A stretch of 64,000 nucleotides of DNA, from positions 1 through 64,000 of the forward strand of contig CALXNX010000001.1 in the NCBI GenBank assembly GCA_944389865.1, written 5' to 3'. Positions 1 to 64,000 of the stretch are shown here, one piece after another. The notes under the pieces were generated by a model. That model had not been told where the DNA came from. It was given only the letters and a program-made list of their open reading frames with translations, and did no database searches. Source of the stretch: an uncultured Succinivibrionaceae bacterium. Its GTDB lineage: Bacteria; Pseudomonadota; Gammaproteobacteria; Enterobacterales; Succinivibrionaceae. The position numbers and the translations under genes were made by a program. How positions within the stretch are numbered: the stretch's first letter is position 1; each line of letters opens with the position of its first letter.

Positions 1-480
1 GACATTACTACATTTTTAAAAACGATGTCTTTGATTTTGAGAGCTTTTATTCAAGTAACTGTCAAAGAAAAGATATTATACACGTTCAGCGCCGATCCTT
101 GCAGGTGCGGCTGTACGCCGCGGGGCGCTTCTTTCTGCAGGCAGGGCAAAGAGCTCATAAAAGTCGGATCAGCCTCCAGCAGGGCAGCTTAGGTTAACAC
201 CTGGTCTGAGGACGCAGTTTTTGGGGCAGAAGGGCTGTAACAGCAGTGGTAAAAACTCTGAGGATACGCTTCAGGCTTGCGGAACCTGCTGATCTGCAGT
301 TCATCCGGCAGAGCCTCTGGTGCATGGAGATGCTGTTTGGGATGCCCATTTATGCAGATGTGCAGGGATGAGTGAGCGCCTGCAAGGATCCGCAGCGTTT
401 TCTGATCAAAATTTTCATCTGGATGCTCACATTTTATGTAATTTCGGTATAATGCTCCGAATTTTAAAAGGGGCATTTGT
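1..480. other. Non-coding stretch upstream of cmk
   Basis: No open frame here looks like a protein. The frames that exist on both strands are shadows that run into cmk. The aroA or serC genes often found upstream of cmk are absent from what can be seen. The only clear signal is the cmk promoter near the right end. The first 100 bases are AT-rich and may belong to the control region of something outside the window. Confidence 0.5.
426..453 (+). promoter_or_regulatory. Probable sigma-70 promoter of cmk
   Basis: A perfect TATAAT -10 box lies at 448-453, with a weak -35 (CTCACA, 426-431) at 16-bp spacing. Transcription would begin about 20 bases before the cmk start. The assignment rests on the -10 box and its position. 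Confidence 0.5.
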
Positions 481-1164
481 ATGGCTAAAGCTGTTGTCAT
501 TGCTGTAGATGGACCGGGCGGTGCCGGCAAGGGTGAATTAACCCGTCGTTTGGCTGAGCGCTTTAATTTTGCGCTGCTGGATTCCGGAGCCATTTATCGC
601 GTCTTAGCGTACGCTGCCCGCAAGGCCGGGCTGGCCCTCTTTGATGAAGAGTCCTTAGTGCAGGAAGCACAGGTGTTAAACCTGTCTTTTAAGCCTGAGA
701 GTGACGGCGTTCATGTGATGCTGGGCACTGAGGATGTGAGCAGGGCTATCCGCACTGAAGAGGCGGGCGCCAATGCCAGTAAGGTAGCCGCTCTGCCGGC
801 TGTACGACAGGCGCTGCTGCAGCGTCAGCGTGATTTTCGCCGGGAGCCGGGCTTAGTAGCCGACGGCCGCGACATGGGCACCGTGGTATTCCCGGATGCT
901 CAGGTCAAGATTTTTTTAGATGCCAGCTGTGAAGTTAGAGCTCACCGCCGGCAGCTGCAGATGCAGTCTCAAGGCAAAGAAGCCGATTACGAGCGTATCC
1001 TGCAGGAGATTAAAGAGCGCGATGACAGGGACAGAAACAGAGCGGCAGCCCCGCTCAAGCCTGCGCCTGACGCGCTGATACTGGATTCTACCGAGCTCTC
1101 TATTGCAGAGGTGGAAGCACAAGCCTTGGCTTTTATTGAACAGAAGCTGGGCAAACTTAATTAA
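481..1164 (+). CDS. cmk: Cytidylate kinase
   Basis: Phosphorylates CMP and dCMP with ATP in pyrimidine nucleotide salvage, in the cytoplasm. At 227 residues it is the usual enterobacterial length. The N-terminus carries the P-loop GPGGAGKG (about residues 11-18), and the family signature [13 protein letters not shown] lies near residues 129-141. The ATG at 481 follows a GGGG-containing ribosome-binding region. It is followed by rpsA, the conserved cmk-rpsA arrangement of gammaproteobacteria. Nothing in the sequence suggests truncation. Confidence 0.97.
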
Positions 1165-1262
1165 CAGCGCAAGCTGGAACGTGCAGAAATGGATGTCTGC
1201 ATTTTTAAATAACCCCCCATAGGCTGGATGCTGCGGGGCGCAACTGGAACTTTTTTACCTTA
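1165..1262 (+). promoter_or_regulatory. rpsA leader without a clear Shine-Dalgarno
   Basis: The 98 bases before rpsA hold a small hairpin (GCAGA...TCTGC followed by ATTTTT, near 1180-1207) and end in the run ACTTTTTTACCTTA directly before ATG. No GGAG-type ribosome-binding site sits at normal spacing; the nearest purine run is GGAA about 13 bases away. Known rpsA leaders lack a strong Shine-Dalgarno and are folded for autogenous control by S1. This leader would fit that scheme, by inference. Confidence 0.45.
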
Positions 1263-2936
1263 ATGGAATCTTTTGCACAACTCTTTGAAGAGTCTTTAAA
1301 GAATATTGAAACCCGTCCGGGCTCCATGGTCAAGGGCACTATCGTTGCCATTGAGAACGACTACGTGATCGTTGATGCCGGCTTAAAGTCTGAGTCCGCT
1401 ATCCCTGCTGAGCAGTTCATGAACGCTCAGGGCGAGCTGGAGGTTAAGGTCGGCGACGTCGTGGACGTAGCTTTAGAGTCTGTTGAGTCCGGCGACGGCG
1501 AAACCGTGCTGTCCCGCGAGAAGGCCAAGCGCAACGAAGCTTGGGCTAAGCTTGAAGAAGCCTTCAAGAACGGCGACGCTGTTACCGGCGTCATCGACGG
1601 CAAGGTTAAGGGCGGCTTTACCGTTCAGTTAGGCGGCATCCGCGCTTTCCTCCCGGGCTCCTTAGTGGACATTCGCCCGGTGCGCGACACCTCTCACCTT
1701 GAGGGCAAAGAGCTGCAGTTCAAGGTGATCAAGCTCGACCAGAAGCGCAACAACGTGGTAGTGTCCCGCCGTGCCGTGATCGAGTCTGAGAGCTCCTCCG
1801 AGCGCGAGAGCGTGCTGGCCAACCTGCAGGAAGGCCAGGAGGTTAAGGGCATCGTTAAGAACCTGACCGATTACGGCGCCTTCGTGGACTTAGGCGGTGT
1901 TGACGGCCTGCTTCACATCACCGATATGGCTTGGAAGCGCGTGAAGCACCCGAGCGAGATCGTTAATGTGGGCGACGAGATCACTGTCAAGGTCTTAAAG
2001 TTTGACCGTGAGCGTCAGCGCGTCTCCTTAGGCTTAAAGCAGTTAGGCGAGGATCCTTGGTCCAACATTTCCGAGAAGTTCCCGGTCGGCTCCAACATTG
2101 AGGGCAAGGTGACCAACCTGACCGATTACGGCTGCTTCGTGGAAATTCAGGAAGGCGTTGAGGGCTTAGTCCACGTCTCCGAGATGGATTGGACCAACAA
2201 GAACATCCATCCGTCCAAGGTCGTTTCCGTTGGCGATACCGTCACCGTCAAGGTGCTGGAGATCGACGAGGAGCGCCGCCGCATTTCTCTGGGCTTAAAG
2301 CAGTGCAAGCCGAATCCCTGGATGCAGTTTGCTGAGAACCACTCCAAGGGCGACAAGGTGACCGGCAAGATCAAGTCCATCACTGACTTCGGCATCTTCA
2401 TCGGCCTCGAAGGCGGTATTGACGGCTTAGTGCACTTATCCGACATTTCCTGGCAGCAGTCCGGCGAAGAAGCCGTACGCGACTTCAAGAAGGGTGATGA
2501 GATCACTGCCATTGTGCTGCAGGTCGATCCGGACCGCGAGCGCATTTCCTTAGGTTTAAAGCAGATCTCTGAAGATCCGTTCGCTGACTACCTGTCCACC
2601 CACCACAAGGGCTCCTTAGTCACCGGTACTGTGACCGAGGTGGAGCCGCGCGGTGCTGTGGTGCAGTTAGCTGAGGGCGTGACCGGCTATGTCCGCGCCT
2701 CCGACATCTCGCGTGATCGTGTTGACGATGCTACCACCGCCTTAAAGGTCGGCGACGTCATCGAGGCTAAGTTCATGAACGTTGATCGCAAGACCCGTCA
2801 GTTAAGCCTGTCCATCCGCGCTAAGGATGAGGCTGAAGAGAAGGAAGCTTTAGAGTCCTTAAATGAGAAGCAGCAGCAGGAAGCCGCTCCGACCGCTATG
2901 GCCGCCGCTTTCGCCGCCGCTAACAAGGGCGAATAA
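1263..2936 (+). CDS. rpsA: 30S ribosomal protein S1
   Basis: RNA-binding ribosomal protein needed to start translation on structured or weakly Shine-Dalgarno-bearing mRNAs. Its 557 residues equal the E. coli length. It consists of consecutive S1 (OB-fold) repeats; the clearest carry the phrase LTDYGAFV or a variant ([16 protein letters not shown]), spaced about 85 residues apart, each followed by V/LH-x-SD/EM. Two weaker N-terminal repeats bind the ribosome in homologues. The C-terminus ends in an Ala-rich tail. Base use is strongly biased, with GGC, AAG and many TTA leucine codons, as expected for a highly expressed gene here. A strong terminator follows. Confidence 0.98.
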
Positions 2937-2970
2937 TTAAGCTAAAGCCTTAATTCAGCTTTTTTCTAAA

Positions 2971-2998
2971 AAGAACCCGGCGTTATGCCGGGTTTTTT
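2971..2998 (+). terminator. Rho-independent terminator of rpsA
   Basis: Perfect 6-bp stem CCCGGC/GCCGGG with a 5-base loop, followed by six T residues. A-rich bases on the left side could let it serve the converging minus-strand gene as well. Confidence 0.9.
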
Positions 2999-3019
2999 CA
3001 TGCCTGCGTCCTGCAGCGC

Positions 3020-4303
3020 CTAAGCTGTTTCTGCGCCTTTGAGCACGGCCCCGAAAGGCGATAAATTCACAAAGCGCGTCTGCGGATGCAGGGCAATGAG
3101 CTCTTCCATTAAGTATTTGTAGCTTAAGAAGTTGCGCTGCGTAATATGCATCTGCCCGTCATTGCCCAGGACCTTTAAGTCGCTTAAGGTGCTTTGATTA
3201 TAGACGCGCTCCTGCTCGTTAAGTCCCGCGTGGCTCTGCAGCCCCTGATAGGCAAAATCCGCTCCGGCCAAATAAATTAAAGCGGCGCCCTGTGCCAGCG
3301 CCAGCGATGCGGCCGTAATAGTCACTGATCCGCGCTCTATAAGCTGATCAGCAAGAGGCTCGACCAGGGGCGGTGCAGCATGGATAAAGTCCTTAGTAAA
3401 GATGAAGCGGCGGCGGGTAAAGCGCGCGGCCTCAGAAAGGCAGGCGCTGACATCGTAAATCAGCGCTGACTGCCTTCTGCAGGGGGCATCGGCAGGCAGC
3501 TTGTCTTTTAAATGCAGCAGCGCCCAGGGGTCGACGCTTAAGACATAATCCGGGATCAGGTTGATGCTGTGCAGATAGGGCAGGGCGGTATCTACAGCAA
3601 TGACGGCTGCGCCGGCAGCGGCCAGATTTTTGACCTTGTCGATGCGCTGGGCAAGGGAAGGGCCGGAGGCTAAAACCAGAGCGGTCTGTATCTGCGGCCA
3701 TTCCTGCGGCTGATAGGGGGTCTCATGGGCAAGAAAGTCGGCCTGTTTGCTTACCTGCTTAATAAAGCGCGGCAGCCGGGCTCTGAAATTACGATGCGCG
3801 TATTCATCGTCAAGGCGGGTCTTTAACAGCTGCTTGGCATCATTTAAATAGCCTTCATCTAAATAGAGTTCCGGCACGATGATAAGCGGATTGAGCGGGA
3901 TCTTTTGACCTGCCTGATAGAGCTCAAAATGCACCCGCGGATGGGAGATGATCTCATGCAGCTCATCGTCAATATCGAGGAGCAGGTAGAAAAGTCCGGG
4001 GTTTATCAGATAGACGTAAACCTCGCGCGTGCTGTGCTGCAGAAAATAACGGATCTCGTCACCAAGACCGAAGCCGATGAGATTAAGATTCTGTTTGAGA
4101 TCTCTATCTTTGAGCTCTAAGGCCGCCTGCAGCCGGCGATCCTCGCGCGAGGTCAGCTGCCGGCCGTTGACCTGCAGGGTAGCGTCGCGTCCCTGCAGCA
4201 GTTCTATATTAAAGGCGCACTGCTGCAGCGCCGCGCAGGCGCTCAACACGTGGGGGAAGCGCCGGCGCAGAGCTGCGGCGTTCCTGGAAAAAACAGGCGA
4301 CAT
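3020..4303 (-). CDS. Maf-type (DUF115, MptE-like) motility-associated glycosyltransferase
   Basis: Probably transfers a nonulosonic sugar to flagellin, the role established for Maf proteins of the 6-hydroxymethylpterin pyrophosphokinase MptE-like (DUF115) fold. The signature ALVLASGPSL lies near residues 210-219, followed by a conserved phrase AVDTALPYL and the segment IPDYVLSVDP. It has 427 residues, shorter than many multi-domain Maf proteins, and no TPR extension is seen. ATG at 4303 is chosen over a TTG three bases upstream because AAGGA sits six bases before it. It is inserted on the opposite strand between rpsA and ihfB. Two flagellin genes at 52-54 kb are candidate substrates, by inference. 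Confidence 0.75.
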   Translation of the reverse strand: MSPVFSRNAAALRRRFPHVLSACAALQQCAFNIELLQGRDATLQVNGRQLTSREDRRLQAALELKDRDLKQNLNLIGFGLGDEIRYFLQHSTREVYVYLINPGLFYLLLDIDDELHEIISHPRVHFELYQAGQKIPLNPLIIVPELYLDEGYLNDAKQLLKTRLDDEYAHRNFRARLPRFIKQVSKQADFLAHETPYQPQEWPQIQTALVLASGPSLAQRIDKVKNLAAAGAAVIAVDTALPYLHSINLIPDYVLSVDPWALLHLKDKLPADAPCRRQSALIYDVSACLSEAARFTRRRFIFTKDFIHAAPPLVEPLADQLIERGSVTITAASLALAQGAALIYLAGADFAYQGLQSHAGLNEQERVYNQSTLSDLKVLGNDGQMHITQRNFLSYKYLMEELIALHPQTRFVNLSPFGAVLKGAETA

Positions 4304-4567
4304 CAAAGATCCTTATGACTTTCAGCACTGCGGTTTTTCTTTTTACAAATTATAAAAGAGCAGCGGTCTGCGGCAACAGCGAATCTGCTGTGCTCGTGCG
4401 CAGAAAGCCGCCGCAGTGCACAAAATTTTTAAAAAATTAAGCGTTTAACCTTGAGTGCAGTGGATGATTAATTTAAAATTTATTCAAACAGCGTGCCAGA
4501 TCGCGTCCGCGGGATTTGGCAGCGCCGCAGTCTGAACTGCCGTGAGGCAGCCGCTTTACATGATATT

Positions 4568-4610
4568 AGGCCGGAAAGCCCATTAGCTTCAGCTGATGGG
4601 ATGAATGGCC
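4568..4610 (+). mobile_element. IS200/IS605-like right-end hairpin, relic 1
   Basis: The motif GGAAAG runs into a 10-bp stem (CCCATTAGCT / AGCTGATGGG, one G-U pair) closed by a TC dinucleotide, followed by ATGAATGGCC. This layout (GAAGCCC, stem with a tiny loop, GGGATGAATGG) resembles the 3' ends of TnpB-associated elements, as recalled from the family. No transposase or TnpB frame adjoins it. A simple transcription hairpin is the alternative. Confidence 0.4.
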
Positions 4611-4780
4611 GAAAATTCAGCTTGACTTACTCATTTGTTTGAGTTTCTATAGGTTCATTCCTGTCTGCAGCAGATTAATCCTTCTGCAGTTCAGCTGAAC
4701 TTAATTAGTCTTGTCAGCGCTGCGGCTGCAGATAGCACGCTGATCTGAATGCAGGCTTGAAAATAAAAAGGGCCGGGCAG

Positions 4781-4901
4781 GCCCAGTTGGCCGGTGAAGC
4801 GAGTCGCCATGAGGCGTCCGGCAGCCGGAACCTGTCAGCGGCTGATATCCCAAATCAGCCAGCTGGAAGCCCTTAAGCTTCAGCTTAAGGGAGGATGTCA
4901 C
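4781..4901 (+). mobile_element. IS200/IS605-like right end with omegaRNA-like 3' hairpin, relic 2
   Basis: The sequence GGAAGCCC leads into a perfect 10-bp stem (CCCTTAAGCT / AGCTTAAGGG, 4870-4891) with a TC loop, followed by AGGATGTCAC. In IS200/IS605 elements this arrangement marks the right end and the 3' end of the omegaRNA scaffold, with the guide supplied by the next 15-20 flanking bases. The roughly 90 bases upstream are GC-rich with further inverted segments, as a scaffold would be. No intact TnpB is present nearby. It could be a relic or a retained guide RNA; the sequence alone does not decide. Confidence 0.5.
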
Positions 4902-5040
4902 GAGGCGCTCAAACGCAGATGCCGCACGCAGGCAGCCCGCTTAAAGGCACTGCTCTTTTGCTGTGTTCGTTATCTGGTTTTAAGCGCGGCAGCGCCCTGA
5001 TTGGCAGCAGCGCAGCATTAAAGTTATAGCAGGAGCTTTT

Positions 5041-5343
5041 ATGACAAGAGCTGAATTGATCGCAAAGTTGAAAGAAAAGTATGCAGATTATAATCCCGCT
5101 ATGATCGACATTTGCGTACGGGAAATTTTCAGCGCCATGGTAGACAGCTTAGCTGAAGGGAAGCGCATTGAGATCAGAGGATTCGGCAGTTTTGAAGTCA
5201 GAGTGCGTGCTCCGCGCGAGGCGCATAATCCTAAGACCGGCGAGAAGGTGGCTTTGGATCAGCGCCGCGTCGTGCATTTCAAACCCGGAGTCAAACTGAA
5301 GAGCCGGGTCAACAACAGCAATGTTTCCACTCTAAGCAATTGA
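5041..5343 (+). CDS. ihfB: Integration host factor, beta subunit
   Basis: DNA-bending nucleoid protein, active as a heterodimer with IhfA (gene at 12.4 kb). It has 100 residues with the HU/IHF fold. The GFGSFEVR segment and the beta-arm tip RxxHNPKTGE, where the intercalating Pro lies, are intact. AGGAG lies five bases before the ATG. In relatives ihfB directly follows rpsA. Here about 2.1 kb separate them, holding the Maf-type gene and mobile relics. lapA follows after 59 bp. Confidence 0.95.
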   Translation: MTRAELIAKLKEKYADYNPAMIDICVREIFSAMVDSLAEGKRIEIRGFGSFEVRVRAPREAHNPKTGEKVALDQRRVVHFKPGVKLKSRVNNSNVSTLSN

Positions 5344-5364
5344 TCCGTCCCGTTATTACAGCGC

Positions 5365-5376
5365 CTGTGCTATGAT
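5365..5376 (+). promoter_or_regulatory. Possible extended -10 promoter of lapAB
   Basis: TGC followed by TATGAT (5371-5376) forms an extended -10 element 26 bases before lapA. No good -35 is apparent. The following GGGGCACTTTTTT can also pair weakly with the preceding GTGC, so a weak ihfB terminator is an alternative reading. Confidence 0.35.
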
Positions 5377-5402
5377 AGGGGCACTTTTTTGAGGGAGCAG
5401 TC

Positions 5403-5717
5403 ATGCTGAAGTTCTGGCTTTATATACTGGTTTTAATTGTTATCTGCATTTTAGGCTTGTCTATCGGTTCGGCGAACGATATGACGGTCACTTTCGATTT
5501 TCTCATTGTTAAAACCGAGCTGTCGCTGGCCATGGTGCTGGTGGTGGGCGTTATTATCGGCATTATCATCGGGCTGTATATTGCCTCGCTGTTCTGCCTT
5601 AAGCTGTGGATCAAGGCCCGCGGCAGCAAGGCTGAGGTCAAGCGTCTGCACAAGCGCGAGCAGCAGCTGCAGCAGTCCGTACAGGCGCAGACGGAGAGCA
5701 CTGCTGAGCAGCAATGA
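5403..5717 (+). CDS. lapA: Lipopolysaccharide assembly protein A
   Basis: Small inner-membrane protein that works with LapB in the control of lipopolysaccharide synthesis through FtsH and LpxC. Its 104 residues include two membrane segments (about residues 4-22 and 44-67) and a charged, Gln-rich C-terminal tail consistent with a short coiled coil. A GAGGGAG site precedes the ATG. It overlaps lapB by four bases (ATGA), so the two are co-translated. Confidence 0.9.
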   Translation: MLKFWLYILVLIVICILGLSIGSANDMTVTFDFLIVKTELSLAMVLVVGVIIGIIIGLYIASLFCLKLWIKARGSKAEVKRLHKREQQLQQSVQAQTESTAEQQ

Positions 5718-6877
5718 TTGAACTGCTGTTTCTGCTGCTCCCGCTGGCTGCAGCTTACGGCTGGTACATGGGCCGGTCGAGCGTTAAGAATAAGCGGGCA
5801 GACAGCAAATCTCATCAGAATCATAATTACATCCGCGGGGTGGAGTACCTGCTCAATAATGACCGGGAACTCGCGGTTGATAGATTCATTGCCTATTTAA
5901 ATGAGGCAGATCCATCCTTTGAAACCAATCTGGCCTTAGGCAATTTATTTCGCAAGCGCGGCGAGGTGGATAAGGCCATTTCTCTGCATCAGGCAGTCCT
6001 GTCCAACCCCAAACTCGACATCAGCGAGCATGAACTGGCCAAATTAGAGTTAGGACGCGATTTTATGTCCGCAGGCCTGCTGGATCGGGCGGAAGCCATC
6101 TTAACTGAACTGGTCGAGATCCCCCGCCAGCGTACTGACGGAGCCCGCCTGCTCATTAAGCTTTATGAGCAGGAGCGCGATTATCCGCAGGCTATTGCAA
6201 CCGCGCTCAAATACCGCGAAGCCCTGGGACCTGCCAATTTATCGCAGCTTTCGCAGTACTACTGCGAGACGGCGCAGCAGGACTTAGCCCGCGGCGACGC
6301 CGAAAAAGCCCGTGCGGCCTTTACTCATGCTCTGGATGTCTATCCCGATTCCATTCGCGCGCGCTTAGGGCTGTGCGAAATCCTGCTGCGCAGTCAGCAG
6401 GGCGAGGAGGCCTATAAGCTCATTAAGGAGGTCAGCGCCTTAAGTGCAGATACCGGTCTTATCTGTCTTGATTATCTTCTGCGCTGTTTCCCTAACAAAG
6501 CAGATCCGCAGCTGCGCTTTGCCTTAGATGATTTAGTGCGCCGCACTAAGTCGGCTCAGGCCATGGTGGAGCTCACGGAAGTGGTGGAGCAGACCTCCGG
6601 GCGCGATGATGCCGAGCTGATGCTCCTGAATTTCGTCAAGGAAAAACCGAATTTAAAATTATTCTCAGCACTGATGCGCCTGCGCTCTAAAGACAGCGGC
6701 CCGGCGGCCAATGAGGCCATCCTGCAGCTTAAAAGCTTAGTAGATGCTCAGATTGCCTCCAATCACCGCTATGCCTGCCATCGCTGCGGCTTTCAGTCGC
6801 AGATGCTGTTCTGGCAGTGCCCTTCCTGCAGACGCTGGGATACCATGAAGCCTATCCGCGGACTGGACGGAGATTGA
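5714..6877 (+). CDS. lapB: Lipopolysaccharide assembly protein B (TPR protein)
   Basis: Membrane-anchored TPR protein that adapts LpxC to FtsH proteolysis and so balances LPS and phospholipid synthesis. It has 387 residues, close to the E. coli 389. A single N-terminal membrane helix (residues 2-18) is followed by TPR repeats and a C-terminal rubredoxin-like zinc knuckle with CHRC and CPSC pairs (about residues 353-371). It overlaps lapA by ATGA and ends one base before the pyrF start. Confidence 0.96.
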
Positions 6878-6878
6878 T

Positions 6879-7574
6879 ATGTCCCCCATCAAAATTTTTA
6901 CCGCCTTGGACTATGACAATGCCCAAAGCGCGCTGGATTTTGCCGCTAAAGTAACCCCGGATCAGACCGGACTTAAGATCGGCAAGGAATTGTTCACCGC
7001 CGCCGGCCCCGCCTTAGTGGAGACCTTGGCTGCACGAGGCTTTAAGATCTTTCTTGACTTAAAGTTTCACGATATCCCGGTAACGGTGGCTAAAGCCTTA
7101 ACAGCAGCCGCTTCCTTGGGCGTGTATATGTTCAATGTGCACTGCCTGGGCGGCCCGGTGATGCTGCAGACGGCAGCAGAGGCCGTGGCCAGGCTTTCGC
7201 AGCGGCCTATCCTTATCGGCGTGACCGTGCTCACCTCCATGGATGCAGCGCAGCTGCAGGCCGTAGGCGTCAGCGCTAAGCTGGAGGATGAAGTGCTGCG
7301 TCTGGCTCGGCTTGCCAAAGAGAGCGGCTTGGACGGCGTGGTGTGCAGCGCCCGTGAGGCGCAGATGCTCACCGACGCCATTCCCGCTCCCTTCATTAAG
7401 GTTACTCCGGGTATTCGTCCTCAAGGCGCAGCCTTAAACGATCAAAAGCGGGTAATGACGCCGCAGGAAGCCCTCAAGGCTGGTGCGGATTATCTGGTGA
7501 TCGGCCGCCCTATAACTCAGGCTCCCGATCCGCAGGCGGCGCTGCAGGCCATTAATGCACAGATCGGGATCTGA
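6879..7574 (+). CDS. pyrF: Orotidine 5'-phosphate decarboxylase
   Basis: Converts OMP to UMP, the last step of de novo pyrimidine synthesis. It has 231 residues. The active-site segment [12 protein letters not shown] (about residues 60-71) with the Lys/Asp pair is intact, as is the C-terminal GRPIT phosphate loop. It follows lapB directly, as in E. coli where pyrF follows lapAB. The end converges on the H-NS gene with a seven-base gap, so the two transcripts probably overlap at their 3' ends. Confidence 0.97.
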
Positions 7575-7581
7575 TTAAGCT

Positions 7582-7998
7582 CTAATTCTGCTCGGGGGCA
7601 GGCTTATCAATTAAATAATCCTCCTTAGTGGTGCCGTCGCGCTCCATCAGTTCGCGCAGGGCAGTCGGAGTTTTGCCCTGGCCGCTCCATTCGCGCTCCA
7701 CGCCGTCAGTACCGATATAGCGATAGCGCATGGCCATGCGCCGCGGGCGGCGGCCGCCGGTCTTTACGGCAATTAAATCATCAATGCTGATATTGCACTC
7801 ATTCATTTTAGAGAGCAGTTCATTGAGCTGCTGCTGGCGCTGCTGCTGCTCTTCCTGAGCGGCGGCTATTTCCTGCGCGCGGCGATCTTTGATCTGCATC
7901 AGGCAGTCAATAATGGTCTGAATGACCTCCGGCTGGGCATCCTTTAAAGCGGCCTCTAAAAGGCGCGGATTGGTTAATGCTTTTAATTCAAGCGTCAT
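7582..7998 (-). CDS. H-NS family nucleoid-structuring protein
   Basis: DNA-binding silencer of AT-rich DNA. It has 138 residues: an N-terminal helical oligomerization region rich in Gln and Glu (about residues 20-70), a linker with RRPRR, and a C-terminal domain with the H-NS-like pattern YxxxDGxEREWSGQGKTPTAL, in which GQGKTP corresponds to the AT-hook-like Q/RGR loop. The acidic tail is short. The upstream region holds a 24-bp perfect palindrome with -10-like hexamers on both strands, so autoregulation is plausible. Whether it is hns or a paralogue (stpA type) cannot be decided. Confidence 0.88.
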   Translation of the reverse strand: MTLELKALTNPRLLEAALKDAQPEVIQTIIDCLMQIKDRRAQEIAAAQEEQQQRQQQLNELLSKMNECNISIDDLIAVKTGGRRPRRMAMRYRYIGTDGVEREWSGQGKTPTALRELMERDGTTKEDYLIDKPAPEQN

Positions 7999-8123
7999 TT
8001 CTTTACGGCTCCTTACGGCAGGGAACTGCAGCTGCAGCTCCCTGCCTCCTCGGCTGAGTCATAATTGTGGAGTTGATCATCCTCTCCGTGCAGTAAGGCT
8101 GATCAGTTTTAGTGAACTAGTAA

Positions 8124-8147
8124 CAGATGTATTATATAATACATCTG
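8124..8147. promoter_or_regulatory. 24-bp perfect palindrome between divergent hns and sixA
   Basis: Two perfect 12-base arms (CAGATGTATTAT and its complement) abut without a spacer. The centre carries TATAAT on both strands, so it overlaps possible -10 boxes for both divergent genes. This is the shape of a dimeric repressor operator or of a symmetric promoter. No matching known operator is recognised. Confidence 0.6.
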
Positions 8148-8212
8148 GTATTGTAACATAAACTGCAGTCGACTATTTTGTTTAGAAATATTACTTTTAA
8201 ATTATTATAATT

Positions 8213-8680
8213 ATGAAAATAATCATTATGCGTCATGGCCAGGCGTCCTACTCCGGCTTGGATCGCGTGCTCACTGCTCATGGAGTGCAGGAGGCTGAGC
8301 GTACCGCCATGAAATTAGCAGCGCGCCTTAAAGTCAGCAGAATCTTATGCTCCCCTAAAACCCGCGCTCAGGAAACTGCCCGGGCAGCCGCCTCCAAATT
8401 TTTGGGGTGGCATGGTACGGTCGAGCTCTGTCAGGATTTAACTCCGGCCGGCAATGCGGCCGCAGCGGTGGAATATGCCTGTGCGCAGTGCGGCCCGGAG
8501 GACAATATCCTGCTGGTTTCGCATATTCCCTTGGTAGAAGAGCTCTGTCAGTACCTCTGTCCGCAGCAGCCGGTGCCTTTTTTTGTGACCGCGGGCGCAT
8601 TTATTGCGGCTAAAACCGGGGATCTGTGGCGCCCGGAGGCCTTTATCAGCCCGCAGGGAGAAAATTTGTTTGATCTCTAG
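8213..8680 (+). CDS. sixA: Phosphohistidine phosphatase SixA
   Basis: Removes phosphate from phosphohistidine; in E. coli it acts on the nitrogen-PTS protein NPr. It has 155 residues, and the N-terminal RHG motif (residues 7-9, catalytic His8) and the downstream SHIPLVEEL segment with the second His are intact. The leader is AT-rich and has no visible Shine-Dalgarno before the ATG, so translation may be weak or depend on S1. It is divergent from the H-NS gene across the palindrome. Confidence 0.9.
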   Translation: MKIIIMRHGQASYSGLDRVLTAHGVQEAERTAMKLAARLKVSRILCSPKTRAQETARAAASKFLGWHGTVELCQDLTPAGNAAAAVEYACAQCGPEDNILLVSHIPLVEELCQYLCPQQPVPFFVTAGAFIAAKTGDLWRPEAFISPQGENLFDL

Positions 8681-8731
8681 AGCAAAGTAAGCAGAAATTC
8701 CTGAAAATACGCAAAAATTTCGCATTTTGAT

Positions 8732-8760
8732 TTGTAAGCTTCTGCGGCAGCCTGTATTAT
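8732..8760 (+). promoter_or_regulatory. Probable sigma-70 promoter of ytfK
   Basis: TTGTAA (8732-8737) and TATTAT (8755-8760) are separated by 17 bp, about 38 bases before the ytfK start. Confidence 0.6.
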
Positions 8761-8797
8761 CAACTCAGAACAGACAAATAATCATTAAGGAGTGGAA

Positions 8798-8998
8798 ATG
8801 CGAATTTTCAAGAAATATGCCCCGCTGCAGATTGCCAAGCATGTGAGCGCTTTCTTCAAGGGCTACTTCTATATTCAGGGCAAAGGCGCCTTCCGCTTTG
8901 ACGGCGGCAAGGTGATTATTGATGCGTCGCAGGATGATGCGACGAGGCAGATCTGCCGCGAAATCAATCGTTCTATCGCTTCTTTTGCGCGCGCTTAA
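8798..8998 (+). CDS. ytfK: YtfK-like small protein (DUF1107)
   Basis: In E. coli YtfK promotes (p)ppGpp accumulation through SpoT during starvation. It has 66 residues, starting MRIFKKYAPLQIAKHV, which aligns with the E. coli N-terminus MKIFQRYNPLQVAKYV. The following GxFYIxGxGAFxFDxGK pattern also matches. ATG at 8798 is preferred over an in-frame GTG at 8792 because TAAGGAG ends five bases before the ATG and overlaps the GTG. It has its own promoter and strong terminator, so it is a single-gene unit. Confidence 0.88.
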   Translation: MRIFKKYAPLQIAKHVSAFFKGYFYIQGKGAFRFDGGKVIIDASQDDATRQICREINRSIASFARA

Positions 8999-9040
8999 GG
9001 GGAGCGTGATCCGCAGAGCCTGCCGTCTGCAGGCAGGCAG

Positions 9041-9073
9041 GACGCTTAATTTGTTATAATTAAGCGTCTTTTT
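9041..9073 (+). terminator. Rho-independent terminator of ytfK
   Basis: Perfect 11-bp stem GACGCTTAATT / AATTAAGCGTC with a six-base loop, followed by TTTTT. The loop region also contains TATAAT, which might double as a -10 for prmB, but no -35 fits. Confidence 0.9.
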
Positions 9074-9094
9074 AATTTATTGTACGAGAACATA

Positions 9095-10099
9095 ATGACC
9101 CCTGATCTTGCCGCTATTCATCAGCAGTTGGACAGCCCGCCCACAGCTGAAGTCATTACCAAGGCCATCTGCGAGGAACTGTTTACAGTGCAGGACGTAG
9201 TGCGCTACTGCGTCTCCTGTTTTTCCGCTCATCATATCTTTGTCGGCCACGGCACCGATAATTACTGGGATGAGGCTTTAGAGATAGTGCAGGCCTGCAT
9301 GCATCTGCAGCCGCCCTGCGATGAGAGCACTTTAGCCTCCCGTCTGACCAGCTTTGAGCGCGCGCTGATTGCCCGGATCGTGGTCAAGCGCATCTTTGAG
9401 CGCCTGCCGGTGCCGTATTTAACGCACCGCGCCTTTTTCTGCGGCCATGAGTTTTATGTCGACGATCGCGTGATCATTCCGCGCTCGCCTATCGGAGAAT
9501 TAATTGAGCAGGGCTTCAGCCCCTATATCGATCGCCACCCCGAGCGCGTGCTGGATATGTGCACGGGATCCGGCTGCATCGCCGTTGCCATTGCGCTGCG
9601 CTTTAACGGCGATACCGAGGTTGATGCGGTGGATATTTCTCCGGCAGCCTTAGAAGTAGCCCGGATCAATATTGAAGGCTACGGTTTGGAGCATCAGGTG
9701 TTTCCCATTCAAAGCGATCTTTTTGATGCCCTGCCTGCAGGCGATAAATACGATCTTATTGTGGCCAATCCGCCTTATGTGGATGCGGATGATTTGGCTG
9801 ACATGCCGGCGGAGTACCGCGCAGAGCCCGATATTGCCTTAGGCTCCGGCGTCGATGGACTGAACTGCGCCAAGCGCATCTTAGCGCGCGCGGCCGATTT
9901 CCTCACTGACGAGGGCGTGCTCATCATGGAAGTGGGCAATTCAGCTGAGGCGCTGAGCGATGCCTTTGAGCAGGTGCCTTTCCATTTCGTCGATCTCAAA
10001 AAGGGCGGCACCGGCGTATTTTTATTAAGCGCCGAGCAGCTTAAAGCCTATCACGATCTTTTTGCCGCGGCCGCTGCGGAGGTGCAGGATGCCCGCTAA
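9095..10099 (+). CDS. prmB: Ribosomal protein L3 glutamine N5-methyltransferase
   Basis: SAM-dependent methyltransferase that modifies a glutamine of ribosomal protein L3. It has 334 residues from the ATG at 9095; an upstream in-frame TTG at 9080 is less likely. The SAM-binding motif [13 protein letters not shown] and the catalytic NPPYVDADD segment are intact, and the N-terminal helical domain shared with PrmC is present. It overlaps aroC by 11 bases, the prmB-aroC order known from E. coli. Confidence 0.94.
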
Positions 10100-11165
10100 C
10101 AGTTTTGGACGCAATTTTACCGTCACTACCTGCGGCGAAAGCCATGGCCCGGCCTTAGCAGCCATTGTGGACGGCTGTCCGCCGCGCGTGCCTTTAACCG
10201 AGGCCATGCTGCAGCAGGATTTAGATCGCCGCCGTCCGGGCTCGACCCGCTACGGCACCCCGCGCAATGAGCCCGATCAGGTCAAGATCATCTCCGGCGT
10301 GTTTGAAGGCATGACCACCGGCACGCCTATTGGCCTTATGATCGAGAACACTTCGCAGCGCTCGCAGGATTACAGCGAGATCATGCACGCCTATCGTCCG
10401 GGGCACGCCGACTTTACTTACGATAAGAAGTACGGCATTCGCGATTACCGCGGCGGCGGCCGCTCTTCGGCCCGCGAAACCGCGATGCGCGTAGCTGCCG
10501 GCGGTATTGCCAAGCAGGTGCTGCGCCATTTCTTCGGGACGCAGATAGGCGGCTGCGTGACGGCCATCGGTCCAATCTCTACTGATAAGTTTGATGCGGC
10601 GGCGGCGCGGGAAAATCCCTTTAATTTTGCAGATCCCGCCAAATGTGAGGAGCTGGGGGCCTATATCGATAAGCTGCGCATGGAGCACGACAGCTGCGGC
10701 GCGATTGTGGAAGTGCGCGCCGGCAGGGTGCCGGCCGGCTGGGGCAGCCCGGTGTTTGAGCGCTTGGATGCGGTGATTGCTCAGGCCATGATGTCCATTA
10801 ATGCGGTCAAGGGAGTGGAGATCGGCGAAGGCTTTGCTCTCGCGGCCATGCGCGGCACGCAGGCGCGCGATGAAATGGATAAAAACGGCTTTTTATCCAA
10901 TCACGCAGGCGGCATTTTGGGCGGCATCAGTTCGGGCCAGGAGATTGTGGTGCGCCTTGCATTAAAGCCCACCTCCAGTATTTTGACCCCGGGGCGGAGC
11001 ATCAATCAGCAGGGCGAGGAGATTTCCCTTATCACCAGGGGCCGCCACGATCCCTGTGTCGGCATCCGCGCCGTGCCCATTGCTGAGGCCATGCTGGCGC
11101 TGACCTTAGTGGATGCCGCGCTCAGCCAGCAGGCGCAGTGCTCACTGCAGCCGCTGCAGATTTAA
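10089..11165 (+). CDS. aroC: Chorismate synthase
   Basis: Makes chorismate from EPSP using reduced FMN, the last shared step of aromatic synthesis. It has 358 residues. Signatures [22 protein letters not shown] and [13 protein letters not shown], and the C-terminal [14 protein letters not shown], are intact. ATG at 10089 is chosen over 10062 because GGAGG lies six bases before it and because the protein should start shortly before [14 protein letters not shown]. Translation is probably coupled to prmB. Confidence 0.97.
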
Positions 11166-11172
11166 ACCGCCG

Positions 11173-11199
11173 GGCAGTCCTGAGGGACTGCCTTAAATT
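11173..11199 (+). terminator. Hairpin after aroC
   Basis: Perfect 8-bp stem GGCAGTCC/GGACTGCC with a four-base loop, followed by TTAAATTT. The T-run is poor, so termination may be partial. Confidence 0.5.
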
Positions 11200-11231
11200 T
11201 ATATAGAAATCAAAGGAGTGAAGGAGTAGTT

Positions 11232-11969
11232 ATGGACGCTCTGCAGGTATTATTTGATCATCAGACCTGCCGCAATTTTAAGGATCAGTGCTTAACGGCT
11301 GAGCAGGTAAACAATATCAAGCGCGCGTGCGCACAGACTTCCAGCGCCTGCTTTTATCAGGTGTGTACGGTCATCCGCGTTACCGATCGTAAATTGTTGG
11401 AGCAGATCGGCGCGCTCTCCGGCGGCACCATGAAGATCGCTCATGCTCCGGAGTTCTGGGTCTTCTGCGCCGACTTCACGCGGCTGCGCCGCATTGCGCA
11501 GCTGCCGGATTTAATTCCTTTTCCGATGTTCTTCCATGCGGTCAATGACTGCTCGCTTGCCTGTCAGAACGCACTGACTGCAGCAGAAGCCCAGGGCTTG
11601 GGCGGCGTGATCATCGGCGGCTTTAAAGCGCAGATCGTAAAGATAAGCGCGCTGCTGCAGATCCCGCGTTATGCAGCGCCGGTCCTGGGCCTTGCTTTAG
11701 GCGTCCCCGATGAGGCTTATCGCGAGGAGCAGAAGCCGCGCCTGCCCATGGAGTGGCTCTTTACGGACAATACTTATCACGATGGCTTTAACGCAGACGA
11801 TTTTGCCGCCTACAACGAGCGCTATCGTGAGTATACGGCGCAGCGCAAATACAATAATGAGCCTAAGACCTGGAGTGAGGCCTGTCTTGCCATGCTCAGC
11901 AGGAAAAATCCGCAGTCAGATAAGCTGGCGGCTTTCTATCAAGCACAGGGCTTTGCGCTTGGGGATTAG
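11232..11969 (+). CDS. NfsA-like NADPH-dependent flavin oxidoreductase
   Basis: Predicted FMN enzyme of the oxygen-insensitive nitroreductase NfsA/FRP family, reducing nitroaromatics, quinones or flavins with NADPH. It has 245 residues, the NfsA length. The N-terminus shows the usual H-Q-T-C-R-N-F (where NfsA has HRSIRxF), the middle has the ALTAAEAQGLGGVIIGG helix-turn, and the C-terminal AAYNERYREYTAQR segment is typical of the FRP/NfsA group. AAGGAG precedes the start. The natural substrate is unknown. Confidence 0.85.
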   Translation: MDALQVLFDHQTCRNFKDQCLTAEQVNNIKRACAQTSSACFYQVCTVIRVTDRKLLEQIGALSGGTMKIAHAPEFWVFCADFTRLRRIAQLPDLIPFPMFFHAVNDCSLACQNALTAAEAQGLGGVIIGGFKAQIVKISALLQIPRYAAPVLGLALGVPDEAYREEQKPRLPMEWLFTDNTYHDGFNADDFAAYNERYREYTAQRKYNNEPKTWSEACLAMLSRKNPQSDKLAAFYQAQGFALGD

Positions 11970-12058
11970 AAGTTAGAGTGGGGGGGGGGCGCAGGCCCCC
12001 GCAGGGTAAAAGGAGAACGGAATACCCCTGCGGGAGCTGCGCTGATACGGCAGCGGCT

Positions 12059-12319
12059 TTAGAGGTTGTCCTCAAAAGCCTGCTTTAAGTCGATGACGGC
12101 TTCAGCCTCGTCTTCGCCGGTGCAGCTGACGGCAATTTCATCGCCGCAGCGAATGCCCAGACCCATTAGGGAGAAGATGCCGCCCTTGAGGGAGATCTGC
12201 TTGCCTTTAGCGGTCAGAATAATGTCTGATTTAAATTTAACGGCGTGATGAATGATTAAGCCGGCCGGACGGGCATGAACGCCGTCTTTATCCTTAATTT
12301 TATATACAAACTGCTGCAT
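12059..12319 (-). CDS. HPr family phosphocarrier protein
   Basis: Phosphocarrier of the phosphotransferase system. It has 86 residues from the ATG at 12319, preceded by AGGA. The active site GVHARPAG with the phosphorylated His is intact. At the place of the regulatory Ser46 the sequence reads SLKGGIFSL, with Gly where Ser stands in classical HPr. EI and EIIA(Glc) genes are not adjacent, so this is not the ptsHI-crr operon. It may serve the DhaM-type protein at 45.1 kb, which is an inference. It is annotated as HPr family rather than ptsH for this reason. Confidence 0.85.
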   Translation of the reverse strand: MQQFVYKIKDKDGVHARPAGLIIHHAVKFKSDIILTAKGKQISLKGGIFSLMGLGIRCGDEIAVSCTGEDEAEAVIDLKQAFEDNL

Positions 12320-12418
12320 GTTTTTAGTCCTAATTTCAGGCAATGAGGCAGACTGCAGGGCACAGCTGCCTGCAGGCGCATTATACATCAGTTAAAAGAG
12401 CTGCATACGCTGCAGGGC

Positions 12419-12730
12419 TCAGTCGAAAGCGGCGGCGGTTGCAGGGACGACGCGGTCAATTCTGTTTTTGAGCTTTTGACCTGCTTTGAAAGTAGTGACG
12501 CGGCGCGGTGTGATAGTGACTTCCTTCCCGGTCTTTGGATTGCGGCCGGGACGGGCGTTCTTATTTTTAAGATCAAAATTGCCAAAGCCAGTGAGCTTGA
12601 CCACCTCGCCGTCTTCCAGGGACTGTGCGATGGTTTCAAAGAAATCATCGACAAAACGCATCGCATCGCTTTTCGGAAAATTCAGGTTCACCACCAGGCG
12701 GTCTGCGATATCTGCACGAGTTAAGGACAT
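12419..12730 (-). CDS. ihfA: Integration host factor, alpha subunit
   Basis: Alpha partner of IhfB in the DNA-bending heterodimer. It has 103 residues. The GFGNFDLKNK segment and arm RPGRNPKTGKEV match IhfA closely. The start at 12730 (MSLTRADIADRL) is chosen over a longer frame from 12805 because it aligns with the E. coli start and has GGAG eight bases upstream. In many relatives ihfA follows pheT; here it stands alone, upstream of the HPr-like gene on the same strand. Confidence 0.93.
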   Translation of the reverse strand: MSLTRADIADRLVVNLNFPKSDAMRFVDDFFETIAQSLEDGEVVKLTGFGNFDLKNKNARPGRNPKTGKEVTITPRRVTTFKAGQKLKNRIDRVVPATAAAFD

Positions 12731-13062
12731 CTTATTCGCTCCACTGCAAGCTTGAGGCCTTTGCTTTTTATAGGTCAAACGCCCGTATTCAATTGATTTT
12801 CGCAACCTGCTGTCAGCTGACGCAAAAGGCGTCGTTCAAGGCTGAGAGGATGCGGCCCTCTGACATATTTTTACAGCTCAGATATGTCTTAATTTTACCG
12901 GAAAAAACTTATCTTGCTAAGCACTAAGTTTAAATATTTGACGCAAAACACGAAATCAGCTAAATTTTTTGTGGAGCCTGTTGGCCCTGCTGTTTAGGCA
13001 GAAGACGGCCTTTTTATTAAGCAGATAAGAAGCGGCGCAGCCGGTTAAGGAGCATAAATAAA
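12731..13062. other. Divergent control region of ihfA and the S24-like gene
   Basis: 332 bases without a gene. It contains an inverted repeat GACATAT...ATATGTC with a 13-base gap near 12861-12887 and AT-rich DNA between about 12880 and 12975. Promoters for both flanking genes must lie here, but none is convincing enough to place. Confidence 0.4.
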
Positions 13063-13449
13063 ATGGCAGCGGCGGACACCCTGGAATTAATCAGCGCCCC
13101 GCATGAGGGCGGCGGCCGTGCAGACCTGGCCGCCCTGCTGGAACTGCATCATCCGGCAGCCTTTATGTTTCGCTTAAGCGGAAACAGCTGTACTGTCCCG
13201 GGACTGCTGCCGGGCGACTTTATCGTGGTGCGCCGGGATGTCGAGCCGCAGCGCGGGGATCTTTTAGCGGTGTACTGCCGGAAATGTTATCAGCTCATGC
13301 CCTTTATTTATGATAATGATCACAAACTTGAACAAAGTAAGGTGTTTGGGGTGGTGATTGGGGCTTTTAGAGGGGGTAAAAGGTCAAATAAAGCCCTCAA
13401 GGCAACTGCACGGGCTCCCGATAAGGATTATAATGAGATTAAAAAATAA
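13063..13449 (+). CDS. Degenerate S24 (UmuD/LexA-type) peptidase-like protein
   Basis: Resembles the catalytic domain of UmuD/LexA. It has 128 residues. RLSGNSC at about residues 38-44 is at the position of the GDSM catalytic-Ser motif, followed by the typical GLLPGDFIVVRRDVEPQRGDLLAVY stretch (shown here split: GLLPGDFIVV and QRGDLLAVY). Where active enzymes have the catalytic Lys (VKKL/IKEL) this protein has YQLMPF, with no Lys. It is therefore probably inactive as a self-cleaving protease, or differently organised. TAAGGAG precedes the ATG by ten bases. No UmuC or DNA-binding domain is attached. A basic tail ends the protein. Confidence 0.7.
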   Translation: MAAADTLELISAPHEGGGRADLAALLELHHPAAFMFRLSGNSCTVPGLLPGDFIVVRRDVEPQRGDLLAVYCRKCYQLMPFIYDNDHKLEQSKVFGVVIGAFRGGKRSNKALKATARAPDKDYNEIKK

Positions 13450-13509
13450 CTGTGGGCCCCGTGTTTGCCGCTGTGCAGGCTAGGCTGCTGTTTTCATAAG
13501 GAAATAGTC

Positions 13510-15270
13510 ATGAGTTTTTTTAAACATCTAAGCATGCGCAAGAAGCTGCTGGGCGGCTTCTCCTTAGTACTGATCATGTCGCTCATCGTATCGGCAATTT
13601 CCATTTTCTCGATCTCGAACGCTCTATCAGTACAGCGCAGCCTCAATACCATGGTCAGCGATGAAATGGCTAAAGTGCTGCAGCTCAACGACGGCTATAA
13701 CAAGGTGCACAGCTGGCTGCATCGGCTGCAGGTCAGCGCCAGCCCCGAGCTGGTGGCGCAGGGCAAAGCTCAGGTGGCCGATTTAGCGGCTATGAATGAG
13801 ACCATGAAAGCTGTGCCGCATGAGCACTTTGCAGATTTAGTCACGCAGGTGCTGCAGTCGGTGGACAGCATGAACGGAGCGATTAATGCCAACTTTATGC
13901 GCGAGCTCGATGCCGGTAATTATGAAGCGGCCGATAAGCTCTTTTTAAGCGAGGTGCTGCCCTTCTCCTCGGCTGCCAATGCGCAGTTTGCACAGCTGGT
14001 GCGCAATTTCAATGATTTGATCGCAGGTGAAGTAGCCTATCTTGATATGACCGGCGCGCTGTACGTGGTCATCGGCGTTACGGTGTTCTCCATTATCTTC
14101 TCGCTGCTCTTATCCTTCGCTATTGCCAACTACATTATCAGACATACCTTAAGACTGCTCGATGTAGCTAAGAATTTAGAGAACGGCAACTTCAACTTAG
14201 GCATAAATAAGAATGATATTCCAGACGATGAAATAGGCGATATCTATCACGCCTATCTGTCCATCGGCCAGACCTTAAACCGCACCGTAGCCCGCGTGAT
14301 TGCAGTGTCCAATGCCATTGCTGAATATGCTCACGAGCTTGATGAATCTTCCAAGAGCATTGCCTCCGGCGCTAAGAATGCCGAGAACCGCTCCATTACC
14401 GTAGCCGCAGCGGCAGATGAGATGGTGTCCACCACCACTGATATCGCAAAGAACTGTCATGTGGCGCAGGATACTTCTGAAGATACCCGCGTGGAGACCA
14501 CTGAAGGCGTTGAGAAGGTGCGCAGTACGGTCAACCGCATTAAAGAGCAGAGTCTGCAGACCCGCGATGATGCGCAGAAGGTCCTGCAGCTGGCAGATCA
14601 GAGTCAGAAGATCGGCTCTATCGTCAGCACCATTGATGAAATTGCCGATCAGACCAACCTCCTCGCTCTAAATGCCGCCATTGAGGCGGCCCGCGCCGGT
14701 GATGCCGGCCGCGGCTTTGCGGTGGTGGCCGATGAAGTGCGCGCTTTGGCGCAGCGCACCTCCAAGTCCACGCAGGAAATTTCCGCCATGGTCAAGACCG
14801 TGCAGGAAGATTCTAAGGCTGCGACCGATTCGATGCACCGCTCCGTGGAGCAGATGGAAGAGATGGCCGATCGCGCCGGCGAGCTGGAGACCACTTTAAA
14901 CAACATCATGGATAAGGTGAACGATGTGAACAATCAGATCATTCATATCGCCACCTCCGCAGAGCAGCAGACCACTGCCACCTCTGAAATCTCCACCAAT
15001 ATGCAGGGCATCACTGAGATGGCGCAGCAGACGGTGGACGTGTCCGATCATGCCGCCTCGATGGCTGAGCAGTCGGTGGACTTAATCCATACCTTAATGA
15101 AGGATCTGGAGTTCTTCACCTTAGACGAGGCTGCCCTTGATAAGAAGGACTTGGATAAGCTGGCGCATGCCCAGCCGGTCTCCCCGCATATTGAAGGCGA
15201 GCCGGATGTCAATCAGCCTGAGGCGGCAGCTGACGCAGCCGCTGCCGAGCCCGCGCCGATGCCGGTATAA
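13510..15270 (+). CDS. Methyl-accepting chemotaxis protein
   Basis: Chemoreceptor that senses a periplasmic signal and controls CheA. It has 586 residues from the ATG at 13510 ([17 protein letters not shown]), with AAGGAA upstream. It has an N-terminal membrane helix (about 10-33), a periplasmic four-helix-bundle domain (about 34-175), a second membrane helix (about 177-200), HAMP, and a long coiled coil with the receptor tip containing [20 protein letters not shown] (about residues 378-397). The C-terminus is Ala/Pro-rich and carries no NWETF-type CheR-docking pentapeptide. The ligand cannot be predicted. It stands alone, followed by a strong terminator. Confidence 0.95.
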
Positions 15271-15298
15271 AGTTTATTAATGCAGTCACAATGTAGCA

Positions 15299-15335
15299 GG
15301 GAGGGGCAGCTTAAGCAGTCCCTCCCTTAATTTTT
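15299..15335 (+). terminator. Rho-independent terminator of the chemoreceptor gene
   Basis: Stem GGGAGGG/CCCTCCC enclosing a loop that can itself pair (GCTTAAGC), followed by TTAATTTTT. Confidence 0.85.
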
Positions 15336-15474
15336 GCTGCCGGAATTACTGTCTTTTCTGTTTAGTTTTCAGTTCCTCTTTTTTGTCAGCTGCAGAGTCA
15401 ATGAGTCTGTATATGAGCTCTGCCCTGCCTCAGCGAGGAGCAGGCAGCTGGTTAAAACTGCGCATAAAAAGGTG

Positions 15475-15489
15475 AAAATACCGTATTTT
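15475..15489. promoter_or_regulatory. Short palindrome upstream of the first YbjJ-like gene
   Basis: Arms AAAATAC and GTATTTT with a single central C, located in the probable control region of the transporter gene. It could bind a dimeric regulator; none is recognised. Confidence 0.3.
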
Positions 15490-15581
15490 TGTGAATTTAA
15501 GACGCAGGTTTTCATGATATGCTGATTCGTGCTGCAGCTGGAGCAGCGGCTGATACCGCCTTAAGAAGTGAGAAGGTTGTT

Positions 15582-16751
15582 ATGGACAAAAAAAGAGCAG
15601 GACAGCTCATTAATGCCAATCGCGCGTCTTTTTTAGTTGCCGGCGGCGGCATTGCCGCCTGGGCTCCGATGATCCCCTACGTACAGGAACGCTTTGCGCT
15701 GGATCCGCAGCAGCTGGGACTGCTGCTGCTGTGCATCGGCATCGGTTCGTTCTGCTCGATGCCCTTGACCGGATTTTTGGCCTCGCGTTTGGGCTGCCGT
15801 ACTTTGATTTACAGCGGCGTGTGCGTGCTGTCAGCGTGTCTGATTGCCATTACCTTAGTGCAGCAGATCTACGTAATGGCGGCGGTGCTGTTTATTTTCG
15901 GCATCAGCTCAGTGATCCTGGATGTGACCTCAAATATTAATGCCGCACGCGTGGAGCTGATGGTAGGACGGCCCATTATGTCCGGTCTGCACGGGCTTTA
16001 CAGCGTAGGCGGCTTTGCGGGCTCGCTGTCCGTGACCTTCGCCTTAAGCGCCGGCAGCGCACTGCCGGTGACCGGCTGCATTGCCGCGGCTTTATGCCTG
16101 GCTGTCGTTTTTGCCGGCTGCCGCCATGTGCTGACAGCCGCTAATGCTGCCGTAGAGGGCGAGTCGGCAGACGGCACAGGGCGCGCGCTCCATCCTTTGG
16201 TGCTGCTGATAGGCGTCCTGTGCTTCATCATGTTTATGACTGAGGGCTCGATGCTGGACTGGAGCGGGGTGTTTTTAAATAAAGAGCGCGGCGTGTCTAT
16301 AGAGCACGCCGGCTACGGCTATGCGGCCTTTGCCATTGCCATGACCATCTTCCGCTTAACCGGCGATAAGATTGTGTCCATGCTGGGCAGAAGGCGTACG
16401 CTCTGCACCGGCACGCTCCTGATTTTCTGCGGCTACAGCCTTGCCGTCATGATCCCGCATCCGCTTACCACCTTATGCGGCTTCTTTATGATCGGCATGG
16501 GAGCATCCAATGTGGTGCCGCAGTTAATTTCCTATACCGTCTCCATTAAGAGCGTATCTATTAATGCTGCCGTGACTGTGGTCAACGCCATCGGCTTTAC
16601 CGGCATTCTCTGCGGGCCGGCGCTGATCGGCTTTGCCGCGCAGCATATCGGTCTGCCGCAGACCTTTATGGTGATGTCGGCCTTTGTGCTCATGGTGGGT
16701 ATTATCGTTTTTACGGTCATGCGCCCTGTGAAGCATAAAACAGCCGCTTAA
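15582..16751 (+). CDS. MFS transporter, YbjJ-like (copy 1)
   Basis: Inner-membrane major facilitator with about 12 predicted helices. Its 389 residues start MDKKRAGQLINANRASF at 15582, after an AAGG site. It resembles the E. coli YbjJ group, with phrases such as MSGLHGLYSVGGFAG and FMTEGSMLDWSGVFL in the two halves. The substrate is unknown. The next gene is a paralogue in the same order of motifs, so the pair arose by tandem duplication. The longer frame from 15519 would add 21 residues without a ribosome-binding site. Confidence 0.85.
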   Translation: MDKKRAGQLINANRASFLVAGGGIAAWAPMIPYVQERFALDPQQLGLLLLCIGIGSFCSMPLTGFLASRLGCRTLIYSGVCVLSACLIAITLVQQIYVMAAVLFIFGISSVILDVTSNINAARVELMVGRPIMSGLHGLYSVGGFAGSLSVTFALSAGSALPVTGCIAAALCLAVVFAGCRHVLTAANAAVEGESADGTGRALHPLVLLIGVLCFIMFMTEGSMLDWSGVFLNKERGVSIEHAGYGYAAFAIAMTIFRLTGDKIVSMLGRRRTLCTGTLLIFCGYSLAVMIPHPLTTLCGFFMIGMGASNVVPQLISYTVSIKSVSINAAVTVVNAIGFTGILCGPALIGFAAQHIGLPQTFMVMSAFVLMVGIIVFTVMRPVKHKTAA

Positions 16752-16798
16752 GGCTAAAATCACGCACTGCACAGGTTAAAATAGAGCAGGGCACTGAC

Positions 16799-16827
16799 TT
16801 GCATCCGCGCCCTTTTAGATCTATCCT
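16799..16827 (+). promoter_or_regulatory. Possible promoter of the second YbjJ-like gene
   Basis: TTGCAT (16799-16804) and TATCCT (16822-16827) are spaced by 17 bp, about 47 bases before the start of the second transporter. It suggests that the two paralogues can be expressed separately. Confidence 0.4.
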
Positions 16828-16873
16828 GCGCCCGATCTGCTGCTGAGGCACTGCGGCAGTAATTAGGAAAAGT

Positions 16874-18070
16874 ATGGATAGAACCTTAAGCTTCAAACTT
16901 ACTGCGGCCAATCGCGCCGCCTTCTTTACCAGCGGGCTGGCCGGCGCATCCTGGGCCCCGCTGATCCCCTTTGTGCAGGAGCGCTTTGCCTTAAATGCCC
17001 AGGACTTAGGCCTCCTCCTGTGGTGCGCCGGATTGGGCTCTTTATGCGCCATGCCCGCCGCCGGAGCCTTAGTGCCGCGTCTGGGCTGCCGCTTCTGCGC
17101 AGCAGCAGGCGCATTGATCCTCGCGCTTTGTCTTGTAACCCTAAGTCAGGTCCAGCAGCTGTATGTGGCTGCTGCGGCCTTGTTCTGCTTTGGTGCAGGC
17201 TCAGTTTTTGTCAGCGTGACTGCTAATATCAATGCCGCCTTTTTAGAGCAGCTGCTCCATCGCCCCTTAATGTCCGGCCTGCACGGCATCTACAGCATCG
17301 GCGGCTTTATCGGGGCGGCCTTAGTAACCATGCTTCTGGGCGCAGCCTGCTCCCCTGCAACTGCAGCCGGCGTGTCCGCCGCAGGCTGCGTGCTGATGGC
17401 GCTTTTCTGCGCCAACGGCCTGCTGCCGGCCTCGCGCTTAAAGCGCCGGCCGGGCAGAGCGCAGGCGCAGCAGAGTCAGCCGCTGCATCGCTTGACCCCT
17501 GCCGTAGTGCTCATCGGCATGCTGTGCTTTGTGATGTTTATGACCGAGGGCTCGATGCTGGACTGGAGCGGCATCTATTTGACCACGCAGCGGCAGTTTG
17601 ATTTAAGTCATACCGGCTGGGGCTACGCCGCCTTTGCCGCTGCCATGACGATCGGCCGCCTGGCCGGGGACAGTCTGGTTGCCCGCTGCGGCCGCCGCCG
17701 CGTCCTCACCTTGGGATCGGTGGTGATTGCCGCCGGTTTTGCGCTGGTGCTGACACAGAAGAGCGTGCCAGGCGTGCTTTCAGGCTTCCTGCTTATCGGG
17801 CTGGGGGCTGCCAACATCGTGCCGCAGCTCATATCCTACGTCTCAACTCTGCCGCAGGTGTCAGTGAGCGGCGCGGTAACGGCGGTCAATGCCCTGGGCT
17901 TTACCGGCAGCTTATGCGGTCCGGCCTTGATCGGCTTTGCCGCCCAGGCAGCAGGCCTGCCGCTGACTTTTGCCTTCCTGGCGCTCTTAGTCTTAGGCGT
18001 CGGGGGCTGCTGCTTCATGCTCTTAAGAGAGCGCCGGCACCATGCCCGCGGGATGATGACTCCGGTCTGA
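16874..18070 (+). CDS. MFS transporter, YbjJ-like (copy 2)
   Basis: Paralogue of the preceding gene with 398 residues and about 12 membrane helices. Shared landmarks include WAPLIPFVQERFAL, MSGLHGIYSIGGF, CFVMFMTEGSMLDWSG and GFTGSLCGPALIGFAAQ. Divergence along the whole length shows that the duplication is not recent, unlike the flagellin pair at 52-54 kb. It uses more GC-rich codons than copy 1 in places. AGGAAAAG precedes the ATG. A strong terminator follows. Confidence 0.85.
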   Translation: MDRTLSFKLTAANRAAFFTSGLAGASWAPLIPFVQERFALNAQDLGLLLWCAGLGSLCAMPAAGALVPRLGCRFCAAAGALILALCLVTLSQVQQLYVAAAALFCFGAGSVFVSVTANINAAFLEQLLHRPLMSGLHGIYSIGGFIGAALVTMLLGAACSPATAAGVSAAGCVLMALFCANGLLPASRLKRRPGRAQAQQSQPLHRLTPAVVLIGMLCFVMFMTEGSMLDWSGIYLTTQRQFDLSHTGWGYAAFAAAMTIGRLAGDSLVARCGRRRVLTLGSVVIAAGFALVLTQKSVPGVLSGFLLIGLGAANIVPQLISYVSTLPQVSVSGAVTAVNALGFTGSLCGPALIGFAAQAAGLPLTFAFLALLVLGVGGCCFMLLRERRHHARGMMTPV

Positions 18071-18090
18071 ATACCGCCCAGCTCTCTTCA

Positions 18091-18120
18091 GCCGGCCGCG
18101 GGGCCGGCTTTCTGCGTTTT
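18091..18120 (+). terminator. Rho-independent terminator of the second transporter gene
   Basis: Perfect 7-bp stem GCCGGCC/GGCCGGC with a four-base loop, followed by TTTCTGCGTTTT. Confidence 0.75.
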
Positions 18121-18192
18121 GGTCCTGATCCGGCGCGCCTTTTAGGCTAAAATATAAAAAATAAGTACTTTTTTGTCTAAGGATTAGGACTC

Positions 18193-19200
18193 ATGGCGCT
18201 GCGCATCGCAATTTACGGTTATGACACTGATATCGGCAGGTTAATTTTAGAAGTGCTCGAAGAGCGCAGGTTTCCGGTTTCCGAGCTTTATCCGCTCTCT
18301 CCGCTGCCGGGTGAATACGATGCCGTGACCTTAGACGGCAGAAATTATTTAATTGAGTACGTCGATGATTTTGATTTTGCCAAGGCGGATCTGGCCTTTT
18401 TCATTACCACCCCTGATGAAACCGCCCGGCTGCAGCAGAAAGCCCGGCAGTCAGGATGCATTGTCATCGACAACAGCAGGCTTTACAGCGGCTCAGCTGA
18501 GGCTGCTGTGATCCTGCCTGAACTCAATCCTTACGCTGTTAATGATGCTCTGGCGCAGAAGCTGGCGGTGCCGGCATCGAGCGTTACCACTGAACTGGCG
18601 CTGCCTTTAGCGCTGCTGCACGATGAATTCGGCGTGGCCCGGGTGCAGGCTGCGGTTTTAGAGGCAGTATCTGAGCATGGCCGCTCCGGCACTGAGACTT
18701 TAGCGCGCGAAACGGCGCATCTGCTCAACGGCATGCCTGCTGATAATTCAGATTTTCCGGCTCAACTGGCCTTTAATCTGCACACCTCCATCGGCAAAAC
18801 ACAGGAGGACGGCACTACTGATCATGAAGCGGCGGTGCTGTTTGAGCTCAGCAAAATCTTCGGACCGCTGACCAAGGGCATAAGCCTGACCTGCCTGCAG
18901 GCCCCGGTATTCTACGGCCATACCGCCGTGGTGCAGGTAGAGCTGGAGGAGGACCCTTCCGTGGAGGAGGTGGCGGAGTGCCTGCGCAGATCCCCGGACA
19001 TAGAGCTGGTCACGGATGAACTTCTTACCCCGGTCACCCACGGCGTGCGCGAAAACTGCATTTATTTGTCGCGCCTGCGCCGCAGCGCTGGAGTCAAGCG
19101 CACCTTTGATCTGGTGCTGGTCATGGATAATACCCGCCGCGGCGAGGCCTTAAACTGCGTCGAGATCGCAGAGCTGATAGATAAGGCGCTGCACGGTTAA
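18193..19200 (+). CDS. usg: USG-1-like aspartate-semialdehyde dehydrogenase homologue
   Basis: Homologue of aspartate-semialdehyde dehydrogenase with unknown function, known as USG-1 in E. coli. It has 335 residues. It has an N-terminal Rossmann start (RIAIYGYDTDIGRLIL), and the dimerization half shows LLNGMPADNSDFPAQLAFN and APVFYGHTAVVQVE, which match Usg. The catalytic Cys of true dehydrogenases (NCTT type) is replaced in the ASSVTTELAL segment, so it should not be an active Asd. It is followed by fimV, as in many gammaproteobacteria. Confidence 0.85.
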   Translation: MALRIAIYGYDTDIGRLILEVLEERRFPVSELYPLSPLPGEYDAVTLDGRNYLIEYVDDFDFAKADLAFFITTPDETARLQQKARQSGCIVIDNSRLYSGSAEAAVILPELNPYAVNDALAQKLAVPASSVTTELALPLALLHDEFGVARVQAAVLEAVSEHGRSGTETLARETAHLLNGMPADNSDFPAQLAFNLHTSIGKTQEDGTTDHEAAVLFELSKIFGPLTKGISLTCLQAPVFYGHTAVVQVELEEDPSVEEVAECLRRSPDIELVTDELLTPVTHGVRENCIYLSRLRRSAGVKRTFDLVLVMDNTRRGEALNCVEIAELIDKALHG

Positions 19201-19271
19201 GCGTAAATGAGCACGCTTTTTGCATGACAGGCGGGAATAGAGCTCAAGATGATTTTTTGGCAGAGGTAGTT

Positions 19272-22200
19272 ATGCATAAATTCAGTACAGCTTTAGCAGT
19301 AAGCGCGGCGCTTTTGCTCGCGCTGCCGGCGCTGGCTGCGCCGGATGACGGCACCTTTGTCATCAATATCACGGGCCCGGGAGAAGTCGAAGCACCGCAG
19401 GCGGCGCCGCAGCCTGCCGCCGCGCCGGTCCGCCGCGCGCCGTTAAGAACTGCCGCCCCGCGCGCGCAGGCGCCGGCATCGCCGACTGCTGCTGCAGCCG
19501 CAGCGCCTGCTGAAACTGCAGCTGCACAGGCAGCACCCGCAGAGCCTGCCCGCAGCTATGCGGTGCAGCGCAATGACACTATCTGGTCGATTGCCAACCG
19601 CTATCTGCCGCGCGATAACGCCGTCAATGAATTTCAAATTGTTGCAGCCATTTACCGCGCAAATCAGCAGGCCTTTACCAACGGCGATATCAATCAGCTG
19701 CGCCGCGTCACTTTAACCATCCCGCCGCAAAGTCAAATTGCGCGTGAAGATCAGCAGACCGGCATTAATCTGTTGCGCGGCACCAGCCGCGATCTGCCGC
19801 CTTTAGCGCCGGCTGCGCCCCAAACGCAGCCGCAGCCGGCAGCACCGGTGCAGACTCCAGCCCAGCCTGCCGTACAGACTGCTGAGTCAGCGGCGACCAT
19901 GGCGCCGCCTGAATTTACCGCCCGTGAAACCCGCATCCGCGAGGGGGAGAGCGGCCGGACTGCTGCGCAGAATCATGACAGCGCTGCACAGCTCCTGCCT
20001 GCTGAAAATACCTCGCGCCCCGATGAGTTCTACAATGATGCCGACGGTTCAGCCGGCGATGCCCAAGGACAGACTTTAACTGAGGAAAATGATCCGGGAG
20101 CGCAGGCCAATACTGAATTAAAGCCGGTCAGTCAGCCGGACATTGATTTTGCGGCGGTGCGCGATCTTATTGACTCCACCCGCAAGAGCATTGAGCTGCA
20201 TGATCAGGAAATTGAAAAGCAGCTGACCGACGCCATCTCGCGCTCGGAGGAACAGGCGCGCAATGCTGCGCAGGATGCCGCCCATGAGGAGGTCTTCTCC
20301 ATCATGAGCCGCTACGAGGCCATCATCTCTGATCTGCAGCAGTCCAATGCTGAGCTGCGCGCTAATATCTCCAAGCTCTCCAAGCAGATAGATCAAGTGC
20401 GCCAGATGAGCCTTGACAGTGCCGATGAATTAGAACTGATTAAGCAGAACATCGAGTTCAAGCAGTCCGGCAATACCGCCTTAGTACCGCAGGGACCGCT
20501 GATGTTTATTGTGCTGGGGCTTGGCTTAATGTCCCTGGTGCTGGCTGTTGCGCTGTTTATCTTCCGCCGCAAGGCAAGACACACCGCTCAGGTCGCTGAG
20601 GATGATGATTTCGGCTTTGATGATGACTTAAGCTCTACTGAGCTGCTCTCCTCTACGGTGCTCCCGGAAAAAGCCGATGAGACCAAGCCTGACGTGGATC
20701 CCAATGATTTGTCCGCGCAGGTAGAAAAGGATCAGCAGCAGAAGGCAGCGCAGGATGAGCCTGAGCAGGAGCCGGATGATACTTCAGCCCCCGAGCCGAC
20801 TGAGCCCCGGACTGAGTCTGAAAAAGCCGCAGAACCTCAGCCTGAAGCTGCCGCCCCCGGCGGCGTAGAAGTGTCTGACAGCAGCAAAGCAGGCGCTGCC
20901 GCCGGCGCCGGCGTAGAGGTGGTGCAGCCTGGCAGGAGCGACAAGGACAGCACAGAGGTGGCTGAATCTCAGGAAGCTGCCGGGCGTACCGCGGATACCT
21001 CGGTGGGACTGGTCGATGAGGTCAAGATCCCTAAGAACATCATTCCTAAAGATCAGGCCGCAGCCGCTTGGGATCAGGTCAAGGATCAGGAGCAGAGCAA
21101 ACCGGCCGCAAGTGCCGGGCAGAGCATGGACGCTTGGGCCAAGGCGCAGGCCGGATCCGGTGCCGGGCAGGAAATTGAACTGGATGATAAGCCGGCTGCA
21201 AAAGAACCATCGCAGCCTGAAAAGCCGCAGGCCGCTCCGGCACGTTCTGCTGAAGAGGAAATGGCAGCGCAATGGGAGGCAGCGTTAAAAGAGCAGGCCG
21301 CAGCAGAACAGAAAGCCGCACCTGAGCAGGCCAAGCCGCAGGCTGCCCCGGCGCGCTCTGCTGAAGAGGAAATGGCAGCGCAATGGGAGGCGGCGTTAAA
21401 AGAGCAGGCTGCAGCTGAGCATAAAGCCGCGCCTGAGCCTGACAAGCCTAAAGCTACCCCGGCACGATCTGCTGAAGAGGAAATGGCAGCGCAATGGGAG
21501 GCGGCGTTAAAAGAGCAGGCTGCAGCAGAACATAAAGCTGCGCCTGCGCCTGACAAGTCTAAAGCCGCCCCGGCACGCTCTGCTGAAGAGGAAATGGCAG
21601 CGCAGTGGGAAGCGGCTTTAAAAGAACAGGCCGCAGCTGAGCAGCATCAGACAGAAACGCAGCAGCCTGAAGCTGAGCCGCCCCGCAGTGCAGATGATAA
21701 GTCAGCTTTGCAGCAGGAGGATGCTTTAAAGGAGCCGTCTGACCCAAAACCGCAGGCGCCGGCTGAGAGCGCAGCCGGCGCAGCTCCGGATGTGCCTGAG
21801 GAAGCGGCTGCGGCAGCTGCCGCGCTGCATCCGGATGCCGATGCGCACGCTGCAAAGCCGGAGGAGAGTGAGGACGCCGCACGCCTGCGCGCGCAGTTTG
21901 GCGGACAGCCGGCCCCTGATGAGCCGCCGTCCGCTATTGGCGAGCAGCTGGGCACCGCGCAGACACAGCCTGCTGAAGAGCAGGGGCCGGCAGCTGAGGC
22001 GCAGTTAAGCCCGCAGCCGCCTAAAGCTCAGGATCCGGCAGAGGCTGAGATTAAGCCGGACGATCCGCTGTTTTCTGTATTTGATCAATTCTTAAACGGC
22101 AAGACGGTGGATGATAATTTAAAGCGTCAGCTCTCCGACGCATCCAAGGCTGAGACAGCAGTGCCTGAGAGTGCAGAGCTGCAGCCAAAAGACAAGAACG

Positions 22201-22808
22201 CACAGGCTGAGGTGATCAGTGCGCTCAATCAGCGCTTTATGCCGCCGTCAGCTGAGAAATCAGCTCCCGATCCTGAACCGGCAGCTGAAGCAGCGCCGGA
22301 TCCTGTTCCGGCGGTTGAGCCTGCCATGCCTGAAGCTCCAGCTGCTGATAGCGATGAGGCAGATCCTGCACCTGCAGCGCCTGCGGAAACTGAAGCGCCG
22401 GCAGAGCCTGAGACTCAAGCCGCTGCTCCTGCAGCGGAGCCGTCCGCTTCCGGTGAAGTTGTAAGCTGGGCGGTGCCGGATGAAGAAGATTTTGATATCA
22501 CCACAGCCGCGAAGCCGCACTCTGCGTCGCCGGCGGCAGCTGCCGAGGCGACGCCTGATCTGCATACAGGTGCGGTGAGTGAAGAAGGTCTTTTGAACAT
22601 GCTGTCCTCTGCACCTGCTGAGCCTGGCGGCAGGCTCAGTGAGCAGAGCCGCCGCGAGCTTACCGATCTGCTCAATATGGCGCAGCTGTACTGCGAGTCG
22701 GACAATCGTGCTGAAGCGGCCTCACTGCTGAATGCGGTCAAAGAGCAGGGCGATCAGGCCTTAAAGCTGCGGGCTGCGGCTTTGGAACAGCGCTATGGCA
22801 TACGATGA
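19272..22808 (+). CDS. fimV: FimV-like peptidoglycan-binding inner-membrane protein
   Basis: Polar/envelope organiser; in Pseudomonas FimV supports type IV pili and polar protein placement. It has 1178 residues from the ATG at 19272. It carries a signal peptide (1-22, cleavage near ALA-APDD), a Pro/Ala-rich stretch, a LysM domain starting YAVQRNDTIWSIANRY (about 95-150), a coiled coil (about 300-390), a membrane helix (about 405-428), and a very long acidic Ala/Glu/Pro-rich cytoplasmic region. That region includes four 37-residue tandem repeats. It ends with the conserved FimV C-terminal helical motif (LLNMAQLYCESDNRAEAASL). It overlaps the next gene by 14 bases. Confidence 0.9.
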   Translation: MHKFSTALAVSAALLLALPALAAPDDGTFVINITGPGEVEAPQAAPQPAAAPVRRAPLRTAAPRAQAPASPTAAAAAAPAETAAAQAAPAEPARSYAVQRNDTIWSIANRYLPRDNAVNEFQIVAAIYRANQQAFTNGDINQLRRVTLTIPPQSQIAREDQQTGINLLRGTSRDLPPLAPAAPQTQPQPAAPVQTPAQPAVQTAESAATMAPPEFTARETRIREGESGRTAAQNHDSAAQLLPAENTSRPDEFYNDADGSAGDAQGQTLTEENDPGAQANTELKPVSQPDIDFAAVRDLIDSTRKSIELHDQEIEKQLTDAISRSEEQARNAAQDAAHEEVFSIMSRYEAIISDLQQSNAELRANISKLSKQIDQVRQMSLDSADELELIKQNIEFKQSGNTALVPQGPLMFIVLGLGLMSLVLAVALFIFRRKARHTAQVAEDDDFGFDDDLSSTELLSSTVLPEKADETKPDVDPNDLSAQVEKDQQQKAAQDEPEQEPDDTSAPEPTEPRTESEKAAEPQPEAAAPGGVEVSDSSKAGAAAGAGVEVVQPGRSDKDSTEVAESQEAAGRTADTSVGLVDEVKIPKNIIPKDQAAAAWDQVKDQEQSKPAASAGQSMDAWAKAQAGSGAGQEIELDDKPAAKEPSQPEKPQAAPARSAEEEMAAQWEAALKEQAAAEQKAAPEQAKPQAAPARSAEEEMAAQWEAALKEQAAAEHKAAPEPDKPKATPARSAEEEMAAQWEAALKEQAAAEHKAAPAPDKSKAAPARSAEEEMAAQWEAALKEQAAAEQHQTETQQPEAEPPRSADDKSALQQEDALKEPSDPKPQAPAESAAGAAPDVPEEAAAAAAALHPDADAHAAKPEESEDAARLRAQFGGQPAPDEPPSAIGEQLGTAQTQPAEEQGPAAEAQLSPQPPKAQDPAEAEIKPDDPLFSVFDQFLNGKTVDDNLKRQLSDASKAETAVPESAELQPKDKNAQAEVISALNQRFMPPSAEKSAPDPEPAAEAAPDPVPAVEPAMPEAPAADSDEADPAPAAPAETEAPAEPETQAAAPAAEPSASGEVVSWAVPDEEDFDITTAAKPHSASPAAAAEATPDLHTGAVSEEGLLNMLSSAPAEPGGRLSEQSRRELTDLLNMAQLYCESDNRAEAASLLNAVKEQGDQALKLRAAALEQRYGIR
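21237..21680 (+). repeat. Four in-frame 111-bp tandem repeats in fimV
   Basis: Copies begin at 21237, 21348, 21459 and 21570, each 111 bp (37 codons) apart. The core of each encodes PARSAEEEMAAQWEAALKEQ followed by AAAE, with a variable Pro/Lys-rich linker. The cores are nearly identical at DNA level, so copy number probably varies among strains by slippage or recombination. Confidence 0.93.
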
Positions 22809-23487
22809 AAAGATCCTGGCGGCCCTCGAGGATCGGCTCTTCCCGGGGCGCTGCCTCATTGATGCTCATGACGGCGATTTTGCTTTTAACGCCGATCAGG
22901 TAAGCTGGGATGCTTTCACGCAGCTGCAGCGCCGGGCCGCTCACTGCGGCATTGAGCTTAAGATCTGCTCCGCCTATCGCAGTTTTGTCAGGCAGCTGGA
23001 GATTTTTACCGCCAAATTCAACGGCAGGCGGCCGGTTCTGGGGCCGGATGAACAGCCGCTTAATATCAGCGCCTTCAGTACCGAGGATAAGATTAAGGCC
23101 ATTACGTATTTTTCGGCGGTGCCGGGACTGTCGCGGCATCATTTAGGTACTGATTTTGACGTCTATGCCTCCAATCTGCTGCCGCCAGGCCAAAAGCTGC
23201 AGCTGACCTTTCATGAATATGAGCCGGGAGCGTATTTCTATCCATTAGGGCAGTTTTTACAGCAGGAAGCGCCCGCCTTAGGCTTTACTCAGCCTTTTTT
23301 AAGCGCTGCCTGGCACGGCGGCCTGGAGCCCTGGCATCTGTCCTTTGCCCCGCGCGCCGATGAACTGCTCAAAAAGGCTGATTTATCCGTACTTGAAGAT
23401 CTGTATGCCGCCGCGCACTGTCCTTTCGGGGCGCAGCTTTTGGAATTTTCTTTGCAGCATGCTGCGCAGCTGCTAATAAAGCGCTAA
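22795..23487 (+). CDS. M15 (VanY/LAS-type) D,D-carboxypeptidase-like protein
   Basis: Predicted zinc peptidase acting on D-Ala-D-Ala ends of peptidoglycan. It has 230 residues. Family landmarks SAYRSFVRQ, SRHHLGTDFDV (zinc His and Asp) and EPWHLSF (zinc His) are all present. No signal peptide or membrane helix is visible, unlike exported VanY proteins, so the location is uncertain: cytoplasmic recycling or an undetected export route. The start overlaps the end of fimV by 14 bases, so translation is probably coupled. Confidence 0.85.
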   Translation: MAYDEKILAALEDRLFPGRCLIDAHDGDFAFNADQVSWDAFTQLQRRAAHCGIELKICSAYRSFVRQLEIFTAKFNGRRPVLGPDEQPLNISAFSTEDKIKAITYFSAVPGLSRHHLGTDFDVYASNLLPPGQKLQLTFHEYEPGAYFYPLGQFLQQEAPALGFTQPFLSAAWHGGLEPWHLSFAPRADELLKKADLSVLEDLYAAAHCPFGAQLLEFSLQHAAQLLIKR

Positions 23488-23540
23488 GTTTGCCGGTCTA
23501 TACTTAAGTCCATCAGCAATACAACAGCGAGGACTGCACT

Positions 23541-24311
23541 ATGACTCCTAAAACTTTAAAATTCACTGCCATCTCTGCTTTAGTTGCTGCCTGCGCTTTG
23601 AGCATGGCGGTACAGGCTGCCACGGTAGATGAGATTGTGGCTCAGACTGCTCAGGCTCCAGAGGCCGGCGCTCCGGTTCCGCCTGCACCTCCGGCTCCGG
23701 CTGGACAGCCGCGCGGCTTTAACGGTCCGGATACGGTGATTATCGGCGATGTGCGCGGTCCAGGCCCGCGTCCTGACATGCACCCCGGTCCGGGCCCGCG
23801 TCCTGACATGCGTCCCGGTCCGCGTCCGGATGCCCGCCCCATCATTGTGACTGACGGCTATGATTATGATCGTCCGTACTATCGGCATCACCGGGGCTAT
23901 CGCGGCGACTACGGCCCCGGCTATGCCCAGGATTACGGCCGCGGCTATGGAAGAGGATACGGTCCGGGCTGCGGCTATGCGCAGGACTGCCCGTACCGCT
24001 CGCTGTCCGATATTATGAGTGATGAGCGATACAGTGAGGCGGCTGCGGAAATTGATAAGCTGGAGGATCTGCTTTTTGTCGAGCGCAATGTGCTGCAGGG
24101 GCTGCGGCAGGATCCGGAAAGCAGCTCAGCCGAGATCCGCGCTCAGGCTAAGACTGTAGTTGATTTAAAAAATCGGTTGGATGCACAATACGATAAGCTT
24201 ATGCAACAATATGTAGAAGATAATGGCGCAGATGCCGTGCCGGGCTATTATCAGGACGGCCGCAGACCGCACCACTTCATGCGTCATCACCGTAATTGGC
24301 ATCATTGGTAA
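23541..24311 (+). CDS. Exported Pro/Gly/Tyr/His-rich protein
   Basis: Function not recognised. It has 256 residues with a signal peptide (about 1-26, ending VQA-ATVDE). A Pro-rich linker with repeated PGPRPDM units (about 74-98) is followed by a Tyr/Gly/Arg-rich stretch with RGYGPGYAQDYGRGYGRG (about 118-137) and a helical segment (about 155-225). The end is His/Trp-rich (HHFMRHHRNWHHW). The helical part recalls Spy/ZraP-type periplasmic chaperones and metal sensors, and the His tail suggests metal binding; both are inferences. It lies between the M15 peptidase gene and trxB. Confidence 0.65.
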   Translation: MTPKTLKFTAISALVAACALSMAVQAATVDEIVAQTAQAPEAGAPVPPAPPAPAGQPRGFNGPDTVIIGDVRGPGPRPDMHPGPGPRPDMRPGPRPDARPIIVTDGYDYDRPYYRHHRGYRGDYGPGYAQDYGRGYGRGYGPGCGYAQDCPYRSLSDIMSDERYSEAAAEIDKLEDLLFVERNVLQGLRQDPESSSAEIRAQAKTVVDLKNRLDAQYDKLMQQYVEDNGADAVPGYYQDGRRPHHFMRHHRNWHHW

Positions 24312-24325
24312 AGAGGATTAAAGCT

Positions 24326-25261
24326 ATGACGGACGAGCTCTTAAATACGGTTATTATCGGCTCCGGACCTGCCGGCTGCGCCGCCGGCGTATATACCAGC
24401 CGCGCCAACTTAAAGCCGGTGCTGATCACGGGCGATAATCCTGGCGGTCAGCTGGTGACTACTCCGGAAATTGAAAACTATCCGGGGGCCATGGGCTCGC
24501 CTTCAGGCTTTGATCTGATGGAAAAGCTGCAGCAGCATGCCAAATCCTTGGGCACCGAGTTTATCTCCGATAAGGTGGTAAAGGCTGAGCTCAAGGGACC
24601 GGTCAAGACCTTAACCCTGGGCTCGGGCAGGATGCTTAAGACCAGAACGGTGATCATCGCCACCGGCGCTGCTCCGCGCTACTTGGGCGTGCCGGGTGAA
24701 GATCAGTACAAGGGCAAGGGCGTCTCAGCCTGTGCTACCTGCGACGGCTTCTTCTTTAGAGGCAAGGAAGTGGCTGTAGTAGGAGGCGGCTCGGCGGCCT
24801 TTGTCGAGGCTCTGTTCTTAACGCAGATGTGCGCTAAGGTCTATTTAATTCACCGCCGCGAGGGCTTTAGAGCTGAGGCTGTTCTGGTCGATAAGCTCAA
24901 GGCCAAGGCCGCTGAAGGCAAAGCCGAATTTGTCCTCAATGCGATCGTGCAGGAGGTCAAGGGCGACGGCGAGCGCTTAACCGGCTTAGTGCTTAAGCAG
25001 CAGGGCGAGGTCAAAGAGCTGCCGGTGTCCGGCGTCTTTGCCGCTATCGGCCATCTGCCGCAGACTGAACTGTTTAAAGATGAGATTGAGCTCGACAAGG
25101 ACGGCTTTATCGTGATCGGCAAAGGCAGCGCACAGGCGACGTCTGAGCCGGGCGTCTTTGCCGCCGGCGACTGCTCTGATCGCATCTATCGCCAGGCCAT
25201 TACTTCGGCAGGCAGCGGCTGCAAAGCAGCGCTCGATGCTGAGCATTTCCTGTTAGCTTAA
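24326..25261 (+). CDS. trxB: Thioredoxin reductase
   Basis: NADPH-dependent flavoenzyme that keeps thioredoxin reduced. It has 311 residues from the ATG at 24326, with AGAGGA upstream. FAD motif IGSGPAGCAAGVY, redox CATC (about residues 136-139, in SACATCDGF) and NADPH motif VVGGGSAAFVEA are present. The last is slightly unusual: E. coli has GGGNTAVEEA at this place, and here SAAFVEA replaces TAVEEA. The C-terminal FAD motif GVFAAGDCSD is intact. Confidence 0.95.
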   Translation: MTDELLNTVIIGSGPAGCAAGVYTSRANLKPVLITGDNPGGQLVTTPEIENYPGAMGSPSGFDLMEKLQQHAKSLGTEFISDKVVKAELKGPVKTLTLGSGRMLKTRTVIIATGAAPRYLGVPGEDQYKGKGVSACATCDGFFFRGKEVAVVGGGSAAFVEALFLTQMCAKVYLIHRREGFRAEAVLVDKLKAKAAEGKAEFVLNAIVQEVKGDGERLTGLVLKQQGEVKELPVSGVFAAIGHLPQTELFKDEIELDKDGFIVIGKGSAQATSEPGVFAAGDCSDRIYRQAITSAGSGCKAALDAEHFLLA

Positions 25262-25277
25262 TTCTAAGAGGCCAACC

Positions 25278-25325
25278 CCCCTCACTCTCAGAAAAAAGCC
25301 AAAGCTGTGCAGTGAGGGGATTTTG
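25278..25325 (+). terminator. Terminator hairpin between converging trxB and dapE
   Basis: Perfect 9-bp stem CCCCTCACT/AGTGAGGGG around a 24-base loop, followed by ATTTTG. Its form resembles the zapC terminator (CCCCTCA...TGAGGGG). Confidence 0.65.
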
Positions 25326-25415
25326 TCTCCAGCCCTTCAGTTTTCAGCCCAAGGGTCAAAGGCCTTAATCTGCAGGGAAGCCTGATTAACTGCAGATCAG
25401 AGCTTTTTTGCTGCC

Positions 25416-26570
25416 TTACAGCTGCAGCAGCTCCAGCACGCGCAGGTAGAGTTTGGGCAGCAGCTTGAGATCTTTAACCTGCACCCGCTCATCAATCTGA
25501 TGAATTGTAGATGCGCAGGGGCCGAATTCTAAGACCTGCGTTCCTAAGGGAGCGATAAAGCGCCCGTCGGAGGTGCCGCCGGAGGTGGACAGCTGCGGCT
25601 TAATTTCAGGCCTGCTTTCGGCGATGGCGGTCAGCACCGCCTCAAGCAGAGCCCCCTGCGCGGACAGGAAGGGCAGACCGTTGACTTTAAGCTGTACCCT
25701 GCAGTTAAGCTTCAGTTCGGCAATGGCCGCATTAATAAAGCGCTCAATGCTCTCAGGACTCTGCAGATTGTTATAGCGCCAATTGCACATGAAATAACAG
25801 CTTTCCGGCACCACGTTTTCCGCTCCGGTTCCCGCTTTAATATTGGTAACCTCAAAGGAGGTGGGCGGGAAGCTGTCATTGCCCTGATCTAAAGGCGCTG
25901 CGAGCCGTGCAATCAAGGATGCCGCCTGATGCACCGGGTTGATTAAGCGCTCGGGATAGGCCACATGCCCCTGTTTGCCGATCACTGTAATATGCGCCGT
26001 CAGCGAGCCGCGCCGGCCTATCTTTACGGTATCGCCTAAGGTCTGTGCGGCCGAAGGCTCGCCTACTAAGCAGTAATCGGGGATCAGAGCGCGCTCCTTG
26101 AGCAGAGCGGCGACATCCTGGACGCCGCCGCGTCCGTCGCCTTCTTCGTTGGAGGTCAGCAGCAGGCCTACGGTGCCCTGATGCTCCGGATGGGCCTGCA
26201 CAAAGGCGGCCAGAGCCAGGGTCATGGCGGCATCGGAGCCTTTCATATCGGCGCTGCCGCGTCCGTAGAGCAGCTCCTCGCCGTCCTGTGCGGCCACGGT
26301 GCCGGCAAAGGGCGGATAGGTCCAATGCTCGGCCGGGCCTGGCGGCACCACATCGGTATGGCCTAAAAATAAGGTAAAGGGAGCGCCGCTGCCGTGCAGG
26401 GCCAGGAGGTTGACCGTGCCGTCCTTACTGACAGTCTCAAGGCTGAAGCCTGCGTCAGCGAGGATCCTGCCTGTCAGCTCCTGACAGCCGGCATCCTCGG
26501 GGGTAAGACTCTGTTTGGCAATCAGATCCTTTGTGAGCTCCACGACGCTGTCGATAGTATATGCCGCCAT
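25416..26570 (-). CDS. dapE: Succinyl-diaminopimelate desuccinylase
   Basis: Zinc enzyme that makes LL-diaminopimelate for lysine and peptidoglycan. It has 384 residues. Motifs FLGHTDVVPPG (first zinc His), GRGSADMKGSDAA, LLTSNEEGDG (catalytic and metal Glu) and SGGTSDGRF near the C-terminus are intact. It is the second gene of a minus-strand pair, eight bases behind an unrecognised gene. Confidence 0.95.
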   Translation of the reverse strand: MAAYTIDSVVELTKDLIAKQSLTPEDAGCQELTGRILADAGFSLETVSKDGTVNLLALHGSGAPFTLFLGHTDVVPPGPAEHWTYPPFAGTVAAQDGEELLYGRGSADMKGSDAAMTLALAAFVQAHPEHQGTVGLLLTSNEEGDGRGGVQDVAALLKERALIPDYCLVGEPSAAQTLGDTVKIGRRGSLTAHITVIGKQGHVAYPERLINPVHQAASLIARLAAPLDQGNDSFPPTSFEVTNIKAGTGAENVVPESCYFMCNWRYNNLQSPESIERFINAAIAELKLNCRVQLKVNGLPFLSAQGALLEAVLTAIAESRPEIKPQLSTSGGTSDGRFIAPLGTQVLEFGPCASTIHQIDERVQVKDLKLLPKLYLRVLELLQL

Positions 26571-26578
26571 AAAAGTCC

Positions 26579-27217
26579 TTAGTCTTCAGAAGGATACTGC
26601 AGGAACAGCTTGCGCTCCAGGCGCAGGAATTGATAAGCCGCAGGCTCGGTCTTCTTGATATCGCTGGAGGCCCGGCCGTAGCGGATGTCGGTTAAAAGCT
26701 CTTTGTCCTTAGTGGTCAGCGGGGCGCTGGCGGTTAAATACTGGCGGATAAAGTCGCCGGCAAGGAGCTTGTCCCAAGGATAGACCGTTGAGATGGAACG
26801 CAGAATGAGCATCGAGAGCATATCCACGCTGATGATGCACTGCTCGCTTAAGTGCTCTAAAAAGTGCTCCGCATTCTGATAAGCTCCGGCAAAGTCGTAG
26901 AACTTAAGCTCAGGTCCCTGGGCGCCGTCAAAATAGCGCAGATGGGCCGTATCCCCGGCAATCACGGTTAGATTGGGCTTAATTTCAGCGGCTTCTGCCT
27001 GCGCACAGATCCTGGCGTAGACCTCCTCTGTGCAGATAAGATTGGGGCTGCTGCTCATTAAGGCCAGCACCTCGGCGGCATCGGCGGCGCCGAAGGTCTC
27101 AAGCTCGTTTAAGTTAACCTTGACGGCAAGCAGGGCGTTTAATTTATTTTCCGGCTCGCGCATCACTTTATGCGCGTCGGGCGGGCAGTCAGGCTGCAAG
27201 CGGGTAATCTGTGACAT
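26579..27217 (-). CDS. Uncharacterised protein upstream of dapE
   Basis: Not recognised. It has 212 residues from the ATG at 27217, with AGGAG 10 bases before it; a longer frame to 27313 has no ribosome-binding site. It is soluble, without signal peptide or membrane helix. It is mixed alpha/beta in appearance, with two regions rich in hydrophobic helices (about 120-150) and a charged C-terminus (RLERKLFLQYP). It lies eight bases before dapE, so the two are probably co-transcribed. It is divergent from the RND pump genes. The arrangement with dapE gives no clear clue to function. Confidence 0.75.
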   Translation of the reverse strand: MSQITRLQPDCPPDAHKVMREPENKLNALLAVKVNLNELETFGAADAAEVLALMSSSPNLICTEEVYARICAQAEAAEIKPNLTVIAGDTAHLRYFDGAQGPELKFYDFAGAYQNAEHFLEHLSEQCIISVDMLSMLILRSISTVYPWDKLLAGDFIRQYLTASAPLTTKDKELLTDIRYGRASSDIKKTEPAAYQFLRLERKLFLQYPSED

Positions 27218-27307
27218 AAGTAAGCTCTCCTGTCTTAAGCTGCCCGTGATTTTAGCAGACCGCAGGGGCTTTTGCCCGCTTCTTACTGCACCTTGAGGCG
27301 GCAGCGC

Positions 27308-27335
27308 TTGCATTGAGCGCAGGATAGAATAAGAT
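27308..27335 (+). promoter_or_regulatory. Possible promoter of the acrAB-like operon
   Basis: TTGCAT (27308-27313) and TAAGAT (27330-27335) are 16 bp apart. Transcription would begin near 27342, almost at the start codon, giving a nearly leaderless mRNA. No Shine-Dalgarno is visible before the start, which supports this reading. Confidence 0.4.
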
Positions 27336-27342
27336 CACAGTG

Positions 27343-28569
27343 ATGAAATTAAACTGCCTGATCAAGAATAAAAAACTGCTGCTCCTTTTTGCAGTGCTGC
27401 TGTCTGCAGTTCTCATTGGCTGCGGCGAGGAAGTGCCCTCGACGGTGCGCAAAGCTGCGGTACCGGTGCAGACTGTGCGCGTTAAATATCAGGAGGTGAC
27501 CATTACCTCGGTATTGAACGGCCGCGTGCAGCCCTATCTGAGCGCAGAAGTCAGGCCGCAGATCACCGGTATTGTCAAAGAGCGCCGTTTTGAGCAGGGC
27601 GCGGAGGTCAAAGCCGGCGATATTCTCTATATTCTCGATGACCGGCGGCTGCAGGCGGATTATAAAAACGCTTTAGCGCTGCTGCGCCAGCGCCGGGCGG
27701 AGCTGAAGATAAGTCAGGTGCGCCTTGAGCGCGCGCAGCATCTGTATGCGGCGCAGGCCATCAGTACGCAGGAGCTGGAGGACGCGCAGCTGAACTACGA
27801 GCTGGCTGCGGCCAATCAGACCGAGGCCGCTGCGCAGGTGGAGCGCTGCAAGGTAGATATTTCCTACACCCGCATCTCCGCGCCCATTGACGGCATCGCC
27901 GGCATGACGCAGGTCTCGGTCGGCGCTTTAGTCACCGCCGAGCAGAGTGAGCCTTTAACCGTGATCCGCCAGCTGGACAAGGTCTATGTAGATATTCAGC
28001 AGTCGGCACGGCAATGGCGGCGGCTGCGCGAGAGCATTTTGTTCGGCGAGCTGACCACCGATAAAAACACCTCCAGCGTGGTGCTCTATAACGACAGCGG
28101 CGAGCCTTACGACAGTATCGGGCAGCTTCTGCTCTCAGAGCTGGCCGTCGATGAGAACAGCGGCAATATCACGCTGCGTGCGCTGTTTGACAATAAGCAT
28201 CATCTCTTAGTGCCGGGCATGGCGGTGCAGGCCAAGGTTATAGGCGGCATTAATCCGCACTCTTTAGTGATCCCGGCGCCGGCGGTAGTGCGCGATCCTA
28301 AGGGCGATACTTATGCTTTTGTGATCGTAGGGGATCATCGGGTGCAGCGCCGCAGGCTCACCTTAGGCATTTTGTCCCCTGCAGGCTACGAAGTGCTCGC
28401 AGGGCTTAACGGCGATGAGGAGGTAGTAATCTCGGGCCTTACTGCGCTGCGCGACGGGGCCTTGGTGGAAATTAAGAATTTTGCAGCTGAGGAGCCGCAG
28501 GCGCAGAAAGCTCAGGAGCGTACAGATACCGCAGAAAGCGTCGATGCGGCGGCGGGGTTAGAGCAGTGA
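27343..28569 (+). CDS. RND efflux periplasmic adaptor lipoprotein (AcrA/MexA family)
   Basis: Periplasmic adaptor that links an RND pump to an outer-membrane channel. It has 408 residues from the ATG at 27343 (an in-frame GTG precedes it directly). The lipoprotein signal ends LSAVLIGC, so Cys is acylated. Lipoyl and hairpin regions follow (EVRPQITGIVKERRFEQG; coiled hairpin about residues 95-165). The beta-barrel segment contains ITLRALFDN. It overlaps the pump gene by GTGA. No regulator or outer-membrane channel gene is adjacent. Confidence 0.93.
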   Translation: MKLNCLIKNKKLLLLFAVLLSAVLIGCGEEVPSTVRKAAVPVQTVRVKYQEVTITSVLNGRVQPYLSAEVRPQITGIVKERRFEQGAEVKAGDILYILDDRRLQADYKNALALLRQRRAELKISQVRLERAQHLYAAQAISTQELEDAQLNYELAAANQTEAAAQVERCKVDISYTRISAPIDGIAGMTQVSVGALVTAEQSEPLTVIRQLDKVYVDIQQSARQWRRLRESILFGELTTDKNTSSVVLYNDSGEPYDSIGQLLLSELAVDENSGNITLRALFDNKHHLLVPGMAVQAKVIGGINPHSLVIPAPAVVRDPKGDTYAFVIVGDHRVQRRRLTLGILSPAGYEVLAGLNGDEEVVISGLTALRDGALVEIKNFAAEEPQAQKAQERTDTAESVDAAAGLEQ

Positions 28570-31500
28570 GCCGCTTTTTTATCGCCCGCCCGATCCTCGT
28601 TTGGGTGATTGCGCTGTTAACGCTGCTGACGGGGCTTATCTGCATTCCCTTGATGGAGCTGTCGCGCTATCCGGCCATTGCGCCGGCGACGGTGCGCATT
28701 ACCTTAAGCTATCCCGGAGCTTCGGCCGTGACCCTGGAGAATACGGTGGCGCAGGTAGTAGAGCAGCAGATGACCGGCCTTGATCATCTGCTGTATTTCT
28801 CCTCGCGCGCCAATTCTGAGGGGTCGCTGACCATGAGCTTCTATTTTGACCCCAGCGTCAACCCCGATGTAGCGCAGATGCAGGTGCAGAACCGCCTGGA
28901 TGCCATTATGTCCAAGCTGCCTGATGCGGTGCAGCAAAGCGGCGTACGGGTGCGCAAAATCTCTGATGACACTCTGCAGACCATAGCCTTTTACGCCGAA
29001 GACGGATCGCTGGCGCAGGAAGATGTTGCCGACTTCGTCAACTCCACGGTGCAGGATCCCATCAGCCGCTTAAACGGCGTCGGCAATGTCACCTTAAACG
29101 GCTCAGAATATGCAGTGCGCATCTGGCTCGATCAGCACAAGCTCTTTACTTATAAATTAAACCCTGAGGACATCTGCGTTGCCGTCCGCGCGCAGAATAA
29201 GCAGGTTTCAGCAGGGCAATTGGGAGGTCTGCCCAATGTAGACGGCCAGCCTATCAACGTCAATGTGCAGTCCCGCCAGCTGCTGACTAATATCGAGCAG
29301 TTTTCCGATATTCTGGTTAAGGTGGAGCCTGACGGCAGTGCGGTGTATTTAAAGGACGTGGCGGATGTGGAGATGGGCCGGGCCAATTACACCTATTTCG
29401 GCAATTACAACGGCCGTCCCATGGCCTCTTTGACCATCAATCTGACCGAAGGGGCAAATGCGGTGGATACCGCTGCGCTGATTGCCGCCAAATTGGAAGA
29501 GCTCAAGCCCTTATTCCCGCCGCAGCTGACCTACAGCTATGCCTACGATACCGTGCCCTTTATTAAGGCCTCGCTCTTTGAAGTGGCGCAGACCCTGGTG
29601 GAGGCGCTGATCTTAGTCTGCGCGGTGATCTTTTTGTTCCTGCGCTCCTTCCGGGCCACCGCAGTGGTGTGCCTCACCATCCCCATAGTCTTAAGCGCTA
29701 CCGCGGCCGTGCTGTATCTGGCAGGTTTTTCCATCAATACCCTGACCATGTTTGCTCTGGTGCTGGCCATCGGCCTGCTGGTGGACGATGCCATTGTGGT
29801 GGCCGAAAACGTCACCCGCTTAATGAGCACCGAAGGGCTGTCGCCAAAAGCTGCGGCTGAACAGAGCATGCAGGAGATCACTTCCGCGCTTTTCGGCGTC
29901 GGTCTGGTGCTGGCAGCCGTGTTTGCGCCGATGGGCTTTTTCGGGGGCAGCGTGGGCAATATTTACCGCCAGTTTGCCGTGACTATCGTCACGGCCATGC
30001 TCTTTTCCATAGCCTGCGCGGTGATCATTACCCCCAGTCTGTGCGCGCAGCTTCTCACCCCTAAGGATTATCTGTCCCTGCAGGATTTTTCCGGCCGGCG
30101 CCTGAGCCTGAATTTCGCGCTGGCGCTCTTTGATGCGCTCTTTGCCTGGAGCCGGCGCCGTTATGAGCGCGCGGTGAGCTTTTTTTTACGGCATCGCGGC
30201 TGCGCCCTGGCGCTCTTTTTTATCTTTACCTTAGGGGCCGGCGGCCTTTTTTGGTATCTTCCGACCTCCTTTGTGCCGACTGAAGATCAGGGCATGATCT
30301 CCGCGCGCATTATGCTTCCGCCGGGCTCGACGCAGGAGATGACCAAAAAGGTCGCGCTGGAGGTGCAGGATTACTTCCTGCGCGAGGAGCGCGCCTATGT
30401 GCGTGGCTTTCAGCTTACCTTAGGCAGCGGAGGCGGTGCGGTCTCGGGGCAGGCGGCTGCCATGGGCAATGTGCGACTGACCTCCTGGGAGGAGCGCACT
30501 GATCCTGAGGGCAGCGCTTTTGCCATCCTGGATCGGGCCAAGCGGCGCTTTCAGAACTATCCGGATGCCTCCATCAATTTCTATCTGCCCGCCTCCATTC
30601 GCGGCCTGGGCAGCTCGTCGGGATTTTCGGTGCAGGTTTTAAACAGCAGCGGGCAGAGCCATCGACAGTTTTTGGCCGATGTGCGCTCGATGGTGGAGAA
30701 CGCCAATGCCTCGCCGCTGCTCTATAACGTGCGCTATGATGTGCAGGATGATGCCGCGCAGCTTTTGATTAATATCGACGATCTGCGCGCCGGGCAGTTC
30801 AGCCTAGATGCCGATACCGTCAACAGCAATTTAGAAATCGCCTGGGGCGGGCAGTACGTCAATGATTTTATCGACAGAGGACGCACCAAGCGGGTCTATG
30901 TACAGGCGCAGGCGCAGTACCGCTCGGTGCCCTCTGATCTCTCAAGGCTCTATTTTCGCAACAGCTTAGGGAAAATGGTGGCCTTTGACTCCATCGGCAG
31001 CTACGGGTGGACCTACGGTCCGACGCAGCTGGAGCGCTTTAACGGCGTTTCTTCGATCACCATTGTGGGAGATCCGGCTCCGGGGATCAGCTCCGGGCAG
31101 GCCATGCAGGAGATGGTGCGCATTATCAATGCTCATCCGGGCAATTACGGCTACGGCTGGTCAGGCGCATCCTATCAGGAGCTGCAGGCCGGAGCTAAGT
31201 CCCAGCTGCTGTTTGCGCTGTCAGCCGTGGTGGTGTTTTTAAGCCTCGCTGCCCTGTATGAATCCTGGTCCATTCCCCTGGCGGTGATGCTGTTAGTGCC
31301 GGCCGGCGTCTTAGGCGCCCTGCTCTTAGTGCTCGCGCGCGGCATGAGCAATGACGTCTATCTGCAGATAGGTCTCCTGACCACCGGCGGACTGGCGGCT
31401 AAAAATGCCATCTTAATTGTGGAGTATGCCCATCAATTCCATTTAAAGGGCCTGAGCTTAAAGCACAGTGCGCTCAAGGCGGCCTCGCTGCGCTACAGGC

Positions 31501-31712
31501 CGATCGTGATGACCTCAGCGGCCTTTCTCTTAGGCGTATTGCCGCTGGCCTTAGCCGACGGCGCCGGCGCACAGTCGCAGCAGTCCATCGGTACAGGCGT
31601 GCTGGGCGGCACGCTGGCGGCCACCGCAGCGGGTCTTATCTTAGTACCGGCCTTCTATGTTCTCGTCAGTCTGCTGTTCAATCGCAGGCTGCGCCGCCGC
31701 CTCAAGCATTAA
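28566..31712 (+). CDS. RND multidrug efflux pump, inner-membrane subunit (AcrB family)
   Basis: Proton-driven trimeric exporter. At 1048 residues it is the AcrB size. The N-terminus SRFFIARPILVWVIALL is typical. The proton-relay residues are present: the Asp pair in LAIGLLVDDAIVVAENV and the Lys in GGLAAKNAILIVEYA. The GTG start overlaps the adaptor stop. The last 72 bases overlap the 3' end of the converging phosphoesterase gene, so both termini are tightly packed. Substrates are unknown, and the outer-membrane partner must be encoded elsewhere. Confidence 0.96.
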   Translation: MSRFFIARPILVWVIALLTLLTGLICIPLMELSRYPAIAPATVRITLSYPGASAVTLENTVAQVVEQQMTGLDHLLYFSSRANSEGSLTMSFYFDPSVNPDVAQMQVQNRLDAIMSKLPDAVQQSGVRVRKISDDTLQTIAFYAEDGSLAQEDVADFVNSTVQDPISRLNGVGNVTLNGSEYAVRIWLDQHKLFTYKLNPEDICVAVRAQNKQVSAGQLGGLPNVDGQPINVNVQSRQLLTNIEQFSDILVKVEPDGSAVYLKDVADVEMGRANYTYFGNYNGRPMASLTINLTEGANAVDTAALIAAKLEELKPLFPPQLTYSYAYDTVPFIKASLFEVAQTLVEALILVCAVIFLFLRSFRATAVVCLTIPIVLSATAAVLYLAGFSINTLTMFALVLAIGLLVDDAIVVAENVTRLMSTEGLSPKAAAEQSMQEITSALFGVGLVLAAVFAPMGFFGGSVGNIYRQFAVTIVTAMLFSIACAVIITPSLCAQLLTPKDYLSLQDFSGRRLSLNFALALFDALFAWSRRRYERAVSFFLRHRGCALALFFIFTLGAGGLFWYLPTSFVPTEDQGMISARIMLPPGSTQEMTKKVALEVQDYFLREERAYVRGFQLTLGSGGGAVSGQAAAMGNVRLTSWEERTDPEGSAFAILDRAKRRFQNYPDASINFYLPASIRGLGSSSGFSVQVLNSSGQSHRQFLADVRSMVENANASPLLYNVRYDVQDDAAQLLINIDDLRAGQFSLDADTVNSNLEIAWGGQYVNDFIDRGRTKRVYVQAQAQYRSVPSDLSRLYFRNSLGKMVAFDSIGSYGWTYGPTQLERFNGVSSITIVGDPAPGISSGQAMQEMVRIINAHPGNYGYGWSGASYQELQAGAKSQLLFALSAVVVFLSLAALYESWSIPLAVMLLVPAGVLGALLLVLARGMSNDVYLQIGLLTTGGLAAKNAILIVEYAHQFHLKGLSLKHSALKAASLRYRPIVMTSAAFLLGVLPLALADGAGAQSQQSIGTGVLGGTLAATAAGLILVPAFYVLVSLLFNRRLRRRLKH

Positions 31713-32897
31713 GCGCTGAGGCTGAGGGGCGCGCCTTAAGGTCAGGAGCGGGATCTCAGACTGCGTGCCTAAGCGGGCGGCAAAGCCCTGCCACAGGCCC
31801 GCGCCGGCGCTGACAAACAGCTGCATATCGGCAACATGATAAAGTCCCTGTAAAAAGCCCTGATTGGCCAGAGCAGTTAAAGCGTTCAGCAGCGGCACCT
31901 GACCTGCGTGAGTGTGCCCGGAGAGCATTAAATCGACAGCGTAAGGGGCTGCGGCGTAATCGCGGGCCAGCCGCGGCTGATGGGCAAGGAGCAGGCGGAA
32001 ATCATCTGGGGCGGCATCCTTTAAAGCAAGGTTGATATCAGGTCCGGTAAAGCCGGGCTCTCCCGCGCGGGCCCCTTGATTGTCGTCAAGGCCTGCCACT
32101 GTGATCACGGCATCGTTTACCGGCACGCGCACAGCGGCGTTAACCAGCAGGGTAAATCCCTCTTCCTGATACCACTGCACCCAAGGCTTGAACCCGGTGA
32201 TGTATTCATGGTTGCCGGCGATAAAGAACACGCCGTAGGGGGCTTTAAGCTTAGTAAAAGGCTGCAGCGCCGCTGTGCGTTCGGGCGGAGTGCCGTCCGC
32301 CTGATCGCCGGTGAAGACAATGAGATCGGGAGCGGCCGCCTGCACGGTCTGCACCATGGCCTCAGAGCGCCAGGCGGTAAAGAAGGGCGAGGCGTGCACA
32401 TCTGAGAGCTGCGCGATAGTAAAGCCCTCTAGAGCAGGATGCAGATTTATGACATAGATGTCCTGCGCTTTGATGACGGGCGGCTTAATGGCGGAGATCT
32501 CGGCTAAGAGCGCGCCGGCGGCAAAGAGCGTAAGGAAGGCTGCGCCCAGTATTCTGCGGCAGGCAAGGCCGGATCTGGTGGTCAGCACCCGGCCGCAGGC
32601 AAGGCGCAGCAGGCTCTGCACAATATCGCTGAGGAGCACCGCAGGCAGGGCCAGCAGGCCGAAATTGGCGGCAAAGGCGGTAAGGTAGAAGAGGTAATGC
32701 AGTGCACCCAGGTCATGATAATTGCCGTATGAGAGCAGAATTTGATGCAGGGCGCTGAAGAGAGCGAGCAGGGCGGCGGCCGCCAGAGTGCGCCGCCAGG
32801 GTACGCGCAGCTGGCGCAGACAGTGGAGCAGGCCGTAAAAGGCGGAGCCTGCGGACATGAGAACGATGATGATGTAGATGATGCTGATGCTGTGCAT
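31641..32897 (-). CDS. Membrane-anchored metallophosphoesterase (YkuE/YaeI-like)
   Basis: Predicted two-metal phosphoesterase facing the periplasm or membrane surface. It has 418 residues with four N-terminal membrane helices (within about 1-150). The full metal motif set is present: LSDVH, FTGDQADG, GNHEY, LLAHQP and SGHTHAGQ. Relatives hydrolyse lipid or nucleotide phosphates; UDP-diacylglucosamine hydrolysis is known for some, but this cannot be assigned. The start at 32897 lacks a clear Shine-Dalgarno, and Met14 is an alternative. It converges on, and overlaps by 72 bp, the RND pump gene. Confidence 0.88.
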   Translation of the reverse strand: MHSISIIYIIIVLMSAGSAFYGLLHCLRQLRVPWRRTLAAAALLALFSALHQILLSYGNYHDLGALHYLFYLTAFAANFGLLALPAVLLSDIVQSLLRLACGRVLTTRSGLACRRILGAAFLTLFAAGALLAEISAIKPPVIKAQDIYVINLHPALEGFTIAQLSDVHASPFFTAWRSEAMVQTVQAAAPDLIVFTGDQADGTPPERTAALQPFTKLKAPYGVFFIAGNHEYITGFKPWVQWYQEEGFTLLVNAAVRVPVNDAVITVAGLDDNQGARAGEPGFTGPDINLALKDAAPDDFRLLLAHQPRLARDYAAAPYAVDLMLSGHTHAGQVPLLNALTALANQGFLQGLYHVADMQLFVSAGAGLWQGFAARLGTQSEIPLLTLRRAPQPQRLMLEAAAQPAIEQQTDENIEGRY

Positions 32898-33161
32898 GTT
32901 TATTCTGCAATGACGATAATGGAGGCTTTATTGTAGCGGCAAAAGGGCGGGGCGGCGGTTTTGGGCTGGCGAAAACACAAAAAGGCAGAAGATTGGTGCA
33001 AATTGACAGCCCGCATGCTGATCCTTTGGTGCACACTCCCGGTAAAACTGTGTTTTTGCCGCGGGGTTGATGTACAATGCCGGTATGACGCGGCCAAAGC
33101 TGTCTTTGGCAATCTGCGTTTTAGGCTTTTGTTGCAGATTTAAAATTATGGAGCTTTCTTC

Positions 33162-34082
33162 ATGGAAACTCAGAAACTTGATCCTACCACTCCTTCTCCT
33201 GCCCCCGAAGCACAGACTGATGCCGCTGCAGCTCCTGCTGCCGCCCCTGAATCTTCCGAGGCGCAAAAACAGTCTCAGGAACCTGGTTCGCGTACTGAGC
33301 ATATTAGAGCGGCCTTAGAGCAGCTGTACGATAAATTTCCTAAAGCCTTCCTGCGGGAAGGTGATGCCAAGCCGCTCAAGGTAGGCATTTTAGACGACTT
33401 GAAAAAAGAGCTCCCGAATATCCCCGGCATGACCATGTCCAAGCTGCGTGCAGCTGTCCGCATGTACTGCACCCGCCTGCGCTATCTTTATAATATGCGC
33501 GAAGGCGTAATGCGCATTGACCTTGAGGGAAATGAGGTGGAGCCGGTGACCGCTGAGCACGGCCAGTACGCTAAGGAGCGCTTTGAGGAAATCAACGAAG
33601 AGCGCAAGAAGCGTAAGGAAGAAAATAATAATAAGGATGAAAAGGGCAGGGGCGGACAGAAGCGTCCCTTCGTCAAGGGCGGCAAAAAGCCGTTTAATAA
33701 AAACAACAAGTTCAGAAAGCCGGGCTTTAACAATAACCGCGGCAGTTTCAATAATCGTCCGCGTCCTGAAGGCGCCGAGGGCGAGCAGCGCGCTCAGCAG
33801 CGTCCGACTCTGCGCGTGAACAGCGCTCAGGCCCGCGTGCGCCGCGCCGGCACCGGCATGGGGACCCGCACCTTCGGCGTTAAGGCCACTGAGGCTGATT
33901 TAAAGGTAGGGACCTCGGTACTGGTGCTCAATAACAATCACTACGTCAAGGGGACGGTGTCGTCCGCTCCTGACGGGGGCAATGTTAAGGTGCAGCTGAC
34001 CAGCGGTCTGACCTTGGCCCTGCCGGTGGAGCGCGTGCTCCTGCCCGGCCGTCCGGCAGCTAAGAGCAGCGAACAGAAGTAA
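33162..34082 (+). CDS. proQ: RNA chaperone ProQ
   Basis: FinO-family RNA-binding protein acting on small RNAs and mRNA 3' ends. It has 306 residues, longer than E. coli (232). It has a Pro/Ala-rich N-terminal extension (about 1-42), a FinO domain (about 43-150, with LKVGILDDLKKELP and MYCTRLRYL), a long Lys/Asn/Gly/Arg-rich linker (about 160-225), and a C-terminal Tudor-like domain (VGTSVLVLNNNHYVKGTV). It is followed by prc, as in E. coli. Confidence 0.95.
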   Translation: METQKLDPTTPSPAPEAQTDAAAAPAAAPESSEAQKQSQEPGSRTEHIRAALEQLYDKFPKAFLREGDAKPLKVGILDDLKKELPNIPGMTMSKLRAAVRMYCTRLRYLYNMREGVMRIDLEGNEVEPVTAEHGQYAKERFEEINEERKKRKEENNNKDEKGRGGQKRPFVKGGKKPFNKNNKFRKPGFNNNRGSFNNRPRPEGAEGEQRAQQRPTLRVNSAQARVRRAGTGMGTRTFGVKATEADLKVGTSVLVLNNNHYVKGTVSSAPDGGNVKVQLTSGLTLALPVERVLLPGRPAAKSSEQK

Positions 34083-34117
34083 TTTAATGTAATAACGCGA
34101 TAGAGATTGAGGACGCC

Positions 34118-36235
34118 GTGCTGCGCTTTACAACTAAATTAGCCTTGGGGACGGCGCTTTTGTGCGCTGCATTAACTGCTGAGGCGAAACTTACAGTGCC
34201 TGAGCTTGAAGATCTGCCGATCTTAAGCCAGGAGCAGCAGCATCATACTGCCTGCTCGCGCACGGCCAATTACTTTATCCGCGCGCATTATAAAACCGTG
34301 GAGATCAACGATGCGTTTGCCGACATCGTGATCGATCGCTATTTAACCTATTTAGACTATAACAAAAGCCTGTATACGCAGAATGAAGTGGACGAGATCC
34401 ATAATAATCGCTCCCGCATTCTGCGTGCTCTGAATTTCTGCGACTTAGGCTATCCCTACGAGCTTTTCAACGATGCTCTGCGCCGGCGTTTTGCCAAATA
34501 CAAGTTCTTTGTCGACTACATCAAGGGCCCGATCGATTTGAACGGGCATGAGACCCTGGAGTTTGATCGCAAGGACAGTCCGTATTTCAAGACCGCCGAC
34601 GAGCTGCGCAGTCAGTGGATTGCCGAGATCAAAAACGAGTATTTAAATCAAATCTTAAACGATAAGACCCCTGAGGAGGCCAGGCAGCGCCTGACCCGGC
34701 GCTATGAGGCGGCCTTATCGAAGCTGGCTCAAACCAATTCTGAGGACGTGTTTTCGACCTTTGAAAACGCCTTTGCCAGTTCCATCGATCCGCATACTTC
34801 CTATTTAAGCCCGGATGACAGCGAGAGCTTTAATGACGATATCAATCTGTCATTGGAAGGCATCGGCGCAGTCTTAACCTCTGAGGACGAGTATACCGTC
34901 ATCAATGAAGTGATGCCGGGCTCGCCTGCGGAGCTGTCCAAAAAGCTTAAAGCTAAGGACAGGATTGTAGGCGTGCGTCAGGAAGACGGTACTTACGATG
35001 ACATCATCGGCTGGAGACTTACCGATGTAGTGCGCAAGATCAAGGGGCCGAAGGGCACCAAGGTGACCCTGGAGATTGAGCGCGGCGATGACGGCTCCTC
35101 TAAAACCTTCGCGGTGGAGCTGGTGCGCGACAAGATCCGCCTGCAGGACCGGGAGGCCAAAGGCGAGATCAAAGAGGTGAACGGCGCGAAGATCGGCGTC
35201 ATCTCCATTAAGAGCTTCTATACCGATCTGCACAAGGACATTAAGCGCGAAATCGATAAATTATCCGCAGACGGCATTAAGGCCTTGGTGATCGATCTGC
35301 GCTCGAACGGCGGCGGTCTGCTTCCTGAGGCCATTATGTCCACCGGTCTTTTCATCGCTAAGGGACCTGTGGTGCAGGTGCGCGACGCTATCGGCAATGT
35401 GATGCCGCAGGCCGATGAAGATGAAAGCACGGCCTATCAGGGCCCGCTGGTGGTGCTGATCAACCGTTTATCGGCCTCATCCTCTGAGATCATGGCCGCA
35501 GCGCTGCGCGATTACGGCCGCGCGCTGATTGTCGGCGACAACAGCTTCGGCAAGGGCACGGTACAGCAGAACCGGCCGCTGGCCCGGGTCTATGATTTTT
35601 CGGGCGAAGAGCTCGGATCCATCCATTACACCATCGCCAAGTTCTACCGCATCACCGGCGGCTCCACGCAGCTTAAGGGGGTGGCTCCGGATATCGCCTT
35701 CCCGCCGCAGGTAGATGACGATGAAGTAGGCGAGGCCTCTGAGCCTTACGCCCTGCCGTGGGATAAGATTAAGCCTACCGCCTACAAGGGCTATTTAAAT
35801 ATCGATGCCTACGTGCCGGAATTGACTAAGCTGCACGCCAACCGCATTCAGGATAATGTCACCTTCAAGCTCATTAAGGAAGAGATGGCGCGCTATCAGG
35901 AGCGCAAGGCCGGGAAGGTGCTGCCGGTCAATTTAGCTGAGCGTCAGGCCATGAAGAAGGATGATGATGCCTTCCGCCTGCGGGGCATCAATGAGCGCTT
36001 GAAAGCCATGGGCAGGCAGCCGGTCAAGGATCCGGACGATCTGCCGGAGGATTTTGAGTTTAACGATGCGCTGCTCGATGAGGCGGCGGCCATTGCCGGC
36101 GACTTTGCCGACGCCATTGCCCAGCACACTTATCAGGCCGAGGATACTCCCATCTTCACGCGCTTTTCGCTGAGCGGTACGCAAAGCCCGGCTGCGCCTT
36201 CTGAGCTGACGGCGGAGCAGCTGCGCGTCAATTAA
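34118..36235 (+). CDS. prc: Tail-specific periplasmic protease
   Basis: Serine protease that trims C-termini of periplasmic and envelope proteins, including peptidoglycan hydrolases. It has 705 residues and starts with GTG at 34118 after GAGG. A signal peptide (1-23, ALTAEA) precedes an N-terminal helical domain. A PDZ domain (about 245-330) is followed by the catalytic domain with the Ser in LSASSSEIMAAALRD and the Lys in NSFGKGTVQ. It lies 35 bases after proQ. Confidence 0.95.
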   Translation: MLRFTTKLALGTALLCAALTAEAKLTVPELEDLPILSQEQQHHTACSRTANYFIRAHYKTVEINDAFADIVIDRYLTYLDYNKSLYTQNEVDEIHNNRSRILRALNFCDLGYPYELFNDALRRRFAKYKFFVDYIKGPIDLNGHETLEFDRKDSPYFKTADELRSQWIAEIKNEYLNQILNDKTPEEARQRLTRRYEAALSKLAQTNSEDVFSTFENAFASSIDPHTSYLSPDDSESFNDDINLSLEGIGAVLTSEDEYTVINEVMPGSPAELSKKLKAKDRIVGVRQEDGTYDDIIGWRLTDVVRKIKGPKGTKVTLEIERGDDGSSKTFAVELVRDKIRLQDREAKGEIKEVNGAKIGVISIKSFYTDLHKDIKREIDKLSADGIKALVIDLRSNGGGLLPEAIMSTGLFIAKGPVVQVRDAIGNVMPQADEDESTAYQGPLVVLINRLSASSSEIMAAALRDYGRALIVGDNSFGKGTVQQNRPLARVYDFSGEELGSIHYTIAKFYRITGGSTQLKGVAPDIAFPPQVDDDEVGEASEPYALPWDKIKPTAYKGYLNIDAYVPELTKLHANRIQDNVTFKLIKEEMARYQERKAGKVLPVNLAERQAMKKDDDAFRLRGINERLKAMGRQPVKDPDDLPEDFEFNDALLDEAAAIAGDFADAIAQHTYQAEDTPIFTRFSLSGTQSPAAPSELTAEQLRVN

Positions 36236-36245
36236 TTTCCTGCAG

Positions 36246-36270
36246 GCCTGCCGCAGTCAAAGCGGCAGGC
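36246..36270 (+). terminator. Hairpin after prc
   Basis: Perfect 9-bp stem GCCTGCCGC/GCGGCAGGC with a seven-base loop directly after the stop codon. It lacks a T-run, so it may protect the 3' end or attenuate rather than terminate. Confidence 0.4.
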
Positions 36271-36339
36271 TGCGGCGTGTATATACGCTGTTTTTATTCG
36301 AGTCCTACATCAATTTTCAAGCAAGTTAAGGAAGAGCAA

Positions 36340-38964
36340 ATGGCTGCTGCATTTAAGGCCCAGAAAAGAAGCGATTATAAAGCCCCGGATTTTACGGCGC
36401 TCGATACTGAGCTGACCTTTGATTTAGCTGATGAATACACGCAGGTGCACTGCGTTACTCACTATAAGCGCCTGACGGCCGATCGCCGCGCTCCGCTGCG
36501 CCTTGACGGCGATGAGCTGGAGCTTATCGACGTGCAGTTAAACGGCCGCTCCTGCGTCAGCCGCGTCGAGGACGATACTCTCATTATTGACAATGTGCCG
36601 GATGAATTTGAACTTGCCGTCGATACCGTGATCGCCCCGGCCTCCAACAGCGCCTTAATGGGGCTGTACAAATCCGGCAGCACCTACTGCACGCAGTGCG
36701 AGCCGCAGGGCTTTCGCCGCATTACTTATTTCCTTGATCGTCCGGATGTGCTGTGCCGCTATAAGGTCACCATCATTGCCCCCGAGTACGGCTGCCCGGT
36801 GCTCCTGTCCAACGGCAATTTAATCTCTGAAGGGATGAAGAACGGACGGCGCTATGCAGTGTGGGACGATCCGTTTCCCAAGCCTTCCTATCTCTTTGCC
36901 TTAGTGGCAGGCTCCTTTGATATCCTCAAGGACGTCTTTAAGACCAAATCCGGCCGCGAGGTCTCCGTGGAGCTCTATGTCGATCGCGGCGCCTGTGAGC
37001 GCGGCCGCTGGGCCCTGAACTGCATCAAGCAGGCCATGGCCTGGGATGAACAGCGCTTTAATTTAGAATACGATCTCGACAACTTCAAGGTAGTGGCGGT
37101 CGATTTCTTCAATCAGGGCGCCATGGAGAATAAGTCCTTAAACATCTTTAATTCCATCTATGTGCTGACCAGTCCCGAGACCGGCACGGACAGTGATTTC
37201 TATCATGTGCAGAGTGTGATCGGCCATGAGTACTTCCACAATTGGACCGGCGATCGTGTCACCCTGCGCGATTGGTTCCAGCTGTCCTTAAAGGAAAGTC
37301 TGACCACTTTCCGCGATCAGGAATTTTCCTCGGATGTCGCTTCCCGCGCCCTGACCCGCCTGCAGGCAGTCGAGGTGATCCGCTCGGCGCAGTTTGCTGA
37401 GGATGCAGGTCCGATGTCCCATCCGGTGCGTCCGGAGGAGGTGATGGAGATGAATAATTTCTACTCCGTGACCATCTACGACAAGGGCGCGGAAGTGATC
37501 CGCATGATCCACACCTTAATCGGCGAGCATAAGTTTGCGCAGGGCCTGTCGCTGTACCTCAGCCGCTTTGACGGCAAGGCCGCGACTATCGATGATTTCA
37601 TCGCCTGCATGGCCGAGGCCTCCGGCCGCGACTTCACGCAGTTTATGCGCTGGTACACCCAGGACGGCTCTCCTGAGCTGCAGGCTGACTGGACGTGCGG
37701 GGACGGCAGGCTTACCCTCACCTTAAAGCAGGAGACTAAGCCTACCCGCAAACAGCCTGAAAAGCTGCCCTTTGAAATTCCGGTGCGCCTGTCCTTCTTA
37801 AATCAGGCAGGTCAGACCGTAGTGCCTCCGGAGCTGGGCTACGCCGGCATGGCGGTGCTGACGGAAAAAGAGCAGAGCTTTACCTTTACCGTGCCTGCAG
37901 ATGCGCAGGTGCTGCCGGTACTGCTGCGCGATTTCTCAGCCCCGGTTAAGCTCCATGCCGCCTACAGCGAGGCTGATCTGCAGCGCCTTGCCGCCTGCTG
38001 CGATGATCCCTTCGTCAAAATGGACAGCACCCGCTCCTTAATTAAAGCTTATGCCGCAGCTCATCTGCAGGCGGCGGCTGCAGGCGAGCGCCTGCCTGAG
38101 CCGGCTGCGCTGATCGCCGCTTTCGCGCAGATGCTGGAGGACGCGGATCTGGATCCGCTCCTGCTGGCGCAGATGGTGGAGATCCCGCCGGTGCGCAGCA
38201 TGATGGAGTATTTCGATAAGATAAATTTAGACGGTCTCCATGCGCTGCAGCGCCATTTAACTGAGCGCGTCGCGCTCGCGCTCTATCCGCGCTTTGTCGA
38301 GCTTTACACCGGAAAAGCCGGCCGGGGCGCATACCGCTATACCCTGGAAGAGGCCGGACGGCGTGCAGTCCGCAATCTGGCCTTAAAGATGCAGGCAGCG
38401 GCTTTAAAGGCCCAGGGCAAAGCGGAGGAGGCCTCTGCTTTAGCGCAGCGGCATTATGATGCGGCCGATAACTTAACTGACAGATTAGCCGCACTCTATA
38501 CCGCAGTGCACCAGGAATTAGCCTGCGCGCCGCAGCTTTTGTCCGTGTTTGCTGAGCACAGTAATGACGACGCTTTGGTCTATGATCATTATTTTCGCGT
38601 CCAGGCCACCGCGCCGCTTGAGGGGACGGTCTACAATGTGCGCAAGCTGATGCGCGATCCGCACTTTGCGCTGACCAACCCCAACCGCGTGCGCGCCCTG
38701 ATCGGCGCCCTGGTGCAGAGCAATCCGGTGTGCTTCCATCAGCTCGACGGCACCGGCTATGTACTCTTAGAGGACGCCGTACGCGAGCTTAATACCGTCA
38801 ATGAGCAGATGGCAGCCAAGCTTTTAACCCCGCTGCTCAATTTCACGCGTCTTGACGCCAAGCGTCAGGAGCTCGCCCGCGAGTGCCTGCTGCATATCAA
38901 GGCCCTGCCGGAGCTGTCGCGCTCAGTGTTTGAGAAAGTGCAGGCGGCTTTAGGGGAGGAATAA
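36340..38964 (+). CDS. pepN: Aminopeptidase N
   Basis: M1-family zinc aminopeptidase with broad specificity, cytoplasmic. It has 874 residues from the ATG at 36340, after AAGGAAG; the upstream frame from 36277 is not supported. GAMEN (in FNQGAMENKSL) and the zinc site HEYFHNWTGD with the distal Glu in LKESLT are intact. The long C-terminal helical half is present. It leads a pepN-DUF2835-pyrD cluster. Confidence 0.97.
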   Translation: MAAAFKAQKRSDYKAPDFTALDTELTFDLADEYTQVHCVTHYKRLTADRRAPLRLDGDELELIDVQLNGRSCVSRVEDDTLIIDNVPDEFELAVDTVIAPASNSALMGLYKSGSTYCTQCEPQGFRRITYFLDRPDVLCRYKVTIIAPEYGCPVLLSNGNLISEGMKNGRRYAVWDDPFPKPSYLFALVAGSFDILKDVFKTKSGREVSVELYVDRGACERGRWALNCIKQAMAWDEQRFNLEYDLDNFKVVAVDFFNQGAMENKSLNIFNSIYVLTSPETGTDSDFYHVQSVIGHEYFHNWTGDRVTLRDWFQLSLKESLTTFRDQEFSSDVASRALTRLQAVEVIRSAQFAEDAGPMSHPVRPEEVMEMNNFYSVTIYDKGAEVIRMIHTLIGEHKFAQGLSLYLSRFDGKAATIDDFIACMAEASGRDFTQFMRWYTQDGSPELQADWTCGDGRLTLTLKQETKPTRKQPEKLPFEIPVRLSFLNQAGQTVVPPELGYAGMAVLTEKEQSFTFTVPADAQVLPVLLRDFSAPVKLHAAYSEADLQRLAACCDDPFVKMDSTRSLIKAYAAAHLQAAAAGERLPEPAALIAAFAQMLEDADLDPLLLAQMVEIPPVRSMMEYFDKINLDGLHALQRHLTERVALALYPRFVELYTGKAGRGAYRYTLEEAGRRAVRNLALKMQAAALKAQGKAEEASALAQRHYDAADNLTDRLAALYTAVHQELACAPQLLSVFAEHSNDDALVYDHYFRVQATAPLEGTVYNVRKLMRDPHFALTNPNRVRALIGALVQSNPVCFHQLDGTGYVLLEDAVRELNTVNEQMAAKLLTPLLNFTRLDAKRQELARECLLHIKALPELSRSVFEKVQAALGEE

Positions 38965-38967
38965 GCC

Positions 38968-39198
38968 ATGTATGGACAGCGCCGCTTCCATTTTTATCTG
39001 TCCATTCCGCCCGAGGAAATGCTGCGCTATTACCGCGGCGAGGCGCAGCAGGTCCTGGTGCACACGCAGGAGGGGCTGTCCGTGGAGCTTGCGGCAGCTC
39101 ATTTGCGGCCGTTTATCACCTCAAGCGGGATCAGCGGCCATTTTGAGCTGATTGTCAGCTCGCAGAATAAATTTATTGCCTTAAATAAGCTGAGTTAG
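38968..39198 (+). CDS. DUF2835 family small protein
   Basis: Short protein of unknown function found next to pepN or pyrD in many gammaproteobacteria. It has 76 residues. The pattern FHFYLSIPPEEMLRYYRGEAQ and the ending SGHFELIVSSQNKFIALNKL match the family as remembered. It starts three bases after pepN and ends eight bases before pyrD, so it is translated as part of the same operon. Confidence 0.8.
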   Translation: MYGQRRFHFYLSIPPEEMLRYYRGEAQQVLVHTQEGLSVELAAAHLRPFITSSGISGHFELIVSSQNKFIALNKLS

Positions 39199-39206
39199 GA
39201 GCATCT

Positions 39207-40232
39207 ATGTCCCTGTATGCGCTGTATCCGTCCTTGGTAAAGCCTCTGATTTTCCTGCTGGAGCCTGAGCAGGCGCACCATTTCACCATTAAATTAGGCC
39301 GGATCTTAGGCACAAAGCCTCTGCTTTCGCTCTTTGGTCAAAAGGTGGAGCCGCGGCCTGTAGAAGTGATGGGCCTCAAGTTTAAAAATCCCCTGGGACT
39401 GGCGGCCGGCATGGATAAGAACGGCGAGGCCATAGATTATTTAGGCGCTTTAGGTTTTGGGCATTTGGAGCTGGGCACGGTAACCCCCAAGCCTCAGCCG
39501 GGCAACCCGCAGCCGCGCATGTTCCGCATCAAGGCCGCCCGCGGTCTTATCAACCGCATGGGCTTTAATAATCTAGGCGTAGATTTTCTGGTGCAGAATC
39601 TGTTAAAGCGCAGCTATGACGGCATCATCGGCGTCTCAATCGGCAAGAATGAAGCTACGCCTTTGGAAAAGGCCTTAGATGACTATTTAATCTGCCTTGG
39701 CAAAGTCTATGCGCACTGCGATTACGTCGCCGTCAACGTCTCCTGTCCCAATACCCCGGGCCTGACCGCGCTGCAGGAGGCCGAGCCCATGGAGCATCTG
39801 ATCTCCGGCATTAAACAGGAGCAGTTAAAGCTTGCCGCCTCCACCCATCGCTATGTGCCCCTGGTGGTGAAAATTGCGCCGGATCTGACCAAGCCGCAGC
39901 TGCAGGCTCTGTGTGAGATCTGCCTGAAGCATCAGATTGACGGCATTACCTGTACCAATACCACGGTGCGCCGCGATATGATTTCCGGCATGGAGCATGC
40001 CTCGGAGTGGGGCGGGCTGTCCGGCCAGCCCCTTAAGGCGCTGAGCACGCAGGTGCTGCAGCAGGTGCACGAGATGGTCGGCGATAAGATCCCTCTTATC
40101 GGCGTCGGTGGCATCGACGGGCCGGTAGCCGCCCGCGAGAAGCTGGCCGCCGGAGCGCAGCTCCTGCAGCTGTACAGCTCCTTTGTCTATCAGGGGCCGC
40201 AGGTTATCCAGCAGGTAGTCGAAAACCTCTAA
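39207..40232 (+). CDS. pyrD: Dihydroorotate dehydrogenase, class-2-like with Cys at the catalytic position
   Basis: Oxidises dihydroorotate to orotate. It has 341 residues. The N-terminal membrane-associating helices (LYALYPSLVKPLIFLLEPE) are those of class-2, quinone-linked enzymes. FMN and substrate segments (AAGMDKNGEAIDYL, VGGIDGPVAAREKLAAGA) fit. At the loop that carries catalytic Ser175 in E. coli (NISSPNTPGL) this protein has NVSCPNTPGL, so Cys stands in the base position (codon 39744-39746, residue 180). Class-1 enzymes use Cys there. The gene follows DUF2835 by eight bases. Confidence 0.94.
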   Translation: MSLYALYPSLVKPLIFLLEPEQAHHFTIKLGRILGTKPLLSLFGQKVEPRPVEVMGLKFKNPLGLAAGMDKNGEAIDYLGALGFGHLELGTVTPKPQPGNPQPRMFRIKAARGLINRMGFNNLGVDFLVQNLLKRSYDGIIGVSIGKNEATPLEKALDDYLICLGKVYAHCDYVAVNVSCPNTPGLTALQEAEPMEHLISGIKQEQLKLAASTHRYVPLVVKIAPDLTKPQLQALCEICLKHQIDGITCTNTTVRRDMISGMEHASEWGGLSGQPLKALSTQVLQQVHEMVGDKIPLIGVGGIDGPVAAREKLAAGAQLLQLYSSFVYQGPQVIQQVVENL

Positions 40233-40330
40233 GCGTAGGCGCCTCTGCCTTAAAGCGGCGGGACTGGTTATATTTTTGCGCATGAGCATGTATACTGCGC
40301 CTTTGGAACAAATTCTAAAGGAGTTGCAAA

Positions 40331-41647
40331 ATGCCAAGCCCGCTTCTGTCTTACCCGAACGTAGGCCGACAGCTGCCGCTGCATCTGCTTTTTATTTTCA
40401 TTCTGTCCTTACTGCTGCTTATTCCCAAGATATTTTTTGATCTGGTGCTGGAGGATCGGCAGCTCCTGCAGTACAGCGCTGTAGAATCCATTACTGCCGC
40501 CTGGTCGCCCGATCAGGCCATAGCGCCGCCGGTGCTGATCTTTGCCGGCATGCGGCACAGCACCAATGATGAGGGCAAGCTGGTCACTGAGAACGTGCCG
40601 CTGTATCTGCTGCCGGATGAAACAGCCGTGCAGGCGGAGCTGCAGGGGCAGGAGCGGCAGCGCGGGATCTATCACGCCACGCTCTACAGCGCTGAGATCA
40701 CGCTTACAGGCAAGTTTGACTTAAGCAGGCTGCGCGAGGGGCTGAGAGATCCGGCCATGTCCGGGATTGAGCTCATCTCGCTGTCCCCGCTTATGGCTTT
40801 TCCGCTGCGCGAGGCAGCCGGCATCGCCGAGGTGCATGAGCTGATCATTAACGGCATGGCCGTGAAGCCGCAGCCGGGGCAGCCGCTGTACGGGGATGGA
40901 CGCTATGACAGCTTTGCCGCAGCGCTGCCGCAGAGCGCATACGAGGATGAGCTGAGCTTCAGCTGCCGCTATACGCTGCGCGGATCGCTTAATTTTGCCC
41001 TGCAGATGCTGGGCTCCAATTTTAAGGCTGAGATCAGCGGTACCGCATTGACCCCGAGCTTTTACGGGCGCTTCCTGCCCGGTAAGAGCAGTACCGCAGG
41101 CCCGGATTTCCATGCCTCCTACAGTGTAACGAGTCTGGCATCGGGCTATGCCGCCCTTTATGCTGACAGCCTGCCCAATAAGACTGACGTGAGCGTCAGC
41201 ATACAGCAGGAGCGGCAGCATTACGGCTATATCGAGCGGCTGTCCAAGTACGCGCTGTTCTTTATCGCGCTGACCTTTGTCACGGTTTTGGCCTTTGAAT
41301 TGGCCTTAGGCACTCTGGTAAGCCTGGTGCAGTATGCGGTCACCGGCGGCGGCATCATAGTATTCTATATTGTCCTGCTGGCTTTCAGCGAGCACTGCAG
41401 CTTTCCTATAGCCTACACGGTAGGCGCGCTGAGCCTGAGCATCATGACCGGCCTTTATATGAAGGCCGTCTTCAGAAGCTGGAAGTGCGGAGGGGCAGTA
41501 CTTACGATTATGCTGGCGCTCTATCTCATTCTCTACGCTATCGTTAACGCCGAAAATTACGCGCTGCTGATCGGGTCCTGCCTGTTAACCGTCATGCTGG
41601 GCGTAATTATGTTTTTAACCCGCAGACTCAATCAAAAGACCGCTTAA
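40331..41647 (+). CDS. creD: CreD-like inner-membrane protein
   Basis: Inner-membrane protein whose E. coli homologue belongs to the CreBC regulon; its biochemical role is unknown. It has 438 residues: an N-terminal helix (about 18-37), a large periplasmic domain (about 40-300) and a cluster of five or so C-terminal helices (about 310-432). The family features GIYHATLYSAEITLTGKF and GSNFKAEISG are present. AAAGGAG precedes the start. No creB or creC is adjacent. It sits between pyrD and zapC, which are neighbours in E. coli. Confidence 0.85.
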   Translation: MPSPLLSYPNVGRQLPLHLLFIFILSLLLLIPKIFFDLVLEDRQLLQYSAVESITAAWSPDQAIAPPVLIFAGMRHSTNDEGKLVTENVPLYLLPDETAVQAELQGQERQRGIYHATLYSAEITLTGKFDLSRLREGLRDPAMSGIELISLSPLMAFPLREAAGIAEVHELIINGMAVKPQPGQPLYGDGRYDSFAAALPQSAYEDELSFSCRYTLRGSLNFALQMLGSNFKAEISGTALTPSFYGRFLPGKSSTAGPDFHASYSVTSLASGYAALYADSLPNKTDVSVSIQQERQHYGYIERLSKYALFFIALTFVTVLAFELALGTLVSLVQYAVTGGGIIVFYIVLLAFSEHCSFPIAYTVGALSLSIMTGLYMKAVFRSWKCGGAVLTIMLALYLILYAIVNAENYALLIGSCLLTVMLGVIMFLTRRLNQKTA

Positions 41648-42302
41648 TTGAGCGCGTCTATGCGGCCGGCAATGAAATCAGCCGGCCGCAGCCTCCCGCC
41701 TTAATCAAATAAAGTTCACAGCTGCTGCCTGCAGTAAGCGCTCATACGCGCTGACAGGAGCAGCCCTCGTCCAGAACCTGTCAGCAGGGTGAATAGTAAT
41801 GCACCGCTGCAGGGGACAGTAATCAGGCAGGGCACAGTACGGCAGGCGGCAGGAGTGACAGACGTAAGTGAGCAGCTATCAGACAGATCAGCAGGATAGG
41901 GACAGCATAGGAGGGCAGCGCTGTTAAAAGCCTTTGCTGATATTACTGTGCTGATCAAAGGTCATGTTGAGTAATAGTTCATTTGAGGGAGTCAGGCTGG
42001 GGCAGTATGATAGGGCTGATTACTGTAAGAAAAGTAAAGCAGGGCGCAGCGGCGGGGATGAGAGGAGAAAGGCGGCATACATAATAAGCAGCTTCCAGTG
42101 CACAATAGGAAATTGACTGCTCCATGATGAAGCAGATAATAGGGATCAGAGTTTAAAAATTGATTTTTTGTACGCTGTCGAGATATTAATAGCTAAAATC
42201 TGCCTAAGCTCACAAAATTTCAGCAGCTAAGCTTAGACTTTCAAAATTGATTTGTATAGAATAGAAACATGAAAGTAATTTTCAAGAATAAGGATTAACA
42301 CC
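41648..42302. other. Non-coding stretch between creD and zapC
   Basis: 655 bases without a supportable gene. From about 41740 to 42080 the plus strand is purine-rich with many CAGG/GGCAG words. An 80-codon minus-strand frame there (41716-41958) is Cys/Ser/Pro-rich and looks like translated non-coding DNA. From 42110 the DNA becomes AT-rich and should hold the zapC promoter. Confidence 0.5.
42237..42276 (+). promoter_or_regulatory. Probable zapC control region with inverted ACTTTCA/TGAAAGT pair
   Basis: ACTTTCA (42237-42243) and TGAAAGT (42270-42276) face each other across TTGATTTGTATAGAAT, which holds -35-like (TTGATT) and -10-like (TAGAAT) words at short spacing. The same heptamer recurs several times in the gene-free DNA after zapC. 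Confidence 0.4.
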
Positions 42303-42872
42303 GTGAAATTTACACCCGGCAATGAATGGTCCTGGGGCTACAGCGCGCAGAAGGATGAAAACGCAGCTCTGATCCTCAATATCAGCGATGATGAAGGTAA
42401 GCGCTATGTGTTTACCACGCATTATACGACCGCTGATTTGCGGACCTTTCCGCAGCCGGGGCAGGCTTTCTGCATTGAAGACGCAGCGCTGCTGACTGAC
42501 TTTCAGGAAGGTTTATATGCCATTAAGGTGGTGCAGGATGAAATCTGCCTGCCCTTGGCCTTAAATGCCTTAGCCTGTGCGCGCTTCGTGAAGCTGCCGC
42601 GCCCGTGCGGCCGGATGTTCCTGCCTTTTGGCGGCGGTTCTGCCATTATCCGCGGCCAAGTGGTTTCTCTCTATACCAAGGACGGCGGCGTGGGCGATTT
42701 CATGATCTTGGATGACGAGCCCGACGGGGACGTCTATCGCGTTATGCTGTTAAATCCGGAATGGGATCTGGGCAGCGTAGTGCTGCGGTCCGGGGCCATG
42801 ATCCGCGTGCCGTTAAGCTGCATCTGCGCTTATCGCTCCATCAGCTTAAGCAGGAGCGCCCGTTACGCTTAA
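42303..42872 (+). CDS. zapC: Cell division protein ZapC
   Basis: Stabilises FtsZ filaments at the division ring. It has 189 residues and starts with GTG at 42303, with AAGGA seven bases upstream. Matches to E. coli ZapC are moderate but ordered: N-terminal NEWSWGY for DNWRWYY, AFCIEDAALLTDFQE for GFCVDDAALYFSFEE, and LALNALACARFVK for LVLNALVAIRYLK. In E. coli zapC lies next to pyrD; here creD separates them. Confidence 0.82.
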   Translation: MKFTPGNEWSWGYSAQKDENAALILNISDDEGKRYVFTTHYTTADLRTFPQPGQAFCIEDAALLTDFQEGLYAIKVVQDEICLPLALNALACARFVKLPRPCGRMFLPFGGGSAIIRGQVVSLYTKDGGVGDFMILDDEPDGDVYRVMLLNPEWDLGSVVLRSGAMIRVPLSCICAYRSISLSRSARYA

Positions 42873-42928
42873 AGGTTTCTTTCTCTCCTAAGTTGCTGTA
42901 GTTCTTAACTTTAAGTTAAGACTTTTCA

Positions 42929-42965
42929 CCCCTCAGGCTGCTCCATCCATGAGGGGATTTTTTTT
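42929..42965 (+). terminator. Rho-independent terminator of zapC
   Basis: Perfect 7-bp stem CCCCTCA/TGAGGGG with a 14-base loop, followed by ATTTTTTTT. A second palindrome, CTTAAC...GTTAAG, lies just upstream at 42904-42920. Confidence 0.85.
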
Positions 42966-43606
42966 GCCCTGAAAGGGCTGGAAAGCCGCCGCAGAAGCGT
43001 CTATGCGATTAAGTCAGGGGCCATCCATAAAGTAATCAATCCTGAAAAATACAAGATTAGTCTGCATCAAGCAGAGAAGCCCGCCGCACGCAGCGGTGAG
43101 CTGCTGATCCGATTACCGCAGTACTGGTAAGTAAGATAGGCCGCTGTACGATGCATAACGCGCAAGGCAGCAGTAATGCCGGCAGCAGCGTAAAAGAGGC
43201 CGATCCCTTTGCCTGCGGCGTGAGAGATGAGCTTCATGCAGATTAGCGCGCCGATCATACGGGAAAGCAGCGATTAGATCTAAGTACTGCCGATGGGCAG
43301 GCAGGACGGCTCTTTAGGCATGATTTTTCAAAATGTGAAAGTTAAGGTTTGCGGCTTTTTAAGCGGTGCTGCCAGGGATCTGAAAATCTGAAAGTTCAGT
43401 TTTACTTTGTATTCAAAGTGAAAGTCTGGATCTATAAATCTATATAAGTTAATATGAAATAGCAATATTCAGCTTGTACAAGCGGTTTTAAAGGAAAAGT
43501 AAGTGCTGGCGAATTGAAATATATAAAACGCTATAAAACCATTGATTAAAAATGTTTGAAAATATAGACCGGCGTTTTTCACTTATTTTCAAAAATGAAA
43601 GAAAGA

Positions 43607-43629
43607 TTTTGAAAGTCCGACTTTCAAAA
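43607..43629. promoter_or_regulatory. Perfect inverted repeat TTTTGAAAGT / ACTTTCAAAA
   Basis: Ten-base perfect arms with a CCG centre. It contains the TGAAAGT heptamer in both orientations. Related pieces lie at 43326-43342 (TTTCA...TGAAAGT), 43388-43399 (CTGAAAGTTCAG) and 43404-43425 (ACTTTG...CAAAGTGAAAGT). It may be an operator cluster or a processed hairpin. Confidence 0.5.
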
Positions 43630-44519
43630 GCGCTTGGATCTTGAAAATTCAGCCGCCGCCCTGAGGATTACTTAAAACAGAGCTAACTAATCCGCAAATT
43701 TAGATTCTTTCGATAGATGTAATAAGAATGAAAAATCGAACTATTATGCTCTAATTTTATATGCAGTTCTAAATAAATCTGATGGCGGCAAGAAATGTGG
43801 TTTACTAATATTATTTAATACAAAATCGTTTAAAACATCTCTCTTTTACATACTTAACAATTAATGTTATATTTTTAATCTTATCTATTATCTTGAATTT
43901 TGCGTTTTAATCTTTATAAAACACGGTGCCTGCTATGTGTAATATAAGTTTAGTGATGTACTTATATTTAATATCTATCTAAATTTGTCTCTTTGTAATT
44001 ATTAAAAATTAAAGTACACCGTTGTCCTCTATTCCTTAAGCAGATCCATGTGTTTATTTTCACTTTCACGCTGTAAATATTTCCGCTCCATTTTTCACCT
44101 GGTGCATTTACTGTACTGCCTTTTTCTTCGCTTATCGCATTAATCCAAATCTTTGAACTTCACTGTTTATATCCCGCCTGCTGCCGCTGTTTACTGTTTT
44201 ATGCGCATCGTATGAGTCTCTGCTGCTTTACGCTTCCTGCTGCTTACCCTTTTCGTAATGCTCCCTGCCCGAGCGCTTTTATTACCTGCTTACTGCAGCA
44301 GCCTCGGCTGTCCCTGCTCTTCTGCATTGCTTTTGACTATGCCTCCTGCAGCACAGGGGCCTGCCGCATTGGGCTGCAGAGGTGCACTGCATGGTTTATC
44401 TGCTGCAGTCATCTCTTTTAGCTTACGACTCTTCTGAATTAACCTTTCACAGCCGCAGTAAAGACCTGTCAGCCGGCATTTGCTAAAATACGCGCAGCAG
44501 TTTTGGAGAAAGAAAAGGA

Positions 44520-44957
44520 ATGTGCGAACTCACTTCATTCGGTCCAGCCGTGCCCGAGCGCGAGCATATTGAACTGCCGGTAGCTTTAGAGGCTGTCGAG
44601 GCCGGCTTCCCGGCGCCTAACGGCGGCTATGTTGACGGCTCCTTAGATGTAAATGAGTTCTTAGTGGCCCATCCCGGCTCTACCTTTATTTACTGCGTTA
44701 ACGGACACTCGATGGAAGATGCCGGCATCCTGCCCGGCGATTATGTACTCGTAGATACCACGGTGCCGGTACAGGATGGCGATATCGTAGTAGCCTCGAT
44801 TGATAATGAGTACACCATCAAGGAGCTGCATTTAAAGCCGCATCCCCATTTTGTCGCCCGCAGTAAGGATTATCCGGATATTGAGCCTGGTGAGCTTTCC
44901 GAGGTCAGGATCGTCGGGACCGTAACCGGCGTGGTCCGCCGCTATCGGCATGCCTGA
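44520..44957 (+). CDS. umuD: UmuD-like translesion polymerase accessory protein
   Basis: S24 self-cleaving protein; UmuD' assists translesion synthesis by UmuC in E. coli. It has 145 residues. The cleavage site Ala-Gly lies in VEAGFPAPNGGYVDG, catalytic Ser in NGHSMEDAGI, and catalytic Lys in YTIKELHL, so all active parts are present. AAAGGA precedes the ATG. umuC is not adjacent; the next gene is dhaM. No LexA box of the CTGT-N8-ACAG type is visible upstream, so SOS control is not shown. The length and UmuD-like N-terminus argue against a LexA repressor. Confidence 0.88.
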   Translation: MCELTSFGPAVPEREHIELPVALEAVEAGFPAPNGGYVDGSLDVNEFLVAHPGSTFIYCVNGHSMEDAGILPGDYVLVDTTVPVQDGDIVVASIDNEYTIKELHLKPHPHFVARSKDYPDIEPGELSEVRIVGTVTGVVRRYRHA

Positions 44958-45130
44958 AAAAAGTGCAGCTCAAATACGCTGTCGCGTCCATTAACAGGCG
45001 CTGGGCAGGCATTTTTTGATGCACCTCGTTTTTTTTAAATAAAGTTGGCTCACACAGTGCGGGAGCGCTGGTTTACGGTTAAGATATAATCTTATAGATA
45101 GGGACTATTTGCTAGTAAGGAGTTTCACTC

Positions 45131-45538
45131 ATGATAGGTATCGTCGTAGTATCACACAGCAGCAAAGTCGCTGAAGGCATTTGTGATATGGTGCAGGAGA
45201 TCTCTGCACGCGATGGCGCCAAAATGCCGATTTATCCGGCGGGCGGCAATGCTCAGGGCGGCTTAGGCACTGATCCGCAGAAGATTTTAGATGCAATTAA
45301 AAAAGCGGATCAAGGCGAAGGCGTGGTGGTGCTGGCTGACTTAGGCTCCGGCGTGATCAGCTCGCAGGCGGCCATCTCCATGCTCGACGAACCTTTAAGA
45401 TCACGCGTGCGCATTGCGGACGCTCCGCTGCTCGAAGGTGCAGTAGGGGCCGGCGTGGAAGCTGCAGCCGATGCGGACAGCTCCCTGGATTTAGTGATCT
45501 CCACTGCAGAAGGGGCACGTCAGCTGCACAAGAAATAA
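45131..45538 (+). CDS. dhaM: Dihydroxyacetone kinase phosphotransfer subunit, EIIA-type only
   Basis: Passes PTS phosphate to the ADP bound in DhaL, for dihydroxyacetone phosphorylation. It has 135 residues, just the EIIA(Man)-like domain, with the phosphorylated His in VVVSHSSKVAEG (residue 9) and the LADLGSGVISSQ motif. No HPr or EI domains are fused, unlike E. coli DhaM. dhaK and dhaL are not adjacent, so it is an orphan in this window. AAGGAG precedes the ATG. A strong terminator follows, so it is a single-gene unit. Confidence 0.88.
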   Translation: MIGIVVVSHSSKVAEGICDMVQEISARDGAKMPIYPAGGNAQGGLGTDPQKILDAIKKADQGEGVVVLADLGSGVISSQAAISMLDEPLRSRVRIADAPLLEGAVGAGVEAAADADSSLDLVISTAEGARQLHKK

Positions 45539-45550
45539 GCGCTGCGGCGT

Positions 45551-45581
45551 GCAGGACGGCGGGCTGGTCCTGCCGTTTTTT
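45551..45581 (+). terminator. Rho-independent terminator of dhaM
   Basis: Perfect 7-bp stem GCAGGAC/GTCCTGC with a nine-base loop, followed within two bases by six T residues. Confidence 0.8.
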
Positions 45582-45634
45582 ATGCCTGAAACTAAAGTGG
45601 TCCTTAACTCTTTTTACTTGCCGGTGTCTGATGC

Positions 45635-47473
45635 ATGATAAAACCCTTGGAGCTCTTAGCCCCTGCCCGTGATGCTGATACTGCCCGCGCCGCTATTGCC
45701 GCCGGCGCTGATGCAGTCTTTATCGGCGGCCCGGCCTTTGGCGCTCGGGCGGCTGCCGGCAATGATACAGCTGCCATTCAGGATCTCTGCGCTTATGCCC
45801 ATCGCTTTGCCGTCAAGATCCATTTAACCTTAAATACCCTGCTGACTGACGCTGAAATTCAGCCGGCGCAGGATCTGATCTATGCGGCCAAAGAGGCCGG
45901 CGTCGATGCTTTAATTGTCCAGGATCCGGCGGTCTTTACCTTAGATATTCCGGCCGGGCTGGAGCTGCACGTCAGTACGCAGTGCAATGCCGATACCGTA
46001 GATAAGCTCAAGTTTTACGCGGCGCTGGGCTGTGCTCAGGCGGTGCTGCCCCGTGAATTTTCGCTTGCCGAGATTAAGGAGTGTCATGCGGCCTGTCCTG
46101 ATTTGCGCCTGGAGGTCTTTGCCGCAGGCGCCTTATGCGTCGGCCAGTCCGGGATCTGCCACATCTCCGAGCTCATGACGGGACGCAGCGCCAATCGCGG
46201 AGAGTGCGCCCAGATCTGCCGTCTGCCCATGACCTTAATCGGGCCGGACGGCCGGGAGATCAAAACCGGCCATCTGCTCTCTTTAAAAGACAATTTGGCC
46301 CTGGAGCGCCTTGAGGACTTAATTGCAGCCGGCGTCAGCTCCTTTAAGCTCGAGGGGCGGCTTAAAGATCCGCTTTATGTGACCAATCTCACTGCCGCCT
46401 TCTCAGAGCGCCTGGATGCCTTTATCGCTGAGCATCCGCAGTACTGCCGCTCCTCTTTGGGACGCAGCGTCCATCATTTTGTACCGGCGCCGGAGAAGAC
46501 TTTCAACCGGGGCTTTACTTCAGCTTATTTGGACGGCAGCAACGATAAGCTCTATGCCGATAAAACGCCTAAGTCAGCCGGCATGCCGATAGGTCAGGTC
46601 AGCGGCGTAAAGCCCCTGGGACAGGGCATGGTGCTGACTTTAAAGTTAAACCCCGGGGTTAAGCTTACTAACGGCGATGCCTGTACCTATTTTGCGCCAA
46701 ACGGGGAGCTCATGGGCTTTAGAATCAATGCCGTGCAGAGTCAGCAGTCGGGGACGGCGCAGGTGCAGCTGTCACAGCGCTGCAGTATAAAAGCGCACAC
46801 TGCGCTTAGGCGCAATGTGGATGCGGCCTTTGAGCGTGAGCTTAAACACAAAAACGCCTGCGTGCGTACGCTCGATTTAAAGTGTCAGGTGGAGTTTAAA
46901 GACGGCAGGGCCGTCGTGAGTTATCAGGACGCGCGCGGCCGGCTGGGACAGGCAGAGGGGGCCGTGCTGCCGCCTGTGCCTGAAAATCCGCCTTTGTCTG
47001 AGGATCTGATCTGCGCAAAGAGCAGACGCTGTCAGGACGCCGGCTGCCGGGTCACTGAGGTCAAAATTACCGGGGCAGAACAGGCCTGCCTGCCGGTATC
47101 GGCCTTTAACGAGCTGCGCCGCGCCGCCTTTGCAGATTATGTAAGTAAAGCTCAGCTGCCTGCGGCGAACGCTCCGACCTTTAAACTGCCTGATCCCCTG
47201 CCGCGTTATCCGCTGCCTGAGATTGATCGCCGTTTAATTCTCAATCAGCGCGCGCTGGAGTTTTATCGTAAGGCGGGAGCGCAGCCCTGCGCCGCCAATG
47301 CCCCGGGGCTGCGCACCGTGATGACCTGCCGCAACTGTCTTATCAAAAATTATGCCCGCTGCTTTAAGGAAGGCGGGCGCGTACAGGGCTATAAGCTTAG
47401 GATCGGCAGACAGCTGTTTACGCTGCGCTGCCGCTGCCGCGAGTGCCGCATGGAGATCCTGGCAGATGCCTAA
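45635..47473 (+). CDS. rlhA: U32 family 23S rRNA hydroxylase (RlhA/YdcP-like)
   Basis: Homologue of E. coli RlhA (formerly YdcP), needed for 5-hydroxycytidine at C2501 of 23S rRNA. It has 612 residues. The N-terminal TIM-barrel peptidase U32 domain starts LELLAPARDADTARAAI. The U32 signature is present as ELMTGRSANRGECAQICR with conserved Cys, and FKLEGRLKDPLYV follows. The C-terminal region has Cys clusters, including CRNCLIKNYARC and CRCREC. Start choice is uncertain: ATG at 45631 is out of frame and 45635 has only a weak ribosome-binding site. It overlaps yoaA by eight bases. Confidence 0.85.
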   Translation: MIKPLELLAPARDADTARAAIAAGADAVFIGGPAFGARAAAGNDTAAIQDLCAYAHRFAVKIHLTLNTLLTDAEIQPAQDLIYAAKEAGVDALIVQDPAVFTLDIPAGLELHVSTQCNADTVDKLKFYAALGCAQAVLPREFSLAEIKECHAACPDLRLEVFAAGALCVGQSGICHISELMTGRSANRGECAQICRLPMTLIGPDGREIKTGHLLSLKDNLALERLEDLIAAGVSSFKLEGRLKDPLYVTNLTAAFSERLDAFIAEHPQYCRSSLGRSVHHFVPAPEKTFNRGFTSAYLDGSNDKLYADKTPKSAGMPIGQVSGVKPLGQGMVLTLKLNPGVKLTNGDACTYFAPNGELMGFRINAVQSQQSGTAQVQLSQRCSIKAHTALRRNVDAAFERELKHKNACVRTLDLKCQVEFKDGRAVVSYQDARGRLGQAEGAVLPPVPENPPLSEDLICAKSRRCQDAGCRVTEVKITGAEQACLPVSAFNELRRAAFADYVSKAQLPAANAPTFKLPDPLPRYPLPEIDRRLILNQRALEFYRKAGAQPCAANAPGLRTVMTCRNCLIKNYARCFKEGGRVQGYKLRIGRQLFTLRCRCRECRMEILADA

Positions 47474-50096
47474 GGAAAAGGAGCATTCGCTGTATGCCGC
47501 GGCAGCGGCAGGTGATCCGGACTTTATAAATAAGATCCCTGCAGATCTCTATAAAAAGGCCGCAGGGCAGGCCGATCCCCATGCGCCGCTCAATCAGGGC
47601 TCAGAGCTCTTTTATGCCGAGGGCGACATGCCGGAGGCCGATCCGGAGTTAATCCAGGACGTGGAGCAGATGCTCAAGGACATTGCCCGCGAGGATGAGC
47701 CTCAGGTAAAAAAAGCTTCTGCGGCCAGGACTGCCGCTCAGCGGAAAAAACAGCCTGCAGAGCCTGAGATTCGTATTGTTGACGCGGCCGAGCAGAAAGC
47801 AGCACAGGCGCAGGACAAAGCTGCGGCTGCGCCTGAGAAGGCTGAGAAAAAAGCCTCGTCCCGGGAATATCCGTGGCCTGAACTTCCCGCAAAGCTGCCG
47901 GATTTTTCCGCCGTGCCTTTCGGGCAGGGACTGCCGCAGGCTCTGCCTCCGGCATACGAGGCAGAGCAGAGCCAAAAGCAGATTAAGGCCGGTAAGCGCG
48001 TCTTAAGCTATCTGGGCGCCAAGGGCCGGATTGCCGCTAAGCTTCCGGGGTATCGCGAGCGTACGGGCCAGCTTAATTTAGCGCAGGCGGTGCTTGAGGC
48101 CCTCGATCATTCTCAGCTCCTGTTGGCGGAAGCCGGCACCGGCACCGGCAAAACCTACGCCTATTTAGTACCGGTACTGCTCAACGGTCTTAGGGCGGTG
48201 ATCTCCACCGGCTCTAAGGCTCTGCAGGATCAATTGGTGCAGCATGATATCCCGCGGCTCTTAAAGCTTACCGGGCATACTGACGTGACCTTCATGGGGC
48301 TTAAGGGCTTTAACAATTATCTGTGTCTGCGCCGCTTCAGAGAGGCGCTGCGCGGCCATGAGCTCAGACCTTTGCAGGAGGATCGGGTACAGCGCTTTAT
48401 CAATAGGGAAATACAGGCCATTCAGAATAATCCGGCCTCAGCTTCCTTTGGCGATGTCAATGCCGCTCTGCCGCCGGATCTGGCCTCTAAACTGGTGATC
48501 CCGCGCAAACGCTGCCTGAATGAAAAATGCGAATGTTATCGCGACTGCTTTGTGATGAAGGCCCGGGAACAGGCCGCGCAGTGCCGCATAGTGGTGATAA
48601 ATCATGCCCTGCTCTTTGCCTCCTTAGGAGCGCGCTCGCTGCTGAAAGCGGACGGCAGCACGGTAAATCTGCAGAAGCTCAGCCTTACTGAGATTCAGCA
48701 GCTGGGGCAAAGCGGACAGGTTAAAGAGCACTGCAGTTTTCTCCCGCAGTACCGGGCGCTGATCTGCGATGAGGCGCACATGCTGCCGGACTTCGGCCGC
48801 ACCTATTATGCTAAGGTTTTCGACAGCCGCGAGCTCATTGATACCTGCAGAGAGCTCCAGCGCGAGCTTAACAATGCCAAATTTACCGGCCGCCGCGCAT
48901 TTGAGGCCCCCTGCACGGACATCCTGCATGCACTCGCCAAGGCACAGGGCTTTTTAGCCGCACATGAGGGGCGCTGCAATTTCCTGGCGCTCAAGTACGT
49001 CAACTACAGTCCCGATCTTAACCGTCAGGATCTGCAGCTGCATCAGGAATTTCGCGATCTGATGGCGGATGTTTACCTCAAGATCCGCGATCTGCTGCAG
49101 CTTTTGGTCGCTAATAAAGAGCAGGCCCCGAATCTCATAGGTCCTTTTATAACCGATCTTAAGGAGCAGCAGGACATCTTAGTACGAGCTATGAACTGCG
49201 ATGTGCCGGATCAGCAGGACTTTAAGGATGACAATCACGTCTGCTGCGCCGACATCAGCGCGCGGCATTTTGCCTTCAGCCTGGAGCCTATTGATATCGG
49301 CCCGTATTTTGTCAAAGATCTGGCCTTTATGCTCGCCTGCAGAACCGGCGTAGTGATGGCATCAGCTACCTTAAGCGTGCGCGGATCTTTTGATAAGTTC
49401 TCCTACGACATCGGCGCGGCCCCGCTCAAACCGCAGACCTTTATTGTGGGCAGCACCTTCAATTACGCGCAGCAGGCCTGTCTGTATTTATCGCCGGCCT
49501 TTCCGGACGTCGGCGCACAGCGGCGCAATGCCGTTATTCTGCACGCACTGTATCCTTTAATGGATCTGGTGCCGGGCGGCATCTTTTATCTCACTACATC
49601 CTACAGGAGCCTGCATGAAAGCGCTGAGGTGCTGCAGGAGCTCTTTAAAGGGCGGCGCCGCGTCCTGGTGCAGTCCGCGGGCAAGTCCAATGCCGTCATC
49701 ATGCAGGAGTTTAAGGATGACGGCGCGGCGGTCCTGGTGGGGACTTCGTCCTTTTGGGCCGGCGTAGATGTGCCGGGGCAGGCCTTGTCTCTGGTCATCA
49801 TCGATAAGCTGCCCTTTGCCTCGCCGGCCGATCCCTTCGAGCAGGCGCGCTCAGACAAGCTCAAGCGCTCAGGCGGCAATCCCTTTGTGCAGATTGCGCT
49901 GCCTGAGGCTATAATAGCCCTGCGCCAGGGCGTGGGCCGCCTCATTCGCACTGAGCAGGATAAGGGCGGACTTATCATCTGCGATCCGCGGATCTTTCAG
50001 GCAGGCTACGGCCGCAGGGTAGTAGAGGCTCTGCCGCCGATGCATCGCTGCGCCAGTCTTAATGAATTACGCGACTTTTTGGTAACACTATATTGA
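47466..50096 (+). CDS. yoaA: YoaA/DinG-family helicase with a long N-terminal extension
   Basis: XPD-like iron-sulphur DNA helicase; E. coli YoaA works with the clamp-loader subunit HolC in repair. It has 876 residues from the ATG at 47466 (AAGGA is not obvious; overlap with rlhA suggests coupling). The Walker A AGTGTGKT lies at about residue 223, against roughly 45 in the E. coli protein. An additional segment of about 175 residues rich in Ala, Lys, Glu and Gln therefore precedes the helicase. Four Cys (CLNEKCECYRDC) form the Fe-S site. The DEAH box is CDEAHML, and motif VI is RQGVGRLIR. tsaB follows, as in E. coli. Confidence 0.9.
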   Translation: MPKEKEHSLYAAAAAGDPDFINKIPADLYKKAAGQADPHAPLNQGSELFYAEGDMPEADPELIQDVEQMLKDIAREDEPQVKKASAARTAAQRKKQPAEPEIRIVDAAEQKAAQAQDKAAAAPEKAEKKASSREYPWPELPAKLPDFSAVPFGQGLPQALPPAYEAEQSQKQIKAGKRVLSYLGAKGRIAAKLPGYRERTGQLNLAQAVLEALDHSQLLLAEAGTGTGKTYAYLVPVLLNGLRAVISTGSKALQDQLVQHDIPRLLKLTGHTDVTFMGLKGFNNYLCLRRFREALRGHELRPLQEDRVQRFINREIQAIQNNPASASFGDVNAALPPDLASKLVIPRKRCLNEKCECYRDCFVMKAREQAAQCRIVVINHALLFASLGARSLLKADGSTVNLQKLSLTEIQQLGQSGQVKEHCSFLPQYRALICDEAHMLPDFGRTYYAKVFDSRELIDTCRELQRELNNAKFTGRRAFEAPCTDILHALAKAQGFLAAHEGRCNFLALKYVNYSPDLNRQDLQLHQEFRDLMADVYLKIRDLLQLLVANKEQAPNLIGPFITDLKEQQDILVRAMNCDVPDQQDFKDDNHVCCADISARHFAFSLEPIDIGPYFVKDLAFMLACRTGVVMASATLSVRGSFDKFSYDIGAAPLKPQTFIVGSTFNYAQQACLYLSPAFPDVGAQRRNAVILHALYPLMDLVPGGIFYLTTSYRSLHESAEVLQELFKGRRRVLVQSAGKSNAVIMQEFKDDGAAVLVGTSSFWAGVDVPGQALSLVIIDKLPFASPADPFEQARSDKLKRSGGNPFVQIALPEAIIALRQGVGRLIRTEQDKGGLIICDPRIFQAGYGRRVVEALPPMHRCASLNELRDFLVTLY

Positions 50097-50797
50097 ATAC
50101 GCTCAATCTTTTAGCGCTCGACAGCGCCACTGAAAACTGCTCGGCTGCCCTGTGGGCGGCCGGGAAGCTCTATACCCGCGTCAACGCTGAAAAGCAGCAG
50201 CATGCTGCCATGCTTTTGCAGCTCGTGGATGAACTGCGCGCAGAAAGCGGCTTTGAGCTCAAGGATCTGGATGCCGTGATCTACGGGCAGGGGCCGGGAT
50301 CTTTTACCGGGGTGCGCGTGGCGGTAAGCGCGGTGCAGGGGCTGGCCTTGGGACTTAATAAACCGGCTGCCGGTGTAAGTTCCTTGGCAGCGCTTGCTTA
50401 CGGGGCTTTAAAGCAGAGTACGGCGCAGATTGCAGTCAGCGCCATAGATGCGCGCATGGGCGAGGTGTATCTAGGCATCTATGCCAAAGACGGGGACGGC
50501 GTACGGGCGCTTGCGCCCGAGGCGGTGTTAAAGCCAGCCGATGCCAATGCCGCGGTGCTGCAGACCGCGGGTGACAAGGCATACGTCACTGCCGGCACCG
50601 GGATTAAAATAATGCAGCAGCAGGGCTTAAATTGCGCCGATCCGCTGCAGCTGTATCCTGATCCGTGTTCTATAATAGAACTTGGAGCTCTTCTGGTGAA
50701 GGCAGGTCATACCTGCGATGCAGCTGAGGCGCAGCCTGTTTATATCCGCAATGAAGTCACCTGGAAGAAGCTCGATGCTCAAGGCAAAGGAAAGTAG
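50093..50797 (+). CDS. tsaB: tRNA threonylcarbamoyladenosine synthesis protein TsaB
   Basis: Partner of TsaD and TsaE in the t6A37 modification of ANN-decoding tRNAs. It has 234 residues. The N-terminus LNLLALDSATENCSAALW and the motif GQGPGSFTGVRVAVSAVQGLA match the family. It starts with TTG at 50093, overlapping the yoaA stop by four bases. The yoaA-tsaB order is that of E. coli. Confidence 0.95.
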   Translation: MNTLNLLALDSATENCSAALWAAGKLYTRVNAEKQQHAAMLLQLVDELRAESGFELKDLDAVIYGQGPGSFTGVRVAVSAVQGLALGLNKPAAGVSSLAALAYGALKQSTAQIAVSAIDARMGEVYLGIYAKDGDGVRALAPEAVLKPADANAAVLQTAGDKAYVTAGTGIKIMQQQGLNCADPLQLYPDPCSIIELGALLVKAGHTCDAAEAQPVYIRNEVTWKKLDAQGKGK

Positions 50798-50813
50798 ATT
50801 GAGGTAATTTGCA

Positions 50814-51179
50814 ATGGCAGTAAACGGCTTAGGCAGCAGCGCCGCTTTCAGCTCAGTGCAGGTGATTCAAAGCGCGCAGAATAAAGAACGGCTGCAGCGG
50901 CAGGCTGAAGTCAATTTTGACGATCAGGCGCTGGCGCAGCGTGAGCGCGAGCGGCAGGCGCAGAACAGTACCCCGCAGCGCAGCGAAGGCTTGTCTGCCT
51001 CAGAGAGCATGCCTTCTGCCGATAAGCTGGAGACAATTTATCAGCAGCTGCAGGAGCAGAACAGCAGGATGCAGCAGCGCAGTCCGCAGTCGCGGGCCGC
51101 GGCCGCATATGGACAGGTGGCGGCGCAGAGTGCGCGCGAGCAGTTAAACGGGATGATGTCGATTTCAATCTACGCATAA
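50814..51179 (+). CDS. Uncharacterised Gln/Ser-rich small protein
   Basis: Not recognised. It has 121 residues, highly polar, with Gln/Arg/Ala-rich predicted helices (about 25-50 and 68-112), no signal peptide and no membrane helix. It begins MAVNGLGSSAAFSSVQ and ends in the short hydrophobic motif MMSISIYA. Proteins with a terminal hydrophobic -YA or -FA motif occur near flagellar genes in other gammaproteobacteria, as far as I recall, but no function is claimed. TTGAGG lies eight bases before the ATG, and it starts 16 bases after tsaB, so co-transcription is likely. Confidence 0.6.
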   Translation: MAVNGLGSSAAFSSVQVIQSAQNKERLQRQAEVNFDDQALAQRERERQAQNSTPQRSEGLSASESMPSADKLETIYQQLQEQNSRMQQRSPQSRAAAAYGQVAAQSAREQLNGMMSISIYA

Positions 51180-51993
51180 ATCAGCGCAGCTAAGATCTGT
51201 ATTCAGGCCCCCCTTGCAGCTGCAAAAATGCGGCATGCCTTTGCTTTTTCAGGCGCAGCCTCCTTTTTCATCTTCAAAAAAGCTTAAAACCGCCCAGTTA
51301 TTATAACCCTGACTTTGCCCAGCCGCTCAAAGGAACAGCTGTCGTTACAGCGCCGCAGCTTTTCGCGGATCTCGGGCTCCGGCCAATGATACAGCTGCTG
51401 CATATCGCGGATATAGGGCGTGAAATATGTATTGAGCTCCGGTTCAGTAAACCCAAGGAGGGCGGCAAAATCCGCCTGCAGGCTGATATCGGTCAGAAAG
51501 TTGAGACCAGAGTACTCGTCAGTAAAGATAATGCGCGTACCGCGGCAACAGTGATCTTAGGTCTGCAGCAGCAGAGCATATCTTCTGATCAAAAGTATAA
51601 CAACTGCCCACCCAGATCAAGCCTGATGTCGGAGAACTCGTCAGCCAAGTGTGAGTTCCTTCGCTCAAGGCTGAAGCCGCAGTCAGCGCTGCGGCGCATT
51701 GACTTGCTCAACCATGCCGATAAGCCCCAGCCGATAAAGCGAAAGTTGATGGTTTTAGGTATTGCTTGCGGATGGAGATCAAAAGAGCGCCTGGCGGCGC
51801 TTTTAGCCGGCAGTTTTTGCCCCGGCGGTAAGAACAAACAGCTTAAGGCATACTTTTAAGTCAGATTATTGGCACGGGCGGCACGCTGCAGGGCGCGCTG
51901 CGGCCAGTACGCTGACTTAAAAATACGCCGATCCTTCCCCGCAGCCGCCTGGAGAGCAGGCGGACTGCTGGGAGAAAAAGGAGATCGCGCTTA
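51180..51993. other. Stretch holding a pseudogene relic and flagellin 3' DNA
   Basis: 814 bases without an intact gene. It contains the minus-strand relic described next. A plus-strand frame at 51386-51859 (157 codons) runs antisense across the relic and has no family features. The last 130 bases form the 3' region of the first flagellin gene, with a CCGCCTG/CAGGCGG hairpin near 51948-51966. Confidence 0.55.
51284..51556 (-). pseudogene. Fragment of an AAA-ATPase-like/PD-(D/E)XK (DUF1703-type) gene
   Basis: Read on the minus strand, 90 codons between two stop codons encode TDEYSGLNFLTDISL, then FAALLGFTEPELNTYFTPYI, then EIREKLRRCNDSCSFERLGK. This matches the conserved middle of AAA-ATPase-like plus DUF1703 nuclease proteins (SGxNxLTDISL, LxGFTExEL, RRWYDGYSF). 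The Walker region and the nuclease C-terminus are missing. At the YDGY position, Tyr/Trp are replaced by Cys. No ATG starts the fragment. It is a decayed copy; other copies of this multi-copy family may exist elsewhere in the genome. Confidence 0.72.
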
Positions 51994-52926
51994 TTAACCC
52001 CCTAATAAGGAGAGGGCGATCTGCGGGCGCTGATTGGCCTGCGTCAGGATGGTCTGCGAGGCCTGCTGAATAATCGTATTCTGCGTTAAGGCGGCAGTTT
52101 CTTCCGCAAAGTCCGTATCGCGAATGCGCGAGCGGGCGTCCGACTGATTTTCCGCAATATTGGACTGATTGCGGATGGTTGATTCCATACGGTTCTGCAC
52201 AGCGCCTAAGTCTGCACGGCAGGAGTCCACCGCTTCAATAAACTTATCGATATTGGCCAGCGTAGTCTGCGCATTGGCCGTGGTAGATACCGAGAAGATT
52301 GGATTGTTCGGATCTGCATCGGTTGTAATTAAGCATTTGCCGTCATCGTAGGGCTCTTCACCGGCAGTATTCGTATCCACGCCTGTCAATTGCATCAGAC
52401 CGTTGATGGTAAAGCCGGCCGATAAGGTCACGGACAAGGTATCGTAAGCGTTCGGGCCTACCTGGAAGATCACGTCGCCGGAAGTGCCGATTAAGCCTTT
52501 GCCGGCACCGGCTAAGATCTGTTCGCCGGCGTAGGTGCTCTTGCAGGCAATGCGGGTGATTTCCTCGGAGAGCTGCTTGACCTCGCGCTGAATCGCCTCG
52601 CGATCCTTAGTGGTATTGGTGCCGTTGGCCGCCTGAATGGCCAGGGTGCGGATGCGCTGGAGCATATTGGTGGTTTCGTCCAGTGCGCCTTCCATGGTCT
52701 GAGCTAAGGCGATGCCGTCATTGGCGTTGCGGTTGCCCTGATTCAGGCCGTTGATCTGCGAGGTTAAGCGATCAGAGATCTGCAGACCGGCCGCATCGTC
52801 TTTGGCGGAATTGATGCGCAGGCCGGAGGCCAGACGCTGATAAGAAACATTTAAGCTGTTGGTCGCGTTAGTCAGCTTGCGCTGAGCATTAAGCGACGAC
52901 ACATTGGTGTTGACATAAAGAGCCAT
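51994..52926 (-). CDS. Flagellin (copy 1)
   Basis: Subunit of the flagellar filament. It has 310 residues: conserved N-terminal D0/D1 (NTNVSSLNAQRKLTNATNSL; LASGLRINSAKDDAAGLQIS), a short variable centre (about 145-215), and conserved C-terminal D1/D0 (DSCRADLGAVQNRM; FAEETAALTQNTIIQQASQ). The protein is identical to that of copy 2. It carries three Cys (about residues 126, 199 and 232), unusual for flagellin. GGGAG lies upstream of the start. A sigma-54-like promoter is at 53052-53068, giving a leader of about 115 bases with a 9-bp hairpin. Confidence 0.97.
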   Translation of the reverse strand: MALYVNTNVSSLNAQRKLTNATNSLNVSYQRLASGLRINSAKDDAAGLQISDRLTSQINGLNQGNRNANDGIALAQTMEGALDETTNMLQRIRTLAIQAANGTNTTKDREAIQREVKQLSEEITRIACKSTYAGEQILAGAGKGLIGTSGDVIFQVGPNAYDTLSVTLSAGFTINGLMQLTGVDTNTAGEEPYDDGKCLITTDADPNNPIFSVSTTANAQTTLANIDKFIEAVDSCRADLGAVQNRMESTIRNQSNIAENQSDARSRIRDTDFAEETAALTQNTIIQQASQTILTQANQRPQIALSLLGG

Positions 52927-52946
52927 TTTATTTTTCTCCCAAGCTG

Positions 52947-52966
52947 CATTCAGGCAGGCCTGAATG
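52947..52966 (-). promoter_or_regulatory. Leader hairpin of flagellin copy 1
   Basis: Perfect 9-bp stem CATTCAGGC/GCCTGAATG with a two-base loop, ending about 20 bases before the start codon and next to the GGGAG site. It could limit ribosome access or stabilise the mRNA. Confidence 0.45.
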
Positions 52967-53051
52967 ACTGCAAAGTTCTGTCCTTTAAGTGCTCCGGCGC
53001 AGCTGAGTTCTCTCCTCTCAGCCGGCCCTTAAAGGCTCGTACTCTAAGTAA

Positions 53052-53068
53052 TGAAAAATACGTGCCAA
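53052..53068 (-). promoter_or_regulatory. Sigma-54-like promoter of flagellin copy 1
   Basis: On the minus strand the sequence TTGGCACGTATTTTTCA fits the RpoN consensus YTGGCACG-N4-TTGCW, with TTTCA in place of TTGCA at -12. The GG/C spacing is correct. Transcription would start near 53040. Confidence 0.72.
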
Positions 53069-53160
53069 AATTTGAAGTAATAAATAAGTTATTGAAATTA
53101 CGTATTTATTTAAGAAAAATATGATGCATTAGGTTTAAGTGTTGATTTGTAAGGCTTTAG

Positions 53161-53176
53161 CGGCAAAGGTTTGCCG
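53161..53176 (-). promoter_or_regulatory. Inverted CGGCAA site upstream of flagellin copy 1
   Basis: CGGCAA and TTGCCG are separated by four bases. The site begins 93 bp upstream of the sigma-54-like element, the position expected for an enhancer-binding protein. The same arrangement recurs at copy 2. Confidence 0.55.
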
Positions 53177-53282
53177 GGATCTTGACGGGCAGCAGGGTAA
53201 AGGCAGCTGATCTGCAGTCAGCGATAGGGACGTACGCACAGAGGTGCGGGCTATTAGAGATCTGCGGCGCAGGACGCGCCTG

Positions 53283-53312
53283 AAAAAAGGGCCGGAGCCA
53301 GAGACCCCGGCC
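53283..53312 (-). terminator. Rho-independent terminator of flagellin copy 2
   Basis: On the minus strand a GC-rich stem (GGCCGG...CCGGCC, with internal pairs) ends in six T residues, about 45 bases after the stop codon. Confidence 0.88.
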
Positions 53313-53355
53313 AAATGAGCAGAACGCTCAGGAGAGAAATTTTTAATCCGGTCTG

Positions 53356-54288
53356 TTAACCCCCTAATAAGGAGAGGGCGATCTGCGGGCGCTGATTGGC
53401 CTGCGTCAGGATGGTCTGCGAGGCCTGCTGAATAATCGTATTCTGCGTTAAGGCGGCAGTTTCTTCCGCAAAGTCCGTATCGCGAATGCGCGAGCGGGCG
53501 TCCGACTGATTTTCCGCAATATTGGACTGATTGCGGATGGTTGATTCCATACGGTTCTGCACAGCGCCTAAGTCTGCACGGCAGGAGTCCACCGCTTCAA
53601 TAAACTTATCGATATTGGCCAGCGTAGTCTGCGCATTGGCCGTGGTAGATACCGAGAAGATTGGATTGTTCGGATCTGCATCGGTTGTAATTAAGCATTT
53701 GCCGTCATCGTAGGGCTCTTCACCGGCAGTATTCGTATCCACGCCTGTCAATTGCATCAGACCGTTGATGGTAAAGCCGGCCGATAAGGTCACGGACAAG
53801 GTATCGTAAGCGTTCGGGCCTACCTGGAAGATCACGTCGCCGGAAGTGCCGATTAAGCCTTTGCCGGCACCGGCTAAGATCTGTTCGCCGGCGTAGGTGC
53901 TCTTGCAGGCAATGCGGGTGATTTCCTCGGAGAGCTGCTTGACCTCGCGCTGAATCGCCTCGCGATCCTTAGTGGTATTGGTGCCGTTGGCCGCCTGAAT
54001 GGCCAGGGTGCGGATGCGCTGGAGCATATTGGTGGTTTCGTCCAGTGCGCCTTCCATGGTCTGAGCTAAGGCGATGCCGTCATTGGCGTTGCGGTTGCCC
54101 TGATTCAGGCCGTTGATCTGCGAGGTTAAGCGATCAGAGATCTGCAGACCGGCCGCATCGTCTTTGGCGGAATTGATGCGCAGGCCGGAGGCCAGACGCT
54201 GATAAGAAACATTTAAGCTGTTGGTCGCGTTGGTCAGCTTGCGCTGAGCATTAAGCGACGACACATTGGTGTTGACATAAAGAGCCAT
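53356..54288 (-). CDS. Flagellin (copy 2)
   Basis: Encodes exactly the same 310-residue flagellin as copy 1. By eye the two coding sequences differ at one silent position (Leu/Asn-Ala-Thr region near 54232: GTTGGTC against GTTAGTC). Identity begins at the stop codon and ends at the start codon; flanks are unrelated apart from regulatory sites. This indicates recent gene conversion or selection for identity. Its leader is shorter (about 65 bases) than that of copy 1. The ribosome-binding site is AGGAG. Confidence 0.97.
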   Translation of the reverse strand: MALYVNTNVSSLNAQRKLTNATNSLNVSYQRLASGLRINSAKDDAAGLQISDRLTSQINGLNQGNRNANDGIALAQTMEGALDETTNMLQRIRTLAIQAANGTNTTKDREAIQREVKQLSEEITRIACKSTYAGEQILAGAGKGLIGTSGDVIFQVGPNAYDTLSVTLSAGFTINGLMQLTGVDTNTAGEEPYDDGKCLITTDADPNNPIFSVSTTANAQTTLANIDKFIEAVDSCRADLGAVQNRMESTIRNQSNIAENQSDARSRIRDTDFAEETAALTQNTIIQQASQTILTQANQRPQIALSLLGG

Positions 54289-54363
54289 AATTTTTATCTC
54301 CTGAGTTCTGATAACTCCCGCTTCGGCAGAGCCGAGCGCTGTTTTTTAATCTGGTATGCTTAA

Positions 54364-54380
54364 TGAAAATAGCGTGCCAG
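54364..54380 (-). promoter_or_regulatory. Sigma-54-like promoter of flagellin copy 2
   Basis: On the minus strand CTGGCACGCTATTTTCA fits YTGGCACG-N4-TTGCW except for TTTCA at -12, the same deviation as at copy 1. Transcription would start near 54352. Confidence 0.72.
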
Positions 54381-54474
54381 GTTTTAAAATTTTCTGCAAA
54401 TTTAATTGAAATCAATAAGTTAGTGTAGAAGTGCAGGCGGGGCGTCAAATTTATGCTGCAGGCTGCCCCTGCAG

Positions 54475-54489
54475 CGGCAAGGCTTGCCG
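54475..54489 (-). promoter_or_regulatory. Inverted CGGCAA site upstream of flagellin copy 2
   Basis: CGGCAA and TTGCCG are separated by three bases and begin 95 bp upstream of the sigma-54-like element, against 93 bp at copy 1. A binding site for a flagellar enhancer-binding protein of the FlrC/FleR type is the natural reading. Confidence 0.55.
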
Positions 54490-54499
54490 CAGCCGGAGG

Positions 54500-54551
54500 C
54501 GGCAAAAGTCCGGCAGGGTCTGCGGCAGATTTTGCCGGCAAAAATGCGGCA
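54500..54551. repeat. Phased CGGCA array between flagellin copy 2 and aldehyde dehydrogenase
   Basis: CGGCA occurs at 54500, 54511, 54523, 54536 and 54547, spaced 11, 12, 13 and 11 bp, roughly one helical turn each. It extends the inverted CGGCAA site away from the flagellin promoter. Confidence 0.5.
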
Positions 54552-54662
54552 GTGATCAAAAATCAAGGGTGAGATACGATAAAAATTATTAATTATCAGT
54601 ACTTTTATGCCTTTTTTCTTTACATTGTTACTCAGTTCAAACATGTTTTAAGGAGAAAGTCT

Positions 54663-56147
54663 ATGCTGCCGCAAAACTTACAGTTAAAAGATCGCTATCA
54701 GCTCTATATTGACGGCAAGTGGGTGCCTGCCTCTGATGGGGCCGTGATCACCACCTATTGTCCTGCCACCGGCGATAAACTCAGCGAGTGCGCCGATGCC
54801 GGCCGCGAAGATGTCGATGCGGCCGTTAAAGCCGCCGAGCGCGCCTTTGAGTCGTGGTCGCGCACCACCCCCAAGCAGCGCGCCGCCATCTTAAATCAGA
54901 TTGCCGACATCATCGATGCTCATAAAGACGAACTGGCTTTAATTGAATCCTGCGACAACGGCAAGCCGCTGCGCGAGACCTCAGCCATTGATATTCCGTA
55001 TGCTTCAGCTCATTTCCGCTACTTTGCCGGCGTGATCTTAGCTGAAGAAGGCCAGGCTTCAGTCCTGGACGGCAGCTTCCTATCCATTATCCTGCGCGAG
55101 CCTATCGGCGTGGTGGGGCAGATCGTGCCGTGGAACTTCCCGTTCCTGATGGCCGCGTGGAAATTAGCCCCGGTGCTGGCCGCCGGCGACTGCACGGTGT
55201 TCAAGCCCTCATCGACCACTCCGCTGTCGGTGCTGCGTTTGGCTGAACTTACTGAGGGCGTGATCCCGCCGGGCGTCTTCAACGTCATTACCGGCCGCGG
55301 GTCAAAGAGCGGCAATTTCATGCTCGAGCACCCGGGCTTTGCCAAGCTGGCCTTTACCGGATCGACTGAAGTGGGCCGCGATGTGGCCATAGCGGCCGCC
55401 CGCCGTCTGATCCCCTCTACCTTAGAGCTGGGCGGCAAGTCGGCCAACATCTTCTTTAATGATATGCGCATGGAGCAGGCCCTGGACGGTGCGCAGCTGG
55501 GCATTCTCTTCAATCAAGGGCAGGTGTGCTGCGCCGGATCGCGCATCCTGGTGCAGGAAGGCATTTACGATGAGTTCATGTCCGAGCTCATCCGCCGCTT
55601 CAATCAGGTCAAGGTCGGGCTGCCGTGGGCAGAGGGCACCATGATGGGCTCGCAGATCAATGAAGGTCAGCTCAATAAGATCCTGGGCTATGTGCAAAAG
55701 GGCGTGGATGAAGGGGCCGAGGTGCTCTGCGGCGGCGTGCGTCTGACCGAGGGTGATCTGGCCCATGGCGCTTTCATGGGGCCGACGCTTTTGGGCAAGG
55801 TGCGCAATGACATGTGCGTAGCGCAGGAGGAGATCTTCGGGCCGGTAGCGTCAGTTATCAAGTTTAAGACAGAGGAGGAGGCCATCGCCATTGCCAATGA
55901 CAGCATCTACGGCTTAGGCGGCGGCGTCTGGACGGCTGACATCAACCGCGCGCTGCGCGTGGCCATGGGCGTACGCACCGGCAGAATGTGGGTCAATACC
56001 TACAATCAGATCCCGGAAGGCTCGCCGTTTGGCGGCTACAAGGAGTCCGGCATCGGGCGCGAGACTCACAAGATGATCTTAGAGCACTACACGCAGTGCA
56101 AGAACATCGTGGTGAACTTGAGCGAAGCGCCGTCCGGCTTCTATTAA
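54663..56147 (+). CDS. NAD(P)-dependent aldehyde dehydrogenase (AldB-like)
   Basis: Oxidises an aldehyde to an acid. It has 494 residues. Catalytic Glu lies in LELGGKSANIFF, catalytic Cys in NQGQVCCAGSR, and the cofactor loop in FTGSTEVGRD. The sequence resembles AldB and acetaldehyde dehydrogenases of the class-1/2 type, but the substrate cannot be fixed. AAGGAG precedes the ATG. It is divergent from flagellin copy 2. Confidence 0.92.
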   Translation: MLPQNLQLKDRYQLYIDGKWVPASDGAVITTYCPATGDKLSECADAGREDVDAAVKAAERAFESWSRTTPKQRAAILNQIADIIDAHKDELALIESCDNGKPLRETSAIDIPYASAHFRYFAGVILAEEGQASVLDGSFLSIILREPIGVVGQIVPWNFPFLMAAWKLAPVLAAGDCTVFKPSSTTPLSVLRLAELTEGVIPPGVFNVITGRGSKSGNFMLEHPGFAKLAFTGSTEVGRDVAIAAARRLIPSTLELGGKSANIFFNDMRMEQALDGAQLGILFNQGQVCCAGSRILVQEGIYDEFMSELIRRFNQVKVGLPWAEGTMMGSQINEGQLNKILGYVQKGVDEGAEVLCGGVRLTEGDLAHGAFMGPTLLGKVRNDMCVAQEEIFGPVASVIKFKTEEEAIAIANDSIYGLGGGVWTADINRALRVAMGVRTGRMWVNTYNQIPEGSPFGGYKESGIGRETHKMILEHYTQCKNIVVNLSEAPSGFY

Positions 56148-56193
56148 TCAAAGGCGGGCAGCGCGGCGCGCTGCCTGACAAACAGCAGACATG

Positions 56194-56225
56194 AAAAAGC
56201 CGGCTGCAGATCTGCTGCGGCCGGC
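56194..56225 (-). terminator. Rho-independent terminator of the HIT gene
   Basis: On the minus strand a stem GCCGGC/GCCGGC with further pairing inside (GCAGATCTGC) is followed by TTTTTCAT. It lies between converging genes and may serve both. Confidence 0.75.
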
Positions 56226-56249
56226 GCTCATTAGAGGGCTGGACTTTGA

Positions 56250-56675
56250 TTATTTGATGCCCAGCTTATCCTTATACTGCTGCACCATCTGAGCGTACTG
56301 CTCATCGGTCAGCTTCACCTCTTCAATGCCCTTATCCCAGAAGAAGTTGCCCCACTGCAACTGATCCTTGTACTTGGGCACAATGTGCATGTGGACATGC
56401 GGCACGCCGTCACCGAAGATGCCGTAATTGAGCTTATCCGGGTGGAAGAGCTCGGACACAGCCTTGGAGACCGCGGCGACATCAGCAAAGAAGCCGTTGC
56501 GCTCCTCCTCGGTCAGTTCATACACTTCCTGGCGGTGAGTGTTGAGCGCGACCACTACGCGGCCTAAGTGATTCTGATTCTTTAAGATAAAGAGGGTGGA
56601 GTGCGGCAGCCTGCCGACTTCAATTAAGATGTTCTTACGGTTTTCGTTCTGCGGATCGCAGTACATGCAGCTCAT
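56250..56675 (-). CDS. HIT family nucleotide hydrolase/transferase
   Basis: Predicted HIT-fold phosphohydrolase acting on nucleotide conjugates. It has 141 residues. The histidine triad is in HVHMHIVPKY (about residues 97-106). The N-terminal CMYCDP resembles the zinc half-site of HIT proteins. GGAG precedes the start. Its precise substrate is unknown. Confidence 0.88.
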   Translation of the reverse strand: MSCMYCDPQNENRKNILIEVGRLPHSTLFILKNQNHLGRVVVALNTHRQEVYELTEEERNGFFADVAAVSKAVSELFHPDKLNYGIFGDGVPHVHMHIVPKYKDQLQWGNFFWDKGIEEVKLTDEQYAQMVQQYKDKLGIK

Positions 56676-56780
56676 GATGATCTCCTGAAAATAAAAACTG
56701 CGCCTATTGTAGGAGATCAGATCAATGCATAATGTGATCGCGTCGACATTTTATGGATTCGGCTGAAAAAACAGGGGCCT

Positions 56781-56808
56781 AAAAACAACAAAACCTGCAC
56801 GAGGCAGG
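56781..56808 (-). terminator. Terminator of the tRNA operon
   Basis: On the minus strand a 5-bp stem CCTGC/GCAGG with a five-base loop is followed by TTTTGTTGTTTTT, right after the Leu tRNA. Confidence 0.75.
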
Positions 56809-56820
56809 CTGGCTGGGGAG

Positions 56821-56910
56821 TGGTGCCCAGGGCCGGAGTCGAACCGGCACGAACGTATAAGGTTCGAGGGATTTTAAGTCCCTTGTGTCTACCTATTTCA
56901 CCACCTGGGC
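56821..56910 (-). tRNA. leuZ: tRNA-Leu (anticodon TAA)
   Basis: 90 bases including an encoded CCA end. Acceptor stem GCCCAGG/CCTGGGC, anticodon loop ACTTAAAAT with TAA, a long variable arm and the T-loop GGTTCGACTCC are present. It is the last gene of a three-tRNA operon in the order Gly-Cys-Leu, the same as glyW-cysT-leuZ in E. coli. It reads TTA codons, which are frequent in this window. Confidence 0.96.
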
Positions 56911-56915
56911 ATCAC

Positions 56916-56989
56916 TGGAGGCGCGTTCCAGAGTCGAACTGGACTATACGAATTTGCAATCCGCTGTATAACCGCTTTACTAACGCGCC
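56916..56989 (-). tRNA. cysT: tRNA-Cys (anticodon GCA)
   Basis: 74 bases including CCA. Acceptor stem GGCGCGT/ACGCGCC and anticodon loop GATTGCAAAT with GCA are present. The second gene of the tRNA operon, five bases before the Leu tRNA. Confidence 0.95.
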
Positions 56990-57005
56990 ATATAAATTGT
57001 CACTT

Positions 57006-57081
57006 TGGAGCGGGAAACGAGGTTCGAACTCGCGACCCTAACCATGGCAAGGTTATGCTCTACCAACTGAGCTATTCCCGC
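57006..57081 (-). tRNA. glyW: tRNA-Gly (anticodon GCC)
   Basis: 76 bases including CCA. Acceptor stem GCGGGAA/TTCCCGC, D-arm AGCTCAGTTGGTAGAGC and anticodon GCC are present. It is the first gene of the tRNA operon, about 15 bases after the predicted transcription start. Confidence 0.96.
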
Positions 57082-57099
57082 GTCCTGAAAGTGATGCCC

Positions 57100-57127
57100 A
57101 TTATATAGATTGTTTTTTAGATGTCAA
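57100..57127 (-). promoter_or_regulatory. Strong sigma-70 promoter of the tRNA operon
   Basis: On the minus strand a perfect TTGACA (57122-57127) and a perfect TATAAT (57100-57105) are spaced by 16 bp. GGGC follows the -10 box, a GC-rich discriminator typical of stringently controlled stable-RNA promoters. Confidence 0.93.
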
Positions 57128-57295
57128 CAAATTTTTAAACGCGGGTGCAAAATATTTGCGCGCCGGAAAGTAAGGCAGGATGCCGCCTGCAGTGCTTCAG
57201 CTGCAAAAAACCGCATATATTTGCGGTAAAATTCAGTTGTACTCAGCCTGTCTGAGACCCCCGAAAAGTTTAACAATTTTTTAACAGGACCTATC

Positions 57296-57799
57296 ATGCG
57301 CCGCCCTTGCGTTCTTCTGACTTTACTGTGCTGCGCTGCCGCTTCCCTTGAGGCTCTGGCTGCCATCTCCCGGGAGGAGGCCTTAACTGAGGCTCTGCGC
57401 TGGGCTGATGCAGCGCGCAGTGATCTGATCACCTTTAAGATTGAGGCTGACGAGCAGAACGATGTTCCGGCCTATAAGCTTGAGTTTGAGACTAAATTCG
57501 GCGATTTTGATATAGTGCTGGCGCGCGCGGACGGACGTCTGCTCGATGCCGATGTCGAGCTTGAGGATGATTACGTTAAAAGCAGGCGCACTGGGCGTGT
57601 GCTGAGCGCAGCGCAGGCGCGTACTGTGGCGGCGGCAAAGCTTGCCGTACCGGCTCAATGCATTAAGCTTGTCGAGCAGGGCAGCCGCAGTCAGCCGCGC
57701 TTTGACGGGCGCTGCAGTACGCACGGCAGGGAATTTGAGTTTGAGCTGGACCGGCGCAGCGGCCTTATCAGTTCATGGAATATGGATCTTAAGAATTAA
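57296..57799 (+). CDS. Exported PepSY domain protein
   Basis: Small periplasmic protein of unknown role. It has 167 residues with a signal peptide (about 1-22, ending EALA) followed by two PepSY-like units, in which the pattern YKLEFETKFGDFDIVLARADGR is replaced here by shorter quoting: YKLEFETKFG and VLARADGRLLDADVE. The second unit has EFELDRRSGLISSW. PepSY domains often inhibit peptidases or bind partners at the cell surface. AGGA lies upstream of the ATG. It shares one base with the start of xseA. Confidence 0.78.
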   Translation: MRRPCVLLTLLCCAAASLEALAAISREEALTEALRWADAARSDLITFKIEADEQNDVPAYKLEFETKFGDFDIVLARADGRLLDADVELEDDYVKSRRTGRVLSAAQARTVAAAKLAVPAQCIKLVEQGSRSQPRFDGRCSTHGREFEFELDRRSGLISSWNMDLKN

Positions 57800-59217
57800 T
57801 GATGCTCGATGATTTAGATGAAAGCCAGGCCCTTACGGTCTCACGCTATGTCTCCATTACCGATGAAGTGCTGCAGCGCTTAGGCAGCGCAGTGGTGATC
57901 GGCGAGATCTCCGAGCTCTATCCGCGCAGCCATTTGTACTTTAAGCTCAAGGATGAAAATTCCAGCGTGGACTGCCTGATGTGGGGCAGTCAGGTCAGGG
58001 CACTGCCGTTCAAGCCTGAGCTGGGAATGCAGGTGATTGCCGCCGGCACCAGCTCTTTATATAAGAAAAACGGGCAGTTTAAGTTCCTGGTGCGCACGAT
58101 GCGCCCGGCAGGTCAGGGGCAGATCCTGGCGCGTCTTGAGAAGCTCAAGGCGCAGCTTGCCGCTGAAGGCCTCTTTTCAAAGCCCAAGCGCCAGGTGCCG
58201 CGCTTTGTGGATGTTGTGGGCGTGATCACCTCGCCTGAAGGGCGCGTGCTGCATGATATCTGCACCACTATCCAAAGACGCAATCCTTTAATTGAGGTCA
58301 AGCTCTATCCTGCAGCCGTGCAGGGCAGTGAGGCGCCGGCAAGCTTATGTGCTGCCTTAAAGCAGGCCTATGCCGAGGCTGCGTGCGATGTGCTCATCAT
58401 TGGGCGCGGCGGCGGATCGGCTGAAGATCTGCTGCCGTTCTCGGACGAGCAGGTGGTGCGCACAACTGCAGAGAGCCCGGTACCCATCATCTCGGCGGTA
58501 GGGCATGAGCCGGATACGGCGCTTACCGACTTTGCCGCTGATGTGCGCGCCGCTACGCCGACTGCGGCTGCGGAATTGGTCTCAAGCTTAACTGCTGCCG
58601 ATATCTTTGCAGTCTTTAATGACCTGGTGCAGCGCCTCGATAACGTCACTGCGCTGCACCTGGACGAAGCTGCGGCGCAGCTGGATAAGCTGCGCCTTAA
58701 ATTGGAGACGGCAGGTCCGCTGCAGCTTTTAGCGCAGCAGTCGGGAATGGCTGCCGCATTAGAGCAGCGTCTGCATCGGGCTGTCGATCAGGCGCTGCAG
58801 CAGCGGCGCACGCAGTTTGCCGGTCTGCAGCAAAAGCTGCTGCAGGTGGATCTGAGCGCTCAGTTAGGACGCATGGGAACTCAGTTAGGGCAAATGCAGC
58901 AGCGCCTGGAGCATCTTACTTATCAGCATCTGCAGCAGGCTGAAGCACAGCTGGTCACTCTGCACAAGGCGCTGGCCCGTCAGCCGGTCTTAGAGCGCCT
59001 GACCGCTGCCGATAAGGAATTGGAGCACGCGGCCGGCAGGCTCATCTCCTTAAATCCGCTGGCTATTCTGCAGCGCGGCTACAGCGTGACTTTAAACGAG
59101 CAGGGGCAGGCGCTCAAGGCAGGTCAGGCGCAGCCGGGGAGCGTCATCACGACTTTGCTCCAAGGGGAGCGCTTAACCTCAACGGTAAATAGTGTTCAAA
59201 AGCAGGAGCTGCCTTAG
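57799..59217 (+). CDS. xseA: Exodeoxyribonuclease VII large subunit
   Basis: Degrades single-stranded DNA with XseB in mismatch and damage repair. It has 472 residues. The N-terminal OB domain (about 1-105; GEISELYPRSHLYFKLKD) precedes the catalytic domain with IGRGGGSAEDLLPFSDE and SAVGHEPDTALTDFAAD. A long coiled coil (about 280-400) and a C-terminal segment NPLAILQRGYSVT complete it. The start is ATG at 57799 or the adjacent one at 57802. xseB is not in the window. Confidence 0.96.
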   Translation: MMLDDLDESQALTVSRYVSITDEVLQRLGSAVVIGEISELYPRSHLYFKLKDENSSVDCLMWGSQVRALPFKPELGMQVIAAGTSSLYKKNGQFKFLVRTMRPAGQGQILARLEKLKAQLAAEGLFSKPKRQVPRFVDVVGVITSPEGRVLHDICTTIQRRNPLIEVKLYPAAVQGSEAPASLCAALKQAYAEAACDVLIIGRGGGSAEDLLPFSDEQVVRTTAESPVPIISAVGHEPDTALTDFAADVRAATPTAAAELVSSLTAADIFAVFNDLVQRLDNVTALHLDEAAAQLDKLRLKLETAGPLQLLAQQSGMAAALEQRLHRAVDQALQQRRTQFAGLQQKLLQVDLSAQLGRMGTQLGQMQQRLEHLTYQHLQQAEAQLVTLHKALARQPVLERLTAADKELEHAAGRLISLNPLAILQRGYSVTLNEQGQALKAGQAQPGSVITTLLQGERLTSTVNSVQKQELP

Positions 59218-59320
59218 CGCAGCAGGCAGGATCACGGGCTGAGCTGGTGGAGCATCTAAGATAAATGCTGCACTCTAAGGACTCCTGCGCATAAGTCCAG
59301 CGGCCTCCCTTGCTTTAGTC

Positions 59321-62300
59321 TTACTGCTCGTCAGGCAGCAGCTGGGCAATTAAATCTTGGCTGATGTAGACTGAATTTTCCTCAGGCGCAAGATCAAAGA
59401 TAGGCTCATCAAAATGCGCGTAGGCAAAATCATTGAGCATCTCTACCGCTACCGGGCAGGACATAAAGCGCGCGCTTAAGCACAGGCCGCTGAACTCATT
59501 TAAGTCCATGATCTCGCAGCGCTGCGATTTAATGCTCTTGAGCAGGTCGAGTGCATTTAAATCAAGGAGCGCGCATAAAGCCGCCGCCTTATCGCCAGGA
59601 TTTTGGGCAGATCCCTCGTCCTCTGCTGCAGGTTCGCAGGCGGCCGGCGCCGGACCGTCAGGCCCTAAGGCAGGCTGCGCTGCCTCTTTAGCGGCTGTAA
59701 CTGTCTGAGCCTCAGTTTCCGGGGCGCCTGCGGACAGCTCTTCTTCTCCATCAGCGTCCTGTTTGATTTGGCCTATCACATCAAGTACTTCCGAGCTTTC
59801 CTGCAGCTTGGATTTAATCAGGCTCTGATCTAAATGGGCAAAGTCCGGTGTCTTGGGCTTGTCCGGCCGCGTCAGGGCGAATAATTCTCTGCGGTTCAGG
59901 CTGAGCGCGGTAAACAGTTTTTCAAACTTCTTAAACTGCGCCGCCTGCGTGCCGCCGGAGAGCGCCATGCGTACTAAGGTCTTTAAGCGCTCTATGCCGG
60001 TCTGGAACTGCGTTTTTGTCAGCTGACTGCGATAATAGCGCTTGATCCCGCCCAAGGGCAGCTGATGATTGGCGTCGAGCATGCGCAGAAAAAGCTGATA
60101 ATACTGCAGGGCAAAGCTGCGCTGGTTTTTATCGGGCAGCTTTAACAAATCCACGATCTGCCGCATCGCGGCGGAGAGCACAGAAATGGATTTGCAGGCG
60201 CTCCAGAATAAATGCAGACTGAGCTGACCGCAGATCAGGATCTTTTTAAACTCGCGATCTTCCTTGACGCTCAGCGCGCTTAAGCCGTCCATGCAGAACA
60301 TCTGCGGCGAGGCGGCGCTGAGACTGCGAAAGAGCAGCGGATCATCGGGCAGGCAGTACACATTGGCTTTTCTTAAGATAAAGTCAAAAATAGGCTTGGA
60401 CGAGTACTTGGGGGGCAGCCAGAAGCGTGAGAGCACTGTATCAAGATCCATCGGCTTCTTTTTGTCAAAGAGCGAATTGAGCAGGGCTACATGATCGCTC
60501 GCTGAGGTTAAGGCCTGCAGAATGCGCGGATGCACCTGTCCTTTGGCGCTGTGAAGAAAGTCTGAGATCTCCTGATGCTCGGCAATCTTAGTTAAAAGTT
60601 CGGTATAGCCCTTGTCGTATTTGAGCGCAATCAGCGGCAGCTGCCCGTCAGCGCTGCGGCTTTTAATCATGGCGGTCGGCAAAAGGCGCATAAAGCTGTT
60701 GAACAAGGTGCTTTCAAAGAGATGACTGCAGTCTAAGAAATTAACCTCGTAATAGCATTTGTGCTGATCGTTGTCGGCCGCGTAGGTAAATAAAGGCGCG
60801 CCGCGCTCCTGCTCCATACTGAGGCACAGCCTGCTTAAAAGCGGCAGAAAAAGACTGCGTACCTGGCGATTTTTAAAGTCAAAATGCGCAGCATTGGCCA
60901 GGGGATTGGCAATGCTGATAATGGTGTAAATATAAAGGCCGACCACCTCCAATTCCTGTGGATCCAAGCCCTTTAACTGCAGATTACTGCGCCCCAGCAG
61001 ATCCTTGGCGTAAAAGGCCAGCAGCACCGGCTGTCTGGCTAAAGTATCGAGTACCAGTTCCGGCATCGGCTGCTGCTCGGGCAGTTTTTCACGGTACAGA
61101 ATATAAAAGAGCGTGCAGACCGTCGGCAGATCCGGACTGCACTTTAAAGTGCAGTCTGTAAAACAGCAGCAGATGTCGTTAAATATGCAGGTACAGATCT
61201 TGTCATATCCTGAAAGAAGCGGGCGCAGAAGCAGATAATGGTAAGTCAGCAGCGCTGCATAATCTATAAATACCTGATAGTCGCTGCGCGTGATAAAGGC
61301 GGAGGGCGATGCTGTAAAGGGCTCGCGGAAAAAATGGTGCTGCGCGATGTCATTGAGCGGCAGATCGACGGTTTCGCCGTCTGAGAAGATGAAATAAGGG
61401 TACAGCTGCTTTTCGTAAGCATCGCCGGTGATGATGGATAAAGAGTTCTCCAGCCTGCCGGGAGCCCTGCAGTTTAAATAGCTGAAGCATAATTTATCGG
61501 CGTGCGGGCACAGCGCAAGCAGATTAATTTCCTGCTTGAGATCGGCGCTTACCGCTGCGATCTCCGGCAAAGTTAAGCTGCTGTCAGCGCGCAGATGTGC
61601 GGCAATGGTCTGGATTAAGCTGAAGGCCTCGCTGTCGCCGGCGCTGCCGCTCCACGTGCCTTTCTGTACTCTCAGGGCTAAAAGCTGCGCTGCTTTATGG
61701 GTCTGCTGGGCCTTTTTTACGATGCTGCGGGCGCGCGGCTCAGCGGCTCTGTCGCTCAGCTCTCCCTCTGCCGGTTCATACAGGCGCGCATGGGCCGGGG
61801 CCAATTTTAAATAATTGGCGTTTAAGTCCTCAAACATGGGAAAGTGCGGATCAAAGCTCATACGCACCGGCTCGCGCGCGGCAATTTCGGCTAAATAGCG
61901 CACGATAAGCTGCTGTTCCGCCTGTTCCAGCGGCTTTAATAAATACTGCGCAGCGCCAAAATCAACCTTAAAGGCAGGGTAGCGGCATAAAAAGGTATAG
62001 CAGGCTTTAAGATAATTGGCCCCTTCAATCGGCAGAAGCAGATTGTGAATTAATTCGTTTAAATAGGTCAGCTGCTTGACGTTAAGCTCGCGGCGTGAAA
62101 AGGCGCTCAGGCCCTCCATGACGCGCAGCAGAATGTTGTAGTCGGCAAGCTTTTCCTGCATGCGGCTGACAAAAACCATATCGCGATTGCGCAGCTCGCG
62201 CCCGCTTTTAAGCAGGCTCTGCACATAGGAGATGTCCTCGTCATTGTGCAGATTGGGGCGCATGGTCAGCACTACTTCCTGATCAGGTGCCATGCCGACC

Positions 62301-62572
62301 GGGGCGGTAAATGGGGCTAATTTCAGGCCGAAATGCTCCAGCAGGCGGCCAAGTCCGGCGTAAATCTCCTGACTTTGGGCAGTAAAGCTGCGGCAGCTCA
62401 TATTGGCGGCATCAAGCTGCATGCGTGCGCAGATGTCCGTAATGGGCAGCATCATCAGACGGTGACTGCTGACTTCGGACTTAAGCTGATTGACGGCGCG
62501 CAGATAGGCGGCAGGCAGATCCTGCAGGCGGGATAAATAAAAGGAAGCAGGATGCAGATTATTGGCTGGCAT
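59321..62572 (-). CDS. Large TerB/TerB_C-like protein
   Basis: Function unknown. It has 1083 residues from the ATG at 62572, with AGGA eight bases upstream; a longer frame to 62707 has no such site. It is mostly helical. A TerB-like four-helix unit lies near residues 850-900 (RMALSGGTQAAQFKKFEKLFTALSLNRREL). An acidic linker (about 910-990) follows. The C-terminal segment (about 1000-1083; LNEFSGLCLSARFMSCPVAVEMLNDFAYAHFDEPIF, quoted here in parts: LNEFSGLCLSA, EMLNDFAYAHFDEPIF) resembles TerB_C. The first 800 residues are not recognised. It stands alone, without the helicase or ATPase genes that often accompany such proteins. Confidence 0.6.
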   Translation of the reverse strand: MPANNLHPASFYLSRLQDLPAAYLRAVNQLKSEVSSHRLMMLPITDICARMQLDAANMSCRSFTAQSQEIYAGLGRLLEHFGLKLAPFTAPVGMAPDQEVVLTMRPNLHNDEDISYVQSLLKSGRELRNRDMVFVSRMQEKLADYNILLRVMEGLSAFSRRELNVKQLTYLNELIHNLLLPIEGANYLKACYTFLCRYPAFKVDFGAAQYLLKPLEQAEQQLIVRYLAEIAAREPVRMSFDPHFPMFEDLNANYLKLAPAHARLYEPAEGELSDRAAEPRARSIVKKAQQTHKAAQLLALRVQKGTWSGSAGDSEAFSLIQTIAAHLRADSSLTLPEIAAVSADLKQEINLLALCPHADKLCFSYLNCRAPGRLENSLSIITGDAYEKQLYPYFIFSDGETVDLPLNDIAQHHFFREPFTASPSAFITRSDYQVFIDYAALLTYHYLLLRPLLSGYDKICTCIFNDICCCFTDCTLKCSPDLPTVCTLFYILYREKLPEQQPMPELVLDTLARQPVLLAFYAKDLLGRSNLQLKGLDPQELEVVGLYIYTIISIANPLANAAHFDFKNRQVRSLFLPLLSRLCLSMEQERGAPLFTYAADNDQHKCYYEVNFLDCSHLFESTLFNSFMRLLPTAMIKSRSADGQLPLIALKYDKGYTELLTKIAEHQEISDFLHSAKGQVHPRILQALTSASDHVALLNSLFDKKKPMDLDTVLSRFWLPPKYSSKPIFDFILRKANVYCLPDDPLLFRSLSAASPQMFCMDGLSALSVKEDREFKKILICGQLSLHLFWSACKSISVLSAAMRQIVDLLKLPDKNQRSFALQYYQLFLRMLDANHQLPLGGIKRYYRSQLTKTQFQTGIERLKTLVRMALSGGTQAAQFKKFEKLFTALSLNRRELFALTRPDKPKTPDFAHLDQSLIKSKLQESSEVLDVIGQIKQDADGEEELSAGAPETEAQTVTAAKEAAQPALGPDGPAPAACEPAAEDEGSAQNPGDKAAALCALLDLNALDLLKSIKSQRCEIMDLNEFSGLCLSARFMSCPVAVEMLNDFAYAHFDEPIFDLAPEENSVYISQDLIAQLLPDEQ

Positions 62573-62739
62573 GAAATTATCCTTATTTTCGATGCACGCA
62601 TTGTCCGGCTTTAATGTAATCAAGACGAGGACAGGAGCCTGCTGAGCCGCTGAGATCATCCCGGGTACCTGTGCAGTATAGCAGGCGATCATCAGGATTA
62701 CATTCACAGGCGCCGCTATAACAGTTTTGAAGGTATGAG

Positions 62740-62763
62740 AAAGGGCAGAAAGCTCTGCCCTTT
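62740..62763 (-). terminator. Hairpin after lyxK
   Basis: Perfect 10-bp stem AAAGGGCAGA/TCTGCCCTTT with an AAGC loop, between lyxK and the TerB-like gene. There is no T-run beyond the stem on the minus strand, so termination efficiency is uncertain. Confidence 0.6.
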
Positions 62764-62828
62764 AATTGCAACTGGTCAAATGCCTGTGCAGCCTTGGTCT
62801 GCAGCATTTACCAGGGGGAAGGTAAGTT

Positions 62829-64000
62829 TTAAGCCAACTTCTTGTTGATATCTAAAAACTCTTGATAACGCTCTCGCAGATACTGATGCAGCTTAGGATC
62901 CGGCTCAATCACCTGCATCGGCTGCAAAGTCTGCTTAATAGCATCAATATAGTCCTTATAATATCCAGCGCCCACGGCTGCGCAGATAGCAGCTGCTTTA
63001 CAGCCGGTCTGTTTTACGGAGGAGATTTCAACCGGTAAATCAGCGCAGGATGCGAACATCTTCATCCACGGCACAGACTTGGTAGGACCGCCGGTCATGC
63101 GGATAGTCTTCGCGTTCGGAGTAATGGCCAGCACTTTATCCTGATTCAAGGTATGTGAGAACACTATGCCTTCATAGATAGCATACAGCACATCCTTGAT
63201 GCTGTGATGAGCCTGCAGACCGTACATCTGAGCGTTCATGCCTACCTGATAGTTCGAGCCGAATAAATATGGCAGGTAGAACAGGGAGGTTGCCTTACGC
63301 TGTTCCATCACTTCATTGACATAAGCATTACAGTCATCAAGCGAGACTTGTGTAAGCAGATTATCCATCCACCAAGCCAGATTGGAGGCAGAGGTAGGAG
63401 AGCCTTCATGCACGAAGTATAATCCAGGAATGCAGAATCTGCCCCAGACATAATGATGCTGATGCTGCGGAATGGATTTATGTACTGCGGTAGCAATGGT
63501 CCAGGTTCCAGCGGCTGCACTGATGGCGCTGTCATCTATTACGCCTGATGAAATAGGGGCCGCTACCACATCAAAGAACCCGCCAAAGACCGGGGTGCCT
63601 GCAGCTAAGCCTAATTTTTCAGCGGCCTCTTTAGTGATTACGCCCGTCTGATCGGCAGAATCTACAATGGGCACTACCTTATCAACACATTCTTCAATAC
63701 CATAAAGCTTCATCAGCTCGGGATCATATGTACCGGTCTGCAGATTGTACATATTACTGCCGGAGATATTGGTTACTTCGGCGTTGAGCTCGCCAGTCAT
63801 GCGGAAGCGCACATAATCATGGATCATTAAAATAGCGCCGATCTTATCGTAATTCTCTCTTTCATGCTCTTTAAGCCAGCGCAGGATGGCGACTGGATGG
63901 GAGGTCCAAGTCTGCTGCATGGCAGAGGGATAAGACTTATCCGTAGTTCCGTCTTTAAGCCACTTGAGGACTAAATCTACCGAACGGGTATCGGAAGAGA
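62829..64000 (-). CDS. lyxK: L-xylulose kinase-like FGGY sugar kinase (5' end outside window)
   Basis: Phosphorylates L-xylulose or a related ketose. At least 390 residues are visible; the reading frame stays open to the window edge, so the N-terminus lies outside. Matches to E. coli LyxK run along the whole part: HPVAILRWLKEHERENYDKIG, quoted in part as HPVAILRWLKEHE, then MIHDYVRFRMTGE, FGGFFDVVAAPI, AAGTWTIAT, VHEGSPTSASNL, FLPYLFGSN (here YLPYLFGSN), AIYEGIVFSHT and RMTGGPTKS. The internal ATG at 63920 is not the start. Codon use is somewhat more AT-rich than that of neighbours, which may indicate acquisition. Confidence 0.88.
   Translation of the reverse strand, partial: SSDTRSVDLVLKWLKDGTTDKSYPSAMQQTWTSHPVAILRWLKEHERENYDKIGAILMIHDYVRFRMTGELNAEVTNISGSNMYNLQTGTYDPELMKLYGIEECVDKVVPIVDSADQTGVITKEAAEKLGLAAGTPVFGGFFDVVAAPISSGVIDDSAISAAAGTWTIATAVHKSIPQHQHHYVWGRFCIPGLYFVHEGSPTSASNLAWWMDNLLTQVSLDDCNAYVNEVMEQRKATSLFYLPYLFGSNYQVGMNAQMYGLQAHHSIKDVLYAIYEGIVFSHTLNQDKVLAITPNAKTIRMTGGPTKSVPWMKMFASCADLPVEISSVKQTGCKAAAICAAVGAGYYKDYIDAIKQTLQPMQVIEPDPKLHQYLRERYQEFLDINKKLA

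What the first reader, a model, noticed from the sequence alone, without database searches (positions are those of the whole stretch)
59321..62572. Solitary 1083-residue TerB/TerB_C-like protein with an unrecognised N-terminal 800 residues
The end of the protein resembles TerB and TerB_C domains, which in other genomes belong to multi-gene systems with helicases or ATPases linked to stress and possibly phage response. Here it stands alone between xseA and lyxK. Its long N-terminal part matches nothing I know. It is the best candidate for an undescribed system component in this window.
Basis: partly seen in the sequence, partly recalled or inferred. Interest (0 to 1): 0.6.

Follow-up and report, generated by a model that had tools for sequence, protein, structure and literature searches.

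The report
Displaced TerB subunit of scattered Shango
A seemingly lone 1083-residue protein in a gut bacterium looks like the heavily remodelled, relocated TerB partner of a Shango-type ATPase-helicase pair encoded elsewhere in the same chromosome; in this bacterial family the scattered trio appears to be inherited as ordinary core genes, which operon-based defence-gene surveys would overlook.

Summary
The ORF is real, but on the minus strand (62572-59321; ATG preceded by AAGGA). TerB_C at its C-terminus is confirmed: weak in the window protein itself, clear in relatives, 99.8% by profile comparison with SngA, the TerB subunit of the anti-phage system Shango. It is solitary only locally. The genome is a Succinivibrionaceae (genus near Anaerobiospirillum). 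It carries close SngB (BrxC/D ATPase) and SngC (DEAD helicase) homologues, as an SngA-less two-gene unit behind prmA on another contig. All 70 named GTDB sngB loci outside the family have sngA directly upstream; all 10 inside the family lack it. In genomes at least 90% complete, the TerB_C gene and sngB agree in 41 of 41 (36 both, 5 neither). The rpoB tree makes this one ancestral event, so it is not repeated co-loss. SngB in the family is one vertically inherited clade. The "unrecognised" N-terminus probably includes a winged-helix plus TerB-like module without TerB's acidic metal site; TerB_N and the N-terminal membrane segment are missing. Best reading: a dispersed, core-genome derivative of Shango with a fast-evolving TerB subunit. 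Physical partnership and anti-phage activity are inferred, not shown. New variant of a known kind.

The parts
59321..62572 (-). Gene for the 1083-residue TerB_C protein (SngA-like, displaced)
   Evidence: Uninterrupted ORF with SD-like AAGGA before ATG 62572; homologues in 46 of 56 family genomes
61787..62467 (-). Residues 36-262: conserved N-terminal module, predicted winged helix plus helical bundle, tentatively a degenerate TerB; acidic metal site absent
   Evidence: Profile alignment with SngA winged helix + TerB: score 32-35, probability 40-60%, 20 shuffled controls at most 20.2; AF2 pLDDT about 90; SngA's D and E (65/69 and 67/69) not kept
60506..61780 (-). Residues 265-689: fast-evolving helical region of variable length, no detectable relative
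   Evidence: Alignments A1/A4; no profile match to any SngA section; structure search gave only weak solenoid-like matches
59858..60505 (-). Residues 690-905: predicted winged helix plus helical bundle, possibly a second TerB-like module (weak)
   Evidence: Secondary structure of the AF2 model; collinear but non-significant alignment with SngA TerB, score 15-16, controls up to 18.8; whole-length profile alignment spans residues 661-1080
59333..59839 (-). Residues 912-1080: TerB_C domain (helix 916-940, disordered linker 940-991, winged-helix-like 992-1078)
   Evidence: Pfam TerB_C in 15/15 homologues; hhalign 99.8% to SngA TerB_C; AF2 pLDDT 92-97 over most of 1000-1080
57799..59217 (+). xseA (exonuclease VII large subunit), convergent neighbour at the shared location of the gene
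   Evidence: PF02601 E=1.4e-83; neighbour of the TerB_C gene in about two dozen genomes of the family
62829..64000 (-).
   Evidence: ORF list; assignment by eye, no profile search run

Best explanation
The protein is a strongly diverged SngA (TerB-subunit) homologue that works with the unlinked SngB ATPase and SngC helicase of the same genome, as a dispersed derivative of the Shango anti-phage system fixed in the core genome of most Succinivibrionaceae. Inferred mechanism: the TerB_C domain docks the protein on the SngB/SngC motor; the fast-evolving N-terminal and middle helical modules act as sensor or scaffold; on a trigger, presumably foreign or abnormally replicating DNA, the ATPase-helicase acts on that DNA. 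Shown: TerB_C homology, presence and intact reading frames of sngBC, loss of sngA from the sngBC locus, matching presence/absence, and vertical inheritance of SngB. Inferred: physical interaction, sensing role, anti-phage outcome. The TerB metal site is lost, so metal-dependent signalling is unlikely in this branch.
For: TerB_C homology to SngA: hhalign 99.8%, E=2e-28 for the domain; PADLOC SngA hit 2.5e-11. Partners in the same genome: PADLOC SngB 2.3e-178 and SngC 2.1e-220; Pfam BrxC_BrxD 2e-150 and DEAD 4e-32; side by side on G000:C56. Among 80 named sngB loci, 70/70 outside the family have sngA directly upstream and 10/10 inside lack it. Only one TerB_C-type protein is found in G000. In genomes at least 90% complete both genes are present in the same 36 and absent from the same 5; TerD does not follow this pattern. 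Family SngB is one clade with the same deep split as rpoB. SngA-like proteins found elsewhere in the class all sit with sngBC.
Against: The co-occurrence is a single evolutionary event in the rpoB tree (genera g4 and g10 branch outside), so it is not independent evidence of linkage. The two loci are about 0.93 Mb apart in G011 and 1.4 Mb apart in G065. TerB_N, the N-terminal membrane segment and the TerB acidic residues of SngA are missing. The degenerate TerB assignment rests on a 40-60% profile probability. No interaction, expression or phage data. TerB_C could serve another partner. Three genomes under 90% complete have one gene without the other (G063, G070, G073).
Confidence: 0.6

Rival explanations
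1. The trio does work together but has been recruited from defence to a housekeeping DNA-processing or stress role in this clade: it sits in fixed core positions (prmA-sngBC, xseA-TerB), is present in nearly all members, and has lost the sensor features of Shango.
For: Core, vertically inherited positions; loss of the TerB metal site, TerB_N and membrane segment; Shango elsewhere in the order is sporadic: two strong and one weak match outside the family.
Against: The TerB subunit evolves much faster than its partners (22-35% identity against 59-80% for SngB and 43-65% for SngC), more typical of an arms race or relaxed constraint than of housekeeping; the closest characterised relatives are anti-phage.
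Confidence: 0.3
2. The protein works with its neighbour XseA (exonuclease VII) in DNA repair, independently of SngBC.
For: Adjacent or nearly so to xseA in about two dozen genomes of eleven genera, in some Anaerobiospirillum-like genomes (g2) even after a change of relative orientation.
Against: Mostly convergent, so not co-transcribed; the adjacency is lost in many Succinivibrio-like genomes (g7) while the gene persists; xseA is also found in genera that lack the gene, so the adjacency fits an ancestral insertion site.
Confidence: 0.12
3. It is an orphan in decay: sngBC functions alone, and the displaced TerB protein is a relic under weak constraint.
For: Very fast divergence and length variation (about 1,020 to 2,200 aa); loss of several SngA features; in one genome (G008) both its gene and sngC contain frameshifts.
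Against: Long open frames kept across 12 genera; the TerB_C motif and the N-terminal module stay recognisable; found in all 36 well-assembled genomes of the clade that have sngB.
Confidence: 0.1
4. A tellurite/metal stress protein of the ter type.
For: TerB_C and TerB-like folds carry the Ter name.
Against: No TerD in this genome and TerD is uncorrelated in the family (10 of 54); the acidic metal-binding positions are lost.
Confidence: 0.03

Closest known systems
Shango (SngA-SngB-SngC), P. aeruginosa PA14 and E. coli
   Same: SngB and SngC homologues are close (PADLOC 2.3e-178 and 2.1e-220; L088 SngB 60-67% identical to most family SngBs); TerB_C of the window protein aligns with SngA's (99.8%).
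   Different: The A gene is unlinked, 1,021-2,197 aa instead of about 720-1,010, without TerB_N or a membrane segment, TerB metal site lost; fixed core genes instead of a mobile three-gene operon in defence islands.
TerB_C domain proteins (PF15615)
   Same: C-terminal domain present in all family members, with the 'E..ND..[YF]..[FV]D.P' motif.
   Different: A disordered linker of about 50 residues splits the domain; very long, fast-evolving helical region in front.
BREX BrxD + BrxHI modules
   Same: Similar ATPase plus helicase pair (BrxD 4e-45, BrxHI 5e-116).
   Different: SngB and SngC models score far higher; no BREX core genes were looked for.
Bunzi (TerB-containing defence system)
   Same: Named in the literature as another defence system with a TerB domain (PMC10952713).
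   Different: Not compared by sequence here.

Membership tests
TerB_C (PF15615) | TerB-C profile match | tested here: met
   15/15 homologues match, best 6.4e-20; window copy itself below cut-off (17.2 of 26.3 bits); hhalign 99.8% to SngA TerB_C
TerB (PF05099) | TerB fold in the protein | tested here: inconclusive
   No Pfam match at E<1 in 15 homologues; N-terminal module aligns with SngA winged helix + TerB at 40-60% probability, above 20 shuffled controls
TerB (PF05099) | Conserved acidic D(G)...E residues of both half-sites | tested here: not met
   SngA keeps D 65/69 and E 67/69 at site 1; family members do not keep them, E mostly replaced by Q
Shango | SngB-type BrxC/D ATPase in the genome | tested here: met
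   PDLC03959 2.3e-178, PF10923 2e-150; 46 of 54 family genomes
Shango | SngC-type DEAD helicase next to sngB | tested here: met
   PDLC03960 2.1e-220; adjacent to the main sngB in every one of the 19 family loci read that hold it, split by a frameshift in G008
Shango | sngA-sngB-sngC contiguous | tested here: not met
   10/10 named family loci lack sngA at sngBC, against 70/70 with it elsewhere
Shango | SngA with TerB_N domain | tested here: not met
   TerB_N 1.9e-41 to 2.9e-46 in three canonical SngAs; none in 15 homologues; no profile alignment
Shango | Hydrophobic N-terminal segment of SngA (observed here, not a published criterion) | tested here: not met
   50 of 69 SngAs have a hydrophobic 19-mer in the first 60 aa, 0 of 29 family members
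Shango | Anti-phage activity | not testable with these tools
   Published for PA14 Shango, 10-100-fold EOP change (PMC10250203)

The most novel reading that the evidence does not exclude
A whole bacterial family carries a domesticated, scattered anti-phage system: the Shango motor pair as core genes and its TerB subunit moved to another locus, stripped of its metal site and membrane segment and rebuilt with a large, rapidly changing helical region, perhaps a new kind of sensor.
Probability: 0.4. Interest if true: 0.75.

Novelty: new variant of a known kind. Interest (0 to 1): 0.55.

Why it matters
Defence surveys look for gene clusters, so a system whose parts are unlinked would be missed; here PADLOC models recognise the pieces but they do not lie together. 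It would be a clear case of a mobile immune system becoming part of a family's core genome, and comparing the minimal shared part (TerB_C plus SngBC) with Shango would help to find which part of SngA contacts the motor and which part senses.

Tried and rejected
Tellurite operon: no TerD in the genome and no correlation in the family. Pfam, NCBIfam and PADLOC on the N-terminal part: nothing. Sequence search of solved structures: nothing. Fold search of two AF2 models: no significant match; the C-terminal 90 residues give a weak winged-helix match to MukF/SarA (Z up to 7, within background), the rest solenoid-like noise. TerB_N: no trace; the genome-wide TerB_N search rang in no control genome, so it says nothing. 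A middle TerB-like module at 280-600: no support. First GTDB scan with the window protein alone: no relatives. Use of the presence/absence match as independent evidence: rejected, since the tree allows one event. The G017 rpoB row was a wrong frame and is ignored.

Full report
OBSERVATION. The finding's coordinates hold a single uninterrupted ORF on the minus strand (62572 to 59321, 1083 aa). The ATG is preceded by AAGGA, and homologue starts align with it. Homologues occur in 46 of 56 genomes of the same family, so the gene is real. The window genome therefore lies in Succinivibrionaceae, in a genus at or near Anaerobiospirillum; this is an inference from matching contig lengths and from the SngB tree.

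DOMAINS. TerB_C is weak in the window protein (17.2 bits, cut-off 26.3), but all 15 aligned homologues match it, best 6.4e-20. PADLOC's SngA model matches at 2.5e-11. With 69 SngA proteins as a profile, the C-terminal region aligns at 99.8% probability, E about 1e-28. No homologue matches TerB PF05099 or TerB_N PF13208, whereas three canonical SngAs match all three domains. The N-terminal residues 36-262 align along about 160 columns with SngA's winged helix plus TerB: score 32-35, probability 40-60%. Twenty column-shuffled controls reached at most 20.2. The acidic positions of TerB (D in 65 of 69 and E in 67 of 69 SngAs at the first site) are not kept in the family. AF2 with 25 homologues gives mean pLDDT 81 and pTM 0.51. 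By my reading of its secondary structure, there are a winged helix plus helical bundle at the N-terminus, a similar arrangement at 707-889, and a winged-helix-like TerB_C end. The second module has no significant profile support. Residues 265-689 have no detectable relative. No structure match is significant.

PARTNERS. Canonical Shango loci found here outside the family hold sngA, sngB and sngC in a row (5 of 5). A search with one of these SngBs finds a close homologue in 46 of 54 family genomes; the main copies are 56-67% identical. In the window's genome it lies on another contig, C56, with the helicase right behind it: PADLOC SngB 2.3e-178, SngC 2.1e-220. The main sngB copy was read in 19 family loci (L101-L114 and L116-L120). 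SngC lies beside it in all of them, in G008 split in two by a frameshift and in a few cut by the contig end. PrmA-like genes lie upstream, in most directly so. No SngA is there. The twentieth locus, L115, holds a second, distant SngB-like gene of G008 without SngC.

CONTRAST. Of 80 named GTDB loci with sngB, all 70 outside the family have sngA directly upstream, some as fragments at contig ends. All 10 of the family clade lack it; one of these, L159, is named only 'uncultured proteobacterium' but groups inside the family in the SngB tree. In single-contig or long-contig assemblies the two loci are far apart: G065:C1 352 kb and 1,764 kb; G011:C1 1,797 kb and 865 kb. So the separation is not an assembly artefact.

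PRESENCE AND ABSENCE. Among genomes at least 90% complete, the TerB_C gene and sngB are both present in the same 36 and both absent from the same 5, all of genera g4 and g10. Less complete genomes show three exceptions (G063, G070, G073). TerD gives an unrelated pattern. In the rpoB tree g4 and g10 group together, next to the other Enterobacterales and outside the rest. One joint gain or loss therefore explains the pattern, and it must not be read as repeated co-loss. Family SngB forms one clade (support 96) with the same deep split as rpoB, which speaks for vertical descent.

RATES. Identity of the window protein to selected orthologues is 22-35%, against 59-80% for SngB, 43-65% for SngC, 51-72% for PrmA, 30-58% for XseA and 66-92% for RpoB. 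The TerB subunit is the fastest part. Whether that is positive selection or relaxed constraint was not tested.

NEIGHBOUR. xseA lies beside the gene, or nearly so, in about two dozen genomes of eleven genera, mostly convergent, in some g2 genomes in tandem. In many Succinivibrio-like (g7) genomes the two are apart. This fits an ancestral insertion site; a functional link to exonuclease VII is possible but not needed.

MECHANISM. Most likely the protein is the displaced and remodelled SngA of a dispersed Shango derivative: TerB_C as the docking part for SngB/SngC, the rest as sensor or scaffold. Shown here: homology of TerB_C, presence and open frames of sngB and sngC, loss of sngA from their locus, and the distribution. 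Inferred: interaction, sensing and anti-phage outcome. Shango itself protects against several phages (PMC10250203); I found no mechanism for it in the papers searched. By the membership rule it is not filed as Shango: contiguity, TerB_N and the TerB acidic site were tested and not met.

LIMITS. I found no paper describing this, but only an open-access library was searched, most hits were seen as titles and abstracts, and no absence of prior description is claimed. Genomes are mostly drafts or MAGs.

Noticed in passing
L111:7726-8022, L112:7794-8111, L120:7676-7972: Small ORF of 98-105 aa between prmA and sngB in genera g11 and g5; the two g11 copies are nearly identical at the start. Unknown.
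   Followed up: no
RpoB in L229-L248: RpoB of the clade with the TerB_C gene is about 85 residues longer than in g4, E. coli and other Enterobacterales, with the alignment broken near E. coli residue 410-417: a possible insertion marking the clade.
   Followed up: partly
L049:8928-12074 and L112:9838-12056: In genome G008 both the TerB_C gene and sngC appear frameshifted (the first also contains masked bases); joint decay or draft errors cannot be told apart.
   Followed up: partly
L047, L055, L056 (G012): One genome has three TerB_C paralogues on different contigs.
   Followed up: no
L115:8584-9909: G008 has a second, distant SngB-like ATPase (44% identical to L088 SngB) without SngC beside it.
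   Followed up: no
L039, L040, L042-L044, L098, L208-L210 (genus g2): Homologues of 1,738-2,197 aa, and long XseA ORFs (up to 893 aa) in the same genus.
   Followed up: no
window 51994-52926 and 53356-54288, minus strand: Two adjacent flagellin-like genes (seen as L059 ORFs that cluster with flagellin-like neighbours).
   Followed up: no
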